In this document: positions 1 through 64,000 of the stretch, one piece after another | Numbering within the stretch: position 1 is the stretch's first letter | Layout: each line of letters starts with the position of its first letter | Assembly (NCBI RefSeq): GCF_032678705.1 | Contig: NZ_JAVTSS010000001.1 | Location: 2,232,001-2,296,000 of the forward strand | DNA from: Pedobacter frigiditerrae | GTDB lineage: Bacteria > Bacteroidota > Bacteroidia > Sphingobacteriales > Sphingobacteriaceae | Length of the DNA stretch: 64,000 nt | Direction of reading: 5' to 3' | The notes under the pieces: model-generated | What the model was told of the DNA's origin: nothing | Databases searched by the model: none | The model's input: only the letters and a program-made list of their open reading frames with translations | Made by a program: the position numbers and the translations under genes

Positions 1-666
1 AAAAAAGATATAGATAAAACCATTAATAGCAATATCCAATATGAGTTTTACATCAGTCAACTCCTAAAATTCGGAATAGCTTATAACGAACTATCATTTG
101 CTGATTTATTAACTCAAGCTATTACAGAACATGGTGTAGAAGTTTCTTATCAGCAAATCATTTACCCATTATTACAGAGATTGGGTTTAATGTGGAGAAG
201 GGATAACATTTGCCCTGCTCAAGAACATTTTATTTCTGGCATCATTCGCCAAAAATTAATGACTGCTATTGATAGCATTCCTTTAAAAATTCAGACAAAA
301 TCAACTTGGTTGTTATTTCTTCCTGAAGATGAAGCACACGAGATTCCGCTTCTTTTTGCTAGTTATCTATTACGTACATACGGATTTAAAGTTCTTTATC
401 TAGGTGATCGAGTTCCGATAGAATCTTTAAAAGATGTAATGAAAAATTTTAAGGCAGAGCATTTGTTATTCTTTATGGTACGCCAAAGAACGATTGCAGA
501 TGCTAGAAGCTACATAGCAGCAATAGAAAATAATTTTAGTGATGTTAAAATTCATCTAGCAGGAAATGAAAAATTAATCAATAATCTTTCCTTAAATGAC
601 AGAATTAACCATTTCAGCTCTATCGAGGAATTTAAAAATCTATTAATCAATTTAAATCATGCCTAA
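1..666 (+). CDS. CarH/LitR-like B12-binding transcriptional regulator, 5' end outside window
   Basis: The frame is open from base 1, so the N-terminal MerR-type DNA-binding domain is probably cut off by the window edge. What remains is the cobalamin-binding half. A W-x9-EH motif (W, nine residues, then EH, at bases about 193-228) matches the capping motif of CarH photoreceptors. It is followed by an E-x-H-x-x-P variant of the B12 lower-ligand motif, with the His in DEAHEIP, and then a Rossmann-like region (YGFKVLYLGDRVP). In CarH, adenosylcobalamin keeps a repressor tetramer on carotenoid promoters until light breaks it. The gene overlaps crtI by 8 bases, so it probably controls and is co-transcribed with the carotenoid genes. 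The family assignment is firm; light control is inferred. Confidence 0.85.
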   Translation, partial: KKDIDKTINSNIQYEFYISQLLKFGIAYNELSFADLLTQAITEHGVEVSYQQIIYPLLQRLGLMWRRDNICPAQEHFISGIIRQKLMTAIDSIPLKIQTKSTWLLFLPEDEAHEIPLLFASYLLRTYGFKVLYLGDRVPIESLKDVMKNFKAEHLLFFMVRQRTIADARSYIAAIENNFSDVKIHLAGNEKLINNLSLNDRINHFSSIEEFKNLLINLNHA

Positions 667-2158
667 GCAAAATATACTACCAAAAGTTGCTGTTATAGGA
701 TCTGGTTTCGCCGGACTTAGTGCAGCTGCGCATTTGGCAAAGGCTGGTTATTTGGTTGATGTTTATGAAAAAAATGATACCATTGGTGGTAGGGCAAGGC
801 AGTTAAGAACAGACAATGGTTATGTTTTTGACATGGGTCCTAGTTGGTATTGGATGCCAGATGTGTTTGAAAAATTCTTTAACGAATTCGGATATAAACC
901 AAGCGATTTCTACGAGCTGATAAAGCTAGATCCTGGGTTTTCCATTGTATTTGGACACAATGATATTGTTAACATTCCGGATAACCCAATTGCACTTGAT
1001 GAAATTTTTGAATCGATAGAAAAAGGCAGTTCGAAACAACTCGCAACCTTTATGAAGGAGGCAGAATACAAATACAATGTGGGTATGAAAAAATTGGTTT
1101 ACAAGCCAGGCCTCTCATTCACAGAATTTATTGATTCAGACATCATAACAGGCGTATTTAAACTCCAACTTTTTCAATCTTTTAGTGAACACGTTAAAAA
1201 ATATTTTAAACATCCGAAGCTTATTGCCTTAATGGAGTTTCCTATTTTGTTTTTGGGCGCAACTGCGAAAAACACGCCTGCTTTGTACAGTTTAATGAAT
1301 TATGCGGGCTTGAAGCTTGGCACTTGGTATCCAAAGGGCGGTTTTGCTGCTGTAATAGACGCAATGAAAAAAGTAGCCGAAAGACAAGGCGTTAACTTTT
1401 ACATCAATGAACCAATTTTAAAAATCAATATCATCAATAAAAATGCCTCACAAGTTATATTGGTTAATAAAAAAGCAAGAGAATACGATGCGATTGTAGC
1501 CGCAGCAGATTATCACCATGTGGAAAATGTTTTACTAGGTGATGATTACAGAAACTACGATGAAAAATATTGGGACAAACGATTATTGGCGCCATCTAGC
1601 CTGATTTTCTACTTAGGTGTAACCAAAAAAATAAGTAAGCTCGATCACCATAATTTGTTTTTTGATGAAGATTTAAAAGTTCATGAAGATGAAATATATC
1701 AAAATCCGCAATGGCCTAGCAAACCGCTATTTTACGTTTGCTGTACTTCTAAGACTGATGCTAAGGTTGCCCCCGAAGGCCACGAAAACATTTTTATACT
1801 CATGCCGCTCGCCACTGGCTTAACAGACACAGAAGAGTTAAGGGAGCAGTACTTCGATATGATCATGGAGAGGTTAGAAAAACACACTTCAGAATCTATT
1901 AGACCACATATAGACTATAAAAAAAGCTACTGCATAAATGACTTTGTTAAAGATTACAATTCTTACAAAGGCAATGCATACGGTTTAGCCAATACATTAA
2001 TGCAAACCGCAAACCTTAAACCATCTATTAAAAATAAAAAGCTCAATAATTTATTTTATGCCGGACAGCTTACGGTTCCTGGACCAGGAGTTCCTCCTTC
2101 CATTATCTCTGGAAAAGTGGCTGCCTTACAAATCAGAAACTACATCAATAACTCATGA
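659..2158 (+). CDS. crtI: phytoene desaturase (CrtI type)
   Basis: This 499-residue FAD enzyme converts phytoene to lycopene by successive desaturations at the membrane. The N-terminus carries the dinucleotide-binding motif VIGSGFAGLSAA, then an acidic residue ending strand 2 (VYEKN) and the GGRA motif (IGGRARQL). The C-terminus carries the CrtI signature, FYAGQLTVPGPGVPPSIISG. The length is normal for the family. The ATG overlaps the stop of the upstream regulator, and the 3' end overlaps crtB by 4 bases (ATGA), which indicates translational coupling. It is the only desaturase in the cluster, so it presumably does all four steps. The family also contains related carotenoid oxidases and isomerases, but the position beside crtB favours the desaturase. 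Confidence 0.95.
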   Translation: MPKQNILPKVAVIGSGFAGLSAAAHLAKAGYLVDVYEKNDTIGGRARQLRTDNGYVFDMGPSWYWMPDVFEKFFNEFGYKPSDFYELIKLDPGFSIVFGHNDIVNIPDNPIALDEIFESIEKGSSKQLATFMKEAEYKYNVGMKKLVYKPGLSFTEFIDSDIITGVFKLQLFQSFSEHVKKYFKHPKLIALMEFPILFLGATAKNTPALYSLMNYAGLKLGTWYPKGGFAAVIDAMKKVAERQGVNFYINEPILKINIINKNASQVILVNKKAREYDAIVAAADYHHVENVLLGDDYRNYDEKYWDKRLLAPSSLIFYLGVTKKISKLDHHNLFFDEDLKVHEDEIYQNPQWPSKPLFYVCCTSKTDAKVAPEGHENIFILMPLATGLTDTEELREQYFDMIMERLEKHTSESIRPHIDYKKSYCINDFVKDYNSYKGNAYGLANTLMQTANLKPSIKNKKLNNLFYAGQLTVPGPGVPPSIISGKVAALQIRNYINNS

Positions 2159-2991
2159 AAGCCATTTTTGACAATTTATCTGCCGAATGCAGTAAGTTAA
2201 CTACCCTTCGTTATAGCACAAGTTTTTCATTAGGAATTTACTTTCTCAATAAAAAGCTAAGGCAGCCTATTTACGCTATTTACGGCTTTGTTCGCTTAGC
2301 TGATGAAATAGTAGATAGTTTCCATGATTACGACAAAGATTTTCTCCTTAAAAAATTCAAGAATGACTGTTACGAAGCAATAGACCAAGGAATTAGTTTA
2401 AATCCAATATTAAATTCATTTCAACAAGTAGTTAATGAATATGAAATTGATAGGGAACTAATTGATTTATTTCTGCAGAGCATGGAGATGGACTTAAATT
2501 ACCAAACTTATTCTTCAGATAAGTACGACCAATATATTTTAGGATCTGCCCAAGTAGTTGGCTTAATGTGCTTAAGGGTTTTTACAGATAAGAATACACC
2601 AGACTATGAGCGGCTGAAAGATTCAGCAATGATGTTGGGCTCCGCTTTTCAAAAGGTTAATTTTTTGAGAGACATTAATGCGGATTACAATTTGTTGAAC
2701 AGAACTTATTTTCCAAACGTTAACTTATCGCAGTTTAGTAATGTAGAGAAAAAACAAATTGAAGAAGACATAGAAAGCGAATTTAAGGCAGCGTTGCAAG
2801 GCATTAAGCAGTTACCAAAACCAGCCAAGAGCGGTGTTTATTTAGCCTACATTTATTATTTAGAGCTTTTTAAGAAGATCAAGAGAACATCTGCAGAAAA
2901 AGTAATGAATAAGAGAATTAGAATTTCTAATGGACATAAATTTGGCTTAATGTGCGATTCGTTGATTCGTTATAAGATGAACGTGTTATGA
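2155..2991 (+). CDS. crtB: phytoene synthase
   Basis: This 278-residue protein belongs to the squalene/phytoene synthase family, which condenses two geranylgeranyl diphosphates to phytoene. Both Asp-rich Mg-diphosphate motifs are visible: DEIVD at residues 50-54 and DINAD at about residues 172-176, the latter inside the signature FQKVNFLRDINADYNLLNRTYFP. The start ATG lies in the crtI stop (ATGA). The 3' end overlaps the next gene by 4 bases. No GGPP synthase is present in the window, so the substrate must come from an enzyme encoded elsewhere. Confidence 0.95.
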   Translation: MKAIFDNLSAECSKLTTLRYSTSFSLGIYFLNKKLRQPIYAIYGFVRLADEIVDSFHDYDKDFLLKKFKNDCYEAIDQGISLNPILNSFQQVVNEYEIDRELIDLFLQSMEMDLNYQTYSSDKYDQYILGSAQVVGLMCLRVFTDKNTPDYERLKDSAMMLGSAFQKVNFLRDINADYNLLNRTYFPNVNLSQFSNVEKKQIEEDIESEFKAALQGIKQLPKPAKSGVYLAYIYYLELFKKIKRTSAEKVMNKRIRISNGHKFGLMCDSLIRYKMNVL

Positions 2992-3503
2992 AATTTTTGC
3001 TCATTACATTTTTGATGATTAGCCCTTGTAAAATGAATGCAGAGGAAATAGAAATAGTAGCTTTGCGAAAACTTTATTATGAAGCTGCAACGAGCAAAGC
3101 TTCTTCAATAAAATTGACAAGTATGCTAACAAAGGTGAATGAGCAATCTAAGGCTTTGTTGATTTGCTATAAAGGTGCAGCACAAATGATGGAGGCAAAG
3201 TATGCGTTTAGTCCTATTACCAAATTTAGCAAGTTCAATAAAGGCAAAGTAGCAATTGAAAAAGCAATATTAAAGGACCCAAAACAGATTGAGATTAGGT
3301 TTATTAGATTTTCCATACAAACAAATCTTCCGTTCTTTTTGGGTTATAACGAAGCTATCAAAACGGATAAAGAAATGCTCATCAACTCAATAAATAAAAT
3401 TGAAGATGATAATTTGAAGCAAAATATCGTTAACTATTTGTTAACCTCAAAATATTGTACAAGTGATGAAATTAAAAGGATAAAAAATTGGCAGAAAACG
3501 TAA
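2988..3503 (+). CDS. secreted protein of unknown function inside the carotenoid operon
   Basis: This is a 171-residue protein that I do not recognise as a named family. A short hydrophobic N-terminus (KFLLITFLMISP) resembles a signal peptide, with a plausible cut near MNAEE. The rest is mostly helical and charged, with an alternating pattern (ALLICYKGAAQMMEAKYAF, AIEKAILKDPKQIEIRFIRF) that could be TPR-like helical hairpins. It overlaps crtB by 4 bases and idi by 16 bases, so it is translated as part of the operon. The position suggests a role in carotenoid synthesis, transport or membrane placement, but no catalytic motif is seen. Confidence 0.75.
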   Translation: MKFLLITFLMISPCKMNAEEIEIVALRKLYYEAATSKASSIKLTSMLTKVNEQSKALLICYKGAAQMMEAKYAFSPITKFSKFNKGKVAIEKAILKDPKQIEIRFIRFSIQTNLPFFLGYNEAIKTDKEMLINSINKIEDDNLKQNIVNYLLTSKYCTSDEIKRIKNWQKT

Positions 3504-4027
3504 TACTTGTCGACAAAAACGACAATCAAATTGGATTAATGCCTAAAATGCAAGCACACATTGAAGGCCAATTACATCGTGCCTTTTCTGTTTTTATTTT
3601 TAATAGCAAAGGCGAATTATTATTACAGCAAAGGGCATTAGACAAATATCACTCAGGTGGTAAATGGACAAATACCTGTTGCAGTCATCCCCGATTGGGA
3701 GAAAGCAATTTAGCTGCAGCGAATAGAAGGCTTAAAGAAGAAATGGGAATAAGTTGCACCTTATATTATGGTTTTAATTTCATTTACAAAGCTGATGTAA
3801 ATGAAGGCATTTTAGAGCACGAGTTTGACCATGTTTATTTTGGAATTAGTGATGCTCTACCCCAAATTAATAAAGACGAAGTATCTTCTTATAGGTTTGC
3901 ATCTCTGGAAGATTTAAAAGTAGACATCAATAAAAATCCAGATTTATACACAGAATGGTTAAAAATTTGTTTTGATAAAGTATTAAAATTCTATCCTCAA
4001 TTATTTATTAATGGCAACGTTGATTAA
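3488..4027 (+). CDS. idi: isopentenyl-diphosphate delta-isomerase, type I
   Basis: This 179-residue Nudix-fold enzyme interconverts IPP and DMAPP, the building blocks of the carotenoid chain. The active-site Cys lies in TNTCCSHP (Cys65 by alignment with Cys67 of E. coli Idi). A Nudix-like helix follows (AANRRLKEEMGI), then the EHEFDHVYFG segment with the second acidic catalytic site. The start is TTG at 3488, preceded by AAAGGA about eight bases upstream. The next ATG would remove the first conserved strand (ENVILVDKNDNQIG), so TTG is preferred. It overlaps the upstream unknown gene by 16 bases and crtZ by 17 bases. Confidence 0.93.
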   Translation: MAENVILVDKNDNQIGLMPKMQAHIEGQLHRAFSVFIFNSKGELLLQQRALDKYHSGGKWTNTCCSHPRLGESNLAAANRRLKEEMGISCTLYYGFNFIYKADVNEGILEHEFDHVYFGISDALPQINKDEVSSYRFASLEDLKVDINKNPDLYTEWLKICFDKVLKFYPQLFINGNVD

Positions 4028-4481
4028 CATTGGAATTGTAATAGGCACTTTCTTAGCGATGGAGGGTGTTGCTTGGCTAACGCATAAATACATCATGCAT
4101 GGTGTATTTTGGTTTTTGCATAAGGACCATCATCAAAAAGATCATGACGATTTTTTAGAACGTAATGATTTCTTTTTCTTGATTTTTGCCATTCCAGGTA
4201 TTGTTTGCTTAGCACTAGGTAATTTTTATGATTATCGAATAGCGCTTTACATTGGTATCGGCATTACCTTATATGGTTTTTGCTATTTTTTGGTTCACGA
4301 TATATTTATCCACCAACGTTTTAAAATATTTAGGAATACCGATAACTGGTATTTTAAGGCGATTAGACGAGCGCACAAAATGCACCATAAACATATCAAT
4401 AAACAAGATGGAGAATGTTTCGGAATGCTTTGGGTTCCTTTTAAGTATTTCTTAGAGAGCAAAAAAACTAAGACAATATGA
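4011..4481 (+). CDS. crtZ: beta-carotene hydroxylase
   Basis: This 156-residue membrane di-iron enzyme of the fatty acid hydroxylase superfamily adds 3-hydroxyl groups to beta-carotene, giving zeaxanthin. All His clusters of CrtZ are visible: HKYIMH, HKDHH, HDIFIHQRF and HKMHHKH. Hydrophobic segments lie at about residues 3-22, 52-70 and 78-97. It sits between idi and the cyclase with short overlaps on both sides. No ketolase (crtW) is seen in the operon, so the predicted end product is zeaxanthin unless other genes act elsewhere. Confidence 0.92.
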   Translation: MATLINIGIVIGTFLAMEGVAWLTHKYIMHGVFWFLHKDHHQKDHDDFLERNDFFFLIFAIPGIVCLALGNFYDYRIALYIGIGITLYGFCYFLVHDIFIHQRFKIFRNTDNWYFKAIRRAHKMHHKHINKQDGECFGMLWVPFKYFLESKKTKTI

Positions 4482-5176
4482 AATACACCTATTTATTGAT
4501 TGATTTTTTCACCATTATCATTCCATTTATATTTTCATTTCATCCCAAATTAAAGTTCCACCAAACTTGGAAATCTTTTTTTCCAGCTGTAATTTTAACA
4601 GGAATTATCTTTATTGCTTGGGATATTTATTTCACTAAGATTGGGGTATGGGGCTTTAATCCTACGTATACAGTCGGATTAAAAATCAGTAATTTACCTG
4701 TAGAGGAAATTCTCTTTTTCCTTTGTATTCCCTACTCCTGTGTATTCACTTATCATTGCCTTAATCTATTATTAAACCTTAACATTAATCAAAAAACGGA
4801 AACCATACTTTCTATTTTATTTATGATTTTAGGCCTATCTGTTGGTTTTATCTTTTTAGATAAAATATATACCTCGGTTACTGCCTTTGGATTTTTCGCC
4901 CTAATAATCGCCACTAAATATATTTTAAAGGTAAACTGGCTAGGTAAATTTTATTTCGTTTACCTCATTCTATTAATTCCTTTTTTAATAGTTAATGGTT
5001 TACTAACCGGAACTGGTTTAGATGCACCAGTGGTTTGGTATAACAACACAGAAATTATTGGCATTAGAATACTCACCATCCCAATAGAAGATATTTTTTA
5101 TGGGATGGATTTAATTTTATTGAATTTAATAATTTACCTGAGTTTAGAAGGTAAATCAAGACGCCAACATCTATAA
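4478..5176 (+). CDS. crtYcd: lycopene cyclase, fused CrtYc-CrtYd type
   Basis: This 232-residue polytopic membrane protein has about seven hydrophobic segments and two similar halves. Each half carries a conserved acidic motif at the membrane face: PVEEILFFLCIPY in the first and PIEDIFYGMDLILLN in the second. These are the repeated PxE(E/D) motifs of the heterodimeric-type CrtYc/CrtYd cyclases, here in one chain, as in fungal and several Bacteroidota enzymes. It closes both ends of lycopene to give beta-carotene. The start overlaps crtZ by 4 bases (ATGA). It is the last gene of the operon; no clear hairpin terminator follows. Confidence 0.85.
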   Translation: MKYTYLLIDFFTIIIPFIFSFHPKLKFHQTWKSFFPAVILTGIIFIAWDIYFTKIGVWGFNPTYTVGLKISNLPVEEILFFLCIPYSCVFTYHCLNLLLNLNINQKTETILSILFMILGLSVGFIFLDKIYTSVTAFGFFALIIATKYILKVNWLGKFYFVYLILLIPFLIVNGLLTGTGLDAPVVWYNNTEIIGIRILTIPIEDIFYGMDLILLNLIIYLSLEGKSRRQHL

Positions 5177-5271
5177 GTTTCTTTTTATTATTTGATTTAC
5201 TCCAATGTCTATATCAAATTAAGATAGCTATTACATATATTTAGGTGTTGTGCATCATTTCATAAAATAGA

Positions 5272-5805
5272 ATGCTAATTGAAAAATATACACCAAATTG
5301 GATAAAGATTTTTACCGACATCAAGCTTAAAATTGATGAGGGACTTCACGGAATTGATTATAGCATTGAACATATTGGAAGCACTGCTGTACCAAATTTA
5401 GATTCTAAAGCAATAATCGATATCGACATTATCTATTCAATTGAAGCAGATTGGTATAAAATAAAAGCAGGTTTAGCAGCAATAGGATATGACCATCACG
5501 GAAACCAAGGAATTGAAGACCGTGATGTTTTTAAAAGGAATGGAAAATGGATATGTGAAACTTTAGATACCATCAAACATCATCTTTATGTTTGTCCAAT
5601 TAACAGTAAGGCATTAGAAAGGCATATTTTATCTAGAGATTTTTTAAGGAAGAATGATTGGGCAAGATTAGCCTATCAACAAATGAAATATGAATTGGCA
5701 GAGAAAGCCTATCAGGATAAAAAACTATATGCTGAATTGAAAGAACTAAATGTTAATGATTTTATCGATTCGATTATAGAAAAAGAACGCACAACATCTG
5801 TTTAG
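5272..5805 (+). CDS. GrpB family protein (nucleotidyltransferase-like fold)
   Basis: This 177-residue protein has the GrpB/UPF0157 signature: a short N-terminal strand and W (YTPNWIKIF), then IEHIGSTAVPNLDSKAIIDIDI. The latter holds the GS and the acidic pair typical of the nucleotidyltransferase fold. The C-terminal half has HHLYVCP and RDFLRKND, also typical. The biochemical role of most members is not settled; some are found fused to CoaE. It follows the carotenoid operon after a 95-base gap and begins a run of small accessory genes on the same strand. Confidence 0.85.
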   Translation: MLIEKYTPNWIKIFTDIKLKIDEGLHGIDYSIEHIGSTAVPNLDSKAIIDIDIIYSIEADWYKIKAGLAAIGYDHHGNQGIEDRDVFKRNGKWICETLDTIKHHLYVCPINSKALERHILSRDFLRKNDWARLAYQQMKYELAEKAYQDKKLYAELKELNVNDFIDSIIEKERTTSV

Positions 5806-5822
5806 CAATAAATTAAGATTTT

Positions 5823-6248
5823 ATGAATGTAGAAGAACAAATAAAAGATTATATCGATAGTCAGCCTGAGGCAAAACGCAATGACCTAGATGCCTTGCAC
5901 CATCATATTTTAAATACCTTACCAGCATGTAAATTATGGTTCTTAGATGGAAAAGACAGTGAAGGTAAAGTTGTTTCTAATCCTAATATTGGATATGGAT
6001 TTCAAACCATGAAATATGCTGATGGTAAAACCAGAGACTTTTATCAAATTGGATTGAGTGCAAATACGACTGGGATCTCTGTTTATATCTTAGGCATTGC
6101 CGATAAAAAATTCTTGGCCGAAATGTATGGAAAACAGCTAGGTAAGGCCAGTGTAACAGGTTATTGTATTAAGTTTAAAAAATTAAATGACATCAACCTA
6201 GATATCCTTGAGGCAGCAATCCGTTATGGAGTTGAGCAAAGTCTTTAA
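5823..6248 (+). CDS. DUF1801 domain protein
   Basis: This 141-residue cytosolic protein resembles the DUF1801 (YdhG-like) family, with an N-terminal helix (EEQIKDYIDSQPEAKRNDLDALHHHI) followed by a small beta domain. Function is unknown; the fold is related to proteins that bind small ligands or iron-sulfur scaffolds, but nothing in the sequence decides this. It begins 17 bases after the GrpB gene and is followed one base later by the GNAT gene, so the three are probably transcribed together. Confidence 0.75.
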   Translation: MNVEEQIKDYIDSQPEAKRNDLDALHHHILNTLPACKLWFLDGKDSEGKVVSNPNIGYGFQTMKYADGKTRDFYQIGLSANTTGISVYILGIADKKFLAEMYGKQLGKASVTGYCIKFKKLNDINLDILEAAIRYGVEQSL

Positions 6249-6249
6249 T

Positions 6250-6777
6250 ATGTTAAATAAAAATTTCAACACCTTCCCTATTTTAAAAACTGAAAGACTT
6301 ATAATCAGGCAATTAGAAATTGGTGATGAACAGGAAATTTTCACCCTGCGTTCTGACGATGAAATCAATAAATACCTAGATAGGCCAATAAGCCATACGC
6401 TTGAAGAGGCAAGGAATTTTATAATCAAGATTAACGAGTATGTTCTTAATAATGATGCCTTATACTGGGCCCTAACTTTAGGAGACGATAACACATTGGT
6501 TGGCACAATTTGTCTTTATGGCTTTTCAGATGAAAATTTGAGCTGTGAAATTGGATATGAACTTTTAACAAACTTTCAAGGGCAAGGCATCATGCAGGAA
6601 GCTGCAAAAGAAGTCATCTATTACGCATTCAACACCATTAAAGTGCAAAAAATTGAAGCTTCCCTTCATAAAGACAACCAGTGTTCTATACAGCTGTTGG
6701 ATAAGCTTTCGTTTAAGAAAATAGAGAAAGCTGATGATACAAATCCGCAATTAGTAAGTTATTATTTGAAGCGTTGA
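6250..6777 (+). CDS. GNAT family N-acetyltransferase (RimJ/RimL-like)
   Basis: This 175-residue protein has the acetyltransferase order of motifs. The N-terminal strand is TERLIIRQLEIGDEQEIFTLRSDDEINKYL, split by positions typical of RimJ-like enzymes. The middle region is GTICLYGF and CEIGYELL. The acetyl-CoA loop is FQGQGIMQEAAKEVI (Q/G-x-G-x pattern), and the chain ends with KIEASLHKDNQCSIQLLDKLSF. The start at 6250, one base after the upstream stop, fits the family length. A longer reading from 6208 would overlap the previous gene by 41 bases. Substrate cannot be told. Confidence 0.88.
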   Translation: MLNKNFNTFPILKTERLIIRQLEIGDEQEIFTLRSDDEINKYLDRPISHTLEEARNFIIKINEYVLNNDALYWALTLGDDNTLVGTICLYGFSDENLSCEIGYELLTNFQGQGIMQEAAKEVIYYAFNTIKVQKIEASLHKDNQCSIQLLDKLSFKKIEKADDTNPQLVSYYLKR

Positions 6778-6787
6778 ATTGATAAAC

Positions 6788-7267
6788 ATGACACCAAGAA
6801 TTGAAACATTAAGCGAAAAGAAATTAGTCGGAATGCGACTAACAATGAGCTTTGCCGACTATAAAATTGCTGAACTTTGGCGAAGCTTCTTGCCGAGGCG
6901 AAAGGAAATCATCAACAATTTGACAGATGATTTAATTTCATTGGTTGTTTATAAATCAGATCATTTTACAGACTTTAGTCCAACCAACCAATTTGAAAGA
7001 TGGGCAGCTGTTGAAGTTATAGACCTTGAAAATGTGCCCATAGGAATGGAATCTTTCGTTCTACCAAGTGGGCTTTACGCTGTTTTTAACTACAAAGGCT
7101 TGAATACCGACCCATCCATCTTCCAATATATTTTAGGAACTTGGTTGCCAAATTCTAACTATATTTTAGACAACCGACCACATTTTGAAGTTTTAGGCGA
7201 GAAATACAAAAACAACGACCCAACATCAGAAGAAGAAATTTGGATACCCATAAAAACGAAATTATAA
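6788..7267 (+). CDS. GyrI-like small-molecule-binding (AraC effector-binding type) protein
   Basis: This protein of about 159 residues has the GyrI-like fold pattern. The start is MTPRIETLSEKKLVGMRLTMS. In the middle lies a W (RWAAVEV), then PIGMESFVLPSGLYAVFNYKG, and it ends with FEVLGEKYKNNDPTSEEEIWIPI. Such stand-alone domains bind small drugs or metabolites; no DNA-binding domain is attached here. ATG at 6788 is chosen over an in-frame TTG at 6779, because the conserved region begins just after it. It is the last intact gene before the mobile-element scar. Confidence 0.8.
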   Translation: MTPRIETLSEKKLVGMRLTMSFADYKIAELWRSFLPRRKEIINNLTDDLISLVVYKSDHFTDFSPTNQFERWAAVEVIDLENVPIGMESFVLPSGLYAVFNYKGLNTDPSIFQYILGTWLPNSNYILDNRPHFEVLGEKYKNNDPTSEEEIWIPIKTKL

Positions 7268-7271
7268 CATT

Positions 7272-7403
7272 ATGCGAACTGAGGATTTATTAAAACAAGT
7301 AGCATTCATCAAAGAGGTTGACAAGTTAAATTACATCCAAGGAAAGACTAAATTGTTCAATAGCGACAGGCACGAAAATGATGCTGAACATTTTGACATT
7401 TAG
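7272..7403 (+). pseudogene. truncated HD-domain hydrolase, N-terminal fragment
   Basis: An ATG at 7272 opens a 43-codon frame. Its product reads LLKQVAFIKEVDKLNYIQGK, then TKLFNSDRHENDAEH. This matches the N-terminus of HD-domain phosphohydrolases (HD_3/YfbR type), where the AEH is normally followed by the rest of the metal-binding HD core. Here the family match stops right after AEH and the frame ends three codons later. The remainder of the gene is not seen in the window. The break coincides with the start of IS21-like sequence, so insertion and loss are the likely cause. Confidence 0.65.
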
Positions 7404-7871
7404 CCATGATGACAATTGTATTCAGCGACGAGATATCTGTGGGGGTTATTCCAAAAGTGGCCACCTCTTTTTTTGCAAAGTGGCCACATCTTTCGCTCCA
7501 AAGTGTGCACTGCATTTCGCCTGAAAGTGTTCAGTTGGCTGATTTTAAGGCGTTTTAAGACTGTGATGATGTCTTCTGTACTCATCGTTCGCTACGCCTA
7601 TTGAAAATAATTCCTGGCCTGTCCAAGGCCTAAAAAAGACAGTTCTTTTCTTGTGTCAGCTCACCTATATATATTACTGTAATCTGAAGTTGGTTTTGGC
7701 GTGATTCTGGGCTTTTGCGGAGCAAAAGCGCCCTGTTGGGAAATGCTGGATCTGGGATCAGGCTGCTTGGTGCTGCTGCAGATGGAAAGGTCCTAAAAAG
7801 AAAAAGCCCTTATCGGGCTGGACAGTTTGGAACGAAACAGGGTGGATACTTTTACTGAAATACACAATAAT
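7392..7871. mobile_element. insertion-sequence remnant (probable IS21-like end) with no intact gene
   Basis: This stretch between the broken HD gene and the next lipoprotein has no convincing coding sequence. The short open frames on each strand (about 60 codons) match nothing recognised. The left part holds four tandem 23-base units like the multiple terminal repeats of IS21-family elements (listed separately). Bases about 7600-7850 are visibly richer in G+C than the flanks and include a hairpin (GGGCTTTTGC ... GCAAAAGCGCCC, about 7709-7732) and a short terminator-like pair (AGCCC TTATC GGGCT, 7805-7819). No transposase gene survives. The right junction is not defined. Confidence 0.45.
7442..7534. 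repeat. four tandem 23-24 bp units, IS21-like terminal repeats
   Basis: Units lie at 7442-7464, 7465-7487, 7488-7510 and 7511-7534. The first three end in AGTGGCCAC, AGTGGCCAC and AGTGTGCAC; the fourth contains AGTGTTCAG. The core aaAGTGnnCAc recurs with an exact 23-base period in the first three. IS21-family ends carry such repeats as transposase-binding sites. Confidence 0.6.
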
Positions 7872-8402
7872 ATGACCAAGGCAATTTACATATTCACATT
7901 AACTATGCTTTTCACCGCTTGCGGACAGGCAAATCGAAAATCGGAAAAGCAAGAAAGCATTAAAATAGCTGATACAACCTCATTCACAACTAAAACAACC
8001 CAACCAACGGCTGGACTTACAAAACTTGACAGCATTGATAAAGTAAATAATGAAAGTGTTGTTGCTTCTGGAGACAATGTTACTAGAGCTTTTGTTCCTC
8101 TGAAATACAAAGACAGTACAATTTACTTAACAGCGAATATTCGAAAAGACCATAGAGTCTTTGGTTACACAAAACCCAATATCAAATCAGAACGATTGTT
8201 ACTTTTATCTGTGTTTACAAATGATGTTGAAAATAATCCATTTAGATGTAAGCTTGGCGCATATTACGACACAGGTGGAATGGAAGAATTAAAATTAAAA
8301 TACATCTCGACAACTGGAAATTTCGTTAAAGCAACAGCGACTGACAAGACAAACAAATCGACAACTGTTTACTTTCAAAAGAAATGGATAAATTTAGAGT
8401 AA
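7872..8402 (+). CDS. lipoprotein of unknown function
   Basis: This 176-residue protein starts with MTKAIYIFTLTMLFTACGQ, a lipoprotein signal with the acylated Cys in LFTAC. The next 45 residues are Ser/Thr/Lys-rich and probably a flexible tether. The C-terminal part (about residues 75-176) alternates beta-strand patterns (YKDSTIYLTANI, ERLLLLSVFTND) and may form a small beta-sandwich. ATG at 7872 is preferred over an upstream frame start at 7827, because only the shorter form places the signal peptide at the N-terminus. It may have been picked up with, or simply lie beside, the IS remnant. No family recognised. Confidence 0.75.
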   Translation: MTKAIYIFTLTMLFTACGQANRKSEKQESIKIADTTSFTTKTTQPTAGLTKLDSIDKVNNESVVASGDNVTRAFVPLKYKDSTIYLTANIRKDHRVFGYTKPNIKSERLLLLSVFTNDVENNPFRCKLGAYYDTGGMEELKLKYISTTGNFVKATATDKTNKSTTVYFQKKWINLE

Positions 8403-8463
8403 TGACTACAGCAATATAATGGGTGTAATGAGAAATTTTATAATACAATAATTACAATAACAA

Positions 8464-8715
8464 ATGACAAAAAAACCACTATCAGAATTAACAGATCAAG
8501 AGCTGTTACAAGAAGCAAAAAAAAGAAAATCAACTACCATAATCGATGCGGCATTAATTGGATTTTTAATAGGGGTTGTGTTTTATAGCGTAGTGAAAAG
8601 CAGCTTTGGACTTTTGATGCTCATTCCTATATTTCTCGCTTATAAGTTGATCAATAAACCAAAATACGACAACAAAGAATTAGAAGCCCTTTTAAAAGAG
8701 CGGAATTTGAAATAA
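8464..8715 (+). CDS. small membrane protein of unknown function
   Basis: This 83-residue protein has a charged N-terminal helix (ELTDQELLQEAKKRK), two hydrophobic segments (about residues 26-43 and 47-64, IDAALIGFLIGVVFYSVV and LLMLIPIFLAYKLI) and a charged tail (NKELEALLKERNLK). This hairpin layout recurs in small Bacteroidota membrane proteins without known function. It is followed directly by a strong hairpin that also serves the convergent gene on the other strand. Confidence 0.7.
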   Translation: MTKKPLSELTDQELLQEAKKRKSTTIIDAALIGFLIGVVFYSVVKSSFGLLMLIPIFLAYKLINKPKYDNKELEALLKERNLK

Positions 8716-8748
8716 CATTATAGCTTTTTTCTACAAAGCTATAATGTT
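8714..8748. terminator. hairpin between convergent genes
   Basis: A perfect 14-base inverted repeat, AACATTATAGCTTT at 8714-8727 and its complement at 8735-8748, surrounds a 7-base loop. It lies between the stop of the small membrane protein and the stop of the lipoprotein gene on the other strand. There is no long T run after it, but position and stem strength suit a shared terminator. Confidence 0.6.
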
Positions 8749-8759
8749 AAAATCTGTAA

Positions 8760-9458
8760 TTATTGTTTAGTAATGCTAATGCCTGCTACAGAACTAAGTC
8801 TTGCCGTTAATTTCTCATAAAGTGCTCTATTAGTTGTACTATTTACTACAATTTTATTATCAGCACCAATTCTTGTAGTTTGACCAAAATCACTAGCAAC
8901 CAAACCTTTAACTAAAGCATTTAGCTCTAAAGTAACCTTAGCAATATAAACTCCTTTATCTACTTCCAACCTGGCAACTTCAAGGCTAATTAGTTTAGAT
9001 TGATTTAATTGAACTATTACTGGAATTTTTGTACCAGAAGCTTCTGTATAAGTTCCAGTTAATATGAAAGGTGGGTTAGTTGCCGACTCGGTCATTGTAA
9101 GTTTAAACTGGATTTTCTCATACACACCGGCTTTCAAATCAATTTTACCTGAAAGCGAATCTGGCTTTAATGCATTAACATTGGTAAAATTTTGAACCAC
9201 TACAGCTGTATTTGTACCTGTATGACTGGCGCTAAATTCTATTTTACTAACATTAACACTTACCCCTGTCCAATTGATACTGCCATTTGTTCCGGCAGCT
9301 ACAACTACCCCACTTGCGCTTGCTGTTGTGCTTAATGTGGAACTTAAATTGATTGCATTAAAGCTATATTTTAATGAGGTTTCTGTTGTTGTTGTGTCTT
9401 TTGCACAACTTGCAAAAAGTAATGCAATTACCGAGAGTTTTAATAAAGATCTTTTCAT
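8760..9458 (-). CDS. lipoprotein of unknown function (DUF4382-like)
   Basis: This 232-residue protein begins MKRSLLKLSVIALLFASCAKD, a lipoprotein signal with Cys in FASC. A Thr-rich stretch (TTTTET) follows, and then a beta-rich domain. The pattern ISVNVSKIEFSAS, a central LSGKIDLKAGVYEKIQFKL and a late VTLELNALVKGL resembles DUF4382-type surface lipoproteins, which I offer as likeness only. It is a single gene, divergent from the cytochrome b561 operon across a 173-base gap that holds the direct-repeat promoter. Confidence 0.7.
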   Translation of the reverse strand: MKRSLLKLSVIALLFASCAKDTTTTETSLKYSFNAINLSSTLSTTASASGVVVAAGTNGSINWTGVSVNVSKIEFSASHTGTNTAVVVQNFTNVNALKPDSLSGKIDLKAGVYEKIQFKLTMTESATNPPFILTGTYTEASGTKIPVIVQLNQSKLISLEVARLEVDKGVYIAKVTLELNALVKGLVASDFGQTTRIGADNKIVVNSTTNRALYEKLTARLSSVAGISITKQ

Positions 9459-9567
9459 ACTGATTTGGTTAGTTTTTGGTTATTAGAAAGTTACAGTTAA
9501 TAAATGTAATTTTCAAATCTGTAGAAAAACTGAAGTTGAAAATTATAAAATAAAACGCTAGGGTAAC

Positions 9568-9601
9568 TTCAGAATATCTTCAGACTTCAATGTTAATTTT
9601 A
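9568..9601 (+). promoter_or_regulatory. promoter of the b561 operon with OmpR-type direct repeat
   Basis: TTCAGA occurs at 9568-9573 and 9579-9584, an 11-base period as in sites for PmrA/QseB-like response regulators. It is followed after nine bases by TAATTTTA (9594-9601), one mismatch from the Bacteroidota -7 box TAnnTTTG. The same layout recurs at 15902-15935. Start codon at 9632. Confidence 0.55.
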
Positions 9602-9631
9602 TGGAATTAGGTAATAAGCAAACCATTTTAA

Positions 9632-10282
9632 ATGAAGGCTCTAAAAAATGTAACCAAAAAAAATTCGGGAAATATAAGATTGTGGCATTGGTTAAATGCG
9701 ATTATCATTAGTGGATCTTTATTAACTGTACTTGTAAATTCTACCATATTCGATAAAAAAGATAATACTGATTTTATTACCAACGAGCTTAAAAATGCAG
9801 GTGCAGTTGTATCGAGTGCACAGGCAAGAGAAGTAGCGCATAGCTTTGAAGATAAAATTTGGGATTTACATGTTTATCTAGGCTATTTTTTGATTGCACT
9901 ATTTCTTTATCGATTGTGTTTAGAAATGTTTCAACGCACAGACCAAAAATTTTATAATAAATTAAAAAGTACGTTTCAACTTTACTTCAGCGTTAAGAGA
10001 AAAACTCCAGCAAATAAAAAAGACTTATTTATCAAGCTTTTGTATATGATGTTTTATGCTTTAATATTCGTTATGGCTATTACTGGTATGTCTATTAAAT
10101 TTGATGAAGAGTTTGGGATATCAAAGTCAGTTAGTCATTCTATAAAAGAAATCCATGGATTTGTGATGTATTTAATTATAGCATTTATCGTAACACACAT
10201 TATAGGTGTATTCATAGCAGAAAGAAAGGACCAAAAGGGTATTGTATCTGATATGATAAATGGAGGAGAAATAAATGAATAA
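9632..10282 (+). CDS. cytochrome b561 family membrane protein
   Basis: This 216-residue protein has four transmembrane segments and b-type heme ligands at the usual places. These are His in RLWHWLNAI (helix 1), His in LHVYLGYFL (helix 2), His in EIHGFVMYL (helix 3) and His in VTHIIGVF (helix 4). It should carry electrons across or within the inner membrane. It overlaps the VIT1/CCC1-like gene by 8 bases and heads a block with thioredoxin, ApbE, DUF4266 and DUF3570 genes, which suggests a role in envelope redox chemistry. The partner donor and acceptor are not evident from sequence. Confidence 0.9.
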   Translation: MKALKNVTKKNSGNIRLWHWLNAIIISGSLLTVLVNSTIFDKKDNTDFITNELKNAGAVVSSAQAREVAHSFEDKIWDLHVYLGYFLIALFLYRLCLEMFQRTDQKFYNKLKSTFQLYFSVKRKTPANKKDLFIKLLYMMFYALIFVMAITGMSIKFDEEFGISKSVSHSIKEIHGFVMYLIIAFIVTHIIGVFIAERKDQKGIVSDMINGGEINE

Positions 10283-10985
10283 TCCAGAAAAACGACTTGA
10301 ACACCATCACGAAAAACATTTAAAAAGCTCTGATTTTATTACTGATGTGGTAATAGGAATGAGTGATGGTTTAACTGTGCCATTTGCATTGGCAGCTGGG
10401 TTAAGCAGCGCTGTTAGTAGCAACACAATTATTATAACTGCCGGAATTGCTGAAATTGTTGCTGGCTGCATAGCTATGGGATTAGGAGGTTATTTGGCAG
10501 GCAAAACAGAACAAGAACATTACCAAAGCGAATTGAAGAGAGAATATGATGAAGTTGAAAGAGTTCCTGAAATGGAAATAGAAGAGGTAAAAGAAGTGTT
10601 CGCAGCATATGGCATCAGCAAAGAAGGACAAGATATGTTGGCGAAAGAATTGGCCTTAGACAAAACAAAGTGGGTAAATTTTATGATGAAATTTGAATTA
10701 GGTTTAGAACAGCCTAATGCAAATAGAGCCAGAAACTCTGCTCTTACCATTGGAATTGCATATTTCATTGGTGGCTTGCTTCCCTTATCTGCTTATTTTT
10801 TCACAAAAACCCCAGAAGAAGGTTTAGTTATCTCTGCAATTTTCACCACCATTTGTCTTTTCGTTTTTGGTTATTTTAAAAGCAAAGTAACAGGTCAAGC
10901 ACCTTTTAAAGGCGCATTAAAAGTTACAATGATAGGATTAGTTGCAGCCGCTGCAGCATTTGGTATAGCAAAGTTGGTTGGCTAA
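10275..10985 (+). CDS. VIT1/CCC1 family transporter
   Basis: This 236-residue protein fits the vacuolar iron/manganese transporter family. A His-rich N-terminus (EHHHEKHLKSSDF) leads into the conserved first helix (FITDVVIGMSDGLTVPFALAAGLS). The GCIAMGLGGYLAGKTEQEHY motif follows. A soluble acidic metal-binding helix pair lies in the middle (about residues 75-125, with many Glu), and three more helices follow. These proteins move Fe2+ or Mn2+ out of the cytosol. The 8-base overlap with the cytochrome b561 gene suggests coupled expression, and possibly linked iron chemistry. Confidence 0.9.
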   Translation: MNNPEKRLEHHHEKHLKSSDFITDVVIGMSDGLTVPFALAAGLSSAVSSNTIIITAGIAEIVAGCIAMGLGGYLAGKTEQEHYQSELKREYDEVERVPEMEIEEVKEVFAAYGISKEGQDMLAKELALDKTKWVNFMMKFELGLEQPNANRARNSALTIGIAYFIGGLLPLSAYFFTKTPEEGLVISAIFTTICLFVFGYFKSKVTGQAPFKGALKVTMIGLVAAAAAFGIAKLVG

Positions 10986-11034
10986 TTATTTTATTAAAAA
11001 TTATACCTATTTATTTACCCTAAATAAAATACAA

Positions 11035-11481
11035 ATGAAAAACTTATTAATTATAACAGCAATAGCACTTAGTCTATTGACCACTAAATGGGAACCCAAC
11101 TTTGAAACTGCAAAAAAAACCGCAAAAGAAAAGAATGAGCTTATTCTATTGAACTTTTCAGGCTCAGATTGGTGTGGACCCTGTATAAGAATGCATAAAG
11201 AAATCTTTGATGATGCAGCGTTTTCAAAAATGGCAGAGCAAAATTTAGTGATGGTGAATGCAGATTTTCCACGAAATAAAAAAAATCAACTTCCTGCAAA
11301 TATTAAAAAGCAAAATGAAGCATTGGCTGATCAATATAACCCTACTGGGAAATTCCCCTATACAGTATTATTAAACGCCGAGGGAAAAGTGATTAAAGCA
11401 TGGGAAGGATTACCTGATGAAACTCCTAATCAATTTACCGCCGCTATAAAACAAATTTGCGATGCTACAAAACAACGTTGA
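11035..11481 (+). CDS. thioredoxin-like periplasmic protein
   Basis: This 148-residue protein starts with a short hydrophobic leader (KNLLIITAIALSLLTT) and has a thioredoxin fold with the redox motif WCGPC in SGSDWCGPCIRMHKEIF. The cis-Pro region is GKFPYTVLLNAEGK. It resembles the thioredoxin genes that usually accompany ApbE, DUF4266 and DUF3570. ATG at 11035 is chosen over a TTG at 10978, because it puts the signal peptide at the N-terminus. It probably reduces disulfides of envelope partners such as the Cys-tailed DUF4266 protein. Confidence 0.88.
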   Translation: MKNLLIITAIALSLLTTKWEPNFETAKKTAKEKNELILLNFSGSDWCGPCIRMHKEIFDDAAFSKMAEQNLVMVNADFPRNKKNQLPANIKKQNEALADQYNPTGKFPYTVLLNAEGKVIKAWEGLPDETPNQFTAAIKQICDATKQR

Positions 11482-11482
11482 T

Positions 11483-12412
11483 ATGGAGTTGAAATCTTTC
11501 AAAAGAACAGAAAGGTTAATGGGTAATGCTTTTGAAATTACTGTTGTGGCCGATGATGCAACTTGGGCAACCTGCAAACTAGATTTGGCAGTTGAAGAAA
11601 TCAAAAGAATAGAAAGGCTTTTAACAACGTTTGATGAAGATAGTCAGACTAATCAAATTAACCAACAAGCAGGAATTGCTGAAGTAGAAGTTGATAAAGA
11701 AGTATTTGACTTAATTGAACGCTCTATCAGAATCTCTAAAGTAACGGATGGGGCATTTGACATCACATACGGTTCGATAGATAAAAAATTATGGAATTTC
11801 GACCAGTCAATGACCTCCTTACCAAGTAAAGAGGTTGCTCAATCGATGGTTAGTTTAATCAATTATAATAACATCATCCTCGATAGGGCAAACAGCACGG
11901 TAATGCTAAAAGAAAAAGGTATGCGCTTGGGTTTTGGTGGAATTGGGAAAGGCTATGCCGCGGAAATGGCAAAGGCATTACTCAAAAAAGAAGGGGTTCA
12001 AAATGGCATTGTGAATGCATCTGGCGATTTATCTACTTGGGGTTATCAGCCAAATGGCCAACCTTGGACCATTGGCATCGTTAATCCAGACCAAAAAAAC
12101 CTACCATTTTCTTATTTAGATGTTACTGATATGGCTGTAGCTACATCAGGTAATTACGAAAAATATATCAAAATAAATGGTGTTAAATATTCACATACCA
12201 TTAACCCAAAAACTGGTTTGCCAGTAACGGGAATTAAAAGTGTAACCATTATTAGCCCCAACGCAGAAATAGCTGATGCCATGGCAACACCAGTAACCAT
12301 AATGGGCATAAATGCAGGTCTAAATATGATTAATCAAATCAATTACCTAGCCTGCATTATTATAGATGATAACAATAAAATTTATACCAGTAATAACATA
12401 AATATCAAATGA
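11483..12412 (+). CDS. apbE: FAD:protein FMN transferase (ApbE family)
   Basis: This protein of about 309 residues attaches FMN from FAD to a Thr or Ser of target proteins. Recognised motifs include KRTERLMGNAFEITV, FDITYGSIDKKLW, LGFGGIGKGYAAE (FAD site), NASGDLSTWG and YSHTINPKTGLPV, then the metal-binding region NAEIADAMATPV. No signal peptide or lipobox is present at either possible start (11462 or 11483), unlike classical periplasmic ApbE. It may therefore act on proteins before export. The start at 11483 lies one base after the thioredoxin stop. Targets could be neighbours; none shows a perfect flavinylation motif. Confidence 0.92.
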   Translation: MELKSFKRTERLMGNAFEITVVADDATWATCKLDLAVEEIKRIERLLTTFDEDSQTNQINQQAGIAEVEVDKEVFDLIERSIRISKVTDGAFDITYGSIDKKLWNFDQSMTSLPSKEVAQSMVSLINYNNIILDRANSTVMLKEKGMRLGFGGIGKGYAAEMAKALLKKEGVQNGIVNASGDLSTWGYQPNGQPWTIGIVNPDQKNLPFSYLDVTDMAVATSGNYEKYIKINGVKYSHTINPKTGLPVTGIKSVTIISPNAEIADAMATPVTIMGINAGLNMINQINYLACIIIDDNNKIYTSNNINIK

Positions 12413-12645
12413 AATTAAAGAATCTTAAAAGCGTGCTTATTAAAGCAACTTATTTAGTACTTATTTTATTTTCAGCATCCTCTTGCACGGTTGTGAAAGA
12501 ATACCAAAAAAACAAATTGAATGACGCAGAAATGGTACTCGCCAATCGGAAGGTAGAGAAGACAGAACTAAGTTTTCAAGGTTATAGAGAAGGAGCATCT
12601 GGAGCAAACTCAGGCAAAAGTGGTGGTGGTTGTGGTTGTAATTAA
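12409..12645 (+). CDS. DUF4266 domain lipoprotein
   Basis: This 78-residue protein has a lipoprotein signal with Cys in FSASSCTVV. A short conserved body follows (VKEYQKNKLNDAEMVL), and the Gly-rich tail ends in GGGCGCN, typical of DUF4266. The tail also contains EGASGAN, which resembles the ApbE flavinylation consensus (D/E-G-x-S-G-A-T/S) but has Asn where the acceptor Thr/Ser would be, with Ser next to it. It overlaps apbE by 4 bases. Its function is unknown; the two Cys at the C-terminus and the thioredoxin neighbour suggest redox or metal chemistry. Confidence 0.85.
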   Translation: MKLKNLKSVLIKATYLVLILFSASSCTVVKEYQKNKLNDAEMVLANRKVEKTELSFQGYREGASGANSGKSGGGCGCN

Positions 12646-12656
12646 TTAGCTAACAA

Positions 12657-13853
12657 ATGAAAAAAATATTTTTAACTGCTGCTACAGCATTTCTTTTACT
12701 TCACGCTGCATTTGCCCAAAATGTTCCTAAAAAAGATACTACTGGTTATGAAAGTAGAAAACTTAAACTGGAAGAAATTAACTTGGTTTCGAGCTATTAC
12801 ACTCAAGATGGAAACAATGCAGCCGTAACTGGTGGAATTGGTTCTCAGAAATTGACAGATATTGCCAATGTTTTTGATGTAAAACTGACTAAATATGATT
12901 CAAAGCAACGTAAGCATACTTTCGGTTTAGAGGTTGGAATAGACCACTATACTTCAGCATCATCTGATAAAATTGATTTACAAGCCAACTCATCAGCTTC
13001 TCACGCAGATACTCGCCTTTATCCATCATTAAGTTGGAGTGTAGAGAATGAGAAAAAGGGAACTACGCTGGCTTTAGGCTTATCATCATCTAGTGAATTT
13101 GATTACCAATCTTTTGGTGGAAACATTGCCTTCTCTACTAAAACGAAAGATAGAAGTGGCGAGTTTACAGCTAAATTTCAAACCTATTTAGATCAGGTTA
13201 CCTTAATCCAACCAGTCGAATTAAGAATAGGAAACAATGGTCATGATCAATACGGTTCGGCAACAAGAAATACTTTTGCAGGCTCACTCTCCTACTCTCA
13301 AATTATTAATGAACGTTTACAATTAATGTTTTTGGCCGATATTGTACAACAAAATGGTTATTTGAGCTTACCTTTTCATCGGGTTTATTTTCATGATGGA
13401 ACTGTTCATCAAGAGAACTTACCAGATAGCCGTTTTAAAATTCCTTTAGGTTTTAGGGCAAATTATTTTATTGGTGATAATCTAATTGTTAAAACATATT
13501 ATCGTTATTATACTGATAACTGGGGCTTAAAATCTAATACAGCAGAGGTTGAACTTCCAATTAAGTTTAATGCATTTTTCTCTCTTAGTCCGTTTTATAG
13601 ATATTACACCCAAACTGCGGCTAAATACTTTGCTCCTTACCAAACACATACCATTGCCGACCAATACTATAATAGTAATTATGACTTATCTAAATTCAAC
13701 AGTAATTTTTATGGGGCAGGCATCCGTTTTGCACCACCAAAAGGAATATTAGGATTACAGCATTTAAGTATGTTAGAATTACGGTATGGACATTATACCA
13801 AAAACATAAATATGAGTTCTGATATTATATCATTAAACATTAAATACAAATAG
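12657..13853 (+). CDS. DUF3570 outer-membrane beta-barrel protein
   Basis: This 398-residue protein has a clear signal peptide ending in HAAFAQ. Family features follow, such as YTQDGNNAAVTGGIGSQ near the N-terminus and long runs of alternating aromatic and polar residues. The last strand has the barrel-like ending SDIISLNIKYK. DUF3570 proteins accompany DUF4266, thioredoxin and ApbE genes in many Bacteroidota and are predicted outer-membrane barrels. The gene follows DUF4266 by 11 bases, in the same operon. A transport or electron-export role is plausible, but not shown. Confidence 0.85.
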   Translation: MKKIFLTAATAFLLLHAAFAQNVPKKDTTGYESRKLKLEEINLVSSYYTQDGNNAAVTGGIGSQKLTDIANVFDVKLTKYDSKQRKHTFGLEVGIDHYTSASSDKIDLQANSSASHADTRLYPSLSWSVENEKKGTTLALGLSSSSEFDYQSFGGNIAFSTKTKDRSGEFTAKFQTYLDQVTLIQPVELRIGNNGHDQYGSATRNTFAGSLSYSQIINERLQLMFLADIVQQNGYLSLPFHRVYFHDGTVHQENLPDSRFKIPLGFRANYFIGDNLIVKTYYRYYTDNWGLKSNTAEVELPIKFNAFFSLSPFYRYYTQTAAKYFAPYQTHTIADQYYNSNYDLSKFNSNFYGAGIRFAPPKGILGLQHLSMLELRYGHYTKNINMSSDIISLNIKYK

Positions 13854-13886
13854 CTAAATTGACATCCCTACTAAGCCCAAACAGAA

Positions 13887-14564
13887 ATGAAAATTCTAAT
13901 TATTGAGGATGAAGAGCTTCTAAGGATTAATATTATAGCTTATTTAAAGGCTGAAGGTAATGTTTGTGATTTTGCTCCAACATTTGAGAGTGCTTCACAA
14001 AAAATTGCCTTATATGATTATGACTGTATATTATTAGACCTCACTTTGCCAGATGGAGATGGGTTAGCATTGCTTAAAGAAATAAAAAAACTAAAAAAGA
14101 CCGATGGTATAATTATTATAACCGCAAGAAATTCAATTGATCAGCGGATTGAAGGTTTGAGTTTGGGAGCTGATGATTATTTGATTAAACCATTTCACCT
14201 TTCTGAACTTGGTGCCAGAATAATGGCAATTGTTAGACGTAGAACTTTTAATGGAAATGATTTATTGATGTTTAATGAATTAACAATAGATATACAAGCA
14301 AAAGAAGTTAAAGTTAAAGGTGAACCAATAAGCTTAACAAGAAAGGAATTTGATTTATTGGTGTATTTTGTGGCAAATAAATCAAAAGTAATCTCAAAAT
14401 CTGCCGCAGTTACTCATATTTGGGGCGACAATGCAGATATGGCAGACAGTTTTGACTTTATTTATACCCACATAAAAAATTTAAGGAAAAAGTTATTGGA
14501 TGCTGGCAGCAAAGATTATTTTCACTCTATATATGGTGTTGGTTATAAATTCACCGACTCATGA
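13887..14564 (+). CDS. OmpR-family response regulator
   Basis: This 225-residue protein has a receiver domain and a winged-helix DNA-binding domain. In the receiver, acidic residues lie in IIEDEELL, the phospho-Asp is in CILLDLTLPDGDG, Thr/Ala are in IIITARN and Lys is in DYLIKPF. The DNA-binding domain covers about residues 125-225 (LTRKEFDLLVYFVANKSKVIS and FIYTHIKNLRKKL). It overlaps the kinase gene by 4 bases. OmpR-type regulators bind direct repeats with a 10-11 base period. Two such repeats flank this block, upstream of the b561 operon and of the downstream sulfatase, and are the obvious candidate targets. Confidence 0.93.
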   Translation: MKILIIEDEELLRINIIAYLKAEGNVCDFAPTFESASQKIALYDYDCILLDLTLPDGDGLALLKEIKKLKKTDGIIIITARNSIDQRIEGLSLGADDYLIKPFHLSELGARIMAIVRRRTFNGNDLLMFNELTIDIQAKEVKVKGEPISLTRKEFDLLVYFVANKSKVISKSAAVTHIWGDNADMADSFDFIYTHIKNLRKKLLDAGSKDYFHSIYGVGYKFTDS

Positions 14565-15811
14565 AATTATTTAGCACCTACAACAGGGTTTTATTATTCA
14601 CCAGCATTTTTGGTTTGCTAATTATTGGTTATTCATTTTATCATACATTAAGTCATTATCTAAATAAGCAAATTGATAGTTACCTTGTTGAGGAATTATT
14701 AGAAGTTAAGGATTACACACAAAAACGAAAGATATTTCCAGCTCATGAAGTATTTGAAGATTTAGTAATCGATTATAAAAAAATCACAAAAATAGAGCGA
14801 AAAAGAAATTACGCAGACACAGTTTTCTTTAATCCAAAAAAAGGAATAAAAGAATCTGGAAGATATTTAAAAGAGGACGTAAACTTAGCTGGCCAGAACT
14901 ATAGCATTACTATTATAGCTTCTGAAATTGCTCATATAGACCAAGTAAAAAGCATTTTCTTGGTAATTATATTACCTGTTTTGGGCTTATTGATCATCAT
15001 TTTATTGGTTAACAGGTATATGATGAAAAGATTATGGCTTCCTTTTAGACAACTGCTTTTGAACCTCAAATCGTTTAACTTAAATCAAGAGGGAAATTTT
15101 GAGCAAGTAAACACTTCAATTTTAGAATTTAAGGAGCTTAATGATGCCATAGTAGATATATCTCAAAGAGTTAAATCTGATTATAAGGAAATAAAATTAT
15201 TTACTGAAAACGCATCCCATGAAATGATGACACCAATTGCAATCATCAATTCGAAATTGGATATGATGTTGCAATCAAACGAAATAAATGAGGAGCAAAG
15301 TCAAAATCTTATTGATTTATATAAAGCAACCTCAAAATTAACAAAGCTTAACCAATCTTTACTATTATTAGTAAAAATTGACAATAATTTATTGAGAGAC
15401 AAGGAGTACCTCAATATCAAAGAATTGGTTCAAGGAAAAATGCAATATTTCCAAGAATTTATTCAAAAGAAAAACATTAAAATCGAACAACAATTAGAGG
15501 ATAATTACCTATCAATGAGCAAATATCTAGCTGATATACTGTTAGATAATTTGATTGGAAATGCCATAAGACATAGCCAGCAAAATGGACTTATTAAAAT
15601 TGAACTTAATGAAATTAAACTTTGCATTAAAAATAGTAGCGAAGCCGAGCCTTTAAATCCTAATAATATATTTGAAAGGTTTTACAAGTCTCCATCATCA
15701 GATGGAATGGGCTTAGGCTTAGCAATAGTTAAACAAATCGCTGGGCTTCATCAATTTGACATTACCTATGCCTATCAAGATAAGTTACATATTTTCTGCT
15801 TAACTTTTTAG
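14561..15811 (+). CDS. sensor histidine kinase
   Basis: This 416-residue membrane kinase has a first membrane segment at about residues 11-28 and a periplasmic domain of roughly 100 residues rich in Lys and Glu. A second membrane segment follows (IFLVIILPVLGLLIIILLV). The HisKA motif is FTENASHEMMTPIAII, with the phospho-acceptor His. The N box is DNLIGNAIRHS and the G box is GMGLGLAIVKQI. It ends in a short ATPase tail. The start overlaps the response regulator stop (ATGA), so they form a pair. The signal is unknown; neighbours point to redox state, metal or envelope stress. Confidence 0.92.
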   Translation: MKLFSTYNRVLLFTSIFGLLIIGYSFYHTLSHYLNKQIDSYLVEELLEVKDYTQKRKIFPAHEVFEDLVIDYKKITKIERKRNYADTVFFNPKKGIKESGRYLKEDVNLAGQNYSITIIASEIAHIDQVKSIFLVIILPVLGLLIIILLVNRYMMKRLWLPFRQLLLNLKSFNLNQEGNFEQVNTSILEFKELNDAIVDISQRVKSDYKEIKLFTENASHEMMTPIAIINSKLDMMLQSNEINEEQSQNLIDLYKATSKLTKLNQSLLLLVKIDNNLLRDKEYLNIKELVQGKMQYFQEFIQKKNIKIEQQLEDNYLSMSKYLADILLDNLIGNAIRHSQQNGLIKIELNEIKLCIKNSSEAEPLNPNNIFERFYKSPSSDGMGLGLAIVKQIAGLHQFDITYAYQDKLHIFCLTF

Positions 15812-15901
15812 CACTACAGAATTTCTTCAATGTCCTTCATTTAAGCAATGATAATAAATAAATCTGAAGCGATTTTCAAGTACAAATTAACACAATATAA
15901 A

Positions 15902-15935
15902 TTCAGGGTTTCTTCAGAATTAGAAACTATCTTTG
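15902..15935 (+). promoter_or_regulatory. promoter of the membrane sulfatase gene with OmpR-type direct repeat
   Basis: TTCAGG at 15902-15907 and TTCAGA at 15913-15918 repeat with an 11-base period. The -7 box TATCTTTG (15928-15935) begins nine bases later, a full match to TAnnTTTG. No TTG stands at -33, where the repeat lies instead, as expected for an activator-dependent promoter. The ATG is at 15954. Confidence 0.62.
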
Positions 15936-15953
15936 CGTTTCTAACCAATATAA

Positions 15954-17873
15954 ATGCGCTCTCCAATCAACTATCCAATCTTTAAAAACAGGTTCGGCAC
16001 TATTTTATTAGCTGTTTGCTTATTGTGTCTAACATCATTACTCACTAGAATTACCTTATTAGCTTTTTCAAACGCATCGTTTGACTGGACAATCCTCAAT
16101 ATACTTCGTGTATTTATAGTCGGCCTAATTTTTGATTTGGCAGCCGCCTCTTATGCCATTATCCCGTTGGTGCTTTATGTATGGCTTTTTCCATCTAGAT
16201 GGTTTGGTAAGCGATTCAATAAAATAGTATTGTTGGTTTATTTTTTCATCATCATTTCTACACTGATCGCTAATGCCATTTCTGAGTTTATCTTTTGGGA
16301 AGAGTTTTCGGTGAGGTTTAATTTTATTGCAGTTGATTATCTGGTTTATACCACAGAAGTAATTGGAAATATCCGTCAATCCTATCCAATCAATACCATA
16401 CTAGCTGTATTATTTATATTTTCTGCTTTACTTACTTATAGCCTTAAGAATTTAATTTGGCAATCAACCACTAATCAAACCAAGTTTAAACAAAGAAGCA
16501 AAATAGCTTTATTAATTCTTTTGGCTCCAGTAGCTACCTACTTTTTGGTAAATCATAAATGGAAAACACAAAGTGATAACCAATATGTAAATGAATTATC
16601 TGGGAATGGAATGTATGATTTCGGCTTTGCTTTTTGGCATAACGAATTAGATTATGATATTTTTTACAAAACCTTACCTATTCAGGAGGCTGTTAACCTA
16701 TTTAGAAAAACTTTTATTAAAGATACCTTACAAATAACAGGTAACTATAGTACAAGAAATATAATAAGTACTGAGAAACCCAATCAAATGAACGTGGTGT
16801 TAATTAGTGTAGAAAGTTTAAGTGCATCATTTTTGGGAAGTTTTGGAAATACACAAAACATTACACCCTGCATGGATTCTTTAGCGAAACAAGGAATGTT
16901 ATTTACTAATCTATATGCTTCTGGAACCAGAACAGTTAGAGGTTTAGAAGCGCTTTCGCTATGCATTCCTCCTACACCAGGTCAATCTATAGTTAAGCGA
17001 CCAGACAATAAGAATTTATTTACGCTTGGAGCTGTATTTAAAGACAAGGGATACCACAGTAGATTTATATATGGTGGTTATAGTTATTTTGATAACATGC
17101 ATGAATTCTTTTCTCAAAACGGTTATGATGTGACGGATAGAGATGCATTAAAGGATTCAGAAATACACTATTCTAATATTTGGGGCGTTGCCGATGAGGA
17201 TTTATTTACGCTATCATTAAGAGAGCTTGATAAAGACTACAAAGCAAAAAAACCTTTCTTTGCGCAGATCATGACAGTGTCGAATCACAGACCTTATACT
17301 TACCCAGAAGGAAGGATAGATATTCCTTCTCATACAGGTAGGGAGGGTGCTGTAAAATACACAGATTATGCCATTGGTAAATTTATTAGGGAAGCTAAGT
17401 TAAAGCCTTGGTTTGCCAATACACTTTTTATTATTGTGGCTGATCATTGTGCATCAAGTGCTGGCAAAGTAGAACTACCGGTAGATAAATATCATATCCC
17501 AATGATATTTTATGCACCAAATCACATTAAACCTTCAAAATTTGAGAAGTTAACCGCACAGATAGATATTGGGCCTACTTTATTAGGCTACTTAAACTTT
17601 AGTTATCAAAGCAAATTCTTCGGACAAGATGTCTTTAGAATGAAAGACAGTGAGGAAAGAGCATTCATTAGTACTTACCAAAGTTTAGGCTATATCAAGA
17701 ACAACCAGCTTGTTATTTTAGATCCGAATAAAAAGGTAAAAACTTTTACACCAGACTTTATAAATGGCAATTCAAAACCAATTGCAGCTAACCCTTCTTT
17801 AATAGACGAAGCAATAGCAAATTATCAATTGGCATCTTATCTCTATAAAAATAAGTTATACGGTTTTAAATAA
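15954..17873 (+). CDS. LTA synthase-like membrane sulfatase/phosphotransferase
   Basis: This 639-residue protein has about five N-terminal membrane helices (first 190 residues) and an extracytoplasmic alkaline-phosphatase-superfamily domain. Metal and nucleophile motifs are visible: VVLISVESLSASFLG, the nucleophile Thr region ASGTRTVRGLEAL, SNHRPYTYPEG and FIIVADHCA. This architecture is that of lipoteichoic acid synthase-like and phosphoethanolamine or phosphoglycerol transferases. In a diderm host it probably adds a phosphate-containing group to a periplasmic glycan or lipid. It follows the two-component pair by 142 bases and carries the same promoter repeat as the b561 operon, so it is a likely target of that regulator. 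Confidence 0.88.
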   Translation: MRSPINYPIFKNRFGTILLAVCLLCLTSLLTRITLLAFSNASFDWTILNILRVFIVGLIFDLAAASYAIIPLVLYVWLFPSRWFGKRFNKIVLLVYFFIIISTLIANAISEFIFWEEFSVRFNFIAVDYLVYTTEVIGNIRQSYPINTILAVLFIFSALLTYSLKNLIWQSTTNQTKFKQRSKIALLILLAPVATYFLVNHKWKTQSDNQYVNELSGNGMYDFGFAFWHNELDYDIFYKTLPIQEAVNLFRKTFIKDTLQITGNYSTRNIISTEKPNQMNVVLISVESLSASFLGSFGNTQNITPCMDSLAKQGMLFTNLYASGTRTVRGLEALSLCIPPTPGQSIVKRPDNKNLFTLGAVFKDKGYHSRFIYGGYSYFDNMHEFFSQNGYDVTDRDALKDSEIHYSNIWGVADEDLFTLSLRELDKDYKAKKPFFAQIMTVSNHRPYTYPEGRIDIPSHTGREGAVKYTDYAIGKFIREAKLKPWFANTLFIIVADHCASSAGKVELPVDKYHIPMIFYAPNHIKPSKFEKLTAQIDIGPTLLGYLNFSYQSKFFGQDVFRMKDSEERAFISTYQSLGYIKNNQLVILDPNKKVKTFTPDFINGNSKPIAANPSLIDEAIANYQLASYLYKNKLYGFK

Positions 17874-17876
17874 AAC

Positions 17877-19721
17877 TTAAGGTTTCAGCTCAACTAATTT
17901 CCCATCAATTTTATTATAATCCATTGCCAAACCAATAACTCTTTCTAGCAATACTCGTTTTTTATTACGATGAAATACTGGGTAGGTGGTATTGGTAAAA
18001 ATCTTATTGCCGCTAAAGCGAAGTCCGTCTACCGACTTCGCATAAAGTATAGGTTGATCGAAAGTTTCGAAAGTATTATTTTCTATTTTGATACCAGAGT
18101 GAAAGTATTTCTTTTGTCCTTTTAGGTCAGGAATCTCAGGATAGATAGAAATTACAGCGCTTGTAAACTGGTACATACTGGTTAAAGCATTTACAAATTT
18201 ATTGTTAGAAATAGTAACATCTGTACAGGTTCCTGTTTCATACCAACCATTGGCATCTCCGCATAAAAGAATAGCAGAGCCTGATGTATGATCGAAAAGA
18301 TTCTTGCTTACTACAACTGCTTTTGGCGTACTGAATAAGGCTCCCCTTGCTCTATTGTTACGAATGATATTACCTGTAAAAGTAACCGATGGTGTCCATG
18401 ATAGGTTCTCTATTCCGATAGCTGTTTTAGCAGGATCTATCTCTGCATCTAGTGGTTTACTAAAGGTAATTTTAAACTCTTTCATAGGCGTTTTCGCATC
18501 GCCCTGCACAGGTGAAATGGAGGTAATGGTATTCTTAGTATCCCAAAGCTCCATTGTGCTAGATCGTATAAACTGGACTGTATCTTTTACATTGCCCCAA
18601 TCGAAACCGTAAGACTGTCCATGCATGTATCTTCCAATTACGGTATAGTCATCTATTTTTTGAATCAGTTTAAGGTAGGTCCCGTGTACATTAATTGCAT
18701 CATCCATCATCCCTTCATATAAACCATTTTTGGAAATAATCTTTCCCCAGCATCCCGAAAAATGAGTCGCATCAGCTTGAGTGGTAAAATATCGAGGGTC
18801 ATTTTTCCCTCTTAAACAAACACCAAAACCATCCATGTAAATGTTCTCAGTTAATTGAGCCAAAAGCCCCATTCCTTCTGCGTAATGAACTTTCACATTC
18901 TCAAAGCTAATATCCTTACCCTTATGCACAAAAATACCAGGTGATGGTCTTGGACCACTTCTCATGGCAATTACTGTTCCAGGCACCAGTTTTTTATTCT
19001 TCCAACGTACACTGATCATCCGTGGAGAAAGTTCAGTAACCCCTCTGGTGCCTACCGCGATATCTCCAGTATTAAAAACAATGCGTTTGGTATCTTTCTC
19101 AAAAGCGATACCCGAGCCTGGGCGCATTTCCCAACCTTCTCCGCGATTGTAAAAAACACTATCCTTTATTTTATAATCTACCCATGGTGCTACTTGGTAA
19201 ACGATATTTCCTTTTAATGTATCGTTTTCGATAATTTGGATTTGGGAGATTTGTGGTTTTTCAAAATCAATAGAAAGGTTCTTGATCTTTACGTTTGTAC
19301 TACCAATTAATGCAATTGGCAACATCCTTCCATGAAACATCAAGTCTGCACCTTTTCCATCTAGCGTTATGTTTTTCCAACCTTCTAATGCGATACCTAC
19401 TATTTTAGGGTTATCCTGATCATGGTTAGAAATGTAATATTCTTTCCTTTGTGCACCTTCTGGATAAAAATCATATCGCCCTTTTTGGAATTGAATAACG
19501 ATAGATACCTGATCATTGTTTTCACTTTTAATCTTTTGAACTACGGTATTCAATAATACAGAAGTATTCTTCCCCGTACCTGGTAAAATGCCATAATCGG
19601 CAAGTTTGTAGATTTTGGTTTTAGTTTGAGCTTTTACTGAATTCATTAAGCCGATGACTAACAACATCAACAAGATGATTTTACTGTAGGAGTTAAGGGT
19701 ATATTCTTTATGATTTGACAT
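17877..19721 (-). CDS. GH110 family alpha-1,3-galactosidase-like beta-helix enzyme
   Basis: This protein of about 614 residues is a right-handed parallel beta-helix with a signal peptide (SKIILLMLLVIGLMNSVKAQ). The GH110 signature is strong: YAEGMGLLAQLTENIYMDGFGV, then QADATHFSGCWGKI and GMMDDAINVHGTYL, whose paired Asp are in the region assigned as catalytic in this family. GH110 enzymes remove alpha-1,3-linked galactose, such as blood group B or linear B epitopes. It should act in the periplasm as part of the polysaccharide locus. Start ATG at 19721 is chosen; a longer frame would run into the upstream GH95 gene. Seven bases separate it from that gene. Confidence 0.86.
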   Translation of the reverse strand: MSNHKEYTLNSYSKIILLMLLVIGLMNSVKAQTKTKIYKLADYGILPGTGKNTSVLLNTVVQKIKSENNDQVSIVIQFQKGRYDFYPEGAQRKEYYISNHDQDNPKIVGIALEGWKNITLDGKGADLMFHGRMLPIALIGSTNVKIKNLSIDFEKPQISQIQIIENDTLKGNIVYQVAPWVDYKIKDSVFYNRGEGWEMRPGSGIAFEKDTKRIVFNTGDIAVGTRGVTELSPRMISVRWKNKKLVPGTVIAMRSGPRPSPGIFVHKGKDISFENVKVHYAEGMGLLAQLTENIYMDGFGVCLRGKNDPRYFTTQADATHFSGCWGKIISKNGLYEGMMDDAINVHGTYLKLIQKIDDYTVIGRYMHGQSYGFDWGNVKDTVQFIRSSTMELWDTKNTITSISPVQGDAKTPMKEFKITFSKPLDAEIDPAKTAIGIENLSWTPSVTFTGNIIRNNRARGALFSTPKAVVVSKNLFDHTSGSAILLCGDANGWYETGTCTDVTISNNKFVNALTSMYQFTSAVISIYPEIPDLKGQKKYFHSGIKIENNTFETFDQPILYAKSVDGLRFSGNKIFTNTTYPVFHRNKKRVLLERVIGLAMDYNKIDGKLVELKP

Positions 19722-19728
19722 TATAAAA

Positions 19729-21942
19729 TTAATTGAGTTTTGCTGAAAGTATCTCTTTGAGCTCTCCGTTAACACGAAGCTTTACCTTCTCTGGTTTTTT
19801 AGAATAAATTTGATAACTGACTACCTTCCCATCTAACCATTTACAATTAACAGTAAAGCCGCCTCTAGCTTTAAGTCCATTAAACTCACCTGCTTTAGCC
19901 CACGCTTCTGGTATCGAAGGCAATAGGTGAATTTCACCAGCATGGCTTTGCAATAACATTTCGGCCATTGCCGCACTAATCCCAAAATTTCCATCTAACT
20001 GGAAAGGAGGATGATTGGCAAATAAATTCGGCAAGGTGTTATAGGTTAAGAGACCTCTAATCATCATACCAGCCTTTTCACCATCGCCCAATCTCGCCCA
20101 TAAGGCAGCTCGCCATGGCCAAGTCCAAGAACGCCTGCTATCGCCAACGGTAGACTCAACTGTAAATGGTGTATTTATGTTTTTGCCATAGTTACCACTT
20201 CTGCTTCTCAAAGAAATAATAGCGGCGTTCGCAAAATCAGGCGTGTTCGTCTTACTTATCTGACGGCCTGGATATACGGCAAAAAGTTGAGAAGTATGGC
20301 GGTGTTGGTCATCTGGATCGTCACGATCTTCTTGCCATTCTTGTAATTGTCCCCATTTTCCAATTTTATTAGGAGCGAGCTTTTTTTGCATTTCTGCTAC
20401 TTTCTTTTGATAAACAGCATCTACACCAAGTTCTTTAGCGGCTAAAAGGTAATTTTGGAATAAGTCCCAAACTATTTGTTGGTCATGCATTACTCCATCT
20501 TCTCTTGGTCCATGTTCTGGAGACCAGCCATTCGGAACCATTAAAGTTCTATCTTTAGTTAGCTTTAAACGATCTTCCCAGAACTGACAAAGTTCTTTTA
20601 AAATGGGATAAGCGGTATTTTGCAAGTACGATTTATCTCTAGTAAAATCCCAATGTTCAAATAAATGCTGAGCATACCAAGCACTAGCAGGAATATTCCA
20701 TTCCCAACCATTACCTCCAAAAATACTCTGACTTGTTCTTGCTGTCCAGCCTCGTGTATTTTCGCCAAAGGCTTTGCGTGTAGCTATGCGATTAGGTTCC
20801 TGAGCGGCTACAATAAAATCGATCAATGGTACATGACATTGAGATAAATTTGTTGATTCTGCTGCCCAGTAATTCATTTGAATGTTAATGTTATTATGAT
20901 AATCACTTGCCCATGCAGGTTTATTACTGTTGTTCCACAAACCTTGTAAATTGGCAGGAAGTCCGCCTGGCCTTGATGAACTTACCAAAAGATAACGACC
21001 ATATTGAAAAAGTAACTCCTCAAGATCTGGATCTTTAACACCACTGGCATATTTTTTTAACCTTAAATCAATTGGAAGAGCTAATTGTTCTTGGACTGTC
21101 TCGCCAATATTGATGATAGCAGCATCCGTTAATTTACTGATATCCTTAATATGTCTACTTAATAATTTAGTATAACTCAATTGATTTGCAGCCGTTAATT
21201 CCTTATCTATCCTTGGCATTGGATCCTCGCCTCGCCAACCTGAAATGTAGCTAGGTTTATAATTGGTACGTGCATCGAGGTAAAAGATAATTGAATTACA
21301 ATTTTTAAAGCTAATTATATTGCCTTCTATATTAACAGCGCCACCACTTTGAACTAATTTTAGCTTTGCAGCATATGTCAATTGATTAGGCATTTCTCCA
21401 ATAAAACTCAATCCGTCTACACTTGAAGTACTAATTGCTCCTTGCGCTGATAACATGGAAACTTTGCCTGATAGCGCTCCTTTTTTACTAGCAGTATACC
21501 TGAAAACCATAACTTGATCAGGATAACTAGCAAAAGCTTCACGAGTATAAGTAACTCCGTTTAGCTCGAAAGTGGTAGTGTGTATACCAGTACTAACATT
21601 CAATTCCCTACGATAATCTTTTACTGCATCTACTTGATCAAAATTGATGATAAACTCTCCAAAGTTGCGGTAAGAGCCAAAACCACGGTCGCCAGTTTGG
21701 TATTCGCCATCCCAATTGTTATCACCCGACCAAAGGCTTTGCTCGTTAAACTGGATGCGTTCTGTTTTAATACCTCCGTATAACATCGCCCCAATCCGTC
21801 CATTACCAATAGGCAATGCTTCTCGCTCCCATTTTTCAGCAGGTTGCTGATACCAAAGTTTATTTTTATTTCCTGTATCAGCTTTTGCTGCAATTACGCT
21901 AAGTAATAATAACACGAAAGTTAGGCTGCTAAAGTTTTTCAT
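19729..21942 (-). CDS. GH95 family alpha-L-fucosidase / alpha-L-galactosidase
   Basis: This 737-residue enzyme has a signal peptide ending near AAKADTG. The GH95 N-terminal domain signature is WEREALPIGNGRIGAMLYGG and IQFNEQSLWSG. The catalytic barrel follows, with PANLQGLWN, YHNNINIQMNYW (the Asn pair used for catalysis), NGWSPEHGPRED and QLDGNFG. GH95 inverting enzymes cut alpha-1,2-fucose or alpha-L-galactose at chain ends. Together with the GH110 and GH20 neighbours, a branched galactosylated and fucosylated side chain is the likely target. A perfect palindrome lies 36 bases upstream of its start and may be an operator. Confidence 0.93.
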   Translation of the reverse strand: MKNFSSLTFVLLLLSVIAAKADTGNKNKLWYQQPAEKWEREALPIGNGRIGAMLYGGIKTERIQFNEQSLWSGDNNWDGEYQTGDRGFGSYRNFGEFIINFDQVDAVKDYRRELNVSTGIHTTTFELNGVTYTREAFASYPDQVMVFRYTASKKGALSGKVSMLSAQGAISTSSVDGLSFIGEMPNQLTYAAKLKLVQSGGAVNIEGNIISFKNCNSIIFYLDARTNYKPSYISGWRGEDPMPRIDKELTAANQLSYTKLLSRHIKDISKLTDAAIINIGETVQEQLALPIDLRLKKYASGVKDPDLEELLFQYGRYLLVSSSRPGGLPANLQGLWNNSNKPAWASDYHNNINIQMNYWAAESTNLSQCHVPLIDFIVAAQEPNRIATRKAFGENTRGWTARTSQSIFGGNGWEWNIPASAWYAQHLFEHWDFTRDKSYLQNTAYPILKELCQFWEDRLKLTKDRTLMVPNGWSPEHGPREDGVMHDQQIVWDLFQNYLLAAKELGVDAVYQKKVAEMQKKLAPNKIGKWGQLQEWQEDRDDPDDQHRHTSQLFAVYPGRQISKTNTPDFANAAIISLRSRSGNYGKNINTPFTVESTVGDSRRSWTWPWRAALWARLGDGEKAGMMIRGLLTYNTLPNLFANHPPFQLDGNFGISAAMAEMLLQSHAGEIHLLPSIPEAWAKAGEFNGLKARGGFTVNCKWLDGKVVSYQIYSKKPEKVKLRVNGELKEILSAKLN

Positions 21943-21977
21943 CTTTTAATTAAATTGACATTAGAGATTAAAGCTAC

Positions 21978-21989
21978 ACAAACGTTTGT
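21978..21989. promoter_or_regulatory. LacI-type operator-like palindrome upstream of GH95
   Basis: ACAAACGTTTGT is a 12-base perfect palindrome with a central CG, like LacI-family operators. It sits 36 bases before the GH95 start. The same core (CAAACGTTTG) stands upstream of GH20 at 24447-24456. No LacI-family gene is present in the window. Confidence 0.45.
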
Positions 21990-22012
21990 TTTTGATTAGC
22001 ATCTGGATGCAA

Positions 22013-24367
22013 TTAATGGGTTGCACTTAAATCGGTTATTAATTGTTCGTTCAATCGTTTATTATAGACCTTTAGTTCTGAGACTAATCCATAAACTCCA
22101 TTTTTGGCATCTCCTAACTCGCTTAATGGGAAGACGAGTGTCTGTATCCTATTCATTGTATCTTTTGTATTGACAAAGCTTAACTTTTTACCTTCCATTT
22201 TTTGGACTAGCTTTCCATCCACATATAACCAAGTACCTTTTTCATTTCCTGTAATTACAACTTTATAAGCTTTATCTTGTTCAAATACAAAGTCGAAAAG
22301 ATCAGTATAGTTCTCTCTACTAAAACCTAATCTTAATCCATCACTTTTTAATAAAAATACCCTGGCATTTTCAGATTGAAACAAAGTTACATCAGCATTG
22401 CTTCCCATTGCAGGTTGTAAGGTAAAGGCAACTGAATAGGGATAGCCAATTTCCTTTAAAGGTAATTGAATTGATTTGGCACTTTTATCTAACAAATCTT
22501 TCTTTAAAACTAATGAATCAGCAGTTGCTGAAGGAACAATTGCTCGCATATTTAGTCCTGGACCCTCGCCAATGTTAATGCTGTTTTTAGCAAAGTTATT
22601 CCAATCAGACTGCGCTGTTTTTCCTGCCCACATTTTTTCTGCTAACACTTGCATCGCTGGAAAAACCCTTTGATGGACGTCTTTCATTGTAATTCCATTT
22701 CCTACATGGTCATTCCATACGGCAAACATCCCTCCTCTTATTTTAGGATGTCCCATTAGGAAGCTTACATTTCCAATCTGATTAGGTTCCCAATTTTGAT
22801 AAAGTCGCTTTACATTCAAAAAATCATAATAATAACCAGCAGCAGGAACAATATAAAGTGAGCCATCTGGTGTACTGATTTGATCATAACCCAAGCGAAC
22901 CATTTCTTTAGGTTCAGCATAACCATTGTACCAAGCATTCATGGTTACTCCATCAGCACTAACTGGTGTATTTCCTTGAGCATGTGTTAATGCACCCCAT
23001 AGCCTTACCTTTTTGCCAAAACTCTGCACAAAACGGATATAATGATCGGTAAATGCCCTAAAACTTTCTGCTTCTTTCTTCGAATACTCATCTGTACCAA
23101 TATGTACTTCTGGATCTACAAACACTGGATCTTTGCCGACTATATATTCTTTAAAAACATTGTCTATGATCTCATAGGTTTTAGGATTATTGATATCCAA
23201 GTGATCCATTCCATACGCCTTACTTCCAATTTCAGGAAAGGCTTTGGTAAAAGCTAAGGAGTGTGCAGGCACATCAATTTCAGGTATAATTCGAATCCCA
23301 TACAATTGTCCTGTTAATTGTAATTCTTTAAATTCCGCTTTGGTATAATGTCCATCTTTTGCTGTTAATTGAGGATATGTAGTACTTTCCAATCTAAAAG
23401 CGGAATAGGTTTTATTCCAATCACCTTCAAAAAATTGCTTAAAACCATTATCGTTTAAATGAATATGAAAATCGCCCATTTTATAATAGGCCATCATTTT
23501 CACGTAGTGTTTTAGAAAATCTAGGGTAAAAAATTTACGACCAACATCAAGCACCAATCCCCTTACCTCATATTTAGGATAATCACGTGCCTTACCCTTA
23601 ACAATTTGATGATGAGTTGGATCTTGCTCTAACAATTGCAAAACAGTTCTAGTAGCCCAAAAAGTACCTTTATAATAAGGAGCCTTAATATGTATGGCTT
23701 GATCAATAGCCATGGCATAACCTTCATTTCCCAAGTTTTTCTGCGTTGCATCAATGGCAAGAACTATATCTCCAGCTTTTGCCTTACCATTAGCAATACT
23801 TAATGAAGGATAACCTGTTAATTGTTTAAGTTCTTTAAGAAAGATCTTTGCTGCAGGCATTAAAAGTTTTTCAGCATCGGCACTAATGATGATCCTGCTA
23901 TTTGGCAATAATTTAAAATGACCATTGCCACCATTCCACTCTTGTAAAGATGGAATTACAAAAGGCTGCTTGTTTACACCTGATTGCTTACGAAACTGGC
24001 CTTCTACCTTTATGCCTTGTTGAAATTCATAAGCTTTGTTATTTTGGATATTTCTTAACTTAAGCACCAACTGAACTTCACAATCAACCAAGGGCTGATA
24101 AATTTTTCCCTTTAAATCTATAACAGTTTTTCTACTTGAGCCATAAAGAAAAAGTTCATAGCCTTCAATAGGTTTTGGAAGCACTAATTGTTGTATACCT
24201 TGTGTTACTTTATCTGAAAAAGATAGTCTGGCAATTACCGATTTAAAAGCTGTTGAGTCGGCGGCATCTAGTTTTAATTCCTCTATTGACTTTGTTTGTT
24301 GAGCTTTGCTAAACTGAAAATTCAATAAGATCATACTGGCTATAAGCCATTTAATTTTCAAAGACAT
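22013..24367 (-). CDS. GH20 beta-N-acetylhexosaminidase
   Basis: This 784-residue secreted enzyme has a signal peptide (IASMILLNFQFSKAQ). An N-terminal GH20b-type domain ends near residue 265, where the barrel begins at YEVRGLVLDVGRKFF. FHIHLNDNGFKQFF, IIPEIDVPAHSLAF and DPEVHIGTDEYS follow, the last with the catalytic Asp-Glu pair. The C-terminal ~150 residues look like a LamG/concanavalin-type carbohydrate-binding sandwich (GTWLYVDGKLVQKM). GH20 removes terminal GlcNAc or GalNAc by substrate-assisted catalysis. It heads the GH20-GH95-GH110 group. Confidence 0.93.
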   Translation of the reverse strand: MSLKIKWLIASMILLNFQFSKAQQTKSIEELKLDAADSTAFKSVIARLSFSDKVTQGIQQLVLPKPIEGYELFLYGSSRKTVIDLKGKIYQPLVDCEVQLVLKLRNIQNNKAYEFQQGIKVEGQFRKQSGVNKQPFVIPSLQEWNGGNGHFKLLPNSRIIISADAEKLLMPAAKIFLKELKQLTGYPSLSIANGKAKAGDIVLAIDATQKNLGNEGYAMAIDQAIHIKAPYYKGTFWATRTVLQLLEQDPTHHQIVKGKARDYPKYEVRGLVLDVGRKFFTLDFLKHYVKMMAYYKMGDFHIHLNDNGFKQFFEGDWNKTYSAFRLESTTYPQLTAKDGHYTKAEFKELQLTGQLYGIRIIPEIDVPAHSLAFTKAFPEIGSKAYGMDHLDINNPKTYEIIDNVFKEYIVGKDPVFVDPEVHIGTDEYSKKEAESFRAFTDHYIRFVQSFGKKVRLWGALTHAQGNTPVSADGVTMNAWYNGYAEPKEMVRLGYDQISTPDGSLYIVPAAGYYYDFLNVKRLYQNWEPNQIGNVSFLMGHPKIRGGMFAVWNDHVGNGITMKDVHQRVFPAMQVLAEKMWAGKTAQSDWNNFAKNSINIGEGPGLNMRAIVPSATADSLVLKKDLLDKSAKSIQLPLKEIGYPYSVAFTLQPAMGSNADVTLFQSENARVFLLKSDGLRLGFSRENYTDLFDFVFEQDKAYKVVITGNEKGTWLYVDGKLVQKMEGKKLSFVNTKDTMNRIQTLVFPLSELGDAKNGVYGLVSELKVYNKRLNEQLITDLSATH

Positions 24368-24445
24368 TTGATGTTTTTTTTAGGATCGTGATTTGGTTTG
24401 ATCTAAACTATCAATATTTAACATAAAGGAAGATATTAACACAAC

Positions 24446-24457
24446 ACAAACGTTTGA
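24446..24457. promoter_or_regulatory. LacI-type operator-like palindrome upstream of GH20
   Basis: ACAAACGTTTGA contains the 10-base perfect palindrome CAAACGTTTG (24447-24456), the same core as at 21978-21989. It lies about 80 bases upstream of the GH20 start. Two copies before two glycosidase genes of the same locus suggest a shared regulator. Confidence 0.42.
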
Positions 24458-24473
24458 GATGGAAGTATTTTCG

Positions 24474-24582
24474 TCATCCGATGGGTATAAAGCATACTGC
24501 AAATCTCATTGGTTGACTATATGAAAGCTACCATTAGTCATCCGATGAAACCGGAATAACTGTCTATATTCATCGGATGACA
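24474..24582. repeat. TCATCCGATG sites, one single and one inverted pair
   Basis: TCATCCGATG occurs at 24474-24483 and 24538-24547, and its complement at 24571-24580. The last two extend to 13 of 14 matching bases as an inverted pair (24536-24549 and 24569-24582). A 14-base exact match in reverse orientation lies at 54347-54360. These could be operators of an unlinked regulator (GntR-like half-site pairs) or a hairpin after the TlpA-like gene. Confidence 0.45.
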
Positions 24583-24587
24583 GTTAA

Positions 24588-26003
24588 CTATTCACTAATG
24601 TAATCTTCGATGTATTTTTCCCAATTAACACCAAATGGTATAATAACAAATTTCCCTTGCGGACTAATCAAAAATTTCGATGGCCAAGAAGAAACTTGGT
24701 AATTGGTTTCAATCACATTATCAGACATCACCACTGGGAAATTATATTTAAATTCTTTCATGTATGCTTTTACGGCTGGCTCATTATCTCTACTTGCAAT
24801 TGTTATCACATTAAGCTTTGGTAACTTTCCATTTTGAGTTTTTAGATATACCTTTTGCAAATCAGGATGCTCTGCTCTACAAGGTCCACACCAAGTTCCC
24901 CAAAAATCTACCAATGTCCATTGATTTTTCTGATTACCAAGTTTGTAGGGAGTTCCATCTAATTGAAGTAGCGCAAATGAAGGAGCAGTTTTAAAGTTAG
25001 CATTGAATTGACTTAGCCATAAGTCATTAAATTTAGCTTGATCTTTATAAAGTGCCTTTGCTTTTGCCTTGAAGGATGGGTCATTCATAGACAATGCCAT
25101 AACGGTCTTAAATTTCTCTTCATCATTAGCTAATGTTGCTAAATAATCATCAGCAAAGGAATCTTTTTCTTCCCCCAATAAGAAGATCATATCATAGAAA
25201 TAAGCACTTTTAACCGTTTTATCCATTAAATCAGGACTGAATTGATTGGCTAACTTTAAGAAGGTCATTTTCTCCGTCTTATCTTGGGTTTTTTGAGCAG
25301 CAATAAAGTTCGTATAAGCGAACATATACCTATACCAAGCCCTGATTTCTTTAGTTGACCTTTTAAGGTCATTTGGATCTAATTCCTTTTGATTTTGTTG
25401 AAGGTTACTATAAATTAACTTAAAAATCTTATCGCCTGTTGACTTTAGTGCTGCATTACCAACCATTAATTTAGCAAGGAGTAAACCATATCTTGCTTTT
25501 CTTTCCGCGTAAAAATCGGTTTGACTTGTTAAATAGGTCAAGTACTCGTTACCAATTGCCAATAATTTGGCAGGGTCTTTCTGATTGTCTTGCGCTTCTA
25601 CCCATTTAGCTACCACAAATCTGTTATTTTTTAAAAATGGGGTAGCATCATTTCCAATTTTTTTCAATATGACACGAGCATTCATTTTTTCTTCATTCAT
25701 TAAAGCAAACACCGAATCTATGGTCATGTTCATCTTTTTGATATGGGCTAAAAATGATGTATCGGTTCTCATCTTTTCTTGGACAGCGCTTAGGAAAGAC
25801 TGAGCGAAGCTATTGTGAAACAAGTCTACTGCCATTGATGGATTGCTTGCAGCCAATTTCTGCATATAATATACTGCAGAGTCTGGTTGTTTAGCTTTAG
25901 TTCTTTGAAAACTGTTAAAGTAATTTATCTCATCACGAACGTTTTGGGCTAAAATAGAAAAGGATGATAATAGTAGTAAAATAAAAACCGATAGTTTTTT
26001 CAT
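24588..26003 (-). CDS. TlpA-like thiol-disulfide protein with helical N-terminal domain
   Basis: This 471-residue protein has a signal peptide (KKLSVFILLLLSSFSILAQ). A helical region of about 300 residues with little recognised structure follows. The C-terminal thioredoxin domain (about residues 330-471) carries the redox motif WCGPC in DFWGTWCGPCRAEHPDL, and VSSWPSKFLI near the cis-Pro. Such TlpA/AhpC-type proteins are common inside Bacteroidota polysaccharide loci, where they may keep periplasmic glycosidases reduced. ATG at 26003 is chosen over a longer frame to 26054, because it starts the signal peptide. Confidence 0.85.
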   Translation of the reverse strand: MKKLSVFILLLLSSFSILAQNVRDEINYFNSFQRTKAKQPDSAVYYMQKLAASNPSMAVDLFHNSFAQSFLSAVQEKMRTDTSFLAHIKKMNMTIDSVFALMNEEKMNARVILKKIGNDATPFLKNNRFVVAKWVEAQDNQKDPAKLLAIGNEYLTYLTSQTDFYAERKARYGLLLAKLMVGNAALKSTGDKIFKLIYSNLQQNQKELDPNDLKRSTKEIRAWYRYMFAYTNFIAAQKTQDKTEKMTFLKLANQFSPDLMDKTVKSAYFYDMIFLLGEEKDSFADDYLATLANDEEKFKTVMALSMNDPSFKAKAKALYKDQAKFNDLWLSQFNANFKTAPSFALLQLDGTPYKLGNQKNQWTLVDFWGTWCGPCRAEHPDLQKVYLKTQNGKLPKLNVITIASRDNEPAVKAYMKEFKYNFPVVMSDNVIETNYQVSSWPSKFLISPQGKFVIIPFGVNWEKYIEDYISE

Positions 26004-26202
26004 AAGGATGTTAGGTTTAAGCCTTGAAATTAACAAAACATTTAGAATTACCATCCTTAAATGTTTTAATCGATATATTTTGTCTTAATCGACCATTAAA
26101 ATTGGCGCAATCGCACTGAAATAACATTTCCTTATTAGCGACCTTGTCTTAACAAAAACAATGTAGAAGATAAGTAGTTATAATATTAAAGGATATAAGA
26201 CC

Positions 26203-26796
26203 ATGAGAAAAATAATCGTGTTATCAATGATTACATTAGATGGAGTAATGCAAGCCCCAGGTGGCCCTGAAGAAGATACCTCAGGTGACTTTAAATACGG
26301 TGGTTGGGTTGCACCATTTGGCGATGAAGATTCTAATCAAATCATGCAAAGATTAATGAAGCCAGCAGACATTTTATTAGGCAGAAAAACATTTCAAATT
26401 TGGGAACCTTATTGGCCTAAGAATACTTCTTTTTGGCCTAGTATCAATGAGGTAACAAAATATGTAATGTCTACAACCATCACTCAATCTGATTGGGAAA
26501 ATACCGTTTTCTTAAACAGTTTATCAGACATTAAGCAACTCAAAAACTCAAATGGTCCTGATATACAAGTTTGGGGTAGTGCCGAACTGATCCAGCTCTT
26601 ACTTCAGAATGATTTAGTTGATGAACTTTGGTTAATGATTCATCCTATAACATTGGGTAAAGGCAAAAAATTATTTACCGACGGACCAATTCCCGCAGCA
26701 TTTACTTTGGTAGAGAGCACCGTTACGCCTAGTGGAGTAATTTTTGTGAATTACAAACGAGCTGGAGAAGTAAAAACAGGTAATGCTGGAGCTTAG
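26203..26796 (+). CDS. dihydrofolate reductase / RibD C-terminal domain family protein
   Basis: This 197-residue protein matches the RibD_C/DHFR-like family: RKIIVLSMITLDGVMQAPGG at the start, then ADILLGRKTFQIWEPYWP, IQVWGSAELIQLLLQNDLVDEL and IHPITLGKGKKLF. Members are NADPH-binding proteins of mostly unknown substrate, not true DHFRs. It is the only plus-strand gene within the polysaccharide locus and splits it into two groups. It probably entered or moved there independently. It is convergent with the GH88 gene. Confidence 0.88.
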   Translation: MRKIIVLSMITLDGVMQAPGGPEEDTSGDFKYGGWVAPFGDEDSNQIMQRLMKPADILLGRKTFQIWEPYWPKNTSFWPSINEVTKYVMSTTITQSDWENTVFLNSLSDIKQLKNSNGPDIQVWGSAELIQLLLQNDLVDELWLMIHPITLGKGKKLFTDGPIPAAFTLVESTVTPSGVIFVNYKRAGEVKTGNAGA

Positions 26797-26819
26797 AAAG
26801 ATTCTATTAAAACATTGCA

Positions 26820-26851
26820 AAACAAGGTCAATATTTTAACAAACCTTGTTT
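26820..26851. terminator. weak hairpin between convergent genes
   Basis: AAACAAGG (26820-26827) and CCTTGTTT (26844-26851) form an 8-base stem with a 16-base loop between the DHFR-like gene and the GH88 gene. The stem continues into T-rich sequence on the plus strand. Weak, but in the right place for a shared terminator. Confidence 0.35.
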
Positions 26852-26896
26852 CACAACTCAACAATTAACAAATTTAAATTAAAAGGTATTGATGTT

Positions 26897-28168
26897 CTAC
26901 CTTAATTTAGCATACCTCAGCAATGCTTCCATAAAGTAATAATCAGCATAAACTAGAGGTACATCAATTTCAGTTTTATGAGGTAAACTACCGACACTAT
27001 GCTTTAATATAAATCCAGCATTTGTTCCTGTTTTTGCCAAATATTCGTCGCTAGATAATGATTTGAGCATTTGTTCGGCAGGTTTAAAATACTTGTCATG
27101 ACCATCCTTAGAGAATGTACTTAACTCAAGCAACGCTGAAGCTACTAAGGCCGCAGCCGAAGCATCTCTTGGGATGTAGGCTATTTTATTGGCGTTATAA
27201 TCAAAGTCTGGAACATAGCCCTTTTGCTCTACATTAAAATCCCAGTAAGGAATTTTATCTTTAGGTAAGTTGGGATGATTGATATAAAAGTCTGCTGCTT
27301 TTTGAGCCGCTGCTAAAAAGCGTTTGTCTTTGGTTTCGCGATACATCATGGTAAAACCATAAATTGCCCAACCTTGTCCTCTACTCCAAGTCGAATTATC
27401 AGCATAGCCTTGATTGGTTTGCTGGTGCAGTACCTTACCATTAGCATCATAGTTAACCACATGATAGGTACTAAAATCTGATCTAAAATGGTTCTTCATT
27501 GTATTTAAGGCGTGGCTCATCGCTACATCTTTATACTTAGGATTGCCTGTAATTTTAGAAACATAACAAAGCATTTCTAGATTCATCATATTGTCTATAA
27601 TAACAGGATACTGCCAAGTAGTTTTTTGGTCCCAAGATTTCTTTGCATTCCATGATTTGATTAATCCAACTTTGGGATCGAAACGAGTTAAAGCTGATTC
27701 GGCAGACTGGATAAGTATTTTACGGTATTTCTCTAATTTATTAGGATCCTTTTCGAACCTCATTGCATTTCCATAAGAACAATACATGACAAAACCTATG
27801 TCATGATGTTCCGTTAAAAACTGGGCTTGTTCTAAGGCTTCTGTCCACTTGGTTGCTGCAGCTTTCCATTGTGGATTTTTAGTATAATCATAAAGGTACC
27901 ATAGACTTCCCGCAAAAAAACCCTGCGTCCAATCCTTTATATCTGTACTTCTTAATGAACCATCTTTATTAGTTGTGCGTGGAAAACGAGTGATATCGTT
28001 TGAAGCTTTCAGCAAATCATTATATTGTTTTTGAGCAACTGTAAAATCTTTCTTAAGTAACTCCGATTTAGGCGTTTGCCATAAAAATGAAGAAGCAGTT
28101 ACAGCAATCACAAAGGCTGACAATAACAATAGATTTCGTTTTTTTAATTTAAAATTAGTTGATTTCAT
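26897..28168 (-). CDS. GH88 unsaturated glucuronyl hydrolase
   Basis: This 423-residue enzyme has an N-terminal hydrophobic signal (LLLLSAFVIAVTASSFLW). The (alpha/alpha)6 barrel features of GH88 are present: DWTQGFFAGSLWYLYDYT, HHDIGFVMYCSYGNA (catalytic Asp by family comparison), VIIDNMMNLEMLCYVSK (second Asp), SRGQGWAIYGFTM and AYIPRDASAAALVASALLEL. GH88 removes the 4,5-unsaturated uronic acid that polysaccharide lyases leave at the non-reducing end. Its presence implies a lyase step in this locus. The start lies 26 bases downstream of the beta-helix gene's stop, in the same direction. Confidence 0.92.
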   Translation of the reverse strand: MKSTNFKLKKRNLLLLSAFVIAVTASSFLWQTPKSELLKKDFTVAQKQYNDLLKASNDITRFPRTTNKDGSLRSTDIKDWTQGFFAGSLWYLYDYTKNPQWKAAATKWTEALEQAQFLTEHHDIGFVMYCSYGNAMRFEKDPNKLEKYRKILIQSAESALTRFDPKVGLIKSWNAKKSWDQKTTWQYPVIIDNMMNLEMLCYVSKITGNPKYKDVAMSHALNTMKNHFRSDFSTYHVVNYDANGKVLHQQTNQGYADNSTWSRGQGWAIYGFTMMYRETKDKRFLAAAQKAADFYINHPNLPKDKIPYWDFNVEQKGYVPDFDYNANKIAYIPRDASAAALVASALLELSTFSKDGHDKYFKPAEQMLKSLSSDEYLAKTGTNAGFILKHSVGSLPHKTEIDVPLVYADYYFMEALLRYAKLR

Positions 28169-28194
28169 TTTATGTTTTTGAATGTTAAAGGTTA

Positions 28195-29772
28195 CTACTT
28201 GTTGTTTAACTGCTTAAACCAAGTAGGCACTTTTTTTAATCGTTGTTGTAATTGTGCTTCGTAAAGTGAGCTTGGAGAAACTCTTTTATCCAATCCTTCT
28301 ACAAAGCTTAAGTTCTCCGTTTTAAATGTTGTACCCGTACTTATAAATCCTGCAATAATAGGCTGAACCATTTTAAACCAAACATCTTCTTTATCATCAG
28401 GCCAAAAATTAAAATCTTTAATCGCCTTGTTGGTTTGTTTATAATTCCAAAAAACTAAACCTTGCAAATGATTAGGTAAATTTTCTATGGCGCCTCCTTG
28501 GTGCCCAGCCATAAAACCTCCAGTAACATTATCTAAAAGTGTATTTCTGGGCTGACTGGCATGGGATTCAAAAGATGTGTTAGCTGGATAAGTACAATTA
28601 TAAATTACCGTATTTACCGCTCCATTTGAACTACCAAACGAATGCCATTGAGAAGCTTCATCCACTAAATTAGCTAGTAAAACATTGGTAGAATGATTGG
28701 AAGTAATTGCTTCATGCCCAGCATTGCCATTTACCGTACAATTTAAGATACTTATATTGGCACTTTGTTGTACAATTGCTGCAACATTACAGTTAGTGAA
28801 CCTACAATTGCGCATCCATGAATTGGTAATTCTTGAAAAAATGAAAAGATTGTAACCACTATCATCTTTCCAAGAAGCGTGGTGCACAAACTTGGTTTGC
28901 CAGTTACCAACAAAAGAAATATCTTCAATACCAACCTCTTCTGCATTTGCAAATTTGGAAACAGTCCAACCATATTTTGGATCTATATTGATGGCAATTG
29001 GCGCATGTAAACCAATGGTTAAGCCATCCATTTTAACTATTTGATAGTATACACAAACATCTACCCCTTTATTAACAAGGTATTTCCAATTTGGGTTAAG
29101 CTCATGCCTACCCAATGTCTCCTTAATTAATGCTGGTGAGTTATTTAACATTTTTAATGCAATCCAATCTCCCACTTTTAACTGACCAATTTTATCTAGT
29201 GTTAGTTCTACATCACCAACTTTAGCCGCTTTTTGTACCTGACCAATTTCCATATCCTTACCACCAGCGGTAAAGGTTATCATAGGTCTTCCAGTCCACA
29301 TTTGCTTTGGATTTATTGGAGATAGCATTTCTTTCATGAACAATTCAGTTCCTCCTTGTCCTGCACCACTGCCTCGAAAAATGATGTTACTTGCTTTTGA
29401 TATAATCCCTTTAACTTGAGCAGTATCCTGATTAATCAAAAACCTTCCCTTTGGGAAAAAGACAATACCAGAACCATTTTTGTTAGCAGCGTTAATTGCT
29501 GCTTGAATGGCATCCTTATCTGAAATCTCATCATTTGGTATGGCTCCAAATTCAAGCACATTAAACACCTTGTAATCTTTGATATCAGGAATGGCTTTTT
29601 CGCCACTTTGATAACCAGCATAAGAGAAATCTGGCAATATAGACCGCTCTTTATCTTTTTGATAGGCTTGGAATAATTGTGATGATACAGTTGACTGCCC
29701 CATAGCGTTGTTCACTACAAATAGTGTAAATAACAGAGCACCACTGAATATTTTTTGATGAATTGAAGTCAT
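28195..29772 (-). CDS. pectate-lyase-superfamily beta-helix protein (DUF4955-like), candidate polysaccharide lyase
   Basis: This protein of about 525 residues has a signal peptide (FSGALLFTLFVVNNAMGQ). The typical start of the pectate-lyase superfamily follows (VLEFGAIPNDEISDKDAIQAAINAA, GIVFFPKGRFLI), and beta-helix coils run to about residue 430. The C-terminal region with GHQGGAIENLPNHLQGLVFWN resembles DUF4955. Conserved-looking polar residues cluster in NGNAGHEAITSNHSTN and SQWHSFGSSNGAVN. ATG at 29772 is chosen over a 24-residue-longer frame, because it starts the signal peptide. It lies beside GH88, so it is the best candidate for the missing lyase. This activity is inferred, not shown. 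Confidence 0.75.
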   Translation of the reverse strand: MTSIHQKIFSGALLFTLFVVNNAMGQSTVSSQLFQAYQKDKERSILPDFSYAGYQSGEKAIPDIKDYKVFNVLEFGAIPNDEISDKDAIQAAINAANKNGSGIVFFPKGRFLINQDTAQVKGIISKASNIIFRGSGAGQGGTELFMKEMLSPINPKQMWTGRPMITFTAGGKDMEIGQVQKAAKVGDVELTLDKIGQLKVGDWIALKMLNNSPALIKETLGRHELNPNWKYLVNKGVDVCVYYQIVKMDGLTIGLHAPIAINIDPKYGWTVSKFANAEEVGIEDISFVGNWQTKFVHHASWKDDSGYNLFIFSRITNSWMRNCRFTNCNVAAIVQQSANISILNCTVNGNAGHEAITSNHSTNVLLANLVDEASQWHSFGSSNGAVNTVIYNCTYPANTSFESHASQPRNTLLDNVTGGFMAGHQGGAIENLPNHLQGLVFWNYKQTNKAIKDFNFWPDDKEDVWFKMVQPIIAGFISTGTTFKTENLSFVEGLDKRVSPSSLYEAQLQQRLKKVPTWFKQLNNK

Positions 29773-29915
29773 AAAATTTTTAATAGGAATTAGATTAGTT
29801 ATAACGGCAAAGCATAAATCAAGCCCAGCGTTATTACAAAACACGTTACAGGGTAAGCATAAGCTTGATTACTGTTAATAAATTATATTTCAAGAAAAGC
29901 CAAAATCTATTCTAT

Positions 29916-30827
29916 CTAAGGGATAATCTCGACATCAAATTCCTTCATTACCTGTTTATTATCATTTAAAGTATTGTTGCTAGCAATAAAGACGACTTTG
30001 TATTTTCCAACAGCAGGGTATTGAAAAGTATAGTTTTTTAATGGTGCTGAGGTTAGGTTTTTAATCGGAATACTTACATCAGGTGCAACCTTGGTTAAAT
30101 CAAGTGGTTTACTTATGGCCCAAGTCTCATTGGTAAGTGCAGTAGCACCACCACCAACAACCTGAATTTGGGTAGCAGTTGCAATCCAACTACCATTTGC
30201 TGGTGTTCTCACGTTTCCATATACTGTCCATGAAATATCGGTAAGACTTGCAATCCCAACAGTAGACCCATCAGGCAATAGGTTATTGACAGCAAAATTC
30301 TTAAATGTCCAAGTTTTTTGTGTTGAACCAGTTACCCCATTGTATTTTAAAGCAAGATATAATGGCTTGCCTGCTACATATAAATCTGACAACATTATTT
30401 TTCCTGATGCGGTATTATCAGTTCCGGTAGAAAGAATTGCCCTGTTGGTGATATCTGTCCAACTTGCATTGACAACACTTGAGGAATCAAGCACAGTTAA
30501 GCTATTAGAGGCCAACAGTTTTAAAGTATTGGTTTGTACACCAAATTGTGCGTACGATGTAAACTGTAGGCTAGCTTCTCCTACCGCAGTTGTACGATTT
30601 TTATTACCATAATTAAAGCCCGCAGTACCAGGATAGGTTATAATTGTATTTGCATCTCCTGTAGCTGTATACTTACAGGTATCGCCAAGTTTAAATACGA
30701 ATGCATTGCCATTTTTTGATCTTGCATTGCTGAGTTGGATATTCCAATTTGGTTCTTCAACTATTAAAGATTTTTCGCAGCTTGCAAACAGGCAAACGAA
30801 AAAGATAAGTATGATATAATTTTTCAT
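29916..30827 (-). CDS. surface glycan-binding lipoprotein candidate (DUF5017-like)
   Basis: This 303-residue lipoprotein has Cys in LFASCEKS. Two beta-rich parts follow, with the pattern KIMLSDLYVAGKPLYLALKYNG and a final immunoglobulin/PKD-like domain (YTFQYPAVGKYKVVFIASN). The position directly downstream of SusD and upstream of the enzymes is where SusE/F-type or other surface glycan-binding proteins are encoded. The DUF5017 likeness is from memory of the family pattern. It should sit on the outer face of the outer membrane and help capture the glycan. Confidence 0.72.
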   Translation of the reverse strand: MKNYIILIFFVCLFASCEKSLIVEEPNWNIQLSNARSKNGNAFVFKLGDTCKYTATGDANTIITYPGTAGFNYGNKNRTTAVGEASLQFTSYAQFGVQTNTLKLLASNSLTVLDSSSVVNASWTDITNRAILSTGTDNTASGKIMLSDLYVAGKPLYLALKYNGVTGSTQKTWTFKNFAVNNLLPDGSTVGIASLTDISWTVYGNVRTPANGSWIATATQIQVVGGGATALTNETWAISKPLDLTKVAPDVSIPIKNLTSAPLKNYTFQYPAVGKYKVVFIASNNTLNDNKQVMKEFDVEIIP

Positions 30828-30897
30828 CTATTTATAGTTTTATTTTTAAAGTGATGATGCCCTGCCCACAATAGGCAGATATCCTATTAGGAAAAGT

Positions 30898-32775
30898 TTA
30901 CCAACCTGCATTTTGCACCAATGATTTATTTAAATTGAGTTCATAATCAGGAATAGGAAGCCAAACATTTCTGGGTGCTACATTTCTAGCACCTACTAAC
31001 CCATTTGCACTTGCACTTGCGCCATTAGCTTCACAATAAATCTTAAACGTAATCATGTCCTGATAGAAATTGCCCCAACGGGTAACGTCGTTTTTGCGTA
31101 GTGACTCTGCATTAAATTCACGTAATCTTTCATCTCGTAAAGCGAGTTGAAAATTATCCTTACTTAAACCTAGTGTTAAATTAGCTTCGGTACCTGTAGT
31201 AATAGTTGCTGTAGCAATTGCACCCGTTCCATTTCCTCCTGTTATGGTTACATTAGGTGCAGTTGTATAATAACTTCCAGTTGCAATAATACCCGGACTG
31301 GTTACATTAATACCTGTTACTCTACCTGCAGAGATGGTTGCAGTGGCAGTTGCACCAGCACCACCTCCACCTGTAATGGTTACTGTAGGTACTGTGGTAT
31401 AACCAGTTCCTCCATTAGAAACGGTAATGGTTTTAACTACGTTCCCATTCAAAATGCCATAACCTCGTTTACGAACCATATTGATGGCATCGTATGCAGT
31501 TAAACTTCCCCCAGTTGGGATATCAGTTGGCCCTACTAATTGGTTTGCAGCCTCAGCATACATTAACAGAATATCTGAATAGCGAATTACAGGCCAGTTT
31601 ATGCCATAAATCCCCACGTTACGTGCTTCAGCAGGCGCATACTCCCTTCTAAATTTACCTGATGGCATTAACCAAGGATTTGTGACTGCATTTTTCACCC
31701 TAACACTTGAAGAAACAGCGTATACATAGTTTGAACAATTCCAATCCCTTCTTAAATCAAAAGAAGTTTTAGGTGTAGATGTACTGCTTGCGTTAACCTC
31801 ATAAGCGTCGAACAGGTTACGGGTAACATATAACCAACTTACAGCACTATAAGAAGACGGATCTGTGGCAACTATAGTTGAAGTAATTCCGATGAAATTT
31901 CCAATATCATTAGCTCCCTTTGTTACTGTTCCGGCTGTAGCAGTTGCAAAACCCCATTCTAAAATGTTTTCCTTCACATCGTATTTATCTTGCATTAAAT
32001 TGATAAAAACTTGTTTATAGTCTGGGTTTAATGCGTGCTGCCCAGAATTGATCACCTTTGCACAATAATCAACACAGTTTTGATATTTCGTAGCATCATT
32101 AACTGGATAACCGGCCATGTATAAATATACTCTTGCCAACATGGCTTGCACTGCTGTAACGGTTACTACATCGTTATAACCTAAACTTGCAGACGTATAG
32201 CCTTGCAATAAAGTTTCGGCCTGTTTTAAATCTAATTCAATTTGCGTATAAACTTGCTTTGGGGTAGATGCTGGGATATCAATATCATTAATAGTGGAAG
32301 GTTTTAAACTAACCACTACATTTTGATAATGCGTGGTTAAAATCCAATAGTAATAAGCTCTCAGGAATAAAGTTTGTCCTTTAATTCTATTCCTCGTGAT
32401 TTCATTCATAGTTGGCTTATTGATATTCTCCAACAGGATATTGGCATTATTAATTCCCTGATAGCAGCCTAACCAAATAGCATGTACGTTAACATTTGAA
32501 GGCGTAAGGGTATACCTAAACCCTCTTGAATCTCCATCAGCTGCTCTATTGGATAATAATTCATCAGCCGTTTCGTAGTAGCCAGTTAATATCTGTCCGT
32601 ACAAGCGACTGCTCATCATAGGTCCGTAAACACCATTTAGTGCTTGTTGCAATTGTTCAGGTGTATTAAAATAATTTGCTGGGGTATAAAAATCTGTTGG
32701 TTCTGTGTCTAATGCCTTTTTACAAGAGCAAATGCTTATCGCAATGCAGATCAGAAGTATATATTTTAGTTTCAT
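30898..32775 (-). CDS. SusD/RagB family outer-membrane lipoprotein
   Basis: This protein of about 625 residues has a lipoprotein signal ([14 protein letters not shown]). The SusD hallmarks are present: [21 protein letters not shown], a TPR helical core ([29 protein letters not shown]), [24 protein letters not shown] and [25 protein letters not shown]. SusD caps the SusC transporter and binds the glycan. It is longer than usual because of a Gly/Thr-rich insertion (31190-31440). ATG at 32775 is chosen; one three codons earlier is also possible. The gene lies 19 bases after SusC, in the same operon. Confidence 0.95.
31190..31440 (-). repeat. Gly/Thr-rich duplicated insertion within SusD
   Basis: The SusD frame holds two related units. 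One is [20 protein letters not shown] followed by ATATATI; the other is [17 protein letters not shown] followed by AIATATI. They sit between the [10 protein letters not shown] and [11 protein letters not shown] segments, which lie closer together in ordinary SusD proteins. The same kind of unit is common in Bacteroidota adhesin-like proteins. Confidence 0.75.
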
Positions 32776-32794
32776 GACATTCATAATTTTTAGA

Positions 32795-35700
32795 TTAAAA
32801 AGTAGCGTTTACACCAAATACAATAGTTAATGAATGCGGGTATCCTGCATAGTCAAATCCTGGTGTAAGATTGCTTTGCCTAGAAGAAATTTCTGGATCC
32901 ATACCTGAATAGCCAGTTATGGTAGCCAAATTTTGCGCCGAAACATTAATACGCAGGTTACTCATACCCCATTTTTGAATAGTGTTTTTGGGAATGGTAT
33001 ACCCGAAAGAAACTGTTCTCAATTTTAAGTACGAACCATCTTCAATTACCCTCGAAGCGTAGGCAGCAGCTCCCTGTCCACCTGCCCTGAAATAAGAATT
33101 ATTAGGATTGGTTGGTGTCCAGCGATCAGCATAAGTAGCATATTGGTTTAAGTTGGGGTTTGCTACAATACCACCTTCAAAAATGTATCTATTGGCATTG
33201 ATTACATCATTACCTACCGACCATTGTAACAATACATTTAGGTCAAATCCTTTATAGCTAAAATTATTAGAAAAACCACCGGTATATTTAGGCAATCCAT
33301 TTCCAATTACCGTATAATCTGAATTATTGATTAGTAAATCACCATTGATGTCCTTGTACTTAACATCTCCAGGTTGCACCGCACTTCTAGCCGCTAAACT
33401 TGCAGTTACAGTAGATTTAAGTTGATAAGTTCCATTTGGCAATTTATCAAAATCATTATATTGATAAACGCCATCTGATGCCAAACCATACATTTGACCT
33501 AATGGATTACCTACCATAGATATATAAGGGAACAAACCACTGTAGGTAGTGTTAAAAAAGGTTCCGTTACCTGCTAAAAGGTAATTTTGATTATCTGTTA
33601 AAGCCAAAATCTTGTTCTGGTTAAAACTAATGTTAAAATTGGTTGACCATGTAAAATCTTTGGTTACAATGTTCCTAGAATCAATTGTAAGTTCTAATCC
33701 TTGGTTTTGTAGGCTCCCAACATTTTTAAAGCCTGTGCTTCCCTCTACCCCTAGCGAGTAAGGCAACGAGGCACTTAATAACAGGTCTTTAGTTCTTTTA
33801 CGATAAATATCGGCAGTAACATTGATTCTATCTTTTAGAAAACCTAAATCTAAACCAATATTGGTTTGCTCACTAGTTTCCCATCTTAAGTTTTCATTAC
33901 CAATAGCAGAAAGATAGGTTCCATTTTGAGCCGGCACGTTGTTAGCAGAATACCAATAGTTGGTATTTGACAGCTGAAGTTGCTGCATATAGGCAAAATC
34001 GCCTACTCTATTATTACCAGACTGACCAAAACCAACACGTAGTTTTGCATTAGAAATCCATTTAACGCTTTTCATGAATTCTTCATTGCTAAAGCGCCAA
34101 GCTCCAGATACAGACGGGAAATAACCCCATTTACTTCCTGGAGGGAATTTTGAAGAACCATCAGCCCTTATAGAAGCTGTAAACAAATACTTAGACTTGT
34201 AATCATAATTTACTCTAGTCAGTACAGATTGCATCGCCCATCTTGAGCTATTAGAAACTCTGCTGGTATTGAGAGCTGCAGCTAAATCAAGTCCATCCAA
34301 ACCCAAATCTTCATTAGGTAATTGAAAAGCAGTGAAAGATCTGTTAGAACTATTGTTACCCTGTGCGTTATAATTCACTAAGGCACTGAAATTATGGTTT
34401 TTACCAAACTTAGTTTTATAATTTAAAGTGTTATCTGATAACCAACTTGCTTGATTTGCAAATCCAATAGTTCCATTTGGGCCAGATACCACATACTTGC
34501 TGCCAGACTGTGTTTTAGAATTGTTTAGGATATTAGTTTCGACATTATTTTTGGTAATGCCTCCGGCTACTCTTAAGGTAAGGTTTTTTAAAATGGCATA
34601 TTCTCCATAAGCATTAGCCGTTAAATTATTCGTTTTAAATCTAGTTTGTTGATTTTGAAGATTAAGTAAAGGGTTTACGCGATAATCTTGGTTATTACCA
34701 AACTCATTAACAGGATCATAAAAATCTACCAATGGATCATAATTTTTTCCTGAAACGGATACACCATTTGTTGGTCTTTGTCCCCATACAGAATAAAGAA
34801 ATACAGATGAGGCATAAAAATTAGTTGCACTTACAGGGATACCAAACTGTTCGCTATATGCATAATTAGCATTTATCCCTGCCTTAATTTTGTTGTTAAT
34901 TTTCTGATCTAAAACAAATCTACCTTGATATCTTTTAAAACCGCCAAACTTCACAATACCTTTTTGGTTGTTAAAATTACCCGAAATAGCATATTGCGTA
35001 CCTTCTGTTCCACCCCTAATAGCAATATCATGGTTTTGATTTTGCCCTGTTTGATAAACGTAATCTTGCATATCAAGGCTTGTAGCGCTTCTATAAGAAT
35101 CTAGTGTGGTGCCATTTTTTAAATAGGTAGAATCTGCATAAGGCGAGTTAAGGTCTTTAATATACCTTACAAACTCATAAGCATCCATTAACTTTACTTT
35201 TTCTGGTATCTTTTGAATCCCGTAATAGGCATTATAAACAACTTGCGGCGGACCCGATTTACCTTTTTTAGTTGTAATTAAAACAACACCATTAGCACCT
35301 CTAGCACCATAAATTGCTGTTGCTGATGCATCTTTTAATACATCTATAGATTCGATATCAGATGGACTGATAGAATTTGCGTTAGAAGATTCGGAAGGGA
35401 AACCATCTACTACATAAAGTGGAGAGTTATCCTGTGTAATTGAACCTGCACCTCTAATTACGATATTAGCCACAGCACCAGGTTGCCCATCGCTACTCTG
35501 CACCTGTACACCCGCAACTCTACCTGCTAAGGCTTCATCAAATGATTTTACTGGGGCCTTGGCAAAATCTTTCATATTAACTGAGCCAATAGACCCTGTT
35601 AAGTCACTTCTTTTTTGGGTACCATAACCCACTACCACAACATCATTTAGACTAGTTGAAGTAGGTTGCAGTGCAATATTAATAACAGTTTTTGTACCTA

Positions 35701-36001
35701 CTACCGCCTCTTGAGTACCGTAACCGATATAGTTAAATACTAATCGGTCTGTGGCTAGGGCTTTAATTTTGAATTTTCCATCTTTATCTGTTTGTACACT
35801 TACTTTTGTGCCTTTTACTAAGATAGATACACCAGGAAACGGTTCGCTCCTTTCATCAATAACAACTCCTTCTATAGTTTTTTGTTGCGCATAAACATTA
35901 GCGTTTAATAATAAGGAGATAAACAGAATCAAAAGCTTTGGATAAGGAACAATCCAGCAGCTCAGTCCTCTCACCCTACGTAAATTGTAAAGTTTGTTCA
36001 T
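32795..36001 (-). CDS. SusC/RagA TonB-linked outer-membrane transporter
   Basis: This 1068-residue protein has a signal peptide ([17 protein letters not shown]). A carboxypeptidase-D-like domain follows ([20 protein letters not shown]), then the SusC TonB box region ([19 protein letters not shown]). The plug contains [57 protein letters not shown] long C-terminal barrel ends with an aromatic strand ([12 protein letters not shown]). It imports oligosaccharides using the proton motive force, with SusD as lid. It is the first gene of the susCD operon and lies 270 bases downstream of the hybrid regulator. Confidence 0.96.
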
Positions 36002-36064
36002 AATTTTAATTTGGTTAATTTGGTTTGCTTGGCATTCTGGTTGTAAAACCTAATTACAACTCAT

Positions 36065-36072
36065 CAAAATTA
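36065..36072 (-). promoter_or_regulatory. candidate -7 box of the susC promoter
   Basis: On the minus strand TAATTTTG matches TAnnTTTG, about 64 bases upstream of the susC ATG. No TTG stands at the right -33 distance, which would fit dependence on the hybrid regulator encoded next door. Confidence 0.35.
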
Positions 36073-36134
36073 CCTAGCTATTGCCAAAAGAGGGGGTTGA
36101 TATTAATTTTTATGGGGGTAATAATTGGTGATTT

Positions 36135-36150
36135 AGCTATAATAATAGCT
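36135..36150. promoter_or_regulatory. AGCTAT-AATA-ATAGCT palindrome, candidate operator
   Basis: A 6+6 base perfect inverted repeat with a 4-base centre lies in the 270-base gap between the hybrid regulator gene and susC. It is about 63 bases upstream of the candidate -7 box. A T run follows on the plus strand, but both flanking genes are on the minus strand, so a terminator role is unlikely. Confidence 0.3.
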
Positions 36151-36271
36151 TTTTTAATGAAAGATAGATAAAGGTTTAACTAGTTTGATCCAGTGGCTTT
36201 GGACAACTTCTTTAATTCCGAAATAGTTATTTAAGCTATCTATTTGAGACAACAGTTCAGTTTAAAGGGAA

Positions 36272-39200
36272 TTACTCATTTATCTTTTTGTTATATTCAG
36301 ATGGTGCAACTCCGAATTGCTTACGGAATTCTTTACTAAAATACTTTCTGTCATTAAAGCCTACAGTGTAAGCGACTTCAGCAATACTTAAGTTTTGTTC
36401 TGCTAAAAGTTGGGCTGCTCTTTTTAGTCGCTGAGATTTGGTAAAGTCGAGAATTGATAAACCGGTAAGTGCCTTAATTTTTTTATAGAGTACAGTTTGG
36501 CTCATTCCAATATTTTCCACAAGACTGCTCACATTAAATTCTGAATCTTCCATGTTCTCCTCAATAAGCAACATCAGCTTGTTTAAGAATTTTTCATCTG
36601 GTGATACAGATTCAAGCTTTCTTGGGCTCAGCATAATTTGCTTGATGTATTTTTCCTTTAAACTTTCACGTCCTTGTAAAAGATTGCGGATACTTAATTC
36701 AAGCACTTGAATACTAAAAGGTTTAGTGATATAAATATCAGCCCCTGCTTCTAACCCATCAACTTGGTGTAAATGTGAGGCCATGGCTGTAAGCATGATC
36801 ACCGGAATGTGATTGGTACTTTCTTCAGCCTTTAAACGACTGCAAAATTCCAATCCGTTAAGTTCGGGCATGGTTACATCACTAACAATAAGATCAGGAA
36901 TATGTTCAATAGCTTTTTTCCAACCTTCTAAACCGTTCAAGCTCTCTAGAACATGGTAGGTTGACTGTAGAGACTGCACTATAAAGCCACGTAACTCATC
37001 ATTATCCTCAACAACCTGAATGGTATATTTCTTCTCCTCAATTATTTTATCAAGAGGGCTATTTTCATTCCATACCATTATTTCAGGAATGCTAGCTTCA
37101 GCCTGAATTACCATCTCTTCTGCTAACAATTCATCTGGTTTAAAATGAGCCTTACCCAATAACAAGGTTACAGAAAGTGCAGTATTGCCGTTAACGACAC
37201 TTGAAGATGGTGTACTTGAAACAGTAATTTCACCGCTGTGTAAGTCTACAATGTTTTTAACTAGTGCTAAACCTATCCCCCATCCTTCGATAGTAGCAGA
37301 CCCTGAATTAACCTGATAAAAGTTGGTAAATATTTTATCCTGCACCTCTAGTGGAATACCTATACCCGTGTCAGCAATCACAACCTTTACACCTTCAGTT
37401 TCCTTATCAATAGAAAAACTTATTTTACCACCATCTGGGGTATATTTGAAGGCATTGGAAAGGATATTATAAAAAACCTTTTCCATTTGGCTAATGTCAA
37501 ACCAAGTATAGATTTGCTCTTCCTTACAGCTAAAACTATAAGCTATATTTTTAATTTCCGCAAGGCCCTCGTAAGAATTATAAATGCTACGACAAAAAGC
37601 AACCAAATCATTTTCTGACACCTGTAATTTAGCATTTCCAGTTTCTATCTTTCTAAAATCCAACAACTCACTAATCAATCGCAATAGCCTATCGGTATTT
37701 CTTTTAATGCCATATAATTGATAATTGACCATGTTGTTCTCCTTTGTCAATTTGATCAACTTTTCAAGCGGGGCAAAAATCAAGGTAAGTGGTGTACGTA
37801 TCTCATGTGAGATCCTCGTAAAGAAATCCAGCTTCATCTGATAAAGTTCCTGCTGGCGCTCATTATTCAAATGCTCAAAATAAAGCTCAGATTCGAGGCG
37901 CTGTTGGCGGCGAGTAAATCGGAGGATGAAATAGAACAAAACACCACCTGCAATAGCATAAAGAAAATAAGCCCACCAAGTTCGCCAAATAGGTGGCAAA
38001 ACGCGAATTTCAATCTTTATTGGTGTTTCATTCCAAAGACCATCGTTATTACTACCTTTTACCAAAAAGGTATATCTTCCTGAGGGTAAATTTGTATAAG
38101 TTGCCGAAGGTATAGCCCCCTCACTCCAATTTTTATCAAATCCCTCCAATTTATACTTGTATCTATTTTTTTTAGGTTTAACATAGTTTAATGCAGCAAA
38201 CTCTATAGTAAAAACATTTTGCTTCGAAGAAAAGGTTATTTCCTTAGTTAAACTCATTGCCTTTTTTAATAAACCATCTTCGGCATCTAACTGAACGTTC
38301 TCATTAAAAAGTTTAAGTGAAGTAAATACTACACGTGGACTAAAATGATTTTCCCTAATTTGATCAGGATAAAAGGAAACCAAACCATTATAGCCACCAA
38401 AGAACATTTGCCCTTTGCTGTCTCTTAAACTGGATGCATTGTTGAAAACATTTCCAGGAAGCCCATCGCTGTTATTATAGACCTTAAAGGTGATTCGGTG
38501 CTTATCGAATTTTATCAGACCATTTTCAGAGCTCAACCATAAAAAGCCCCTATCATCTTCTAAAATAGCTAATATATTATCCTCAGCTAATCCCTCTTTT
38601 GCAGCATAGGTTCTAAAGGTCTTTTTTATAGGGTCATAAGCGCTTAAACCACCATGATAGGTACCAATCCAAATTGTACCTTGTTTATCTTCAAAAAAAC
38701 AATTTGCATAACTATTTGCAAGCCCAGGCGTTGAGCCACCAATAAAAGTTACATAATTACTTGATCCTTTAGGCCTAAACTTTATGCTATGCCTGGTACC
38801 AAGCCAAATGTTATGTTTTGAATCCTCAAATACGATTGCAACCTGTTTGTCTGTATTACTAATACTCTTTAGGTTTACTGGTTTAAATAAACCGGTTTCT
38901 GGATAAAAACGATCTAAACCCAATTGTGTACCTACCCAAAATTTGCCTTCACTATCTTCAAATACACAGTTTACCTCATCAGAACTCAGCGAATTTTTAT
39001 CAAACTCACGACTTCTGTAATGAACAAAATCGTTTTTTTCTGGCCTAAATAGGTTTATTCCGCCCAATGCGGTCCCTATCCAAACTCTTTGTGATTTATC
39101 AATTAAAATAGATTTTACTAGGTTAGAGCTTAAACTAGCACCGTCTTTCAGTGTATTTTTATAAGCTTTAAAGGTGTTTGTTTCCCTGTTAAAATAGTTT

Positions 39201-40366
39201 AATCCGCCAGCCTCGGTACCAATCCATAAATTATGCTTTCCATCCTCAACTATAGTACTGATAATATTACTGCTGATACTGCTTTTATACTTATTGTCTT
39301 GGTAAACTTCAAATGGCGTAACTATGGTATGTACCACATCGAGACCACCAAAATAGGTACCAATCCAAACAGAACCACAATTATCCTCATAAATATCATG
39401 TATCGAGTTTTGGCTTAGGCTAGATGGATCTGCAGAGTCATGTACGTAATTTTCAAATTTCTCTGTCTCAGGATTTATTATTGATAATCCCTCTTGGGTA
39501 CCTATCCATAATTTTCCCCATCGATCAACCAAAATCTTCCGAACATGGTCATTAACTAAGGAATTTGAAGAATTATCGCTGTGTAAAAAGCGCTTAAATG
39601 AATTTTTGTTTTCCTCATACAGACTAATTCCATCGTATTTAGTTCCAACCCACAACCTTTTCTTTTGATCTTCTGTAACTGTTGTTATAAAGTTCCCACT
39701 TATTGAATTGACATCTTTTGAATGATTGAAAAATAGAATATGATATCTACCTTTTACTTTAGTTAATCTAACCAAACCCACAGTAGTACCCACCCATATA
39801 CGATTAATATGATCCTGAAAAATAGCTTGAACCTGGTAGGGTACTTTTAGGCCTAAATTAAATGCCCTGAAAACCTTGTTGTTTTTATCTGTAGAATAGG
39901 TTAAACCGTTGTTACTACCCAACCAAAGCACGCCCTCTCGATCTTTGTAGATGCAATTTGCCCGGTCTACTCCAGTAACACTGTGGGTAAATGATTCGCT
40001 TTCTGGGTTAAATTTATCTAGACCCCATAAAGATCCAACCCACAACACCTTGTCATTATCTAAGGTTAATGCCTTTACGAAATCATTAGAAGCAATACTG
40101 TTTTTATGTTGAGGGCTGTTTTTAAATACTTTTATCTCTCTTCCATCGTATCTATTCAATCCATATTTTGTACCAAACCACATAAAGCCTTGTGAATCTT
40201 TAACGATAGACAATACTGAATTTGGGGAAAGACCATTTTCTACAACTAAGTGATTAAATACCAAGCGATTTTGGGCATAGCCGATCAGCCCTAAACCAAA
40301 TACAAGGAGTATAGCGAACAAATATTTAATGCTTTTAATGGATAGCATTTGCATTGCAAGGTTCAA
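36272..40366 (-). CDS. hybrid two-component system regulator of the polysaccharide locus
   Basis: This 1364-residue one-protein two-component system has an N-terminal signal/anchor (YLFAILLVFGLGLIGYAQ). Two beta-propellers of Reg_prop repeats follow (many WIGT/WVGT blades, about residues 30-680), then a Y_Y_Y domain (YKLEGFDKNWSEG, LPSGRYTFLVKGSNNDG) and a membrane helix (about 797-815). The kinase has its acceptor His in RISHEIRTPLT (about 854) and an ATPase domain (IGIPLEVQDKIF, GWGIGLALVKNIV). The receiver carries Asp in LIVSDVTMPELNG (about 1162), and an AraC-type DNA-binding domain ends the chain (SIAEVAYTVGFNDRKYFSKE). It senses a glycan fragment in the periplasm and should switch on susCD. 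Confidence 0.96.
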   Translation of the reverse strand: MNLAMQMLSIKSIKYLFAILLVFGLGLIGYAQNRLVFNHLVVENGLSPNSVLSIVKDSQGFMWFGTKYGLNRYDGREIKVFKNSPQHKNSIASNDFVKALTLDNDKVLWVGSLWGLDKFNPESESFTHSVTGVDRANCIYKDREGVLWLGSNNGLTYSTDKNNKVFRAFNLGLKVPYQVQAIFQDHINRIWVGTTVGLVRLTKVKGRYHILFFNHSKDVNSISGNFITTVTEDQKKRLWVGTKYDGISLYEENKNSFKRFLHSDNSSNSLVNDHVRKILVDRWGKLWIGTQEGLSIINPETEKFENYVHDSADPSSLSQNSIHDIYEDNCGSVWIGTYFGGLDVVHTIVTPFEVYQDNKYKSSISSNIISTIVEDGKHNLWIGTEAGGLNYFNRETNTFKAYKNTLKDGASLSSNLVKSILIDKSQRVWIGTALGGINLFRPEKNDFVHYRSREFDKNSLSSDEVNCVFEDSEGKFWVGTQLGLDRFYPETGLFKPVNLKSISNTDKQVAIVFEDSKHNIWLGTRHSIKFRPKGSSNYVTFIGGSTPGLANSYANCFFEDKQGTIWIGTYHGGLSAYDPIKKTFRTYAAKEGLAEDNILAILEDDRGFLWLSSENGLIKFDKHRITFKVYNNSDGLPGNVFNNASSLRDSKGQMFFGGYNGLVSFYPDQIRENHFSPRVVFTSLKLFNENVQLDAEDGLLKKAMSLTKEITFSSKQNVFTIEFAALNYVKPKKNRYKYKLEGFDKNWSEGAIPSATYTNLPSGRYTFLVKGSNNDGLWNETPIKIEIRVLPPIWRTWWAYFLYAIAGGVLFYFILRFTRRQQRLESELYFEHLNNERQQELYQMKLDFFTRISHEIRTPLTLIFAPLEKLIKLTKENNMVNYQLYGIKRNTDRLLRLISELLDFRKIETGNAKLQVSENDLVAFCRSIYNSYEGLAEIKNIAYSFSCKEEQIYTWFDISQMEKVFYNILSNAFKYTPDGGKISFSIDKETEGVKVVIADTGIGIPLEVQDKIFTNFYQVNSGSATIEGWGIGLALVKNIVDLHSGEITVSSTPSSSVVNGNTALSVTLLLGKAHFKPDELLAEEMVIQAEASIPEIMVWNENSPLDKIIEEKKYTIQVVEDNDELRGFIVQSLQSTYHVLESLNGLEGWKKAIEHIPDLIVSDVTMPELNGLEFCSRLKAEESTNHIPVIMLTAMASHLHQVDGLEAGADIYITKPFSIQVLELSIRNLLQGRESLKEKYIKQIMLSPRKLESVSPDEKFLNKLMLLIEENMEDSEFNVSSLVENIGMSQTVLYKKIKALTGLSILDFTKSQRLKRAAQLLAEQNLSIAEVAYTVGFNDRKYFSKEFRKQFGVAPSEYNKKINE

Positions 40367-40388
40367 TATTTTGGCTTAACGTGAGTAA

Positions 40389-40422
40389 CAAATCTAAATA
40401 TTCCATTAGATAAATGAGCCAA
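40389..40422 (-). promoter_or_regulatory. candidate promoter of the hybrid regulator gene
   Basis: On the minus strand TAGATTTG (40396-40389) matches the -7 box, with TTG at 40422-40420, 23 bases upstream. The box lies between arms of an inverted repeat (ATTTTGGCT 40368-40376 and AGCCAAAAT 40417-40425), a possible regulatory hairpin or operator. The ATG is at 40366. Confidence 0.4.
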
Positions 40423-40518
40423 AATTTATAATAACATCTGCTTGGCATTTAGCATCGTTCTTACCAATGACGAGCTTTAATAACCTAATGGCACCAATCT
40501 ATAGCTTTACAAATATCC

Positions 40519-40959
40519 TCAACCCTTAAATTTTCTTGTTAAATGGCTTAATGCACCAGTAGACCAAAGTGCCCATAATATGAGTACCGGTTGAAAGAAC
40601 AGTCTTGCTAATCTTTTACTATCTGTATCTAACCCAAATGCATCAGTATGGTTAAGGTACTGCGCAATATTGCCTGGAAAAATAAGCACATAGAATATGG
40701 CTAGTGCAATGCCTACTTTTATCCTTTGTGATTTCCAGAAAATCATACATATGCCCAAAGCTGCTTCTACAATACCCGAAAGGATGACCGTTAAATCTTT
40801 GCTCAAAGGAATCCAATCTGGCACCTGAGCTTGAAATTCATTGCGTTGGAAACTCAAGTGTCCGATAGCAGCAGCTATCATAAAAATGCCTAGAAAGATC
40901 CTGAAGATTTTTTGGATTGTGGTGGTGGAGCCTTGATTTTTTAACATTTGTTTTGGCAT
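40519..40959 (-). CDS. DoxX-like membrane protein
   Basis: This 146-residue protein has four membrane segments: a first helix with GIFMIAAAIGHL, a second with VILSGIVEAALGICMIF, a third with ALAIFYVLIFPGNIAQYL and a fourth with FFQPVLILWALWSTGAL. The layout and the GxxH and E positions fit the DoxX/DoxD-like family of small membrane proteins linked to oxidative stress or quinone chemistry. Function is not proven. It stands alone after the polysaccharide locus; the next gene on the same strand is 76 bases upstream. Confidence 0.78.
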   Translation of the reverse strand: MPKQMLKNQGSTTTIQKIFRIFLGIFMIAAAIGHLSFQRNEFQAQVPDWIPLSKDLTVILSGIVEAALGICMIFWKSQRIKVGIALAIFYVLIFPGNIAQYLNHTDAFGLDTDSKRLARLFFQPVLILWALWSTGALSHLTRKFKG

Positions 40960-41035
40960 AATTCAATCTCGCATATTTCGAGCCAAAGAGATTTGACGAC
41001 CTAAGTTAAACTTCATTCGCAAGGTCAATCCTAAT

Positions 41036-42088
41036 TTATGCTGATGTATCTGCATTTAATTTCTCATCGGCAATTTCCAAATCGCTAGCATCTGCAATCG
41101 GTTTTTCGTTCAAATTTTCAGCAGGTGGATCATATTGCAAATTAACGCACATTGGGAAATGGTCTGAACCACAGCTTTCCATTCTTTTAATTCCAGAAAG
41201 CGTAAAATCTGCTGAGCAGAAAATATGATCTAATGGAAAACGTAGAAAAAAATACTTTGCATTAAAACTATTAAAAAATCCCCTTCCCCTTCGAGGATCT
41301 AATAATCCGCTTACTTTTCCGAATAGCTCAGTGGTGTAGCTCCATGCCACATCATTTAAGTCGCCCATTACAATTACTGGCAAATTGCATTTCCTTGCCT
41401 TTTCTGCCACAATTAAAATTTCTTTATCGCGTTCTGTAGAGCGAGGATTTTCTTGAGGAACAGGTGGTTGCGGATGCAGGCAATAGAGCCTTACCCATTG
41501 ACCAGATTTTAGCTTTACTTCTACTTCAATTGATGGAATATCATTTTCTACCAAAAAGTTTATGCTGCCTTCACGCATTGCTAACCTCGAATAAAAAATC
41601 ATCCCATAAGTATTCTCTAGCGGCATCTTTAATTGATGTGGATAATCTTTGCCAATAACATCAATTTTATCTTGCCACCACTGGTTGGTCTCCACCATCA
41701 ATATTACATCGGGATCACATTTTTCAATCAGCCGCAGGTAACTCTCACTCATTCGGTTATCTTGATAAACATTAGCTATTATTAGTGAAATATTATTGTC
41801 TCCGTTTGGCTTCCTCGCAGTTATGATCTGTTTTTTAGCGAACACTGTAAATGGTAAAATTTGATAGAGCAGGTAAATCGCGTTGATAAACAGTGCCAAA
41901 AACATTATTTGCTCTGCAACCGTTATTGGTAAAAACCAAGTGTTTAATGCAATCAATAACGCATTTAGAGTTAATTTCTGTAACCTAGGATATTCAAATA
42001 CCCTAAAAATCCAAAAATCATTACGCACCAATGGAATACAGGTTAAGCACACCATGATGATAGAGACGTAGAAGAGATTTTGATGCAT
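41036..42088 (-). CDS. membrane-anchored endonuclease/exonuclease/phosphatase family protein
   Basis: This 350-residue protein has two or three N-terminal membrane segments (first 85 residues), then an EEP-fold catalytic domain. The Asn of LIIANVYQDN, the metal-binding Glu of VILMVETNQWW, the catalytic GDLNDVAW and the final SDHFPM are all in place. Such membrane-tethered EEP proteins are widespread in Bacteroidota, and substrates (nucleic acid, phospholipid head group or sugar phosphate) are unknown. The catalytic domain probably faces the periplasm. Confidence 0.85.
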   Translation of the reverse strand: MHQNLFYVSIIMVCLTCIPLVRNDFWIFRVFEYPRLQKLTLNALLIALNTWFLPITVAEQIMFLALFINAIYLLYQILPFTVFAKKQIITARKPNGDNNISLIIANVYQDNRMSESYLRLIEKCDPDVILMVETNQWWQDKIDVIGKDYPHQLKMPLENTYGMIFYSRLAMREGSINFLVENDIPSIEVEVKLKSGQWVRLYCLHPQPPVPQENPRSTERDKEILIVAEKARKCNLPVIVMGDLNDVAWSYTTELFGKVSGLLDPRRGRGFFNSFNAKYFFLRFPLDHIFCSADFTLSGIKRMESCGSDHFPMCVNLQYDPPAENLNEKPIADASDLEIADEKLNADTSA

Positions 42089-42192
42089 AGAAAGACGGTT
42101 TGATAGAAAAGTAAATGTTGGTATTTATTCTGCCTAGCTAGTCGTTAAACAAACTAAGCAATTTACATCAGGGTGAGCGGCTTTGTATCCAA

Positions 42193-43059
42193 TTATTTCC
42201 TTAACAAGTAATAAAGCTTTTTACCTAAAAGGACCAAGCCAACAATAATAAGTCCGGCGATTAAGCCGAGCCCAAATTCGGTGATGATACTTGGAATAGA
42301 TGGAAAAAGATGGTGAAGGAAAGGTATATTATGGACAAAGATACCGCCAGATACCAATATCAGTGCAATTGTACCTACCACAGCTAATATCTTGATGATG
42401 ATGGGAAGTGCTTTAACTAAAAGAACACCCAAGAAATTTAAAATTCCCTTTTCGCCGGAGTTTTTAATTAGTCTAAAGCCTAAATCATCCATCCTAACAA
42501 TGAGTGCAACAATACCATAAACGCCAATGGTTGCTATTAATGCCACTATCGAAACCGTTAGAATTTGTATGGTGATACTACTTTCTAAGGCTGTGCCTAA
42601 GGCGATAATCACAATCTCTACCGACAAGATAAAATCGGTAAGCACAGCAGACTTCACTTTTGCTTTTTCTGCCAGTGCGGCATCTTCAATCACTTCGGTG
42701 GCTGCTGGGTGTACCTCCTTCTTTTTATGGAATAAGTATTCGACTATTTTTTCGACCCCCTCATAAGCTAGATAAAAGCCACCAATAACCAATATAAACT
42801 TAATGGCGACGGGAAAAAAGGCATTTAATAATAATGCTATGGGTACGATGATTAACTTATTTAATAAAGACCCTTTGGTGATGGCCCATAAAACTGGTAT
42901 TTCTCGAGAAGAAAGAAAACCCGTTGCCTTTTCTGCATTAACTGCTAAATCATCACCAAGAATCCCTGCCGTTTTTTTGGTTGCTACTTTCGCCGCCAAA
43001 GCAACATCATCCATTAAAGCTGCTATATCATCTAAAATTGCAAAAAAGCCTGAAGCCAT
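42193..43059 (-). CDS. DUF808 (YedI-like) inner-membrane protein
   Basis: This 288-residue polytopic protein matches the DUF808 pattern. The N-terminus is MASGFFAILDDIAALMDDVALAAKVATKKTAGILGDDLAVNAEKATGF, broken up by conserved Asp. Six or so hydrophobic helices follow, with FILVIGGFYLAYEGVEKI, TDFILSVEIVIIALGTAL and IALILVSGGIFVHNIPFLHH. E. coli YedI is the best known member and has no assigned function. It is a single gene, divergent from the cupin gene. Confidence 0.9.
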   Translation of the reverse strand: MASGFFAILDDIAALMDDVALAAKVATKKTAGILGDDLAVNAEKATGFLSSREIPVLWAITKGSLLNKLIIVPIALLLNAFFPVAIKFILVIGGFYLAYEGVEKIVEYLFHKKKEVHPAATEVIEDAALAEKAKVKSAVLTDFILSVEIVIIALGTALESSITIQILTVSIVALIATIGVYGIVALIVRMDDLGFRLIKNSGEKGILNFLGVLLVKALPIIIKILAVVGTIALILVSGGIFVHNIPFLHHLFPSIPSIITEFGLGLIAGLIIVGLVLLGKKLYYLLRK

Positions 43060-43211
43060 ATTTTATCTTTCTCTAAGTCCGCAAAATAGACAATGGATCT
43101 GCCTTATGCAATAAAGAGGTTAAATGATTGCAGCTTTTCCCCAAGAATTTTACATCTAGTCATCTTTCACCAATTGCAATTTGCTAAATTTACCCAATTG
43201 ATAAAACGAAT

Positions 43212-43532
43212 ATGATAGCAATCGACACCCTTCCCGTTAAAGATGTAATTCCTGGTTTCCATGGCAGGTTTGTACATACTAACCACTCTACCCTTGGTTT
43301 TTGGGTAATTGATAAAGGTTCAATTCTACCTGCTCATAGCCATTTGCATGAGCAAATCACCGAGGTCAGAGAAGGTCAATTTCAGCTAACTTTTAATGGG
43401 GAGACTAATATTTACACGCCAGGAATGATTGCAGTTATCCCTCCATACGTTGAACACAGTGGCATTGCGCTAACCGATTGCAAATTGCTTGATATTTTTC
43501 TTCCTGTTAGAGAAGATTATAAAGCCTTATAA
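43212..43532 (+). CDS. cupin-domain protein
   Basis: This 106-residue single-domain cupin has motif 1 in LPAHSHLHEQITEVREGQFQ (two or three His and a Glu for metal) and motif 2 in PPYVEHSGIALTDCKLLD (His). The N-terminal VIPGFHGRFVHTNHSTLGFWVI and the C-terminal FLPVREDY are typical of small cupins near sugar or carbonyl metabolism genes. The metal and substrate are unknown. It lies 8 bases before an SDR gene on the same strand, so the pair is probably co-transcribed. Confidence 0.88.
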   Translation: MIAIDTLPVKDVIPGFHGRFVHTNHSTLGFWVIDKGSILPAHSHLHEQITEVREGQFQLTFNGETNIYTPGMIAVIPPYVEHSGIALTDCKLLDIFLPVREDYKAL

Positions 43533-43540
43533 GCCAGCTT

Positions 43541-44329
43541 ATGAAAATAGAATTGAAAGATAAAAATGCCTTAGTGGGTGCAAGTTCGCAGGGCATTGGC
43601 CTTGCCATTGCAACGGAGCTTGCGCAGTGTGGTGCAAATGTTACCTTGATGGCTCGCGATGAGCAACGGATGGAGCAAATCATCAAACAACTCCCAATCA
43701 CTCATCCTAATCAACGCCATGGTTATTTGAAAGTCGATTTTTCTGACTTCCAAACATTCAACACCAACATCACTACCTTTTTCGAAAACCATACCATCGA
43801 CATTTTGGTAAATAACACCAATGGTCCAATGGCAGGAAAGGCAACTGAGCTAGGCATAGATCAATACCAGCAAGCATTTGACTTGCTTTTCAAATCTGTT
43901 TGCCTGACTACCTTGCTTGCCCTAAAACACATGAAAGCCCAAAAATTCGGCAGGATCATTAACGTATCCTCTATTTCTGTAAAAGAACCCATTGCAAATT
44001 TGGCGCTTTCTAATAGCATCCGTTCAGCCACTGCGGCTTGGGCAAAAACATTGGCCACAGAGGTTGCGGCAGATGGCATAACCGTTAATAATATCATGAC
44101 GGGCTTATTCTATACAGACAGGCTAAAACACCTGATCGACACTGAAGCCGCAGCTTCTGGAAAAAGCCATCAAGAAATAAAAGACCAAAGGGAAAGCCAG
44201 ATACCGATGAAACGTTTCGGGAAGCCAGAAGAATATGGGCATCTAGCCTGCTTTTTGGCCTCTGAATATGCTAGTTATATTACAGGTGTAAATATTCCAA
44301 TAGATGGAGGGTTGGGGAAGGGTAGTTAA
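43541..44329 (+). CDS. SDR-family protein lacking the canonical catalytic Tyr and Lys
   Basis: This 262-residue Rossmann protein has the SDR cofactor motif GASSQGIG (residues 13-20), LVNNTNGP, the catalytic-region NVSSIS and the C-terminal PIDGGLG. The usual YxxxK is missing. Thirteen residues after the catalytic Ser, where Tyr should be, there is Ser, and four further on Arg replaces Lys (LSNSIRSA). A divergent SDR subgroup shares this SNS-x-R pattern, so it may be a natural variant, not decay. Its reaction is uncertain. It is coupled to the cupin gene upstream. A hairpin and tRNA on the other strand follow. Confidence 0.85.
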   Translation: MKIELKDKNALVGASSQGIGLAIATELAQCGANVTLMARDEQRMEQIIKQLPITHPNQRHGYLKVDFSDFQTFNTNITTFFENHTIDILVNNTNGPMAGKATELGIDQYQQAFDLLFKSVCLTTLLALKHMKAQKFGRIINVSSISVKEPIANLALSNSIRSATAAWAKTLATEVAADGITVNNIMTGLFYTDRLKHLIDTEAAASGKSHQEIKDQRESQIPMKRFGKPEEYGHLACFLASEYASYITGVNIPIDGGLGKGS

Positions 44330-44375
44330 GTTCCTGATACGAAATCGAGATGAACTTACTCGCCTATCCAGACAT

Positions 44376-44402
44376 AAAAAAAGCACCTACTTGCGTAGAT
44401 GC
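44376..44402 (-). terminator. rho-independent terminator of tRNA-Met
   Basis: On the minus strand GCATCTAC, loop GCAA, GTAGGTGC is followed by seven T. The stem has one G-U pair. It begins seven bases after the tRNA 3' end. Confidence 0.85.
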
Positions 44403-44408
44403 TTTATG

Positions 44409-44482
44409 TGCGCCCACCTGGGCTCGAACCAGGGACCAAAAGATTATGAGTCTTCTACTCTAACCAACTGAGCTATAGGCGC
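44409..44482 (-). tRNA. tRNA-Met (anticodon CAU)
   Basis: The 74-base minus-strand transcript folds into a cloverleaf. The acceptor GCGCCTA pairs with TGGGCGC, with A as discriminator. The D arm is GCTC...GAGT, the anticodon stem GAAGA/TCTTT closes loop CTCATAA, and the T arm is CCTGG-TTCGAGC-CCAGG. CCA is not encoded. CAU could also be the lysidine-modified Ile tRNA, but the A/U-rich anticodon stem without a GGG/CCC run argues against initiator tRNA. Elongator Met is most likely. Confidence 0.9.
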
Positions 44483-44548
44483 CGAAAACGTATTAGGTTT
44501 TGCGAGTGCAATGTTACATATTTGCATCGAATTTTGGAAACACTTTTT

Positions 44549-45184
44549 ATGGAAAATATAAAAAATATTATTTTCGATTACGGCAATGTCATCTTCGAAA
44601 TCAACTTTAAAATCACGCAAGAAGCTTTTAGTCAATTAGGTATCGACGATATTGATGCATTTTTTGCCCATAAAGGACATAACTCTTTATTTGACGATTT
44701 AGAGATATCGAAGATAAGCAGAACTGAATTTAGAGACGGAATTAGAGCCGCAGCTAATAATCCTAACCTTAGCGACGAACAAATTGACAAGGCCTGGAAC
44801 AGTTTATTGATTGGTGTTTCTAAAGGCAATCACGATGTTTTGCAAGAAGCAAAAGCCAAATACCGTACCTTTTTATTGAGTAATAGTAACGAAATTCACT
44901 ACGATTGGATAGTTGATCATATTGAGCAACAATTCGGCATTAGTAACTACGATGACCTATTCGAAAAAGCATATTTCTCGCAACACATGGGTTTGCGCAA
45001 ACCAAACCTTAACATTTTCGAGCAAGTAATTAAAGACAATAACCTTAATCCTGCAGAAACGTTATTTATTGATGATAGTCCGCAACACCTAGCAGGTGCT
45101 AAAAAAGCAGGGCTAAATACTTTATTGATGGATAAACATCCAGAAAAATTAAGGGAGTTTTTAGAAGCTAACAATATTCTTTAG
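44549..45184 (+). CDS. HAD-family hydrolase (YihX-like)
   Basis: This 211-residue protein has the four HAD motifs: the nucleophile region IIFDYGNVIFEI with DxG-x(V) pattern, TFLLSNSNEIH (motif II), GLRKPNLNIFEQV (motif III Lys) and TLFIDDSPQHLAGAKKAGL (motif IV). A helical cap lies between. The pattern DYGNV and the length resemble YihX-type sugar phosphatases, such as glucose-1-phosphatase. ATG at 44549 is chosen because the upstream frame would begin only nine residues earlier with no conserved content. It is divergent from the tRNA. Confidence 0.9.
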   Translation: MENIKNIIFDYGNVIFEINFKITQEAFSQLGIDDIDAFFAHKGHNSLFDDLEISKISRTEFRDGIRAAANNPNLSDEQIDKAWNSLLIGVSKGNHDVLQEAKAKYRTFLLSNSNEIHYDWIVDHIEQQFGISNYDDLFEKAYFSQHMGLRKPNLNIFEQVIKDNNLNPAETLFIDDSPQHLAGAKKAGLNTLLMDKHPEKLREFLEANNIL

Positions 45185-46435
45185 TTACTTATCAGGATCA
45201 TAGTCCCAAGGTAAAACTTGGGAAATTCTCCTTTCAGACATGTTGCCATAAACAAACACTCTTAACTCAGGGTAATAGCCGTTGCTTTGCACATTGATGC
45301 CACCATCTTCAGTGAAATACATGTAACTGTCTTGGTCTTTAACCTTGCCATGACCATCCTTTACAACTATAGTTTCAATTGGCTTTACACTCATATTTTT
45401 TCTAGCTAAGTCATTGTGTTTGTAACTGATCATTAAAGTATCCTTAAAATTAAACTTAACAACATCTAATTGTCTGTTCAATACAGCTAGTTTTCTCAAG
45501 GAGACTCTTGAAGTATCTAAAGCTACAATATCATTTTGTTTCATGATCATTTGATAATAGCCAATGGTATCACGATCCTTAAAAAGATATTTTATATCAT
45601 AATTTGGATTATTTTTTTCGGCGTAAATTTCCGCTATTTTTAATTGAATAATTTTACGAATCCTTTCCTTTTCCCTGTTTTTATTAGTTCTATAGGTGTA
45701 GAGCATAAACCCATCATTGGTTAAATTATTCTGATAAACAGATCTCATGAAATGCATTTGAGATCCATAATAGGCAGAAGCTCTCCATGCCCTAACCATA
45801 GCTTCTTTTCCCTTTGTAATTGGCAACTCTTCAAAAAAAGTAGAGTATTCAAACTGCAATACATCCGTATTAAAAGCGTATTTAAAATTTTCTAAATCTA
45901 ATTTAATGCGATAAGCTAACATTGAATTTTCAATAATTAATGGCGCTTTTGCATAAGTAATCAACTCATTTGATTCTTTATCGAAATAAAAAGACAAAGT
46001 TTCAGGATTCTTTATTTTTGCGTTTACAGCAAAACGAAGATCTGTCCCCATTAATATCTTAGTGAATAAATCACCCCATTTGTTAAAATTTTCACTTTTA
46101 ATCTTTTTTCCTTTAACAATTACTTCTTTTAAAGTGTTGCTTTGAGGTTTCAGTGCAATTAAAATTGTTTCATTTTTGTTTGGCGTAATTAGAACAATCT
46201 TCTTTTCGTAATTTAAGTGTGAAGCTACTAGTTCTACTTTGCCGTTATATGGAACACTGAGGCTAAATTTACCATCATTATCTGTAGTTGTTCCAATTGT
46301 ACTACTATTGATGTAAATGGTAATTCCAACAAGACTTACGTTTGTCTTTTCATCAACAACTTTCCCTGTGATAACAGTTTGTGCTTGCGCTCCTGTAGCT
46401 AAGAACAACAATAAAAAGATTAATATTTTTTTCAT
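45185..46435 (-). CDS. outer-surface protein with carboxypeptidase-D-like regulatory domain
   Basis: This 416-residue exported protein has a signal peptide (ILIFLLLFLATGAQAQ). A CarboxypepD_reg-like beta-sandwich follows (TVITGKVVDEKTNVSLVGITIYI, DGKFSLSVPYNG), then about 300 residues of uncharacterised sequence rich in aromatic and charged residues. Similar two-part proteins are frequent in Bacteroidota and usually annotated only by the first domain. It is convergent with the HAD gene, with no gap between their stops. The role is not predictable. Confidence 0.8.
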   Translation of the reverse strand: MKKILIFLLLFLATGAQAQTVITGKVVDEKTNVSLVGITIYINSSTIGTTTDNDGKFSLSVPYNGKVELVASHLNYEKKIVLITPNKNETILIALKPQSNTLKEVIVKGKKIKSENFNKWGDLFTKILMGTDLRFAVNAKIKNPETLSFYFDKESNELITYAKAPLIIENSMLAYRIKLDLENFKYAFNTDVLQFEYSTFFEELPITKGKEAMVRAWRASAYYGSQMHFMRSVYQNNLTNDGFMLYTYRTNKNREKERIRKIIQLKIAEIYAEKNNPNYDIKYLFKDRDTIGYYQMIMKQNDIVALDTSRVSLRKLAVLNRQLDVVKFNFKDTLMISYKHNDLARKNMSVKPIETIVVKDGHGKVKDQDSYMYFTEDGGINVQSNGYYPELRVFVYGNMSERRISQVLPWDYDPDK

Positions 46436-46469
46436 AATTTTAATATTGAAATATAACTAAAGATTTAGA

Positions 46470-46787
46470 ATGAGCGAAAAAAGATTTACATCCCTAAAAG
46501 AATTCTATCCTTTTTATTTATCAGAACATAAGAATTTAACCAGTCGCATTTTACATTTCATCGGCACTGCCTTATTAATCTTATGTGTCATTGCCGCTAT
46601 GCTTTTTCACGATTGGAGATTTTTGGTAGCAGTTCCCTTCATTGGTTATGGTTTTGCTTGGGTTGGTCACTTCTTTTTCGAAAAAAATAAACCCGCTACT
46701 TTTCAATATCCTGGCTATAGTTTAGCAAGTGACTTTATGCTTTTTTGGGATTTATTAAGTGGCAAACAACCTTTTAGGGTTAAATAG
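46470..46787 (+). CDS. Mpo1-like (DUF962) membrane protein
   Basis: This 105-residue protein matches the Mpo1/DUF962 family: FYPFYLSEHKNLTSRILHFIG, then two membrane segments (ALLILCVIAAMLF and FLVAVPFIGYGFAWVGHFFFEKN) and PATFQYPGYSLASDF. Yeast Mpo1 is an Fe2+-dependent dioxygenase for 2-hydroxy fatty acids, and the conserved His residues (in SEHKN, LHFIG, VGHFF) fit that. Activity here is inferred from family only. A 14-base palindrome (46795-46808) lies just after the gene. Confidence 0.88.
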   Translation: MSEKRFTSLKEFYPFYLSEHKNLTSRILHFIGTALLILCVIAAMLFHDWRFLVAVPFIGYGFAWVGHFFFEKNKPATFQYPGYSLASDFMLFWDLLSGKQPFRVK

Positions 46788-46989
46788 CTTTTGCCTATAT
46801 CGATATAGATAAAAAGCCTTTGCTTTCACAATCCATTCTCTATAGATTTGTTTATAACGAGATGTGTTAAGCAATTATTAATTCCGGTTTTATGATTGAT
46901 AATTTTAATGGCTTTCACTAAATTAGCATAAACGCATTCTCCCACAACCAAATTTTGAACAACATTTTCTTAAAGCAAATTAAGGATAA

Positions 46990-49287
<2,298 letters not shown>

Positions 49288-49334
49288 ATTAACCGCAAAG
49301 ACACGAAGAGCGCAAAGGTTTTTAAATAAAAATA

Positions 49335-49385
49335 AGCCGCAGATTCGCAGATTAAAATTATACCATAATCTGCGAATCTGCGGCT
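49335..49385. terminator. 20-bp perfect stem hairpin downstream of katG
   Basis: The 20-base arm at 49335-49354 (AGCCGCAGATTCGCAGATTA) is exactly complementary to 49366-49385, with an 11-base loop. It is preceded by a repeat-like AACCGCAAAGACACGAAG at 49290-49307. No T run follows. It could stabilise the katG mRNA or end transcription. Confidence 0.5.
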
Positions 49386-49432
49386 AAATAATAGTTATGT
49401 TAACTTAAACATAATTTGTCGTTCAGAGCGTG

Positions 49433-49532
49433 ATTTGTCATTCAAAGCGAAGCGAAGAATCTAGTGAATTGAATTCTTATTAATAGATTCCTCCGAAGTC
49501 GCCTGCCTGCCGGTAGGCAGGGAATGACAAAT
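49433..49532. repeat. REP-like palindromic element
   Basis: ATTTGTCATTC (49433-49443) pairs with GAATGACAAAT (49522-49532). Inside are AGAATCTA and TAGATTCC, and the hairpin CCTGCCT-GCCGGT-AGGCAGG (49502-49521). Nested arms of this type are common intergenic repeats in Bacteroidota. A related CCTGCC/GGCAGG hairpin lies at 54238. Confidence 0.6.
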
Positions 49533-49562
49533 AATTAATAATTTTTCTTAACAATTACCTTA

Positions 49563-49691
49563 ATGGAAATGAATCCAGAAAGACTAGAAAAACTAAAAAA
49601 ATGGGGCAAAAAATTCGGCTTTTGGGGTTTTATGTTTTTCTTGGTTAAAGGATTAGTCTGGTTGGCTATTGGATATTTTATAGTTAAATGA
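49563..49691 (+). CDS. 42-residue single-pass membrane peptide
   Basis: A 42-codon frame from ATG at 49563 to TGA at 49689 lies between repeat elements. It encodes a basic amphipathic start (MNPERLEKLKKWGKKFGFWG) and one membrane segment (FMFFLVKGLVWLAIGYFIV). The composition is that of a genuine small membrane protein with a positive-inside N-terminus. A second ATG two codons in is an alternative start. No function is known. It is isolated: the next gene is on the other strand. Confidence 0.55.
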   Translation: MEMNPERLEKLKKWGKKFGFWGFMFFLVKGLVWLAIGYFIVK

Positions 49692-49770
49692 AAAATATTT
49701 CAAGAATCATATTCTTTAAGGCTTAATGCAGGGTTCTTTGTTTATGCACAGCACTTTGTTTCTAAACCCG

Positions 49771-49788
49771 TCCCGATAGCTATCGGGA
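49771..49788. repeat. 18-bp perfect palindrome
   Basis: TCCCGATAGCTATCGGGA reads the same on both strands. It sits in the 246 bases between the small membrane peptide and the proline dehydrogenase gene, near TCATCCTGAGCGTAGTCGAA (49808-49827), another sequence that looks like a dispersed intergenic repeat. Confidence 0.55.
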
Positions 49789-49937
49789 TAGTGAAAATCC
49801 TTTTTTGTCATCCTGAGCGTAGTCGAAGGAACAAAAAAGATTGAAACGAGAGTGGGACTAAAAAAACCGATGAGCACTGCCTTCAATTTTCAAATAAATA
49901 AGCAATCAAAATCTTTAGACTTTAAGCTTTTACCTTA

Positions 49938-51122
49938 TTAAAGTCTCCTCCTTGCTTTCTCCTTACTAATCAATCCTAATTCTCTACCTGTTTGCCCAGC
50001 AACAGAAGTATTTTCTTGTGCTCTTCTAAACAAGTAAGGCATTACAGCTTTAATTGGTCCGTAAGGAACATATTTTGCCACATTATAACCTGCATCAGAT
50101 AAGTTAAAGCTCAAGTTATCGCTCATACCCAATAACTGAGCAAAATAAACATGAGGGTGATTGTGTGCAATGTTGTTTTCATCTATCAACTCTGTTAACA
50201 AACGAGAGCTTTCTTCATTATGTGTTCCACAGACAATGGCAATTTGGTCTAGGTGTTTGATACAGAACCTTAAACTTTCATCGTAATCTCTATCAGTTGC
50301 TTCTTTATCTGGCTGTATTGGCGATGTATAACCCATTTCAAGAGCACGTTTACGCTCCTTTTCCATATAAGCACCACGAACCATTTTAACGCCTAAAATA
50401 AATCCAGTTTCTTTGGCTATCAGGTAGTCTGCTTTCAAATCTGCCAGTTTATCATGGCGATACATTTGGTAAGTGTTATAAACGATTAATCCATCTTTGT
50501 TGAATTTAATCATCATATCTAAAGCCAATTCATCAATAGTATCTTGTACCCATGAATCTTCAGCATCAATCATTACAGGAACTTTTTTATCAAATGCAGC
50601 CTGACAAATCTTCTCGCAACGAGCTTTAACCCTTGCATATTCTTCAGTTTCTATAGCAGTTAATTTTTGCTTAGCATCCAATTTCTCTAATAAAGCAAAT
50701 CGGCCAATGCCTGTAATTTTAAAAACAGTAATTGGAACTCTTGGGTCGCCATCTGCCCTATTGATGGTTCTAATGATTTCTTCGCAGGTAAAATCAAATA
50801 CTTCTTCTTCATCCTCTCCTTCTACAGAGTAATCTAAAATAGTACCCACATTTCCTAAACTCAATTGCTCAATCGTTTTTTCGCATTCATCGATGGTCTC
50901 TCCACCACAAAACTGCTTAAAGATGGTAGCCTTAATCGCTCCCTTAATTGGAAAACCAACGTTTAACAAGAAATTAGTTATCGGTGGACCAACTTGTGTT
51001 AAAAAGTTGCTGCTAATGATTTTAAAAAGCCAATAAGCCTGATTTAATTCGCCATTAGTTTTATTGCGGAAAGCGATTTCTGTATTGTCAAAATTGATTT
51101 TTTTTCTGGGTGATGATTCCAT
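49938..51122 (-). CDS. proline dehydrogenase
   Basis: This 394-residue monofunctional enzyme oxidises proline to pyrroline-5-carboxylate with FAD, passing electrons to the quinone pool. Barrel motifs include VFKITGIGRFALLEKL, VPVMIDAEDSWVQD, TYQMYRHDKL, GFILGVKMVRGAYMEKER and the substrate-binding end YVPYGPIKAVMPYLFRRAQEN. The size and spacing match the eukaryote-like PRODH of Bacteroidota, not the fused PutA. ATG at 51122 is chosen, since 32 extra residues in the longer frame are Cys-rich and unconserved in type. It is divergent from the S4-aroB genes. Confidence 0.93.
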   Translation of the reverse strand: MESSPRKKINFDNTEIAFRNKTNGELNQAYWLFKIISSNFLTQVGPPITNFLLNVGFPIKGAIKATIFKQFCGGETIDECEKTIEQLSLGNVGTILDYSVEGEDEEEVFDFTCEEIIRTINRADGDPRVPITVFKITGIGRFALLEKLDAKQKLTAIETEEYARVKARCEKICQAAFDKKVPVMIDAEDSWVQDTIDELALDMMIKFNKDGLIVYNTYQMYRHDKLADLKADYLIAKETGFILGVKMVRGAYMEKERKRALEMGYTSPIQPDKEATDRDYDESLRFCIKHLDQIAIVCGTHNEESSRLLTELIDENNIAHNHPHVYFAQLLGMSDNLSFNLSDAGYNVAKYVPYGPIKAVMPYLFRRAQENTSVAGQTGRELGLISKEKARRRL

Positions 51123-51202
51123 TTGTGATGTTTGGTTAGTCAGAAGTTTGCAAAAATATAAATTACAACCGTTGTTAAGGCAAAACACTTTATAAATAAT
51201 TG

Positions 51203-51210
51203 TAAATTTG
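51203..51210 (+). promoter_or_regulatory. candidate -7 box of S4-aroB operon
   Basis: TAAATTTG matches TAnnTTTG exactly. It ends eight bases before the ATG of the S4 gene, which would make the transcript nearly leaderless. No TTG stands at a proper -33 distance. Confidence 0.35.
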
Positions 51211-51217
51211 CAGCACA

Positions 51218-51424
51218 ATGATAAAATTCAAACTCGAAGGCGAATTTATTCCGCTAATTGCACTCTTAAAAGCTACGGCACTGGTTCAAAGTGGCGGCGA
51301 AGCACAATCTATAGTAGAAGAAGGTTTGGTAAAGTATAACGGAACGGTTGATTATAGAAAGCGCCTTAAAGTTCGCATTGGCGATAAAATAGATTTTATG
51401 GGCAAAATAATTGAAGTAGTTTAA
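51218..51424 (+). CDS. S4-domain RNA-binding protein (YbcJ/YaaA-like)
   Basis: This 68-residue protein is a stand-alone S4 domain. The pattern FIPLIALLKATALVQSGGEAQSIVEEG, then VKYNGTVDYRKRLKVRIGDKI, matches the RNA-binding fold of ribosome-associated S4 proteins, with the conserved basic RKRLK patch. It likely binds structured RNA, such as ribosomal RNA or stalled ribosomes. The stop shares one base with the aroB ATG (TAATG), so the two are translationally coupled. Confidence 0.88.
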   Translation: MIKFKLEGEFIPLIALLKATALVQSGGEAQSIVEEGLVKYNGTVDYRKRLKVRIGDKIDFMGKIIEVV

Positions 51425-52482
51425 TGGAACCAATTAAAAGCGCTGGGCATTCTATCTACTTCGAATCTGGATTAAGCCCTTTAAAAGACATACTAGAAAA
51501 AAATAAATACAGTAAGGTTTTTGTTTTTGCAGATACCAATACTGCTGAATTATGTATTCCAGTTTTCAGGTCTTTATTAGATGATATAGAAGATTTCGAC
51601 ATCATTGAAACGGATTCTGGCGAAGAAAACAAAAACATAGACTTTTGCATTGGCATTTGGAAAACACTTTTAGATTTTGGTGCCGACCGTAAATGTTTGA
51701 TGATTAATTTAGGCGGTGGTGTAATTACCGATATGGGTGGTTTTGTGGCATCAACCTATAAAAGGGGTATAGATTTCATTAATATCCCTACTACCTTATT
51801 ATCTCAAGTAGATGCTTCTGTTGGTGGTAAAACGGGAATTGATATAGATAATGTTAAAAATATGGTGGGTACATTCAGTTTGCCACAAGCCGTATTTATA
51901 GAAAGTACTTTCTTAACTACTTTATCTAAAAGAGAAATGTTATCTGGCTTTGCCGAAATGATTAAACATGGTTTAATTGTAGATGCGGCCTATTACGAAG
52001 AGTTAAAAAATAGCGATTACCAAAACATCACGGCACAAGCTATTTATCGCTCTGTTGAGATTAAAAATGAAGTAGTAACGGAAGACCCATTAGAAAAAGG
52101 TTTACGTAAAATCTTAAATTTTGGTCATACTATTGGTCACGCAGTAGAAAGTTACTCGCTTTCTAAAGACAAAAAACCTTTAACGCATGGCGAAGCAATT
52201 GCAATTGGTATGGTTTGTGAAGGTTTTCTTTCGGCAAAGTATTGCAATTTAACTGAAGATGAATTAAAGGATTTATCAACTTACATCCTTAGTATTTACC
52301 CAAAATATAACGTCAAAGAAAAAAGCTTTGATGCATTAATCGGCTTAATGCAAAGCGACAAGAAGAACGAAGAAGGCCACATTCTGTTCTCCTTATTAGA
52401 AAAAATTGGCCATTGTACTTTCAACTGTAAGGTAACTGATAAAGATATCTTGGAGAGTTTGAATTACTATAATAGTTTGTAA
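51424..52482 (+). CDS. aroB: 3-dehydroquinate synthase
   Basis: This 352-residue enzyme does the second shikimate step, closing DAHP to 3-dehydroquinate with NAD+ and a metal. Recognised motifs: LINLGGGVITDMGGFVASTYKRG (NAD site), IPTTLLSQVDASVGGKTGID, FAEMIKHGLI (metal Glu), LNFGHTIGHAVES (metal His) and HGEAIAIGM. Full length. It overlaps the S4 gene by one base and is followed after one base by the sterol-desaturase-like gene. The other aro genes of this window lie 3 kb downstream in a separate unit. Confidence 0.95.
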   Translation: MEPIKSAGHSIYFESGLSPLKDILEKNKYSKVFVFADTNTAELCIPVFRSLLDDIEDFDIIETDSGEENKNIDFCIGIWKTLLDFGADRKCLMINLGGGVITDMGGFVASTYKRGIDFINIPTTLLSQVDASVGGKTGIDIDNVKNMVGTFSLPQAVFIESTFLTTLSKREMLSGFAEMIKHGLIVDAAYYEELKNSDYQNITAQAIYRSVEIKNEVVTEDPLEKGLRKILNFGHTIGHAVESYSLSKDKKPLTHGEAIAIGMVCEGFLSAKYCNLTEDELKDLSTYILSIYPKYNVKEKSFDALIGLMQSDKKNEEGHILFSLLEKIGHCTFNCKVTDKDILESLNYYNSL

Positions 52483-52483
52483 A

Positions 52484-53425
52484 ATGAAGTTTACTGGTAG
52501 CGATATTTCTGTAGGTGGGTTGTTTGGGTTTGTAATTGTTTTAACCTTGGTTGAAATGTACATCAGTTACATACACGATAAAAAAGTTTACACCAAACGA
52601 GATACCTGGACCAATATCTATTTAATGACTGTAGCTGTGGTAATTAATTTAGGGATGAAAACCGCTACCTTTTTCCTTTTAGAATATTGTTATCAGTTCA
52701 GGCTTTTTCAAATCACCAATATTTGGGTTTATTGGATAGTTTTAATCCTAGCACAAGACTTTTTATATTGGTTTTTACATACTGTAGGGCATTATATTCG
52801 TTTCTTTTGGGCGATGCACGTTACACATCATTCATCAGAACATTTTAACTTAACTACTGGTTTCCGTTCTACGGTTTTTGAGCCATTATACAGAGTTTTC
52901 TTCTATTTGCCTTTAGCTTTTATGGGTTTTACTGCAATGGATATCCTTTTTGCTTATTTGGTAACTCAAATTTACGGCAACTTGGTTCATACGCAAGCAG
53001 TTGGCAAATTGCACCCTTGGTTCGAGTATATTTTTGTAACGCCATCGCATCATCGTGTTCATCATGCTAGTAATGTCCGTTACCTAGACAAAAATATGGG
53101 TATGGTTTTAATTCTTTGGGACAGGTGGTTTGGCACTTTCCAAGAAGAGCTACCAGAAGATGCAATTAAGTATGGTTTAACTACACAGCCAAAAGATACA
53201 GGCCCAGTTAACATTATTTTCCATGAGTTTATTGCTTTAAAGAATGATGTTAAAAAAGCACCTACGTTTATAGATAAGGTTAAATACATTTTATATCCTC
53301 CAGGATGGAGCCATGATGGCAGCACACAAATTGCCAAGGTTATGCAAAAACAATTGCATGATGCAGAGAACTTAAAGGATAGCGAGACTGTACCATCAAA
53401 AGAAGAACAGCTAAAGCAAGCGTAA
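52484..53425 (+). CDS. sterol desaturase / fatty acid hydroxylase family membrane protein
   Basis: This 313-residue di-iron membrane enzyme has hydrophobic helices at about residues 10-28, 45-65 and 80-98, and the His clusters WFLHTVGHY, HVTHHSSEHF and HHRVHHASN. These bind the non-heme di-iron centre. Family members hydroxylate or desaturate lipids such as fatty acids, hopanoids or alkylglycerols. The substrate is unknown here. It follows aroB by one base, an odd pairing, perhaps only shared transcription. Confidence 0.92.
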   Translation: MKFTGSDISVGGLFGFVIVLTLVEMYISYIHDKKVYTKRDTWTNIYLMTVAVVINLGMKTATFFLLEYCYQFRLFQITNIWVYWIVLILAQDFLYWFLHTVGHYIRFFWAMHVTHHSSEHFNLTTGFRSTVFEPLYRVFFYLPLAFMGFTAMDILFAYLVTQIYGNLVHTQAVGKLHPWFEYIFVTPSHHRVHHASNVRYLDKNMGMVLILWDRWFGTFQEELPEDAIKYGLTTQPKDTGPVNIIFHEFIALKNDVKKAPTFIDKVKYILYPPGWSHDGSTQIAKVMQKQLHDAENLKDSETVPSKEEQLKQA

Positions 53426-53657
53426 TAAAATACGTCATTGTGAGCTTTGCGAAGCAATCTCATTCATAAAAATTTGAAAACGAATGGCAATGGTTCTTTG
53501 GTCACTGCAGTCCTTCTTTTCATTCCAAGTCCCGAAAAAGAATCGGGAGCTTTCCATTTCAATAAGGTTTTATTTAACCAAGGCAGCATTTCATAGCCCA
53601 ATAAATATTCAAGTAAAATGATATATTTATCCATACAACTAAATTAAACTCTACGTA

Positions 53658-54167
53658 ATGAGAATCAAAACATTCTGGATTATAGTTATTAAAATCATCG
53701 GCTTAGTTTTTTTACTTAATAGCTTATCAGTAATCAGTAATTCTATATTTACATCCTATCTTACCGTTAGACAAGCGGGAGGTGAGACGTCAACGGTTTT
53801 CATATTAATATTACCAACTGCTCTTGTTTTTCTGTTTCTCATCTTTCTTTTCCTTTTCAAAGCACATTGGTTAGTAAGAATATTAAAGTTAGAAAAAGAC
53901 TTTAATGAAGATAGAATAGAGTTAAACATGACTTACACAAAGGTTATTAATATAGCTATAATTGTAATAAGCGGTGTAATTTTGGCCAACAGTATTCCTC
54001 AACTTTGTTATCAGATTTTCAACTTAATAAGAGACAAAATTCCTTTTGGTGAGAATCAGGATTTTGGTTTTCTAATTATTGACACAGTTAAAATAATAGT
54101 CGCTACGGGATTTATGCTTAACAGTAAAACAATCACTGCACTTATTTCAAAATCCACTCATCACTAA
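53658..54167 (+). CDS. four-helix membrane protein of unknown function
   Basis: This 169-residue protein has four hydrophobic segments, at about residues 7-27, 46-67, 95-115 and 137-158. It starts with RIKTFWIIVIKIIGLVFLLN. The layout recalls small DUF2975-type membrane proteins, but the usual helix-turn-helix partner gene is absent, so the family is not claimed. It follows a 232-base gap that holds only repeat-like sequence (including CCCGAAAAAGAATCGGG near 53532) and no gene. It stands alone. Confidence 0.65.
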   Translation: MRIKTFWIIVIKIIGLVFLLNSLSVISNSIFTSYLTVRQAGGETSTVFILILPTALVFLFLIFLFLFKAHWLVRILKLEKDFNEDRIELNMTYTKVINIAIIVISGVILANSIPQLCYQIFNLIRDKIPFGENQDFGFLIIDTVKIIVATGFMLNSKTITALISKSTHH

Positions 54168-54237
54168 GTCATTTAGATTAGTCTATACTATTTGAGTGTA
54201 AAACTTGCCAAGAACCACTAACGCTGTAATATAAACC

Positions 54238-54256
54238 CCTGCCTGCGGCAGGCAGG
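54238..54256. repeat. CCTGCCTGC/GCAGGCAGG hairpin repeat
   Basis: A 9-base perfect stem with a single central G. It shares the CCTGCCT...AGGCAGG core with the hairpin at 49502-49521, about 4.7 kb away, which marks both as members of a dispersed repeat family. Confidence 0.6.
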
Positions 54257-54321
54257 CGACAAATGGCGGGGCTACAAAAGCCATAAAATACTGACCTTGT
54301 TTTTCAAATAATTATTAACTA

Positions 54322-54360
54322 GTTATCCGAATACAATTTGCAAATATTCATCGGATGACT
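54322..54360. promoter_or_regulatory. imperfect inverted pair of ATCCGA-type sites
   Basis: GTTATCCGA (54322-54330) faces TCGGATGAC (54351-54359) across 20 bases. TTCATCGGATGACT (54347-54360) is an exact 14-base reverse complement of 24536-24549. It lies about 95 bases upstream of the next gene's ATG. It could be an operator of an unlinked regulator. Confidence 0.4.
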
Positions 54361-54453
54361 AAATTCTTATCTCACCATTAACAGAATACCAAAAAGTAGG
54401 TATTATTTTATTTTCAAAAACTTCTACTTTTGTACCAAATTAAAGCCCTTGCC

Positions 54454-55383
54454 ATGAGATATATTAAATACCTTATTATTTGTAATTTATTGTTTGTATT
54501 TGCAACTAAAAGCCATGCCCAAAATATGGATAACATTACTGCTTTATTAACAGAAGGTTATACCATTGAAGAGTTACACGGATTAACAGATATATTAACT
54601 ATCGACAACCATAGATCTGTGTTGGAAAAAAGGGGATTTAAATATGAAAAAAATGACACCGAAAGCGGTTCTTATGTTTATACGAAAAACGACTATGTAA
54701 GTTTCTATGTAAATTATGAGAAGGGCAAGTTAACCTCTGTTCATTTTAAATCATCACCACAAAAATTCTATAAAGCCATTGCCGAGATTAAGGATAACAG
54801 CAAGTTCACTTACTCTAGCGAAAAGGTCAGTGGAACAGGGAAACTTATTTATTACAAGTATTCAGGACATAGCATGTCTACCAACGATAATTATTATAGG
54901 GTTACCATGTGGCCTAAAGAGGGAACTACAACAAGCAGTTCTTCTACTACAACTCCAACCGCTAGTCCTGTTGCAACTCCAACAACAATAGAAACCTATT
55001 ATTCGGCCAAGGAAATTGCAGATGCAATGAATGCCAACATCACCTCAGCTAATATTGGCTTTGCGAGCCCTAATTATAAATTTGGAGTTAAGGGTAGCAT
55101 GAATATGGATAAACCTTCAATTAGATTTATAACAAGAGATAACGTACTTTATGTGCAAATGAATATTCCAAGAAATGGTGAGTGTGATTATGGATTGAAG
55201 GAAGTAAAAGCAAAATGGACAGGGCAAACGGGCTCTGGCCCCTCTTATTTCTATCTCACATTTGATTACTTGTACAATTGCAATGGCAAGGATTATAAGG
55301 GCGTTTATGTTGATTTTAGACCAAGCTCTTCATTTACAAAAGGAGGTGTTGAGGCATGGGTACAGAAGAACGCCTACAAATAA
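54454..55383 (+). CDS. secreted two-domain protein of unknown function
   Basis: This 309-residue protein starts with a signal peptide (YIKYLIICNLLFVFATKSHAQ). A first domain runs to about residue 155, a Ser/Thr/Pro-rich linker follows (SSSTTTPTASPVATPTT), and a second beta-rich domain has two Cys (GECDYG and LYNCNGKDY) that may form a disulfide. ATG at 54454 starts the signal; an upstream TTG frame adds eight residues. No family is recognised. The upstream inverted site shared with the polysaccharide locus may regulate it. Confidence 0.7.
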   Translation: MRYIKYLIICNLLFVFATKSHAQNMDNITALLTEGYTIEELHGLTDILTIDNHRSVLEKRGFKYEKNDTESGSYVYTKNDYVSFYVNYEKGKLTSVHFKSSPQKFYKAIAEIKDNSKFTYSSEKVSGTGKLIYYKYSGHSMSTNDNYYRVTMWPKEGTTTSSSSTTTPTASPVATPTTIETYYSAKEIADAMNANITSANIGFASPNYKFGVKGSMNMDKPSIRFITRDNVLYVQMNIPRNGECDYGLKEVKAKWTGQTGSGPSYFYLTFDYLYNCNGKDYKGVYVDFRPSSSFTKGGVEAWVQKNAYK

Positions 55384-55430
55384 GATTTTATGTGAAATTT
55401 AATTTTGTTTCAATTATTTTCAAATAGTAC

Positions 55431-55461
55431 TTGACAAATTAAATTCTGATTACTACATTTG
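55431..55461 (+). promoter_or_regulatory. consensus Bacteroidota promoter of the pheA attenuator
   Basis: TTG at 55431-55433 and TACATTTG at 55454-55461 are separated by 20 bases, an excellent match to the -33 TTG / -7 TAnnTTTG promoter. The predicted transcript would begin near 55468, about ten bases before the leader ORF. Confidence 0.75.
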
Positions 55462-55477
55462 ACACCAAGAAAGAAAA

Positions 55478-55540
55478 ATGCAATTAACAAACACATATTA
55501 CTTTGGTTACTTCTACTATTTTAGTAAGAGCCGGGGCTAG
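55478..55540 (+). CDS. Tyr/Phe-rich leader peptide of the aromatic amino acid attenuator
   Basis: A 20-codon ORF starts at ATG 55478 and stops at TAG 55538. It encodes MQLTNT, then YYFGYFYYF, then SKSRG. Eight of nine consecutive codons (55496-55522) are Tyr or Phe (five Tyr, three Phe), far above chance, and it lies directly upstream of pheA. The last codons and stop overlap the antiterminator arm. This is how leader peptides of amino acid operons work: ribosomes stall when charged tRNA-Tyr or tRNA-Phe is scarce. The ORF is too short for usual gene finders. Confidence 0.85.
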   Translation: MQLTNTYYFGYFYYFSKSRG

Positions 55541-55611
55541 TATGCAAAAAGATAGATAAAAATATTAAAATGTATAAAAAAGTCCCGGCCTAAAGCCGGG
55601 ACTTTTTTTTT
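55530..55611 (+). promoter_or_regulatory. transcription attenuator: terminator and competing antiterminator upstream of pheA
   Basis: The terminator stem AAAGTCCCGGC (55579-55589) / GCCGGGACTTT (55595-55605), with a 5-base loop, is followed by a T run to 55611. The terminator's 5' arm (AGTCCCGGC, 55581-55589) can pair instead with GCCGGGGCT at 55530-55538. That segment lies over the last leader codons and stop and copies the 3' arm with one G-U change. A ribosome stalled at the early Tyr/Phe codons leaves 55530-55538 free, so the antiterminator forms and transcription continues. A ribosome reaching the stop hides it, and the terminator forms. Confidence 0.85.
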
Positions 55612-55627
55612 AACGCCAAACGCAATA

Positions 55628-56461
55628 ATGAAAACAAAAACAAGAGTAGCTATTCAAGGTATCAAAGCATCGTTTCACGAAGAAGCTGCATTTAAGTTTT
55701 TTGGTAGAGATATCGAAACCATAGAATGCAATTCATTTAAACAAACTTGCGAAGTTTTAGAAAATGGAAATGCTGATTTTGTAATCATGGCCATAGAAAA
55801 CTCTATAGCTGGTAGCCTTTTACCTAACTACACTTTAATTAGAGAATATAATTTTGCAGTAAGTGGAGAAGTTTACCTACCTATCCAATTGCATTTAATG
55901 GCTTTACCTGGCGTTAAGTTTAAAGATATCAAATTTGCTACCTCTCACCCTATCGCTATTAGACAATGTGTTGATTTTTTTGATGATTACCCAAACATCC
56001 AAGTAATTGAAAGCAGTGATACCGCAGCTTGTGCCAAAAAAATTAGAGATGAGCAGTTAACTGATACCGTTGCCATAGCTAATACCCTAGCAGCAGAATT
56101 ATACGGGTTAAACATCATTGAACGCAGAATAGAATCGAACAAGAAAAATTATACACGTTTCTTAATCCTTCAAAAAGAAAAAATTGAAGACAATAAAGAC
56201 ATTAATAAAGCTTCTATCTGTTTTCAAGTTGGCAACTATGTTGGCGCACTAGCTAAAGTGTTAAACATTTTTGCAGAGCTGAATGTGAACTTAACCAAAA
56301 TCCAATCTATGCCAGTTCTGGGAAAAAGAAACGACTATTATTTCTACATAGACATGGAATGGCAAAATATGGAAAACTACGATACTGCCATCCGTAAAGC
56401 CCTAAAATACACAGTGAACTTTAACATCATGGGCGAATACGAAAAGAACGATAACGTCTGA
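55628..56461 (+). CDS. pheA: prephenate dehydratase
   Basis: This 277-residue enzyme converts prephenate to phenylpyruvate, the branch step to phenylalanine. The catalytic domain shows RVAIQGIKASFHEEAAFKFF, FVIMAIENSIAGSLLPNY, the TRF motif in NYTRFLIL and IANTLAAELYGLNI. A C-terminal ACT domain follows (VGALAKVLNIFAELNVNLTKIQSMP). The usual ESRP of the phenylalanine-binding site reads QSMP here. The gene begins 17 bases after the attenuator T run. No tyrA or aminotransferase follows directly, although many relatives have them here. Confidence 0.93.
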   Translation: MKTKTRVAIQGIKASFHEEAAFKFFGRDIETIECNSFKQTCEVLENGNADFVIMAIENSIAGSLLPNYTLIREYNFAVSGEVYLPIQLHLMALPGVKFKDIKFATSHPIAIRQCVDFFDDYPNIQVIESSDTAACAKKIRDEQLTDTVAIANTLAAELYGLNIIERRIESNKKNYTRFLILQKEKIEDNKDINKASICFQVGNYVGALAKVLNIFAELNVNLTKIQSMPVLGKRNDYYFYIDMEWQNMENYDTAIRKALKYTVNFNIMGEYEKNDNV

Positions 56462-56559
56462 GAAATGTAAGATGGAAAAGGTAAAATGGAACCAGAACAA
56501 TCGGTGAAATCATTTTATCTGTAAAATCAAACGCAAACCGAAAGACATTAATAACAAAT

Positions 56560-56590
56560 CTCAATACGCAATACTCATTACGCAATACTA
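56560..56590 (+). repeat. short duplicated repeat between pheA and the DAHP synthase gene
   Basis: CTCAATACGCAATACTCA and TTACGCAATACTA form two near-identical copies of a (CA)ATACGCAATACT unit. The same unit pair, with one change over 29 bases, lies upstream of aroC at 59306-59336. The rest of the 149-base gap holds no gene. Confidence 0.55.
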
Positions 56591-56610
56591 AAATTTAAAA
56601 TCCCAAAAAA

Positions 56611-57747
56611 ATGAAATTACAATTAAACATCCAGCCTTTAGATAGTTGGATTAACATCAAAAACGAACCTTTATTAATCTCTGGACCTTGTAGTGCAGAA
56701 ACAGAAGATCAATTATTATCAACTGCTCATTTATTAAAAGCAACAGGAAAAGTTAGCGTTTTAAGAGCTGGTATCTGGAAACCACGTACTCGTCCGGGAG
56801 AGTTTGAAGGTATTGGAAGTATCGGTTTACAATGGTTAAAACGTGCTAAAGAAGAAACTGGTTTACCAACAGCAGTTGAAGTTGCAAATGCGAAACACGT
56901 AGAAGAAGCTTTGGCTGCAGGTGTAGATATCCTTTGGATTGGCGCTCGTTCTACCGTAAATCCATTTACAGTTCAAGAAATTGCTGATGCTTTACAAGGT
57001 GTTGATATCCCAGTATTGGTAAAAAACCCTGTAAACCCTGATTTACAATTATGGATTGGTGCTTTAGAGCGTATCAACAAAGCCGGCATTACTAAATTAG
57101 GCGCTATTCATAGAGGTTTCTCTTCATTCGAGAAAAGTGCTTTCCGTAACGAACCAATGTGGGAACTGGCTATCCAATTGAAAACTTTATGCCCTGAGTT
57201 ACCTATCATTAACGATCCAAGTCACATTTGTGGTAACCGTGAGTTAATTCCTTATATCTCTCAAAAAGCATTGGATTTAGACATGCAAGGTTTAATGATT
57301 GAGTCTCACTTAGATCCTTCAGTTGCGTGGACAGATGCTAAACAACAAGTTACTCCAGCTGCATTGGCAGAAATGGTAAGCAAGTTTACTTTACGTCAAC
57401 CAGAATCTAAAAACGAGGAATTCACTGATAAATTAGCTGATTTAAGAAAAGAAATTGATAAAATTGATGACTTGGTATTGCAGAAATTAGCTGAACGCAT
57501 GAGCATCACGCAAAAAATTGGTGAGTTTAAAAGAGATAACCAAGTAACCATTTTACAGGTTAACCGTTGGGATGAAATCATGCAAAAACGTACTTCGTTT
57601 GCTAAAGCGTTAAAATTAGATGTAAACTTTACAGAGAAATTCTTAGAGTTAGTTCACGGAGAATCTATCCGCAGACAAACAGAAATTATGAATGCTGGCA
57701 AAGCTGAAGCAGGAATTGCAGCAGAAGCACATGTGGAAGTAAAATAG
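56611..57747 (+). CDS. bifunctional 3-deoxy-7-phosphoheptulonate synthase / chorismate mutase type II
   Basis: This 378-residue fusion commits carbon to the shikimate pathway and also makes prephenate. The N-terminal DAHP synthase (about residues 1-265) shows LLISGPCSAETEDQL, LRAGIWKPRTRPGEFEG, VLVKNPVNPDLQLWIGALERI and INDPSHICG. The C-terminal AroQ-type mutase (about 275-365) shows LRKEIDKIDDLVLQKLAERM and IGEFKRDN, and ends with ESIRRQTEIM. This fusion order is typical of Bacteroidota. It follows pheA after 149 bases and is likely under the same attenuator unless an internal promoter exists. Confidence 0.95.
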   Translation: MKLQLNIQPLDSWINIKNEPLLISGPCSAETEDQLLSTAHLLKATGKVSVLRAGIWKPRTRPGEFEGIGSIGLQWLKRAKEETGLPTAVEVANAKHVEEALAAGVDILWIGARSTVNPFTVQEIADALQGVDIPVLVKNPVNPDLQLWIGALERINKAGITKLGAIHRGFSSFEKSAFRNEPMWELAIQLKTLCPELPIINDPSHICGNRELIPYISQKALDLDMQGLMIESHLDPSVAWTDAKQQVTPAALAEMVSKFTLRQPESKNEEFTDKLADLRKEIDKIDDLVLQKLAERMSITQKIGEFKRDNQVTILQVNRWDEIMQKRTSFAKALKLDVNFTEKFLELVHGESIRRQTEIMNAGKAEAGIAAEAHVEVK

Positions 57748-57877
57748 TATTGGTTCATTAGTTCATTTGTTCATTGCTTTAGTTGCGATAAGCTTTGTGA
57801 GCTAACCAATACCGATAATAAACAATAAAGGTTTAATATTTCTGGGCAGGTTTGCCCAATGAACTAGTGAACCAATA
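57748..57877. repeat. 20-bp inverted repeat spanning the gap before aroA
   Basis: TATTGGTTCATTAGTTCATT (57748-57767) and its complement with one change (57858-57877) bracket almost the whole 149-base gap, starting at the stop codon's last bases. A small inner hairpin (TGGGCA GGTT TGCCCA, 57843-57858) lies beside the right arm. No gene or T tail is seen. Confidence 0.6.
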
Positions 57878-57896
57878 AACAATTGAACTAAAAATA

Positions 57897-59183
57897 ATGT
57901 CTAAAAACGTATTGCTTTCTTTTACAGGAAACAAACAGATTGATACAGAAATAAAACTAACAGGTTCTAAAAGCGAATGTAATAGAGCTTTGGTTATCAG
58001 CGCATTAAGCAAAGGCTCGGTAAGTGTAGAAAACTTATCTGTTGCCGCTGATACGGTTACGCTTAATAAAGTGCTAAATGAGTTGGGAGGAAAGAGTTTA
58101 GAGTTTGGAAGCGACTCTCAACCCTCAACTCCCAACTCCCAACTGAAAACTGTAGACATCGGTCCCGCTGGGACTGCAATGCGATTTTTAACTGCTTTTT
58201 TAGCGATACAAGATGGTAAGTTCTTTTTAACAGGAACTGAAAGAATGAAGCAAAGACCTATTGGGATTTTGGTTGAAGCTTTAAAAAGTATTGGAGGGAA
58301 TATTTCTTACGAAGAAAATGAAGGATTCCCTCCTTTACAAATTCTTGGCCCTTTTAAACAAACATCAAAAAATGTTAAAATAAAAGGGGATATCAGCAGT
58401 CAATATATTTCTGCTTTATTAATGATTGCCCCTTCTCTCCCACTGGGATTAACGTTAGAAATTGAAGGTGAATTGACATCGAAGCCTTATGTGGAGATGA
58501 CTTTAACGATGCTAGAACAAGTTGGCATTAGAAATGACTGGAATGAAAATACCATCACTATCGAGCCTCAAACTTTTAACAGCGCCAAGCTTTACGTAGA
58601 GCCAGACTGGAGTGCCGCTTCTTATTGGTATTCAATTGCTGCATTGGCTGATGAAGCTTCTATTTTCTTACCAGGATTAAATGGATATAGCCTACAAGGT
58701 GATAGTAAAATCACCGAGATCATGGCAAACTTCGGAATTACCTCTCAGTTTAAAAACGGAGGCGTTTACCTTAAAAAAGAACCTAAACAAATTGAACGTA
58801 AGATTTTCGATTTAAAAGAATGTCCCGATTTAGCGCAAACCATTGTTGTTATTTGTGCAGCTTTAGGTCACGATGCTACTTTTACTGGATTAGAGACTTT
58901 AAAAATTAAAGAAACCAATCGTGTTTTAGCTTTACAAACTGAGTTAGCTAAAATTGGTGTAAAATTTATCGAGAAAAACTTAAGCTATAAATTAGATTGT
59001 TCAGGATTACACTTCCCGGAAAAAATAACAATCAGCACTTACGAAGATCATAGAATGGCGATGGCTTTTGCGCCATTAGCCTTAAAAATCAAACAAGTAG
59101 AAATTGAAGAAAAACAAGTCGTAGAAAAATCTTATCCTTACTTTTGGGATGATTTGGAAAAGGCGGGGTTTAGTATTGCATAG
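57897..59183 (+). CDS. aroA: 3-phosphoshikimate 1-carboxyvinyltransferase (EPSP synthase)
   Basis: This 428-residue enzyme joins shikimate-3-phosphate and phosphoenolpyruvate. Motifs: KLTGSKSECNRALVISAL at the N-terminus, IGPAGTAMRFLTAFLA, GTERMKQRPIGILVEAL, the SSQYISALLMIAPSL region, PDWSAASYWY, LKIKETNRVLALQTEL and the active-site TYEDHRMAMAFAPLAL. A stretch at residues about 62-83 (GGKSLEFGSDSQPSTPNSQL) has no family likeness and is encoded by an inverted-repeat sequence (58080-58145). The frame stays intact through it, so the gene probably still works. The pheA-to-aroC order suggests one transcription unit. Confidence 0.95.
   Translation: MSKNVLLSFTGNKQIDTEIKLTGSKSECNRALVISALSKGSVSVENLSVAADTVTLNKVLNELGGKSLEFGSDSQPSTPNSQLKTVDIGPAGTAMRFLTAFLAIQDGKFFLTGTERMKQRPIGILVEALKSIGGNISYEENEGFPPLQILGPFKQTSKNVKIKGDISSQYISALLMIAPSLPLGLTLEIEGELTSKPYVEMTLTMLEQVGIRNDWNENTITIEPQTFNSAKLYVEPDWSAASYWYSIAALADEASIFLPGLNGYSLQGDSKITEIMANFGITSQFKNGGVYLKKEPKQIERKIFDLKECPDLAQTIVVICAALGHDATFTGLETLKIKETNRVLALQTELAKIGVKFIEKNLSYKLDCSGLHFPEKITISTYEDHRMAMAFAPLALKIKQVEIEEKQVVEKSYPYFWDDLEKAGFSIA
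58080..58145 (+). repeat. in-frame repeat insertion within aroA
   Basis: GAGTTGGGAG (58080-58089) is the exact complement of CTCCCAACTC (58129-58138), which is itself part of the tandem CTCAACTCCCAACTCCCAACT. Such sequence is usually intergenic in Bacteroidota. Here it lies inside aroA, in frame, adding about 22 residues just before the conserved VDIGPAGTAMR. Confidence 0.65.
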
Positions 59184-59305
59184 TGCTTTAAGTATAGCGT
59201 AGTGCGATGTGCGTATAGAGACAAGTAGGCGACGCATACGACAAAACACGTGCAACTAAATATATCTTGAAAAATTATTAATAAAATATCACTAGGTACA
59301 GTATC

Positions 59306-59336
59306 GCAATACGCAATACTCAATACGCAATACTAA
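59306..59336 (+). repeat. short duplicated repeat upstream of aroC
   Basis: GCAATACGCAATACTCAATACGCAATACTAA is broken here for reading: GCAATACGCAATACT, then CAATACGCAATACTAA. It matches 56560-56590 with one change. A decayed inverted copy appears at the aroA 3' end (GTATTGCATAGTGC, 59174-59187). The 157-base gap holds no gene. Confidence 0.5.
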
Positions 59337-59340
59337 CAAC

Positions 59341-60426
59341 ATGGCAGGCAATTCATTCGGTAAATTATTTAAAATCACAACTTTTGGCGAATCACATGGT
59401 GTGGCTATTGGCGTTATCATTGATGGCTGTCCAGCTGGATTAACAATTGATACCGATTTTATCCAATCAGAATTAGATAAACGTAAACCTGGTCAATCTA
59501 AAATAACCACACAACGCAAGGAGAGTGACATTGTTCAAATCCTTTCTGGAACGTTTGAAGGTAAAAGTACAGGTACACCCATCAGTTTGTTAATTCCGAA
59601 TGAAGACCAACGTTCTAAGGATTATGGGCATAATGTAGATGTATATCGTCCTTCTCATGCAGATTATACTTACGATGCAAAATATGGCATCCGTGATCAT
59701 AGAGGTGGTGGACGTTCTTCGGCTCGTGAAACTGCAGCTCGTGTAGCAGCAGGTGCAATTGCTAAATTATTTTTGAAGGAAAAAGGAATTGAAATTTTTG
59801 CTCACGTTACTGCAGTAGGACAAATTAATGCACCAAACTTTAATTCGAATAACTTAGCAGAAGCATTAAATATTAGAGAGGAAAATATAGTACGTTGTGC
59901 TGATCCAGCAACGGCTAACCAAATGATAGACTTTATTGATTCGGTTAGAAAAGATGGAGATACCGTTGGAGGTAAAGTTGGCTGTATCATTAAAAATTGC
60001 CCGGTAGGTTTAGGAGAACCAGTTTTTGATAAACTACATGCAGATTTAGGAAAAGCCATGCTAAGCATTAATGCCGTTCACGGATTTGAGTACGGCTCTG
60101 GTTTTGCAGGTAGCGAAATGAGAGGGTCTGAACATAACGACGTTTTCCTAGCAGGAGATAAACCTAAAACACTCACTAATTATTCAGGAGGCATACAAGG
60201 TGGGATTTCTAACGGGATGGATATTACATTTATTACCGCTTTTAAACCAGTAGCTACAATTATGCATAACCAGCAAACAATAAATGCTGCTGGTGAAGCT
60301 GCCGAAATTAAAGGCAAAGGTCGTCATGATCCATGTGTAGTACCTAGAGCGGTGATTATTGTAGAAGCCATGGCAGCTTTGGTTTTAGCTGATCATTTGT
60401 TAAGACAAAGAAGTAATCGTTTGTAA
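59341..60426 (+). CDS. aroC: chorismate synthase
   Basis: This 361-residue enzyme makes chorismate from EPSP using reduced FMN. All three family signatures are visible: [18 protein letters not shown] near the start, [21 protein letters not shown], and the C-terminal [21 protein letters not shown]. Full length, with no breaks. It is the last shikimate gene of the cluster. A 182-base gap follows that holds TTCATTGGTTCATTAGT-type repeats and no gene. Confidence 0.97.
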
Positions 60427-60608
60427 AAGTTCATTGGTTCATTAGTGTCATTAGTTCATTAGTCTCCGAGAAATCGGGATTTCGCTTCCGATGTAAAATC
60501 AGAACAAGTTCGCTCAACATTGGTTCATTGGGGCCGGCTAAAATCCGTATTTCTAGGTATTTCTAATTCAAAATCTATTGTCGAGATTTAGGTTGAAATT
60601 AACCTATC

Positions 60609-61175
60609 GTGGCAACTTATACCTTTAGAAAAAGTGTTTTAACCAAACCAGAAACTTATAGCGTTACTGAAGATGGGCTTGGATACACTTTTGATGGGGT
60701 TAATTTTGCAAACTGCCCTTATCAAAACATAAAATCGCTTAGGTTAATCTACTTTCCTACCCGTCTTAAAACCAATAATTATTGCTGCGAAATAACCTTA
60801 AATGTTCCGAAGGATTTAAGAATCAAAATTCCATCTATTAGTTATGTGTCTTTTGGTGATTTTAAAGATGAAGCAAAAAGCTATAGTGAATTCGTTAAAA
60901 AACTAACCAATCAAATTTCTTATGCTAACCCCTTCTGCAAATTCTATGCTGGCAAGCCAATATGGAAATTTATACTAGAAAATACATTGATTTTATTGTT
61001 TCTATCCTTCCTCTTTTGGCTTCTATCTGCCTTCATCTCTGCTATTAGCGGAATAATTGTGCTTAGAATATTCATTGTAGGTTTATCTCTTTATTACATC
61101 ATTAAAGCTTTTACAATCAATCTTCCAAAAGAATTTCACCCATTAGCAATTCCGGAAAAATTATTGCCTTTGTAA
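60609..61175 (+). CDS. membrane protein of unknown function
   Basis: This 188-residue protein has a soluble N-terminal half (about 120 residues, beta-rich, with two Cys in NNYCCEITL). Two membrane segments follow (ENTLILLFLSFLFWLLSAFI and IIVLRIFIVGLSLYYIIKAF), then a short tail. The N-terminal half could be a PH-like domain, but no motif proves it. The start is GTG at 60609. No other in-frame start lies near, and the protein begins sensibly (MATYTFRKSVLTKPETYSV). Function unknown. Confidence 0.65.
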   Translation: MATYTFRKSVLTKPETYSVTEDGLGYTFDGVNFANCPYQNIKSLRLIYFPTRLKTNNYCCEITLNVPKDLRIKIPSISYVSFGDFKDEAKSYSEFVKKLTNQISYANPFCKFYAGKPIWKFILENTLILLFLSFLFWLLSAFISAISGIIVLRIFIVGLSLYYIIKAFTINLPKEFHPLAIPEKLLPL

Positions 61176-61208
61176 CTCTTTTTAAAAGGATTTGCTTTTA
61201 TTTGTGAT

Positions 61209-61814
61209 ATGAAATACCTTATCGTTTTATTCTTATTAATCAGTTCTACTGGTTTCGCTCAAAGCTATAAAGAGCAAATTGCAAAACACAGAGAAGAATA
61301 TAAAGCTGACTTTATTAAAGATACCCGCTCGCCATTAAAAGAGGCTGATTTAAAGCATTTGCATTTTTACAATGCAGATAGTAGTTATAAAGTTTCAGCA
61401 GAAGTAATATTATTGGAAAACCAGAAAGTATTTAAGATGCCTACTTATGCAGGTACAACTGCAGATTATATTCGTTATGCAAACTTAAAGTTCGAGTTAA
61501 ATGGTAAACCATTACAATTAACGCTATATAAAAGCATTGCTCTTTCTGCTAATCCTGCTTACAAAGATTATCTTTTCTTACCATTTACCGATCAAACCAA
61601 TAAAAAGGAAACTTATGGTGGGGGTCGTTATATCGATTTAAAATCTACAGAAATTAATAAAGGTAGAATTGAGTTGGATTTTAATAAAGCCTATAATCCC
61701 TATTGTGCCTATAGCGATGGATACAGATGCCCAATTCCACCAGAAGAAAACGATCTAGCTACTTCAATTTTAGCTGGAGAGAAATTATTTACTGGAGAAA
61801 AGAAACATAATTAA
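61209..61814 (+). CDS. DUF1684 domain exported protein
   Basis: This 201-residue protein has a signal peptide (YLIVLFLLISSTGFAQ). The DUF1684 pattern follows: IAKHREEYKADFIKDTRSPL, FELNGKPLQLTLYKS, DYLFLPFTDQTNKKETYGGGRYIDL and the ending YNPYCAYSDGYRCPIPPEEN. The last region, with two Cys and a YNPYCAY core, is the most conserved in the family. The role is unknown; a ligand-binding pocket is likely. It follows the membrane protein by 33 bases on the same strand. Confidence 0.88.
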   Translation: MKYLIVLFLLISSTGFAQSYKEQIAKHREEYKADFIKDTRSPLKEADLKHLHFYNADSSYKVSAEVILLENQKVFKMPTYAGTTADYIRYANLKFELNGKPLQLTLYKSIALSANPAYKDYLFLPFTDQTNKKETYGGGRYIDLKSTEINKGRIELDFNKAYNPYCAYSDGYRCPIPPEENDLATSILAGEKLFTGEKKHN

Positions 61815-61940
61815 TTTTAATTAACTGTATTTTAAGATATTACATTTTATAATTTAAATAACTAAAACCTTTAGTGCTATGCTATAATTAACCTAAAAGA
61901 AAAGCTATTTTAGTAGTCATAATTTAATTATATTTAAGCA

Positions 61941-62687
61941 ATGACAAATTATAAATGTTTAATTGTAGATGATAATGAAATTGAGCGTGCTGCAATAGCA
62001 ATGCATTTACGCAAAATTAATAGACTCGACATTGTTGCCGTTTGTAATAATGGAATTGACGCTGCATCAGTCTTATTAGATCAGCCTATAGACATTGTTT
62101 TCTCTGATATCGATATGCCAGAGTTATCTGGAATGGCCTTGTTAAAAAGTATAAAAAATGCGCCAATCTTTATTTTCATTACTAGTTTCTCAGAATATGC
62201 TGCCGAGAGTTTTAATCTTGATGCTTTAGATTTTATAGTAAAGCCTGCAACTTTCGAACGTTTGTTAAAAGCAAGTACAAAAGCTATAGAATACCTTGAT
62301 TTAAAAAGTTCGGTTACTCCGAACAGCAACCCACTTCCCCTACCAGAATCTGAAGATTTTTTCTTTATCAAAGAGACCAAGGGTTTTACTAAACTTAAAT
62401 ACAATGATGTGATCTACATTGAAAGCATGGGCGATTTTTCTAGAATATATACGGCTCAAAACAATCACATTACCTTAATTAACCTAAAAAACTTAGAGCG
62501 TCAATTACCTGCTGAATTTGTTAGAATTCACAAACAATACGTCATTAATGTAAATCAAATTGCCACCATATCTAATTATGAGGTATTGTTAAATCATGGC
62601 CATTCTGCTCCGATTAGCTTAATTAACAGAAAAGAATTAATAGAGAAGATAGCCGGCAAAACTTTATCTAGGCATATTAAAGAGTAG
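61941..62687 (+). CDS. LytTR-family response regulator
   Basis: This 248-residue protein has a receiver domain and a LytTR DNA-binding domain. The receiver shows acidic IVDDNEIE, phospho-Asp in IVFSDIDMPELSG, Thr/Ser in FIFITSFSEYA and Lys in DFIVKPATF. The LytTR domain covers about residues 135-240 (FIKETKGFTKLKYNDVIYIESMG, FVRIHKQYVINVNQI). It is convergent with the histidine kinase gene, their stops one base apart. They may be partners, though convergent layout is less usual than an operon. Confidence 0.93.
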   Translation: MTNYKCLIVDDNEIERAAIAMHLRKINRLDIVAVCNNGIDAASVLLDQPIDIVFSDIDMPELSGMALLKSIKNAPIFIFITSFSEYAAESFNLDALDFIVKPATFERLLKASTKAIEYLDLKSSVTPNSNPLPLPESEDFFFIKETKGFTKLKYNDVIYIESMGDFSRIYTAQNNHITLINLKNLERQLPAEFVRIHKQYVINVNQIATISNYEVLLNHGHSAPISLINRKELIEKIAGKTLSRHIKE

Positions 62688-62688
62688 T

Positions 62689-64000
62689 TTAGACAGCTTT
62701 TGGCAAACTTAAGGTAAAAACACTTCCATTATTAAGTTTACTATTTGCTTGTAATGATCCATTCATCATTTTTGTGAAGGTTTTACATAATACCAAACCA
62801 ATACCTGTTCCTTTTTCTTTATTTGTACCGTATGTACTTTTCCCTGTCTCTAAATGGGTAGAAGTATTAAAGTTAACCACTTGTTCCGTAGGCATTCCAA
62901 TCCCATTATCCATTATACTGATTTTTACTTTTTTGCCGTCTTTAATAGAGTTTAATTCAATAACACCATTATTGGGTGTAAATTTAATTGCATTGCTGAT
63001 CAGGTTTCTTACAATTAGGGAAGTCATGTTCATATCCGCTAAACACAGAGTTCCTGACGGAATATTATTTTTTATGGTAATTCCTTTTTGATTAGCTATG
63101 GTTAACATAGAGTTTAGCACTTCCTGAATACAAAGCTGAATATCGAATTTCTCTATAATTGGTTCAAAACCTTGCATCTGGCTCGATGCCCAGTTCAGCA
63201 AATTTTCCATCATTGAAGAAGTATAACCTAACGTATTTTTAAGATTGCCAGCGTACCTAGTTAATTCACCCTGACTAATATTTCCATCTTCTAAAAGCTG
63301 TATAAAAGAAATCAAGGAATTAACTGGAGAACGCATATCGTGGCTCACAACGCTAAATATGGTGTCTTTTACCTTACTCAAGTTCTCAAGCTCTCTTTTC
63401 TGCTCTGAAACTATCCTATTCAGCCTTGCTGTTTTACGCTGTGTATAAAAAACAAATGCGCCAGATAAGAATAAAATAGTAGCAAGTACAACTAAAAAGG
63501 TATTCACATTTTTATTAACCCTCAATTCATTGCTCTGAACATCAATTTCTTTCTCTTTTTCTGTTTTGGCCAGCAAGGCAAATAAACGTTGTTTATCTAA
63601 AACGCTTTTCTCGTTTTCTAGATCTGATTGTCTTTTAAGAAAAGTAATGCGTTGTAAACTTTTTTCCTTATCACTTAAAGCTAATTCTTGTTTTCTTAAG
63701 GTCAATTGTTGTTGTTGTTGTCTTGCCAAAAAAACCTGCCTTTGCAGTTCAACATCCGTTATTTTCTGTTTAAGTTGATAATCATTTTCCTTGATTGAGA
63801 AATCCAATTGCAACTGCCTCCTTGTAATTTCATTCTCTTTTTCCTTATTAAAAATTTGGTCCTTAAATGAAATGTACAACCTATAATAAACTAGAGACTG
63901 GTTAAAATTTCCTTGTTTTTCTTCTATTGTACTTAATTTTTGATAAGCGTTTCTTTGTACCTCTAACAACTTGTTTAGCTGTGCAATTTTTAATGCCTCT
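62689..64000 (-). CDS. TPR-containing sensor histidine kinase, 5' end outside window
   Basis: At least 437 codons are open to the right edge, and the N-terminus lies beyond it. What is visible starts with a TPR-like unit (KLSTIEEKQGNFNQSLVYYRLYISFKD). A long coiled coil follows (many Gln/Glu/Lys, about 120 residues), then a single membrane helix (VNTFLVVLATILFLSGAFVFY). The kinase core has the acceptor His in FSVVSHDMRSPVNSL, the N box NLISNAIKFTPN and the G boxes DNGIGMP and GTGIGLVLCKTF. This TPR-coiled coil-kinase layout is common in Bacteroidota; signal unknown. A TTG at 63969 is not the true start. Confidence 0.9.
   Translation of the reverse strand, partial: EALKIAQLNKLLEVQRNAYQKLSTIEEKQGNFNQSLVYYRLYISFKDQIFNKEKENEITRRQLQLDFSIKENDYQLKQKITDVELQRQVFLARQQQQQLTLRKQELALSDKEKSLQRITFLKRQSDLENEKSVLDKQRLFALLAKTEKEKEIDVQSNELRVNKNVNTFLVVLATILFLSGAFVFYTQRKTARLNRIVSEQKRELENLSKVKDTIFSVVSHDMRSPVNSLISFIQLLEDGNISQGELTRYAGNLKNTLGYTSSMMENLLNWASSQMQGFEPIIEKFDIQLCIQEVLNSMLTIANQKGITIKNNIPSGTLCLADMNMTSLIVRNLISNAIKFTPNNGVIELNSIKDGKKVKISIMDNGIGMPTEQVVNFNTSTHLETGKSTYGTNKEKGTGIGLVLCKTFTKMMNGSLQANSKLNNGSVFTLSLPKAV

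Follow-up and report, generated by a model that had tools for sequence, protein, structure and literature searches.

The leader peptide of Escherichia coli pheA is rich in Phe codons, and in the thr and ilv operons of E. coli one leader reads several related amino acids. Attenuation by such leaders requires ribosomes to move close behind the polymerase. Predicted attenuators in Bacteroidetes, among other groups, are reportedly to be found in Vitreschak 2004 and Lopatovskaya 2010.

Within the literature on such leaders in Bacteroidota we found only PMC9723704, PMC7366714 and PMC4833913 to be relevant. The section of PMC9723704 on pheA describes a structured 5' element that precedes this gene in Flavobacterium psychrophilum and is common to genera of the Flavobacteriaceae, and a passage of the same paper reports 'strong clues' that amino acid operons of F. 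psychrophilum are preceded by leader-peptide attenuators, with no Rfam hit. That element resembles the one analysed here in its gene, its phylum and its transcribed, structured 5' region, whereas the section that describes it contains no Tyr/Phe/Trp leader, alternative pairings or spread over the class. For Bacteroides thetaiotaomicron, the main text of PMC7366714 reports sORFs in long 5' UTRs and calls them reminiscent of attenuation leader peptides; they belong to other genes, and pheA is unmentioned in that text. In the main text of Naville and Gautheret 2010 no leader peptide is given as shown outside Proteobacteria and Actinobacteria, and neither Bacteroidetes nor pheA is mentioned. Related pheA 5' elements are already in print for Flavobacteriaceae, and the mechanism considered here is classical ribosome-mediated attenuation. 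The view of the initial annotation that attenuation has seldom been worked out in Bacteroidota needs tempering to this extent, as the relevant sections of PMC9723704 had already reported a pheA 5' element and clues to leaders. In the literature searched there is no description of an aromatic pheA leader or of its spread over the class, the older Bacteroidetes predictions lying outside that search.

The pheA locus described here lies in a window of 64,000 nucleotides, the whole stretch of DNA that was analysed. It shares with the enteric pheA leader (RF01859) a Phe-rich leader, alternative hairpins, a terminator and pheA downstream. It differs in its mixed Tyr/Phe(/Trp) codons and in the predicted control of DAHP synthase, aroA and aroC as well, and from the multi-amino-acid thr and ilv leaders of E. 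coli in having aromatic amino acids as its predicted inputs. We consider it very probable that this locus is a ribosome-mediated transcription attenuator that responds to charged tRNA-Tyr and tRNA-Phe, to which tRNA-Trp is added in most close relatives, and that controls pheA-aroF-aroA-aroC.

Layout of the locus and its promoter

The promoter, leader ORF and terminator proposed in the initial annotation can all be read directly in the DNA (Table 1), and direct reading likewise confirms a 20-codon ORF in which eight of nine codons specify Tyr or Phe (codons 7-15, TAT TAC TTT GGT TAC TTC TAC TAT TTT). The PheA encoded downstream is 99% identical to that of a Pedobacter MAG and 98% identical to that of Pedobacter frigiditerrae, so the window belongs to a Pedobacter-like genome, that of a soil-type bacterium.

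Table 1. Features of the probable pheA attenuator locus and operon, in window coordinates.
Feature	Position	Strand	Basis
Promoter -33 element, TTGACA	55431..55436	+	Read directly; TTG 17-20 bases before the -7 element in 72/80 rows
Promoter, Bacteroidota-type -7 element, TACATTTG	55454..55461	+	Read directly; TAnnTTTG before the leader in 78/80 rows
Leader ORF, MQLTNTYYFGYFYYFSKSRG*, 20 codons (ATG at 55478; stop TAG at 55538-55540)	55478..55540	+	Present in 79/79 testable loci
Segment 1, region of codons 6-12 (ACA TAT TAC TTT GGT TAC); protector with segment 2	55494..55511	+	Minimum-energy fold, pair counts, codon 8 linkage
Segment 2, AGAGCCGGGGCTAGTATGCA; spans leader end and stop codon; partner is 1 or 3	55527..55546	+	Folds, pair counts
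Segment 3, TGTATA then terminator 5' arm GTCCCGGCC; partner is 2 (antiterminator) or 4 (terminator)	55571..55591	+	Fold, pair counts
Intrinsic terminator (3:4), arms 55576-55589 and 55595-55608, T run to 55611	55576..55611	+	Hairpin and T run in 80/80 rows
pheA, prephenate dehydratase (start ATG at 55628)	55628..56461	+	PF00800 above its cut-off
DAHP synthase/chorismate mutase (named aroF here)	56611..57747	+	Below NCBIfam cut-offs; adjoins pheA in 81/81 rows
aroA	57897..59183	+	Family search, neighbourhood in relatives
aroC	59341..60426	+	Family search, neighbourhood in relatives

The TTG of the promoter is spaced 20 bases from TACATTTG, which has the form TAnnTTTG that we take to be the Bacteroidota-type -7 consensus. 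A sigma-70-like promoter score alone is not significant (35 found versus 38.2 expected). Counts of TAnnTTTG across relatives are better evidence for a promoter: 78 of 80 rows have the motif at most 90 bases ahead of the leader, as against 83 of 1580 random pieces that contain it, and 72 of these 78 rows have a TTG 17-20 bases upstream of it. In the window 16 bases separate the end of the -7 element from the leader ATG, and among the 78 rows with such an element the distance is 4-30 bases in 62; given this closeness, the transcript probably starts about 10 bases before the leader start codon. No Shine-Dalgarno sequence is seen before the leader ORF, and Bacteroidota are not known to make much use of Shine-Dalgarno initiation. 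When the whole genome was scanned with the promoter and leader DNA, the other matches were terminators, together with one promoter-like stretch located before thrA, and were set aside.

Conservation of the leader peptide

A PheA scan yielded 80 loci, mostly from Pedobacter, of which 79 were testable after one with only 144 bases upstream (L026) was left out. In all 79, pheA is preceded by a leader ORF in which at least six of nine codons are aromatic, and a hairpin with a T run comes after the ORF. Codons 7, 8, 12, 13 and 14 are aromatic in each of the 71 ungapped leaders of the same length, and codons 9, 11 and 15 in 69, 69 and 64 of them. The third positions of codons 12-14 are T or C only in these 71 leaders, so that Tyr and Phe identity is preserved; judged from the alignment, the aromatic residues are maintained despite third-position drift. 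Variation is lower at codon 7 and in the segment 1 codons, third positions included, as would be expected of codons that also pair. The initial annotation had looked to relatives for a conserved leader and conserved Tyr/Phe codons, and the comparison bears out both.

Chance occurrence of such an ORF is rare. The criterion of at least six aromatic codons in nine picks out 42 of 57 Bacteroidia pheA upstream regions. Such an ORF turns up in 19 of the 1140 sequences made by dinucleotide shuffling, in 8 of the 564 pieces taken downstream and in none of the 57 reverse strands. With the threshold lowered to at least five in nine the background rises, to 121 of the 1140 shuffles and 6 of the 57 reverse strands.

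Alternative folds and compensatory change

The minimum-energy fold of positions 55462-55615 consists of two hairpins (z = -4.78, with 0 of 200 shuffles as stable). The first pairs segment 1 (55494-55511, with TAT TAC TTT GGT TAC) with segment 2 (55527-55544), and the second is the 3:4 terminator. If the 3' arm of the terminator is removed, segment 2 pairs with segment 3 (z = -5.31, again with 0 of 200 shuffles as stable), aided by an inner helix between TATGCA and TGTATA. This 2:3 fold upholds the earlier proposal that a segment over the leader stop codon (GCCGGGGCT, 55530-55538) can replace the terminator 3' arm. The initial annotation had also claimed the full logic of attenuation; it correctly described 2:3 and 3:4 and missed the 1:2 protector found in the minimum-energy fold. 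As computed, the four-segment switch is complete, with 1:2, 2:3 and 3:4 all present.

A simple terminator scan reported the 3:4 hairpin on the minus strand only. Rfam gave 42 weak matches in positions 55300-55800, none at gathering score and most of them to the terminator. For a T-box or metabolite riboswitch, too, no Rfam family reached its gathering score in this interval; Thr_leader (RF00506, 29.9 bits against a gathering score of 55) matched the terminator alone, and Phe_leader (RF01859) scored 24.3 bits against 55.

Pairing was counted in an alignment of 80 rows, 78 of them distinct. In the terminator 96.3% of cells are paired and two-sided changes occur in 29 cells, versus 3.1 in shuffles. 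The corresponding values for the 2:3 antiterminator are 88.4% and 14 cells versus 3.0, a count depressed by the shifted alignment of some distant rows. For the 1:2 protector they are 91.1% and 5 cells versus 5.5, with no excess, and it is the codon 8 linkage described below that alone appears to lend this pairing comparative support. The compensatory changes in both pairings to which the initial annotation had looked are present, and are shared by segments 2, 3 and 4. Six rows (L015, L028, L046, L047, L054 and L072) jointly carry A for G in segment 2, T for C in segment 3 and A for G in segment 4, with two changes each on the PheA tree. A further six (L067, L070, L075, L079, L081 and L085) jointly carry C to G, G to T and C to A in the same three segments, with one change each on the tree. 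Swapping partners between loci makes 2:3 and 3:4 weaker on average and leaves the control pair 1:3 indifferent.

A Trp codon and its RNA partner

The initial annotation had described a leader of Tyr and Phe codons. This is correct for the window species, in which codon 8 is TAC, but 52 of the 80 close rows have a Trp codon too; in 51 of the 71 leaders of equal length this is codon 8. A TAC there gives the protector a computed energy of -9.8 kcal/mol with GGGACT and -14.0 kcal/mol with GGGGCT, while TGG gives about -14 kcal/mol with either. The segment 2 base opposite codon 8 is A in 49 of the 52 Trp rows; among 27 Tyr rows it is G in 13, A in 9 and C in 5, several of these last being from lineages with a different segment 2. 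Codon 8 and this base each change 8 times on the PheA tree. Across the alignment, then, the codon read (Trp or Tyr) is linked, although not perfectly, to the segment 2 base, the number of independent events being uncertain.

Spread over Bacteroidia

We searched for prephenate dehydratase in two sets of 148 genomes, one from the phylum and one from the class, and read the stretch upstream of pheA in 58 Bacteroidia genomes, including one (G315) picked for its model match. A leader with at least five aromatic codons in nine is present in 46 of the 58 (45 of 57 without G315), representing 16 of 21 families, and one with at least six in 43 of the 58. All 46 leaders contain both Tyr and Phe and 19 also contain Trp, aromatic richness being the sole trait common to the peptides across Bacteroidia. 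A terminator was detected by set criteria after 38 of the 46 leaders and not after the other 8; in 36 of these 38 the pairing between the stretch that follows the aromatic codons and the terminator 5' arm is better than in 95% of base shuffles.

No leader was found by the scan in 12 of the 58 Bacteroidia genomes. In four leaderless genomes (G012, G095, G076 and G111) another gene ends at most 30 bases before pheA, and all five genomes of one family (f44) are leaderless. Outside the class, an aromatic leader was found in 0 of the best 28 of 95 genomes with a match (maximum 4 in 9), which may be richer in G+C. A covariance model reached the pheA genes of other families. Weak matches of this model, in 120 of the 296 genomes, were discounted, many probably being plain terminators: three of those inspected lack an aromatic leader, and another feature, the end of a cold-shock-like ORF, lies under one of them. 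The comparison indicates that the same device, in much changed form, is located before pheA across much of Bacteroidia.

The operon and the probable source of tyrosine

In close relatives pheA is followed by DAHP synthase/chorismate mutase in 81 of 81 rows, aroA in 80 of 81 and aroC in 77 of 81, with three of the four aroC misses being contig ends. The intergenic gaps in the window are about 150 bases long (56462-56610, 57748-57896 and 59184-59340) and narrower in many relatives; a simple scan found no plus-strand terminator in any of the three.

The suggestion in the initial annotation that the downstream genes serve both branches holds only in part. The operon is pheA-DAHP synthase/chorismate mutase-aroA-aroC, and neither family nor protein searches found TyrA in the window's genome. 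At class level tyrA is near pheA in 38 of 58 stretches, the commonest order being pheA-aminotransferase-tyrA-aroF (27 of 58), and it is near pheA in none of five genomes of the window's own family. Among 24 other genomes of the genus examined (two of them less than 90% complete), full-length TyrA is present in 2 and absent in 22. All 13 genus genomes examined for it, the window's included, encode a divergent protein, about 600 residues long, that contains two pieces of the biopterin-dependent hydroxylase family. A biosynthetic role for phenylalanine hydroxylase has been argued from fitness data, including data for the Bacteroidete Echinicola vietnamensis, in the relevant part of PMC7311316. 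In this genus Tyr is probably made from Phe by the phenylalanine-hydroxylase-like protein, whose activity is putative; this would explain the presence of Tyr codons before a phe operon.

Proposed mechanism and alternatives

From these parts we infer that the leader is translated, that the ribosome can stall on it, that stalling selects between termination and read-through, and which amino acids are effective. Transcription would begin just upstream of the leader, with a ribosome trailing the polymerase. With Tyr or Phe in short supply the ribosome would stall on codons 7-14 and mask segment 1, leaving segment 2 free to pair with segment 3 as it emerges; no terminator would then form and the operon would be read. 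With Tyr and Phe plentiful, the ribosome would reach the stop codon inside segment 2, 3:4 would form and transcription would end near 55611. In the absence of a ribosome, 1:2 plus 3:4 is the most stable computed fold, so the default state would be off.

Modelling a ribosome that covers 18 bases before the A-site codon and 14 from it, we find that 2:3 forms in full with the A site at codons 7-14, forms less at codons 15-18 and is absent at codons 19-21, with similar results for the window and for the Trp-bearing L018. When no ribosome is present, 2:3 is preferred over 1:2 as long as segment 4 has yet to be transcribed. In the full transcript at equilibrium the terminator is favoured at every ribosome position, and on this ground we rejected equilibrium folding as a model of the switch. 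Given both results the switch must work kinetically, with its outcome set by timing. Timing also decides the outcome in known attenuators.

The same switch could in practice respond to one amino acid only, Phe or Tyr, if the codons of the other rarely stall the ribosome to the same effect or its tRNA is never short. The Tyr and Phe codons are interleaved and so inseparable by sequence alone, as this version would allow. We nevertheless think it unlikely, given that both residues occur in the leaders of all 80 close rows and of all 46 at class level, that Tyr codons 7 and 13 never change, and that modelled stalls at codons 7-14, at both residues, all favour 2:3.

The peptide itself could act, either as a nascent-chain arrest peptide or as a small protein in trans, and residues beyond the aromatic run (G10 and SKSR) are indeed strongly conserved in the close set. 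However, this conserved tail overlaps segment 2, where the bases are constrained by pairing, and the peptides of Bacteroidia are alike in aromatic richness only, which makes an acting peptide improbable. Still further from our expectation, to the point of being scarcely credible, is that the hairpin is the ordinary terminator of the upstream gene beside a chance aromatic ORF, without regulation. The hairpin is strong and similar hairpins occur elsewhere in the genome, but the promoter and leader sit between it and the upstream gene, the same layout recurs in each of the 79 testable loci despite differing upstream genes, and the shuffles show how rarely an ORF of this kind arises by chance.

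If the locus is an attenuator responding to charged tRNA-Tyr and tRNA-Phe, Bacteroidota would gain a well-supported case of attenuation. An unannotated leader gene present in many genomes would be tied to the control of aromatic amino acid synthesis, with predicted input rules of Tyr, Phe and sometimes Trp. We advance more tentatively, as a possibility that we do not yet favour, a broader reading in which an ancient Bacteroidia attenuator responds to Tyr, Phe and Trp alike, at the point where their pathway branches. It would operate without a Shine-Dalgarno sequence on a transcript starting about 10 bases before the leader, its RNA would co-evolve with codon swaps (Tyr replacing Trp at codon 8 as G replaces A in segment 2), and its Tyr codons would have been kept where tyrA was lost. 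In that event the operon would, in lineages without tyrA, answer to an amino acid that is made only indirectly.

Other leader peptides in the genome

Outside the window, L005 (G000:C2, about 1431314) has a Thr/Ile leader, MIFNNSIITTTTTLTTGKSLMGKR, and a terminator before thrA, and L204, L205 and L206 likewise have Thr/Ile leaders and a terminator before thrA; in a relative the leader is MIFNTSIITTIIITTGINQRG. These resemble the enteric thr leader. A His-rich leader, MIQVLNHHVHLHHRHCGDR, precedes hisG at L229 (before G000:C1:449546-450004, minus strand, outside the window) and is alike in relatives; no terminator was found there by set criteria. At L241 (before G000:C2:1075969, outside the window) a leader with two Trp codons, MISNKTNTWQWRGNSQKSFVVALCTL, and a terminator precede trpE, with similar trpE leaders in relatives L242-L245 and L247. 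The presence of these three further leader peptides (thr, trp and his) besides that of pheA suggests that attenuation is a general strategy in this genome.
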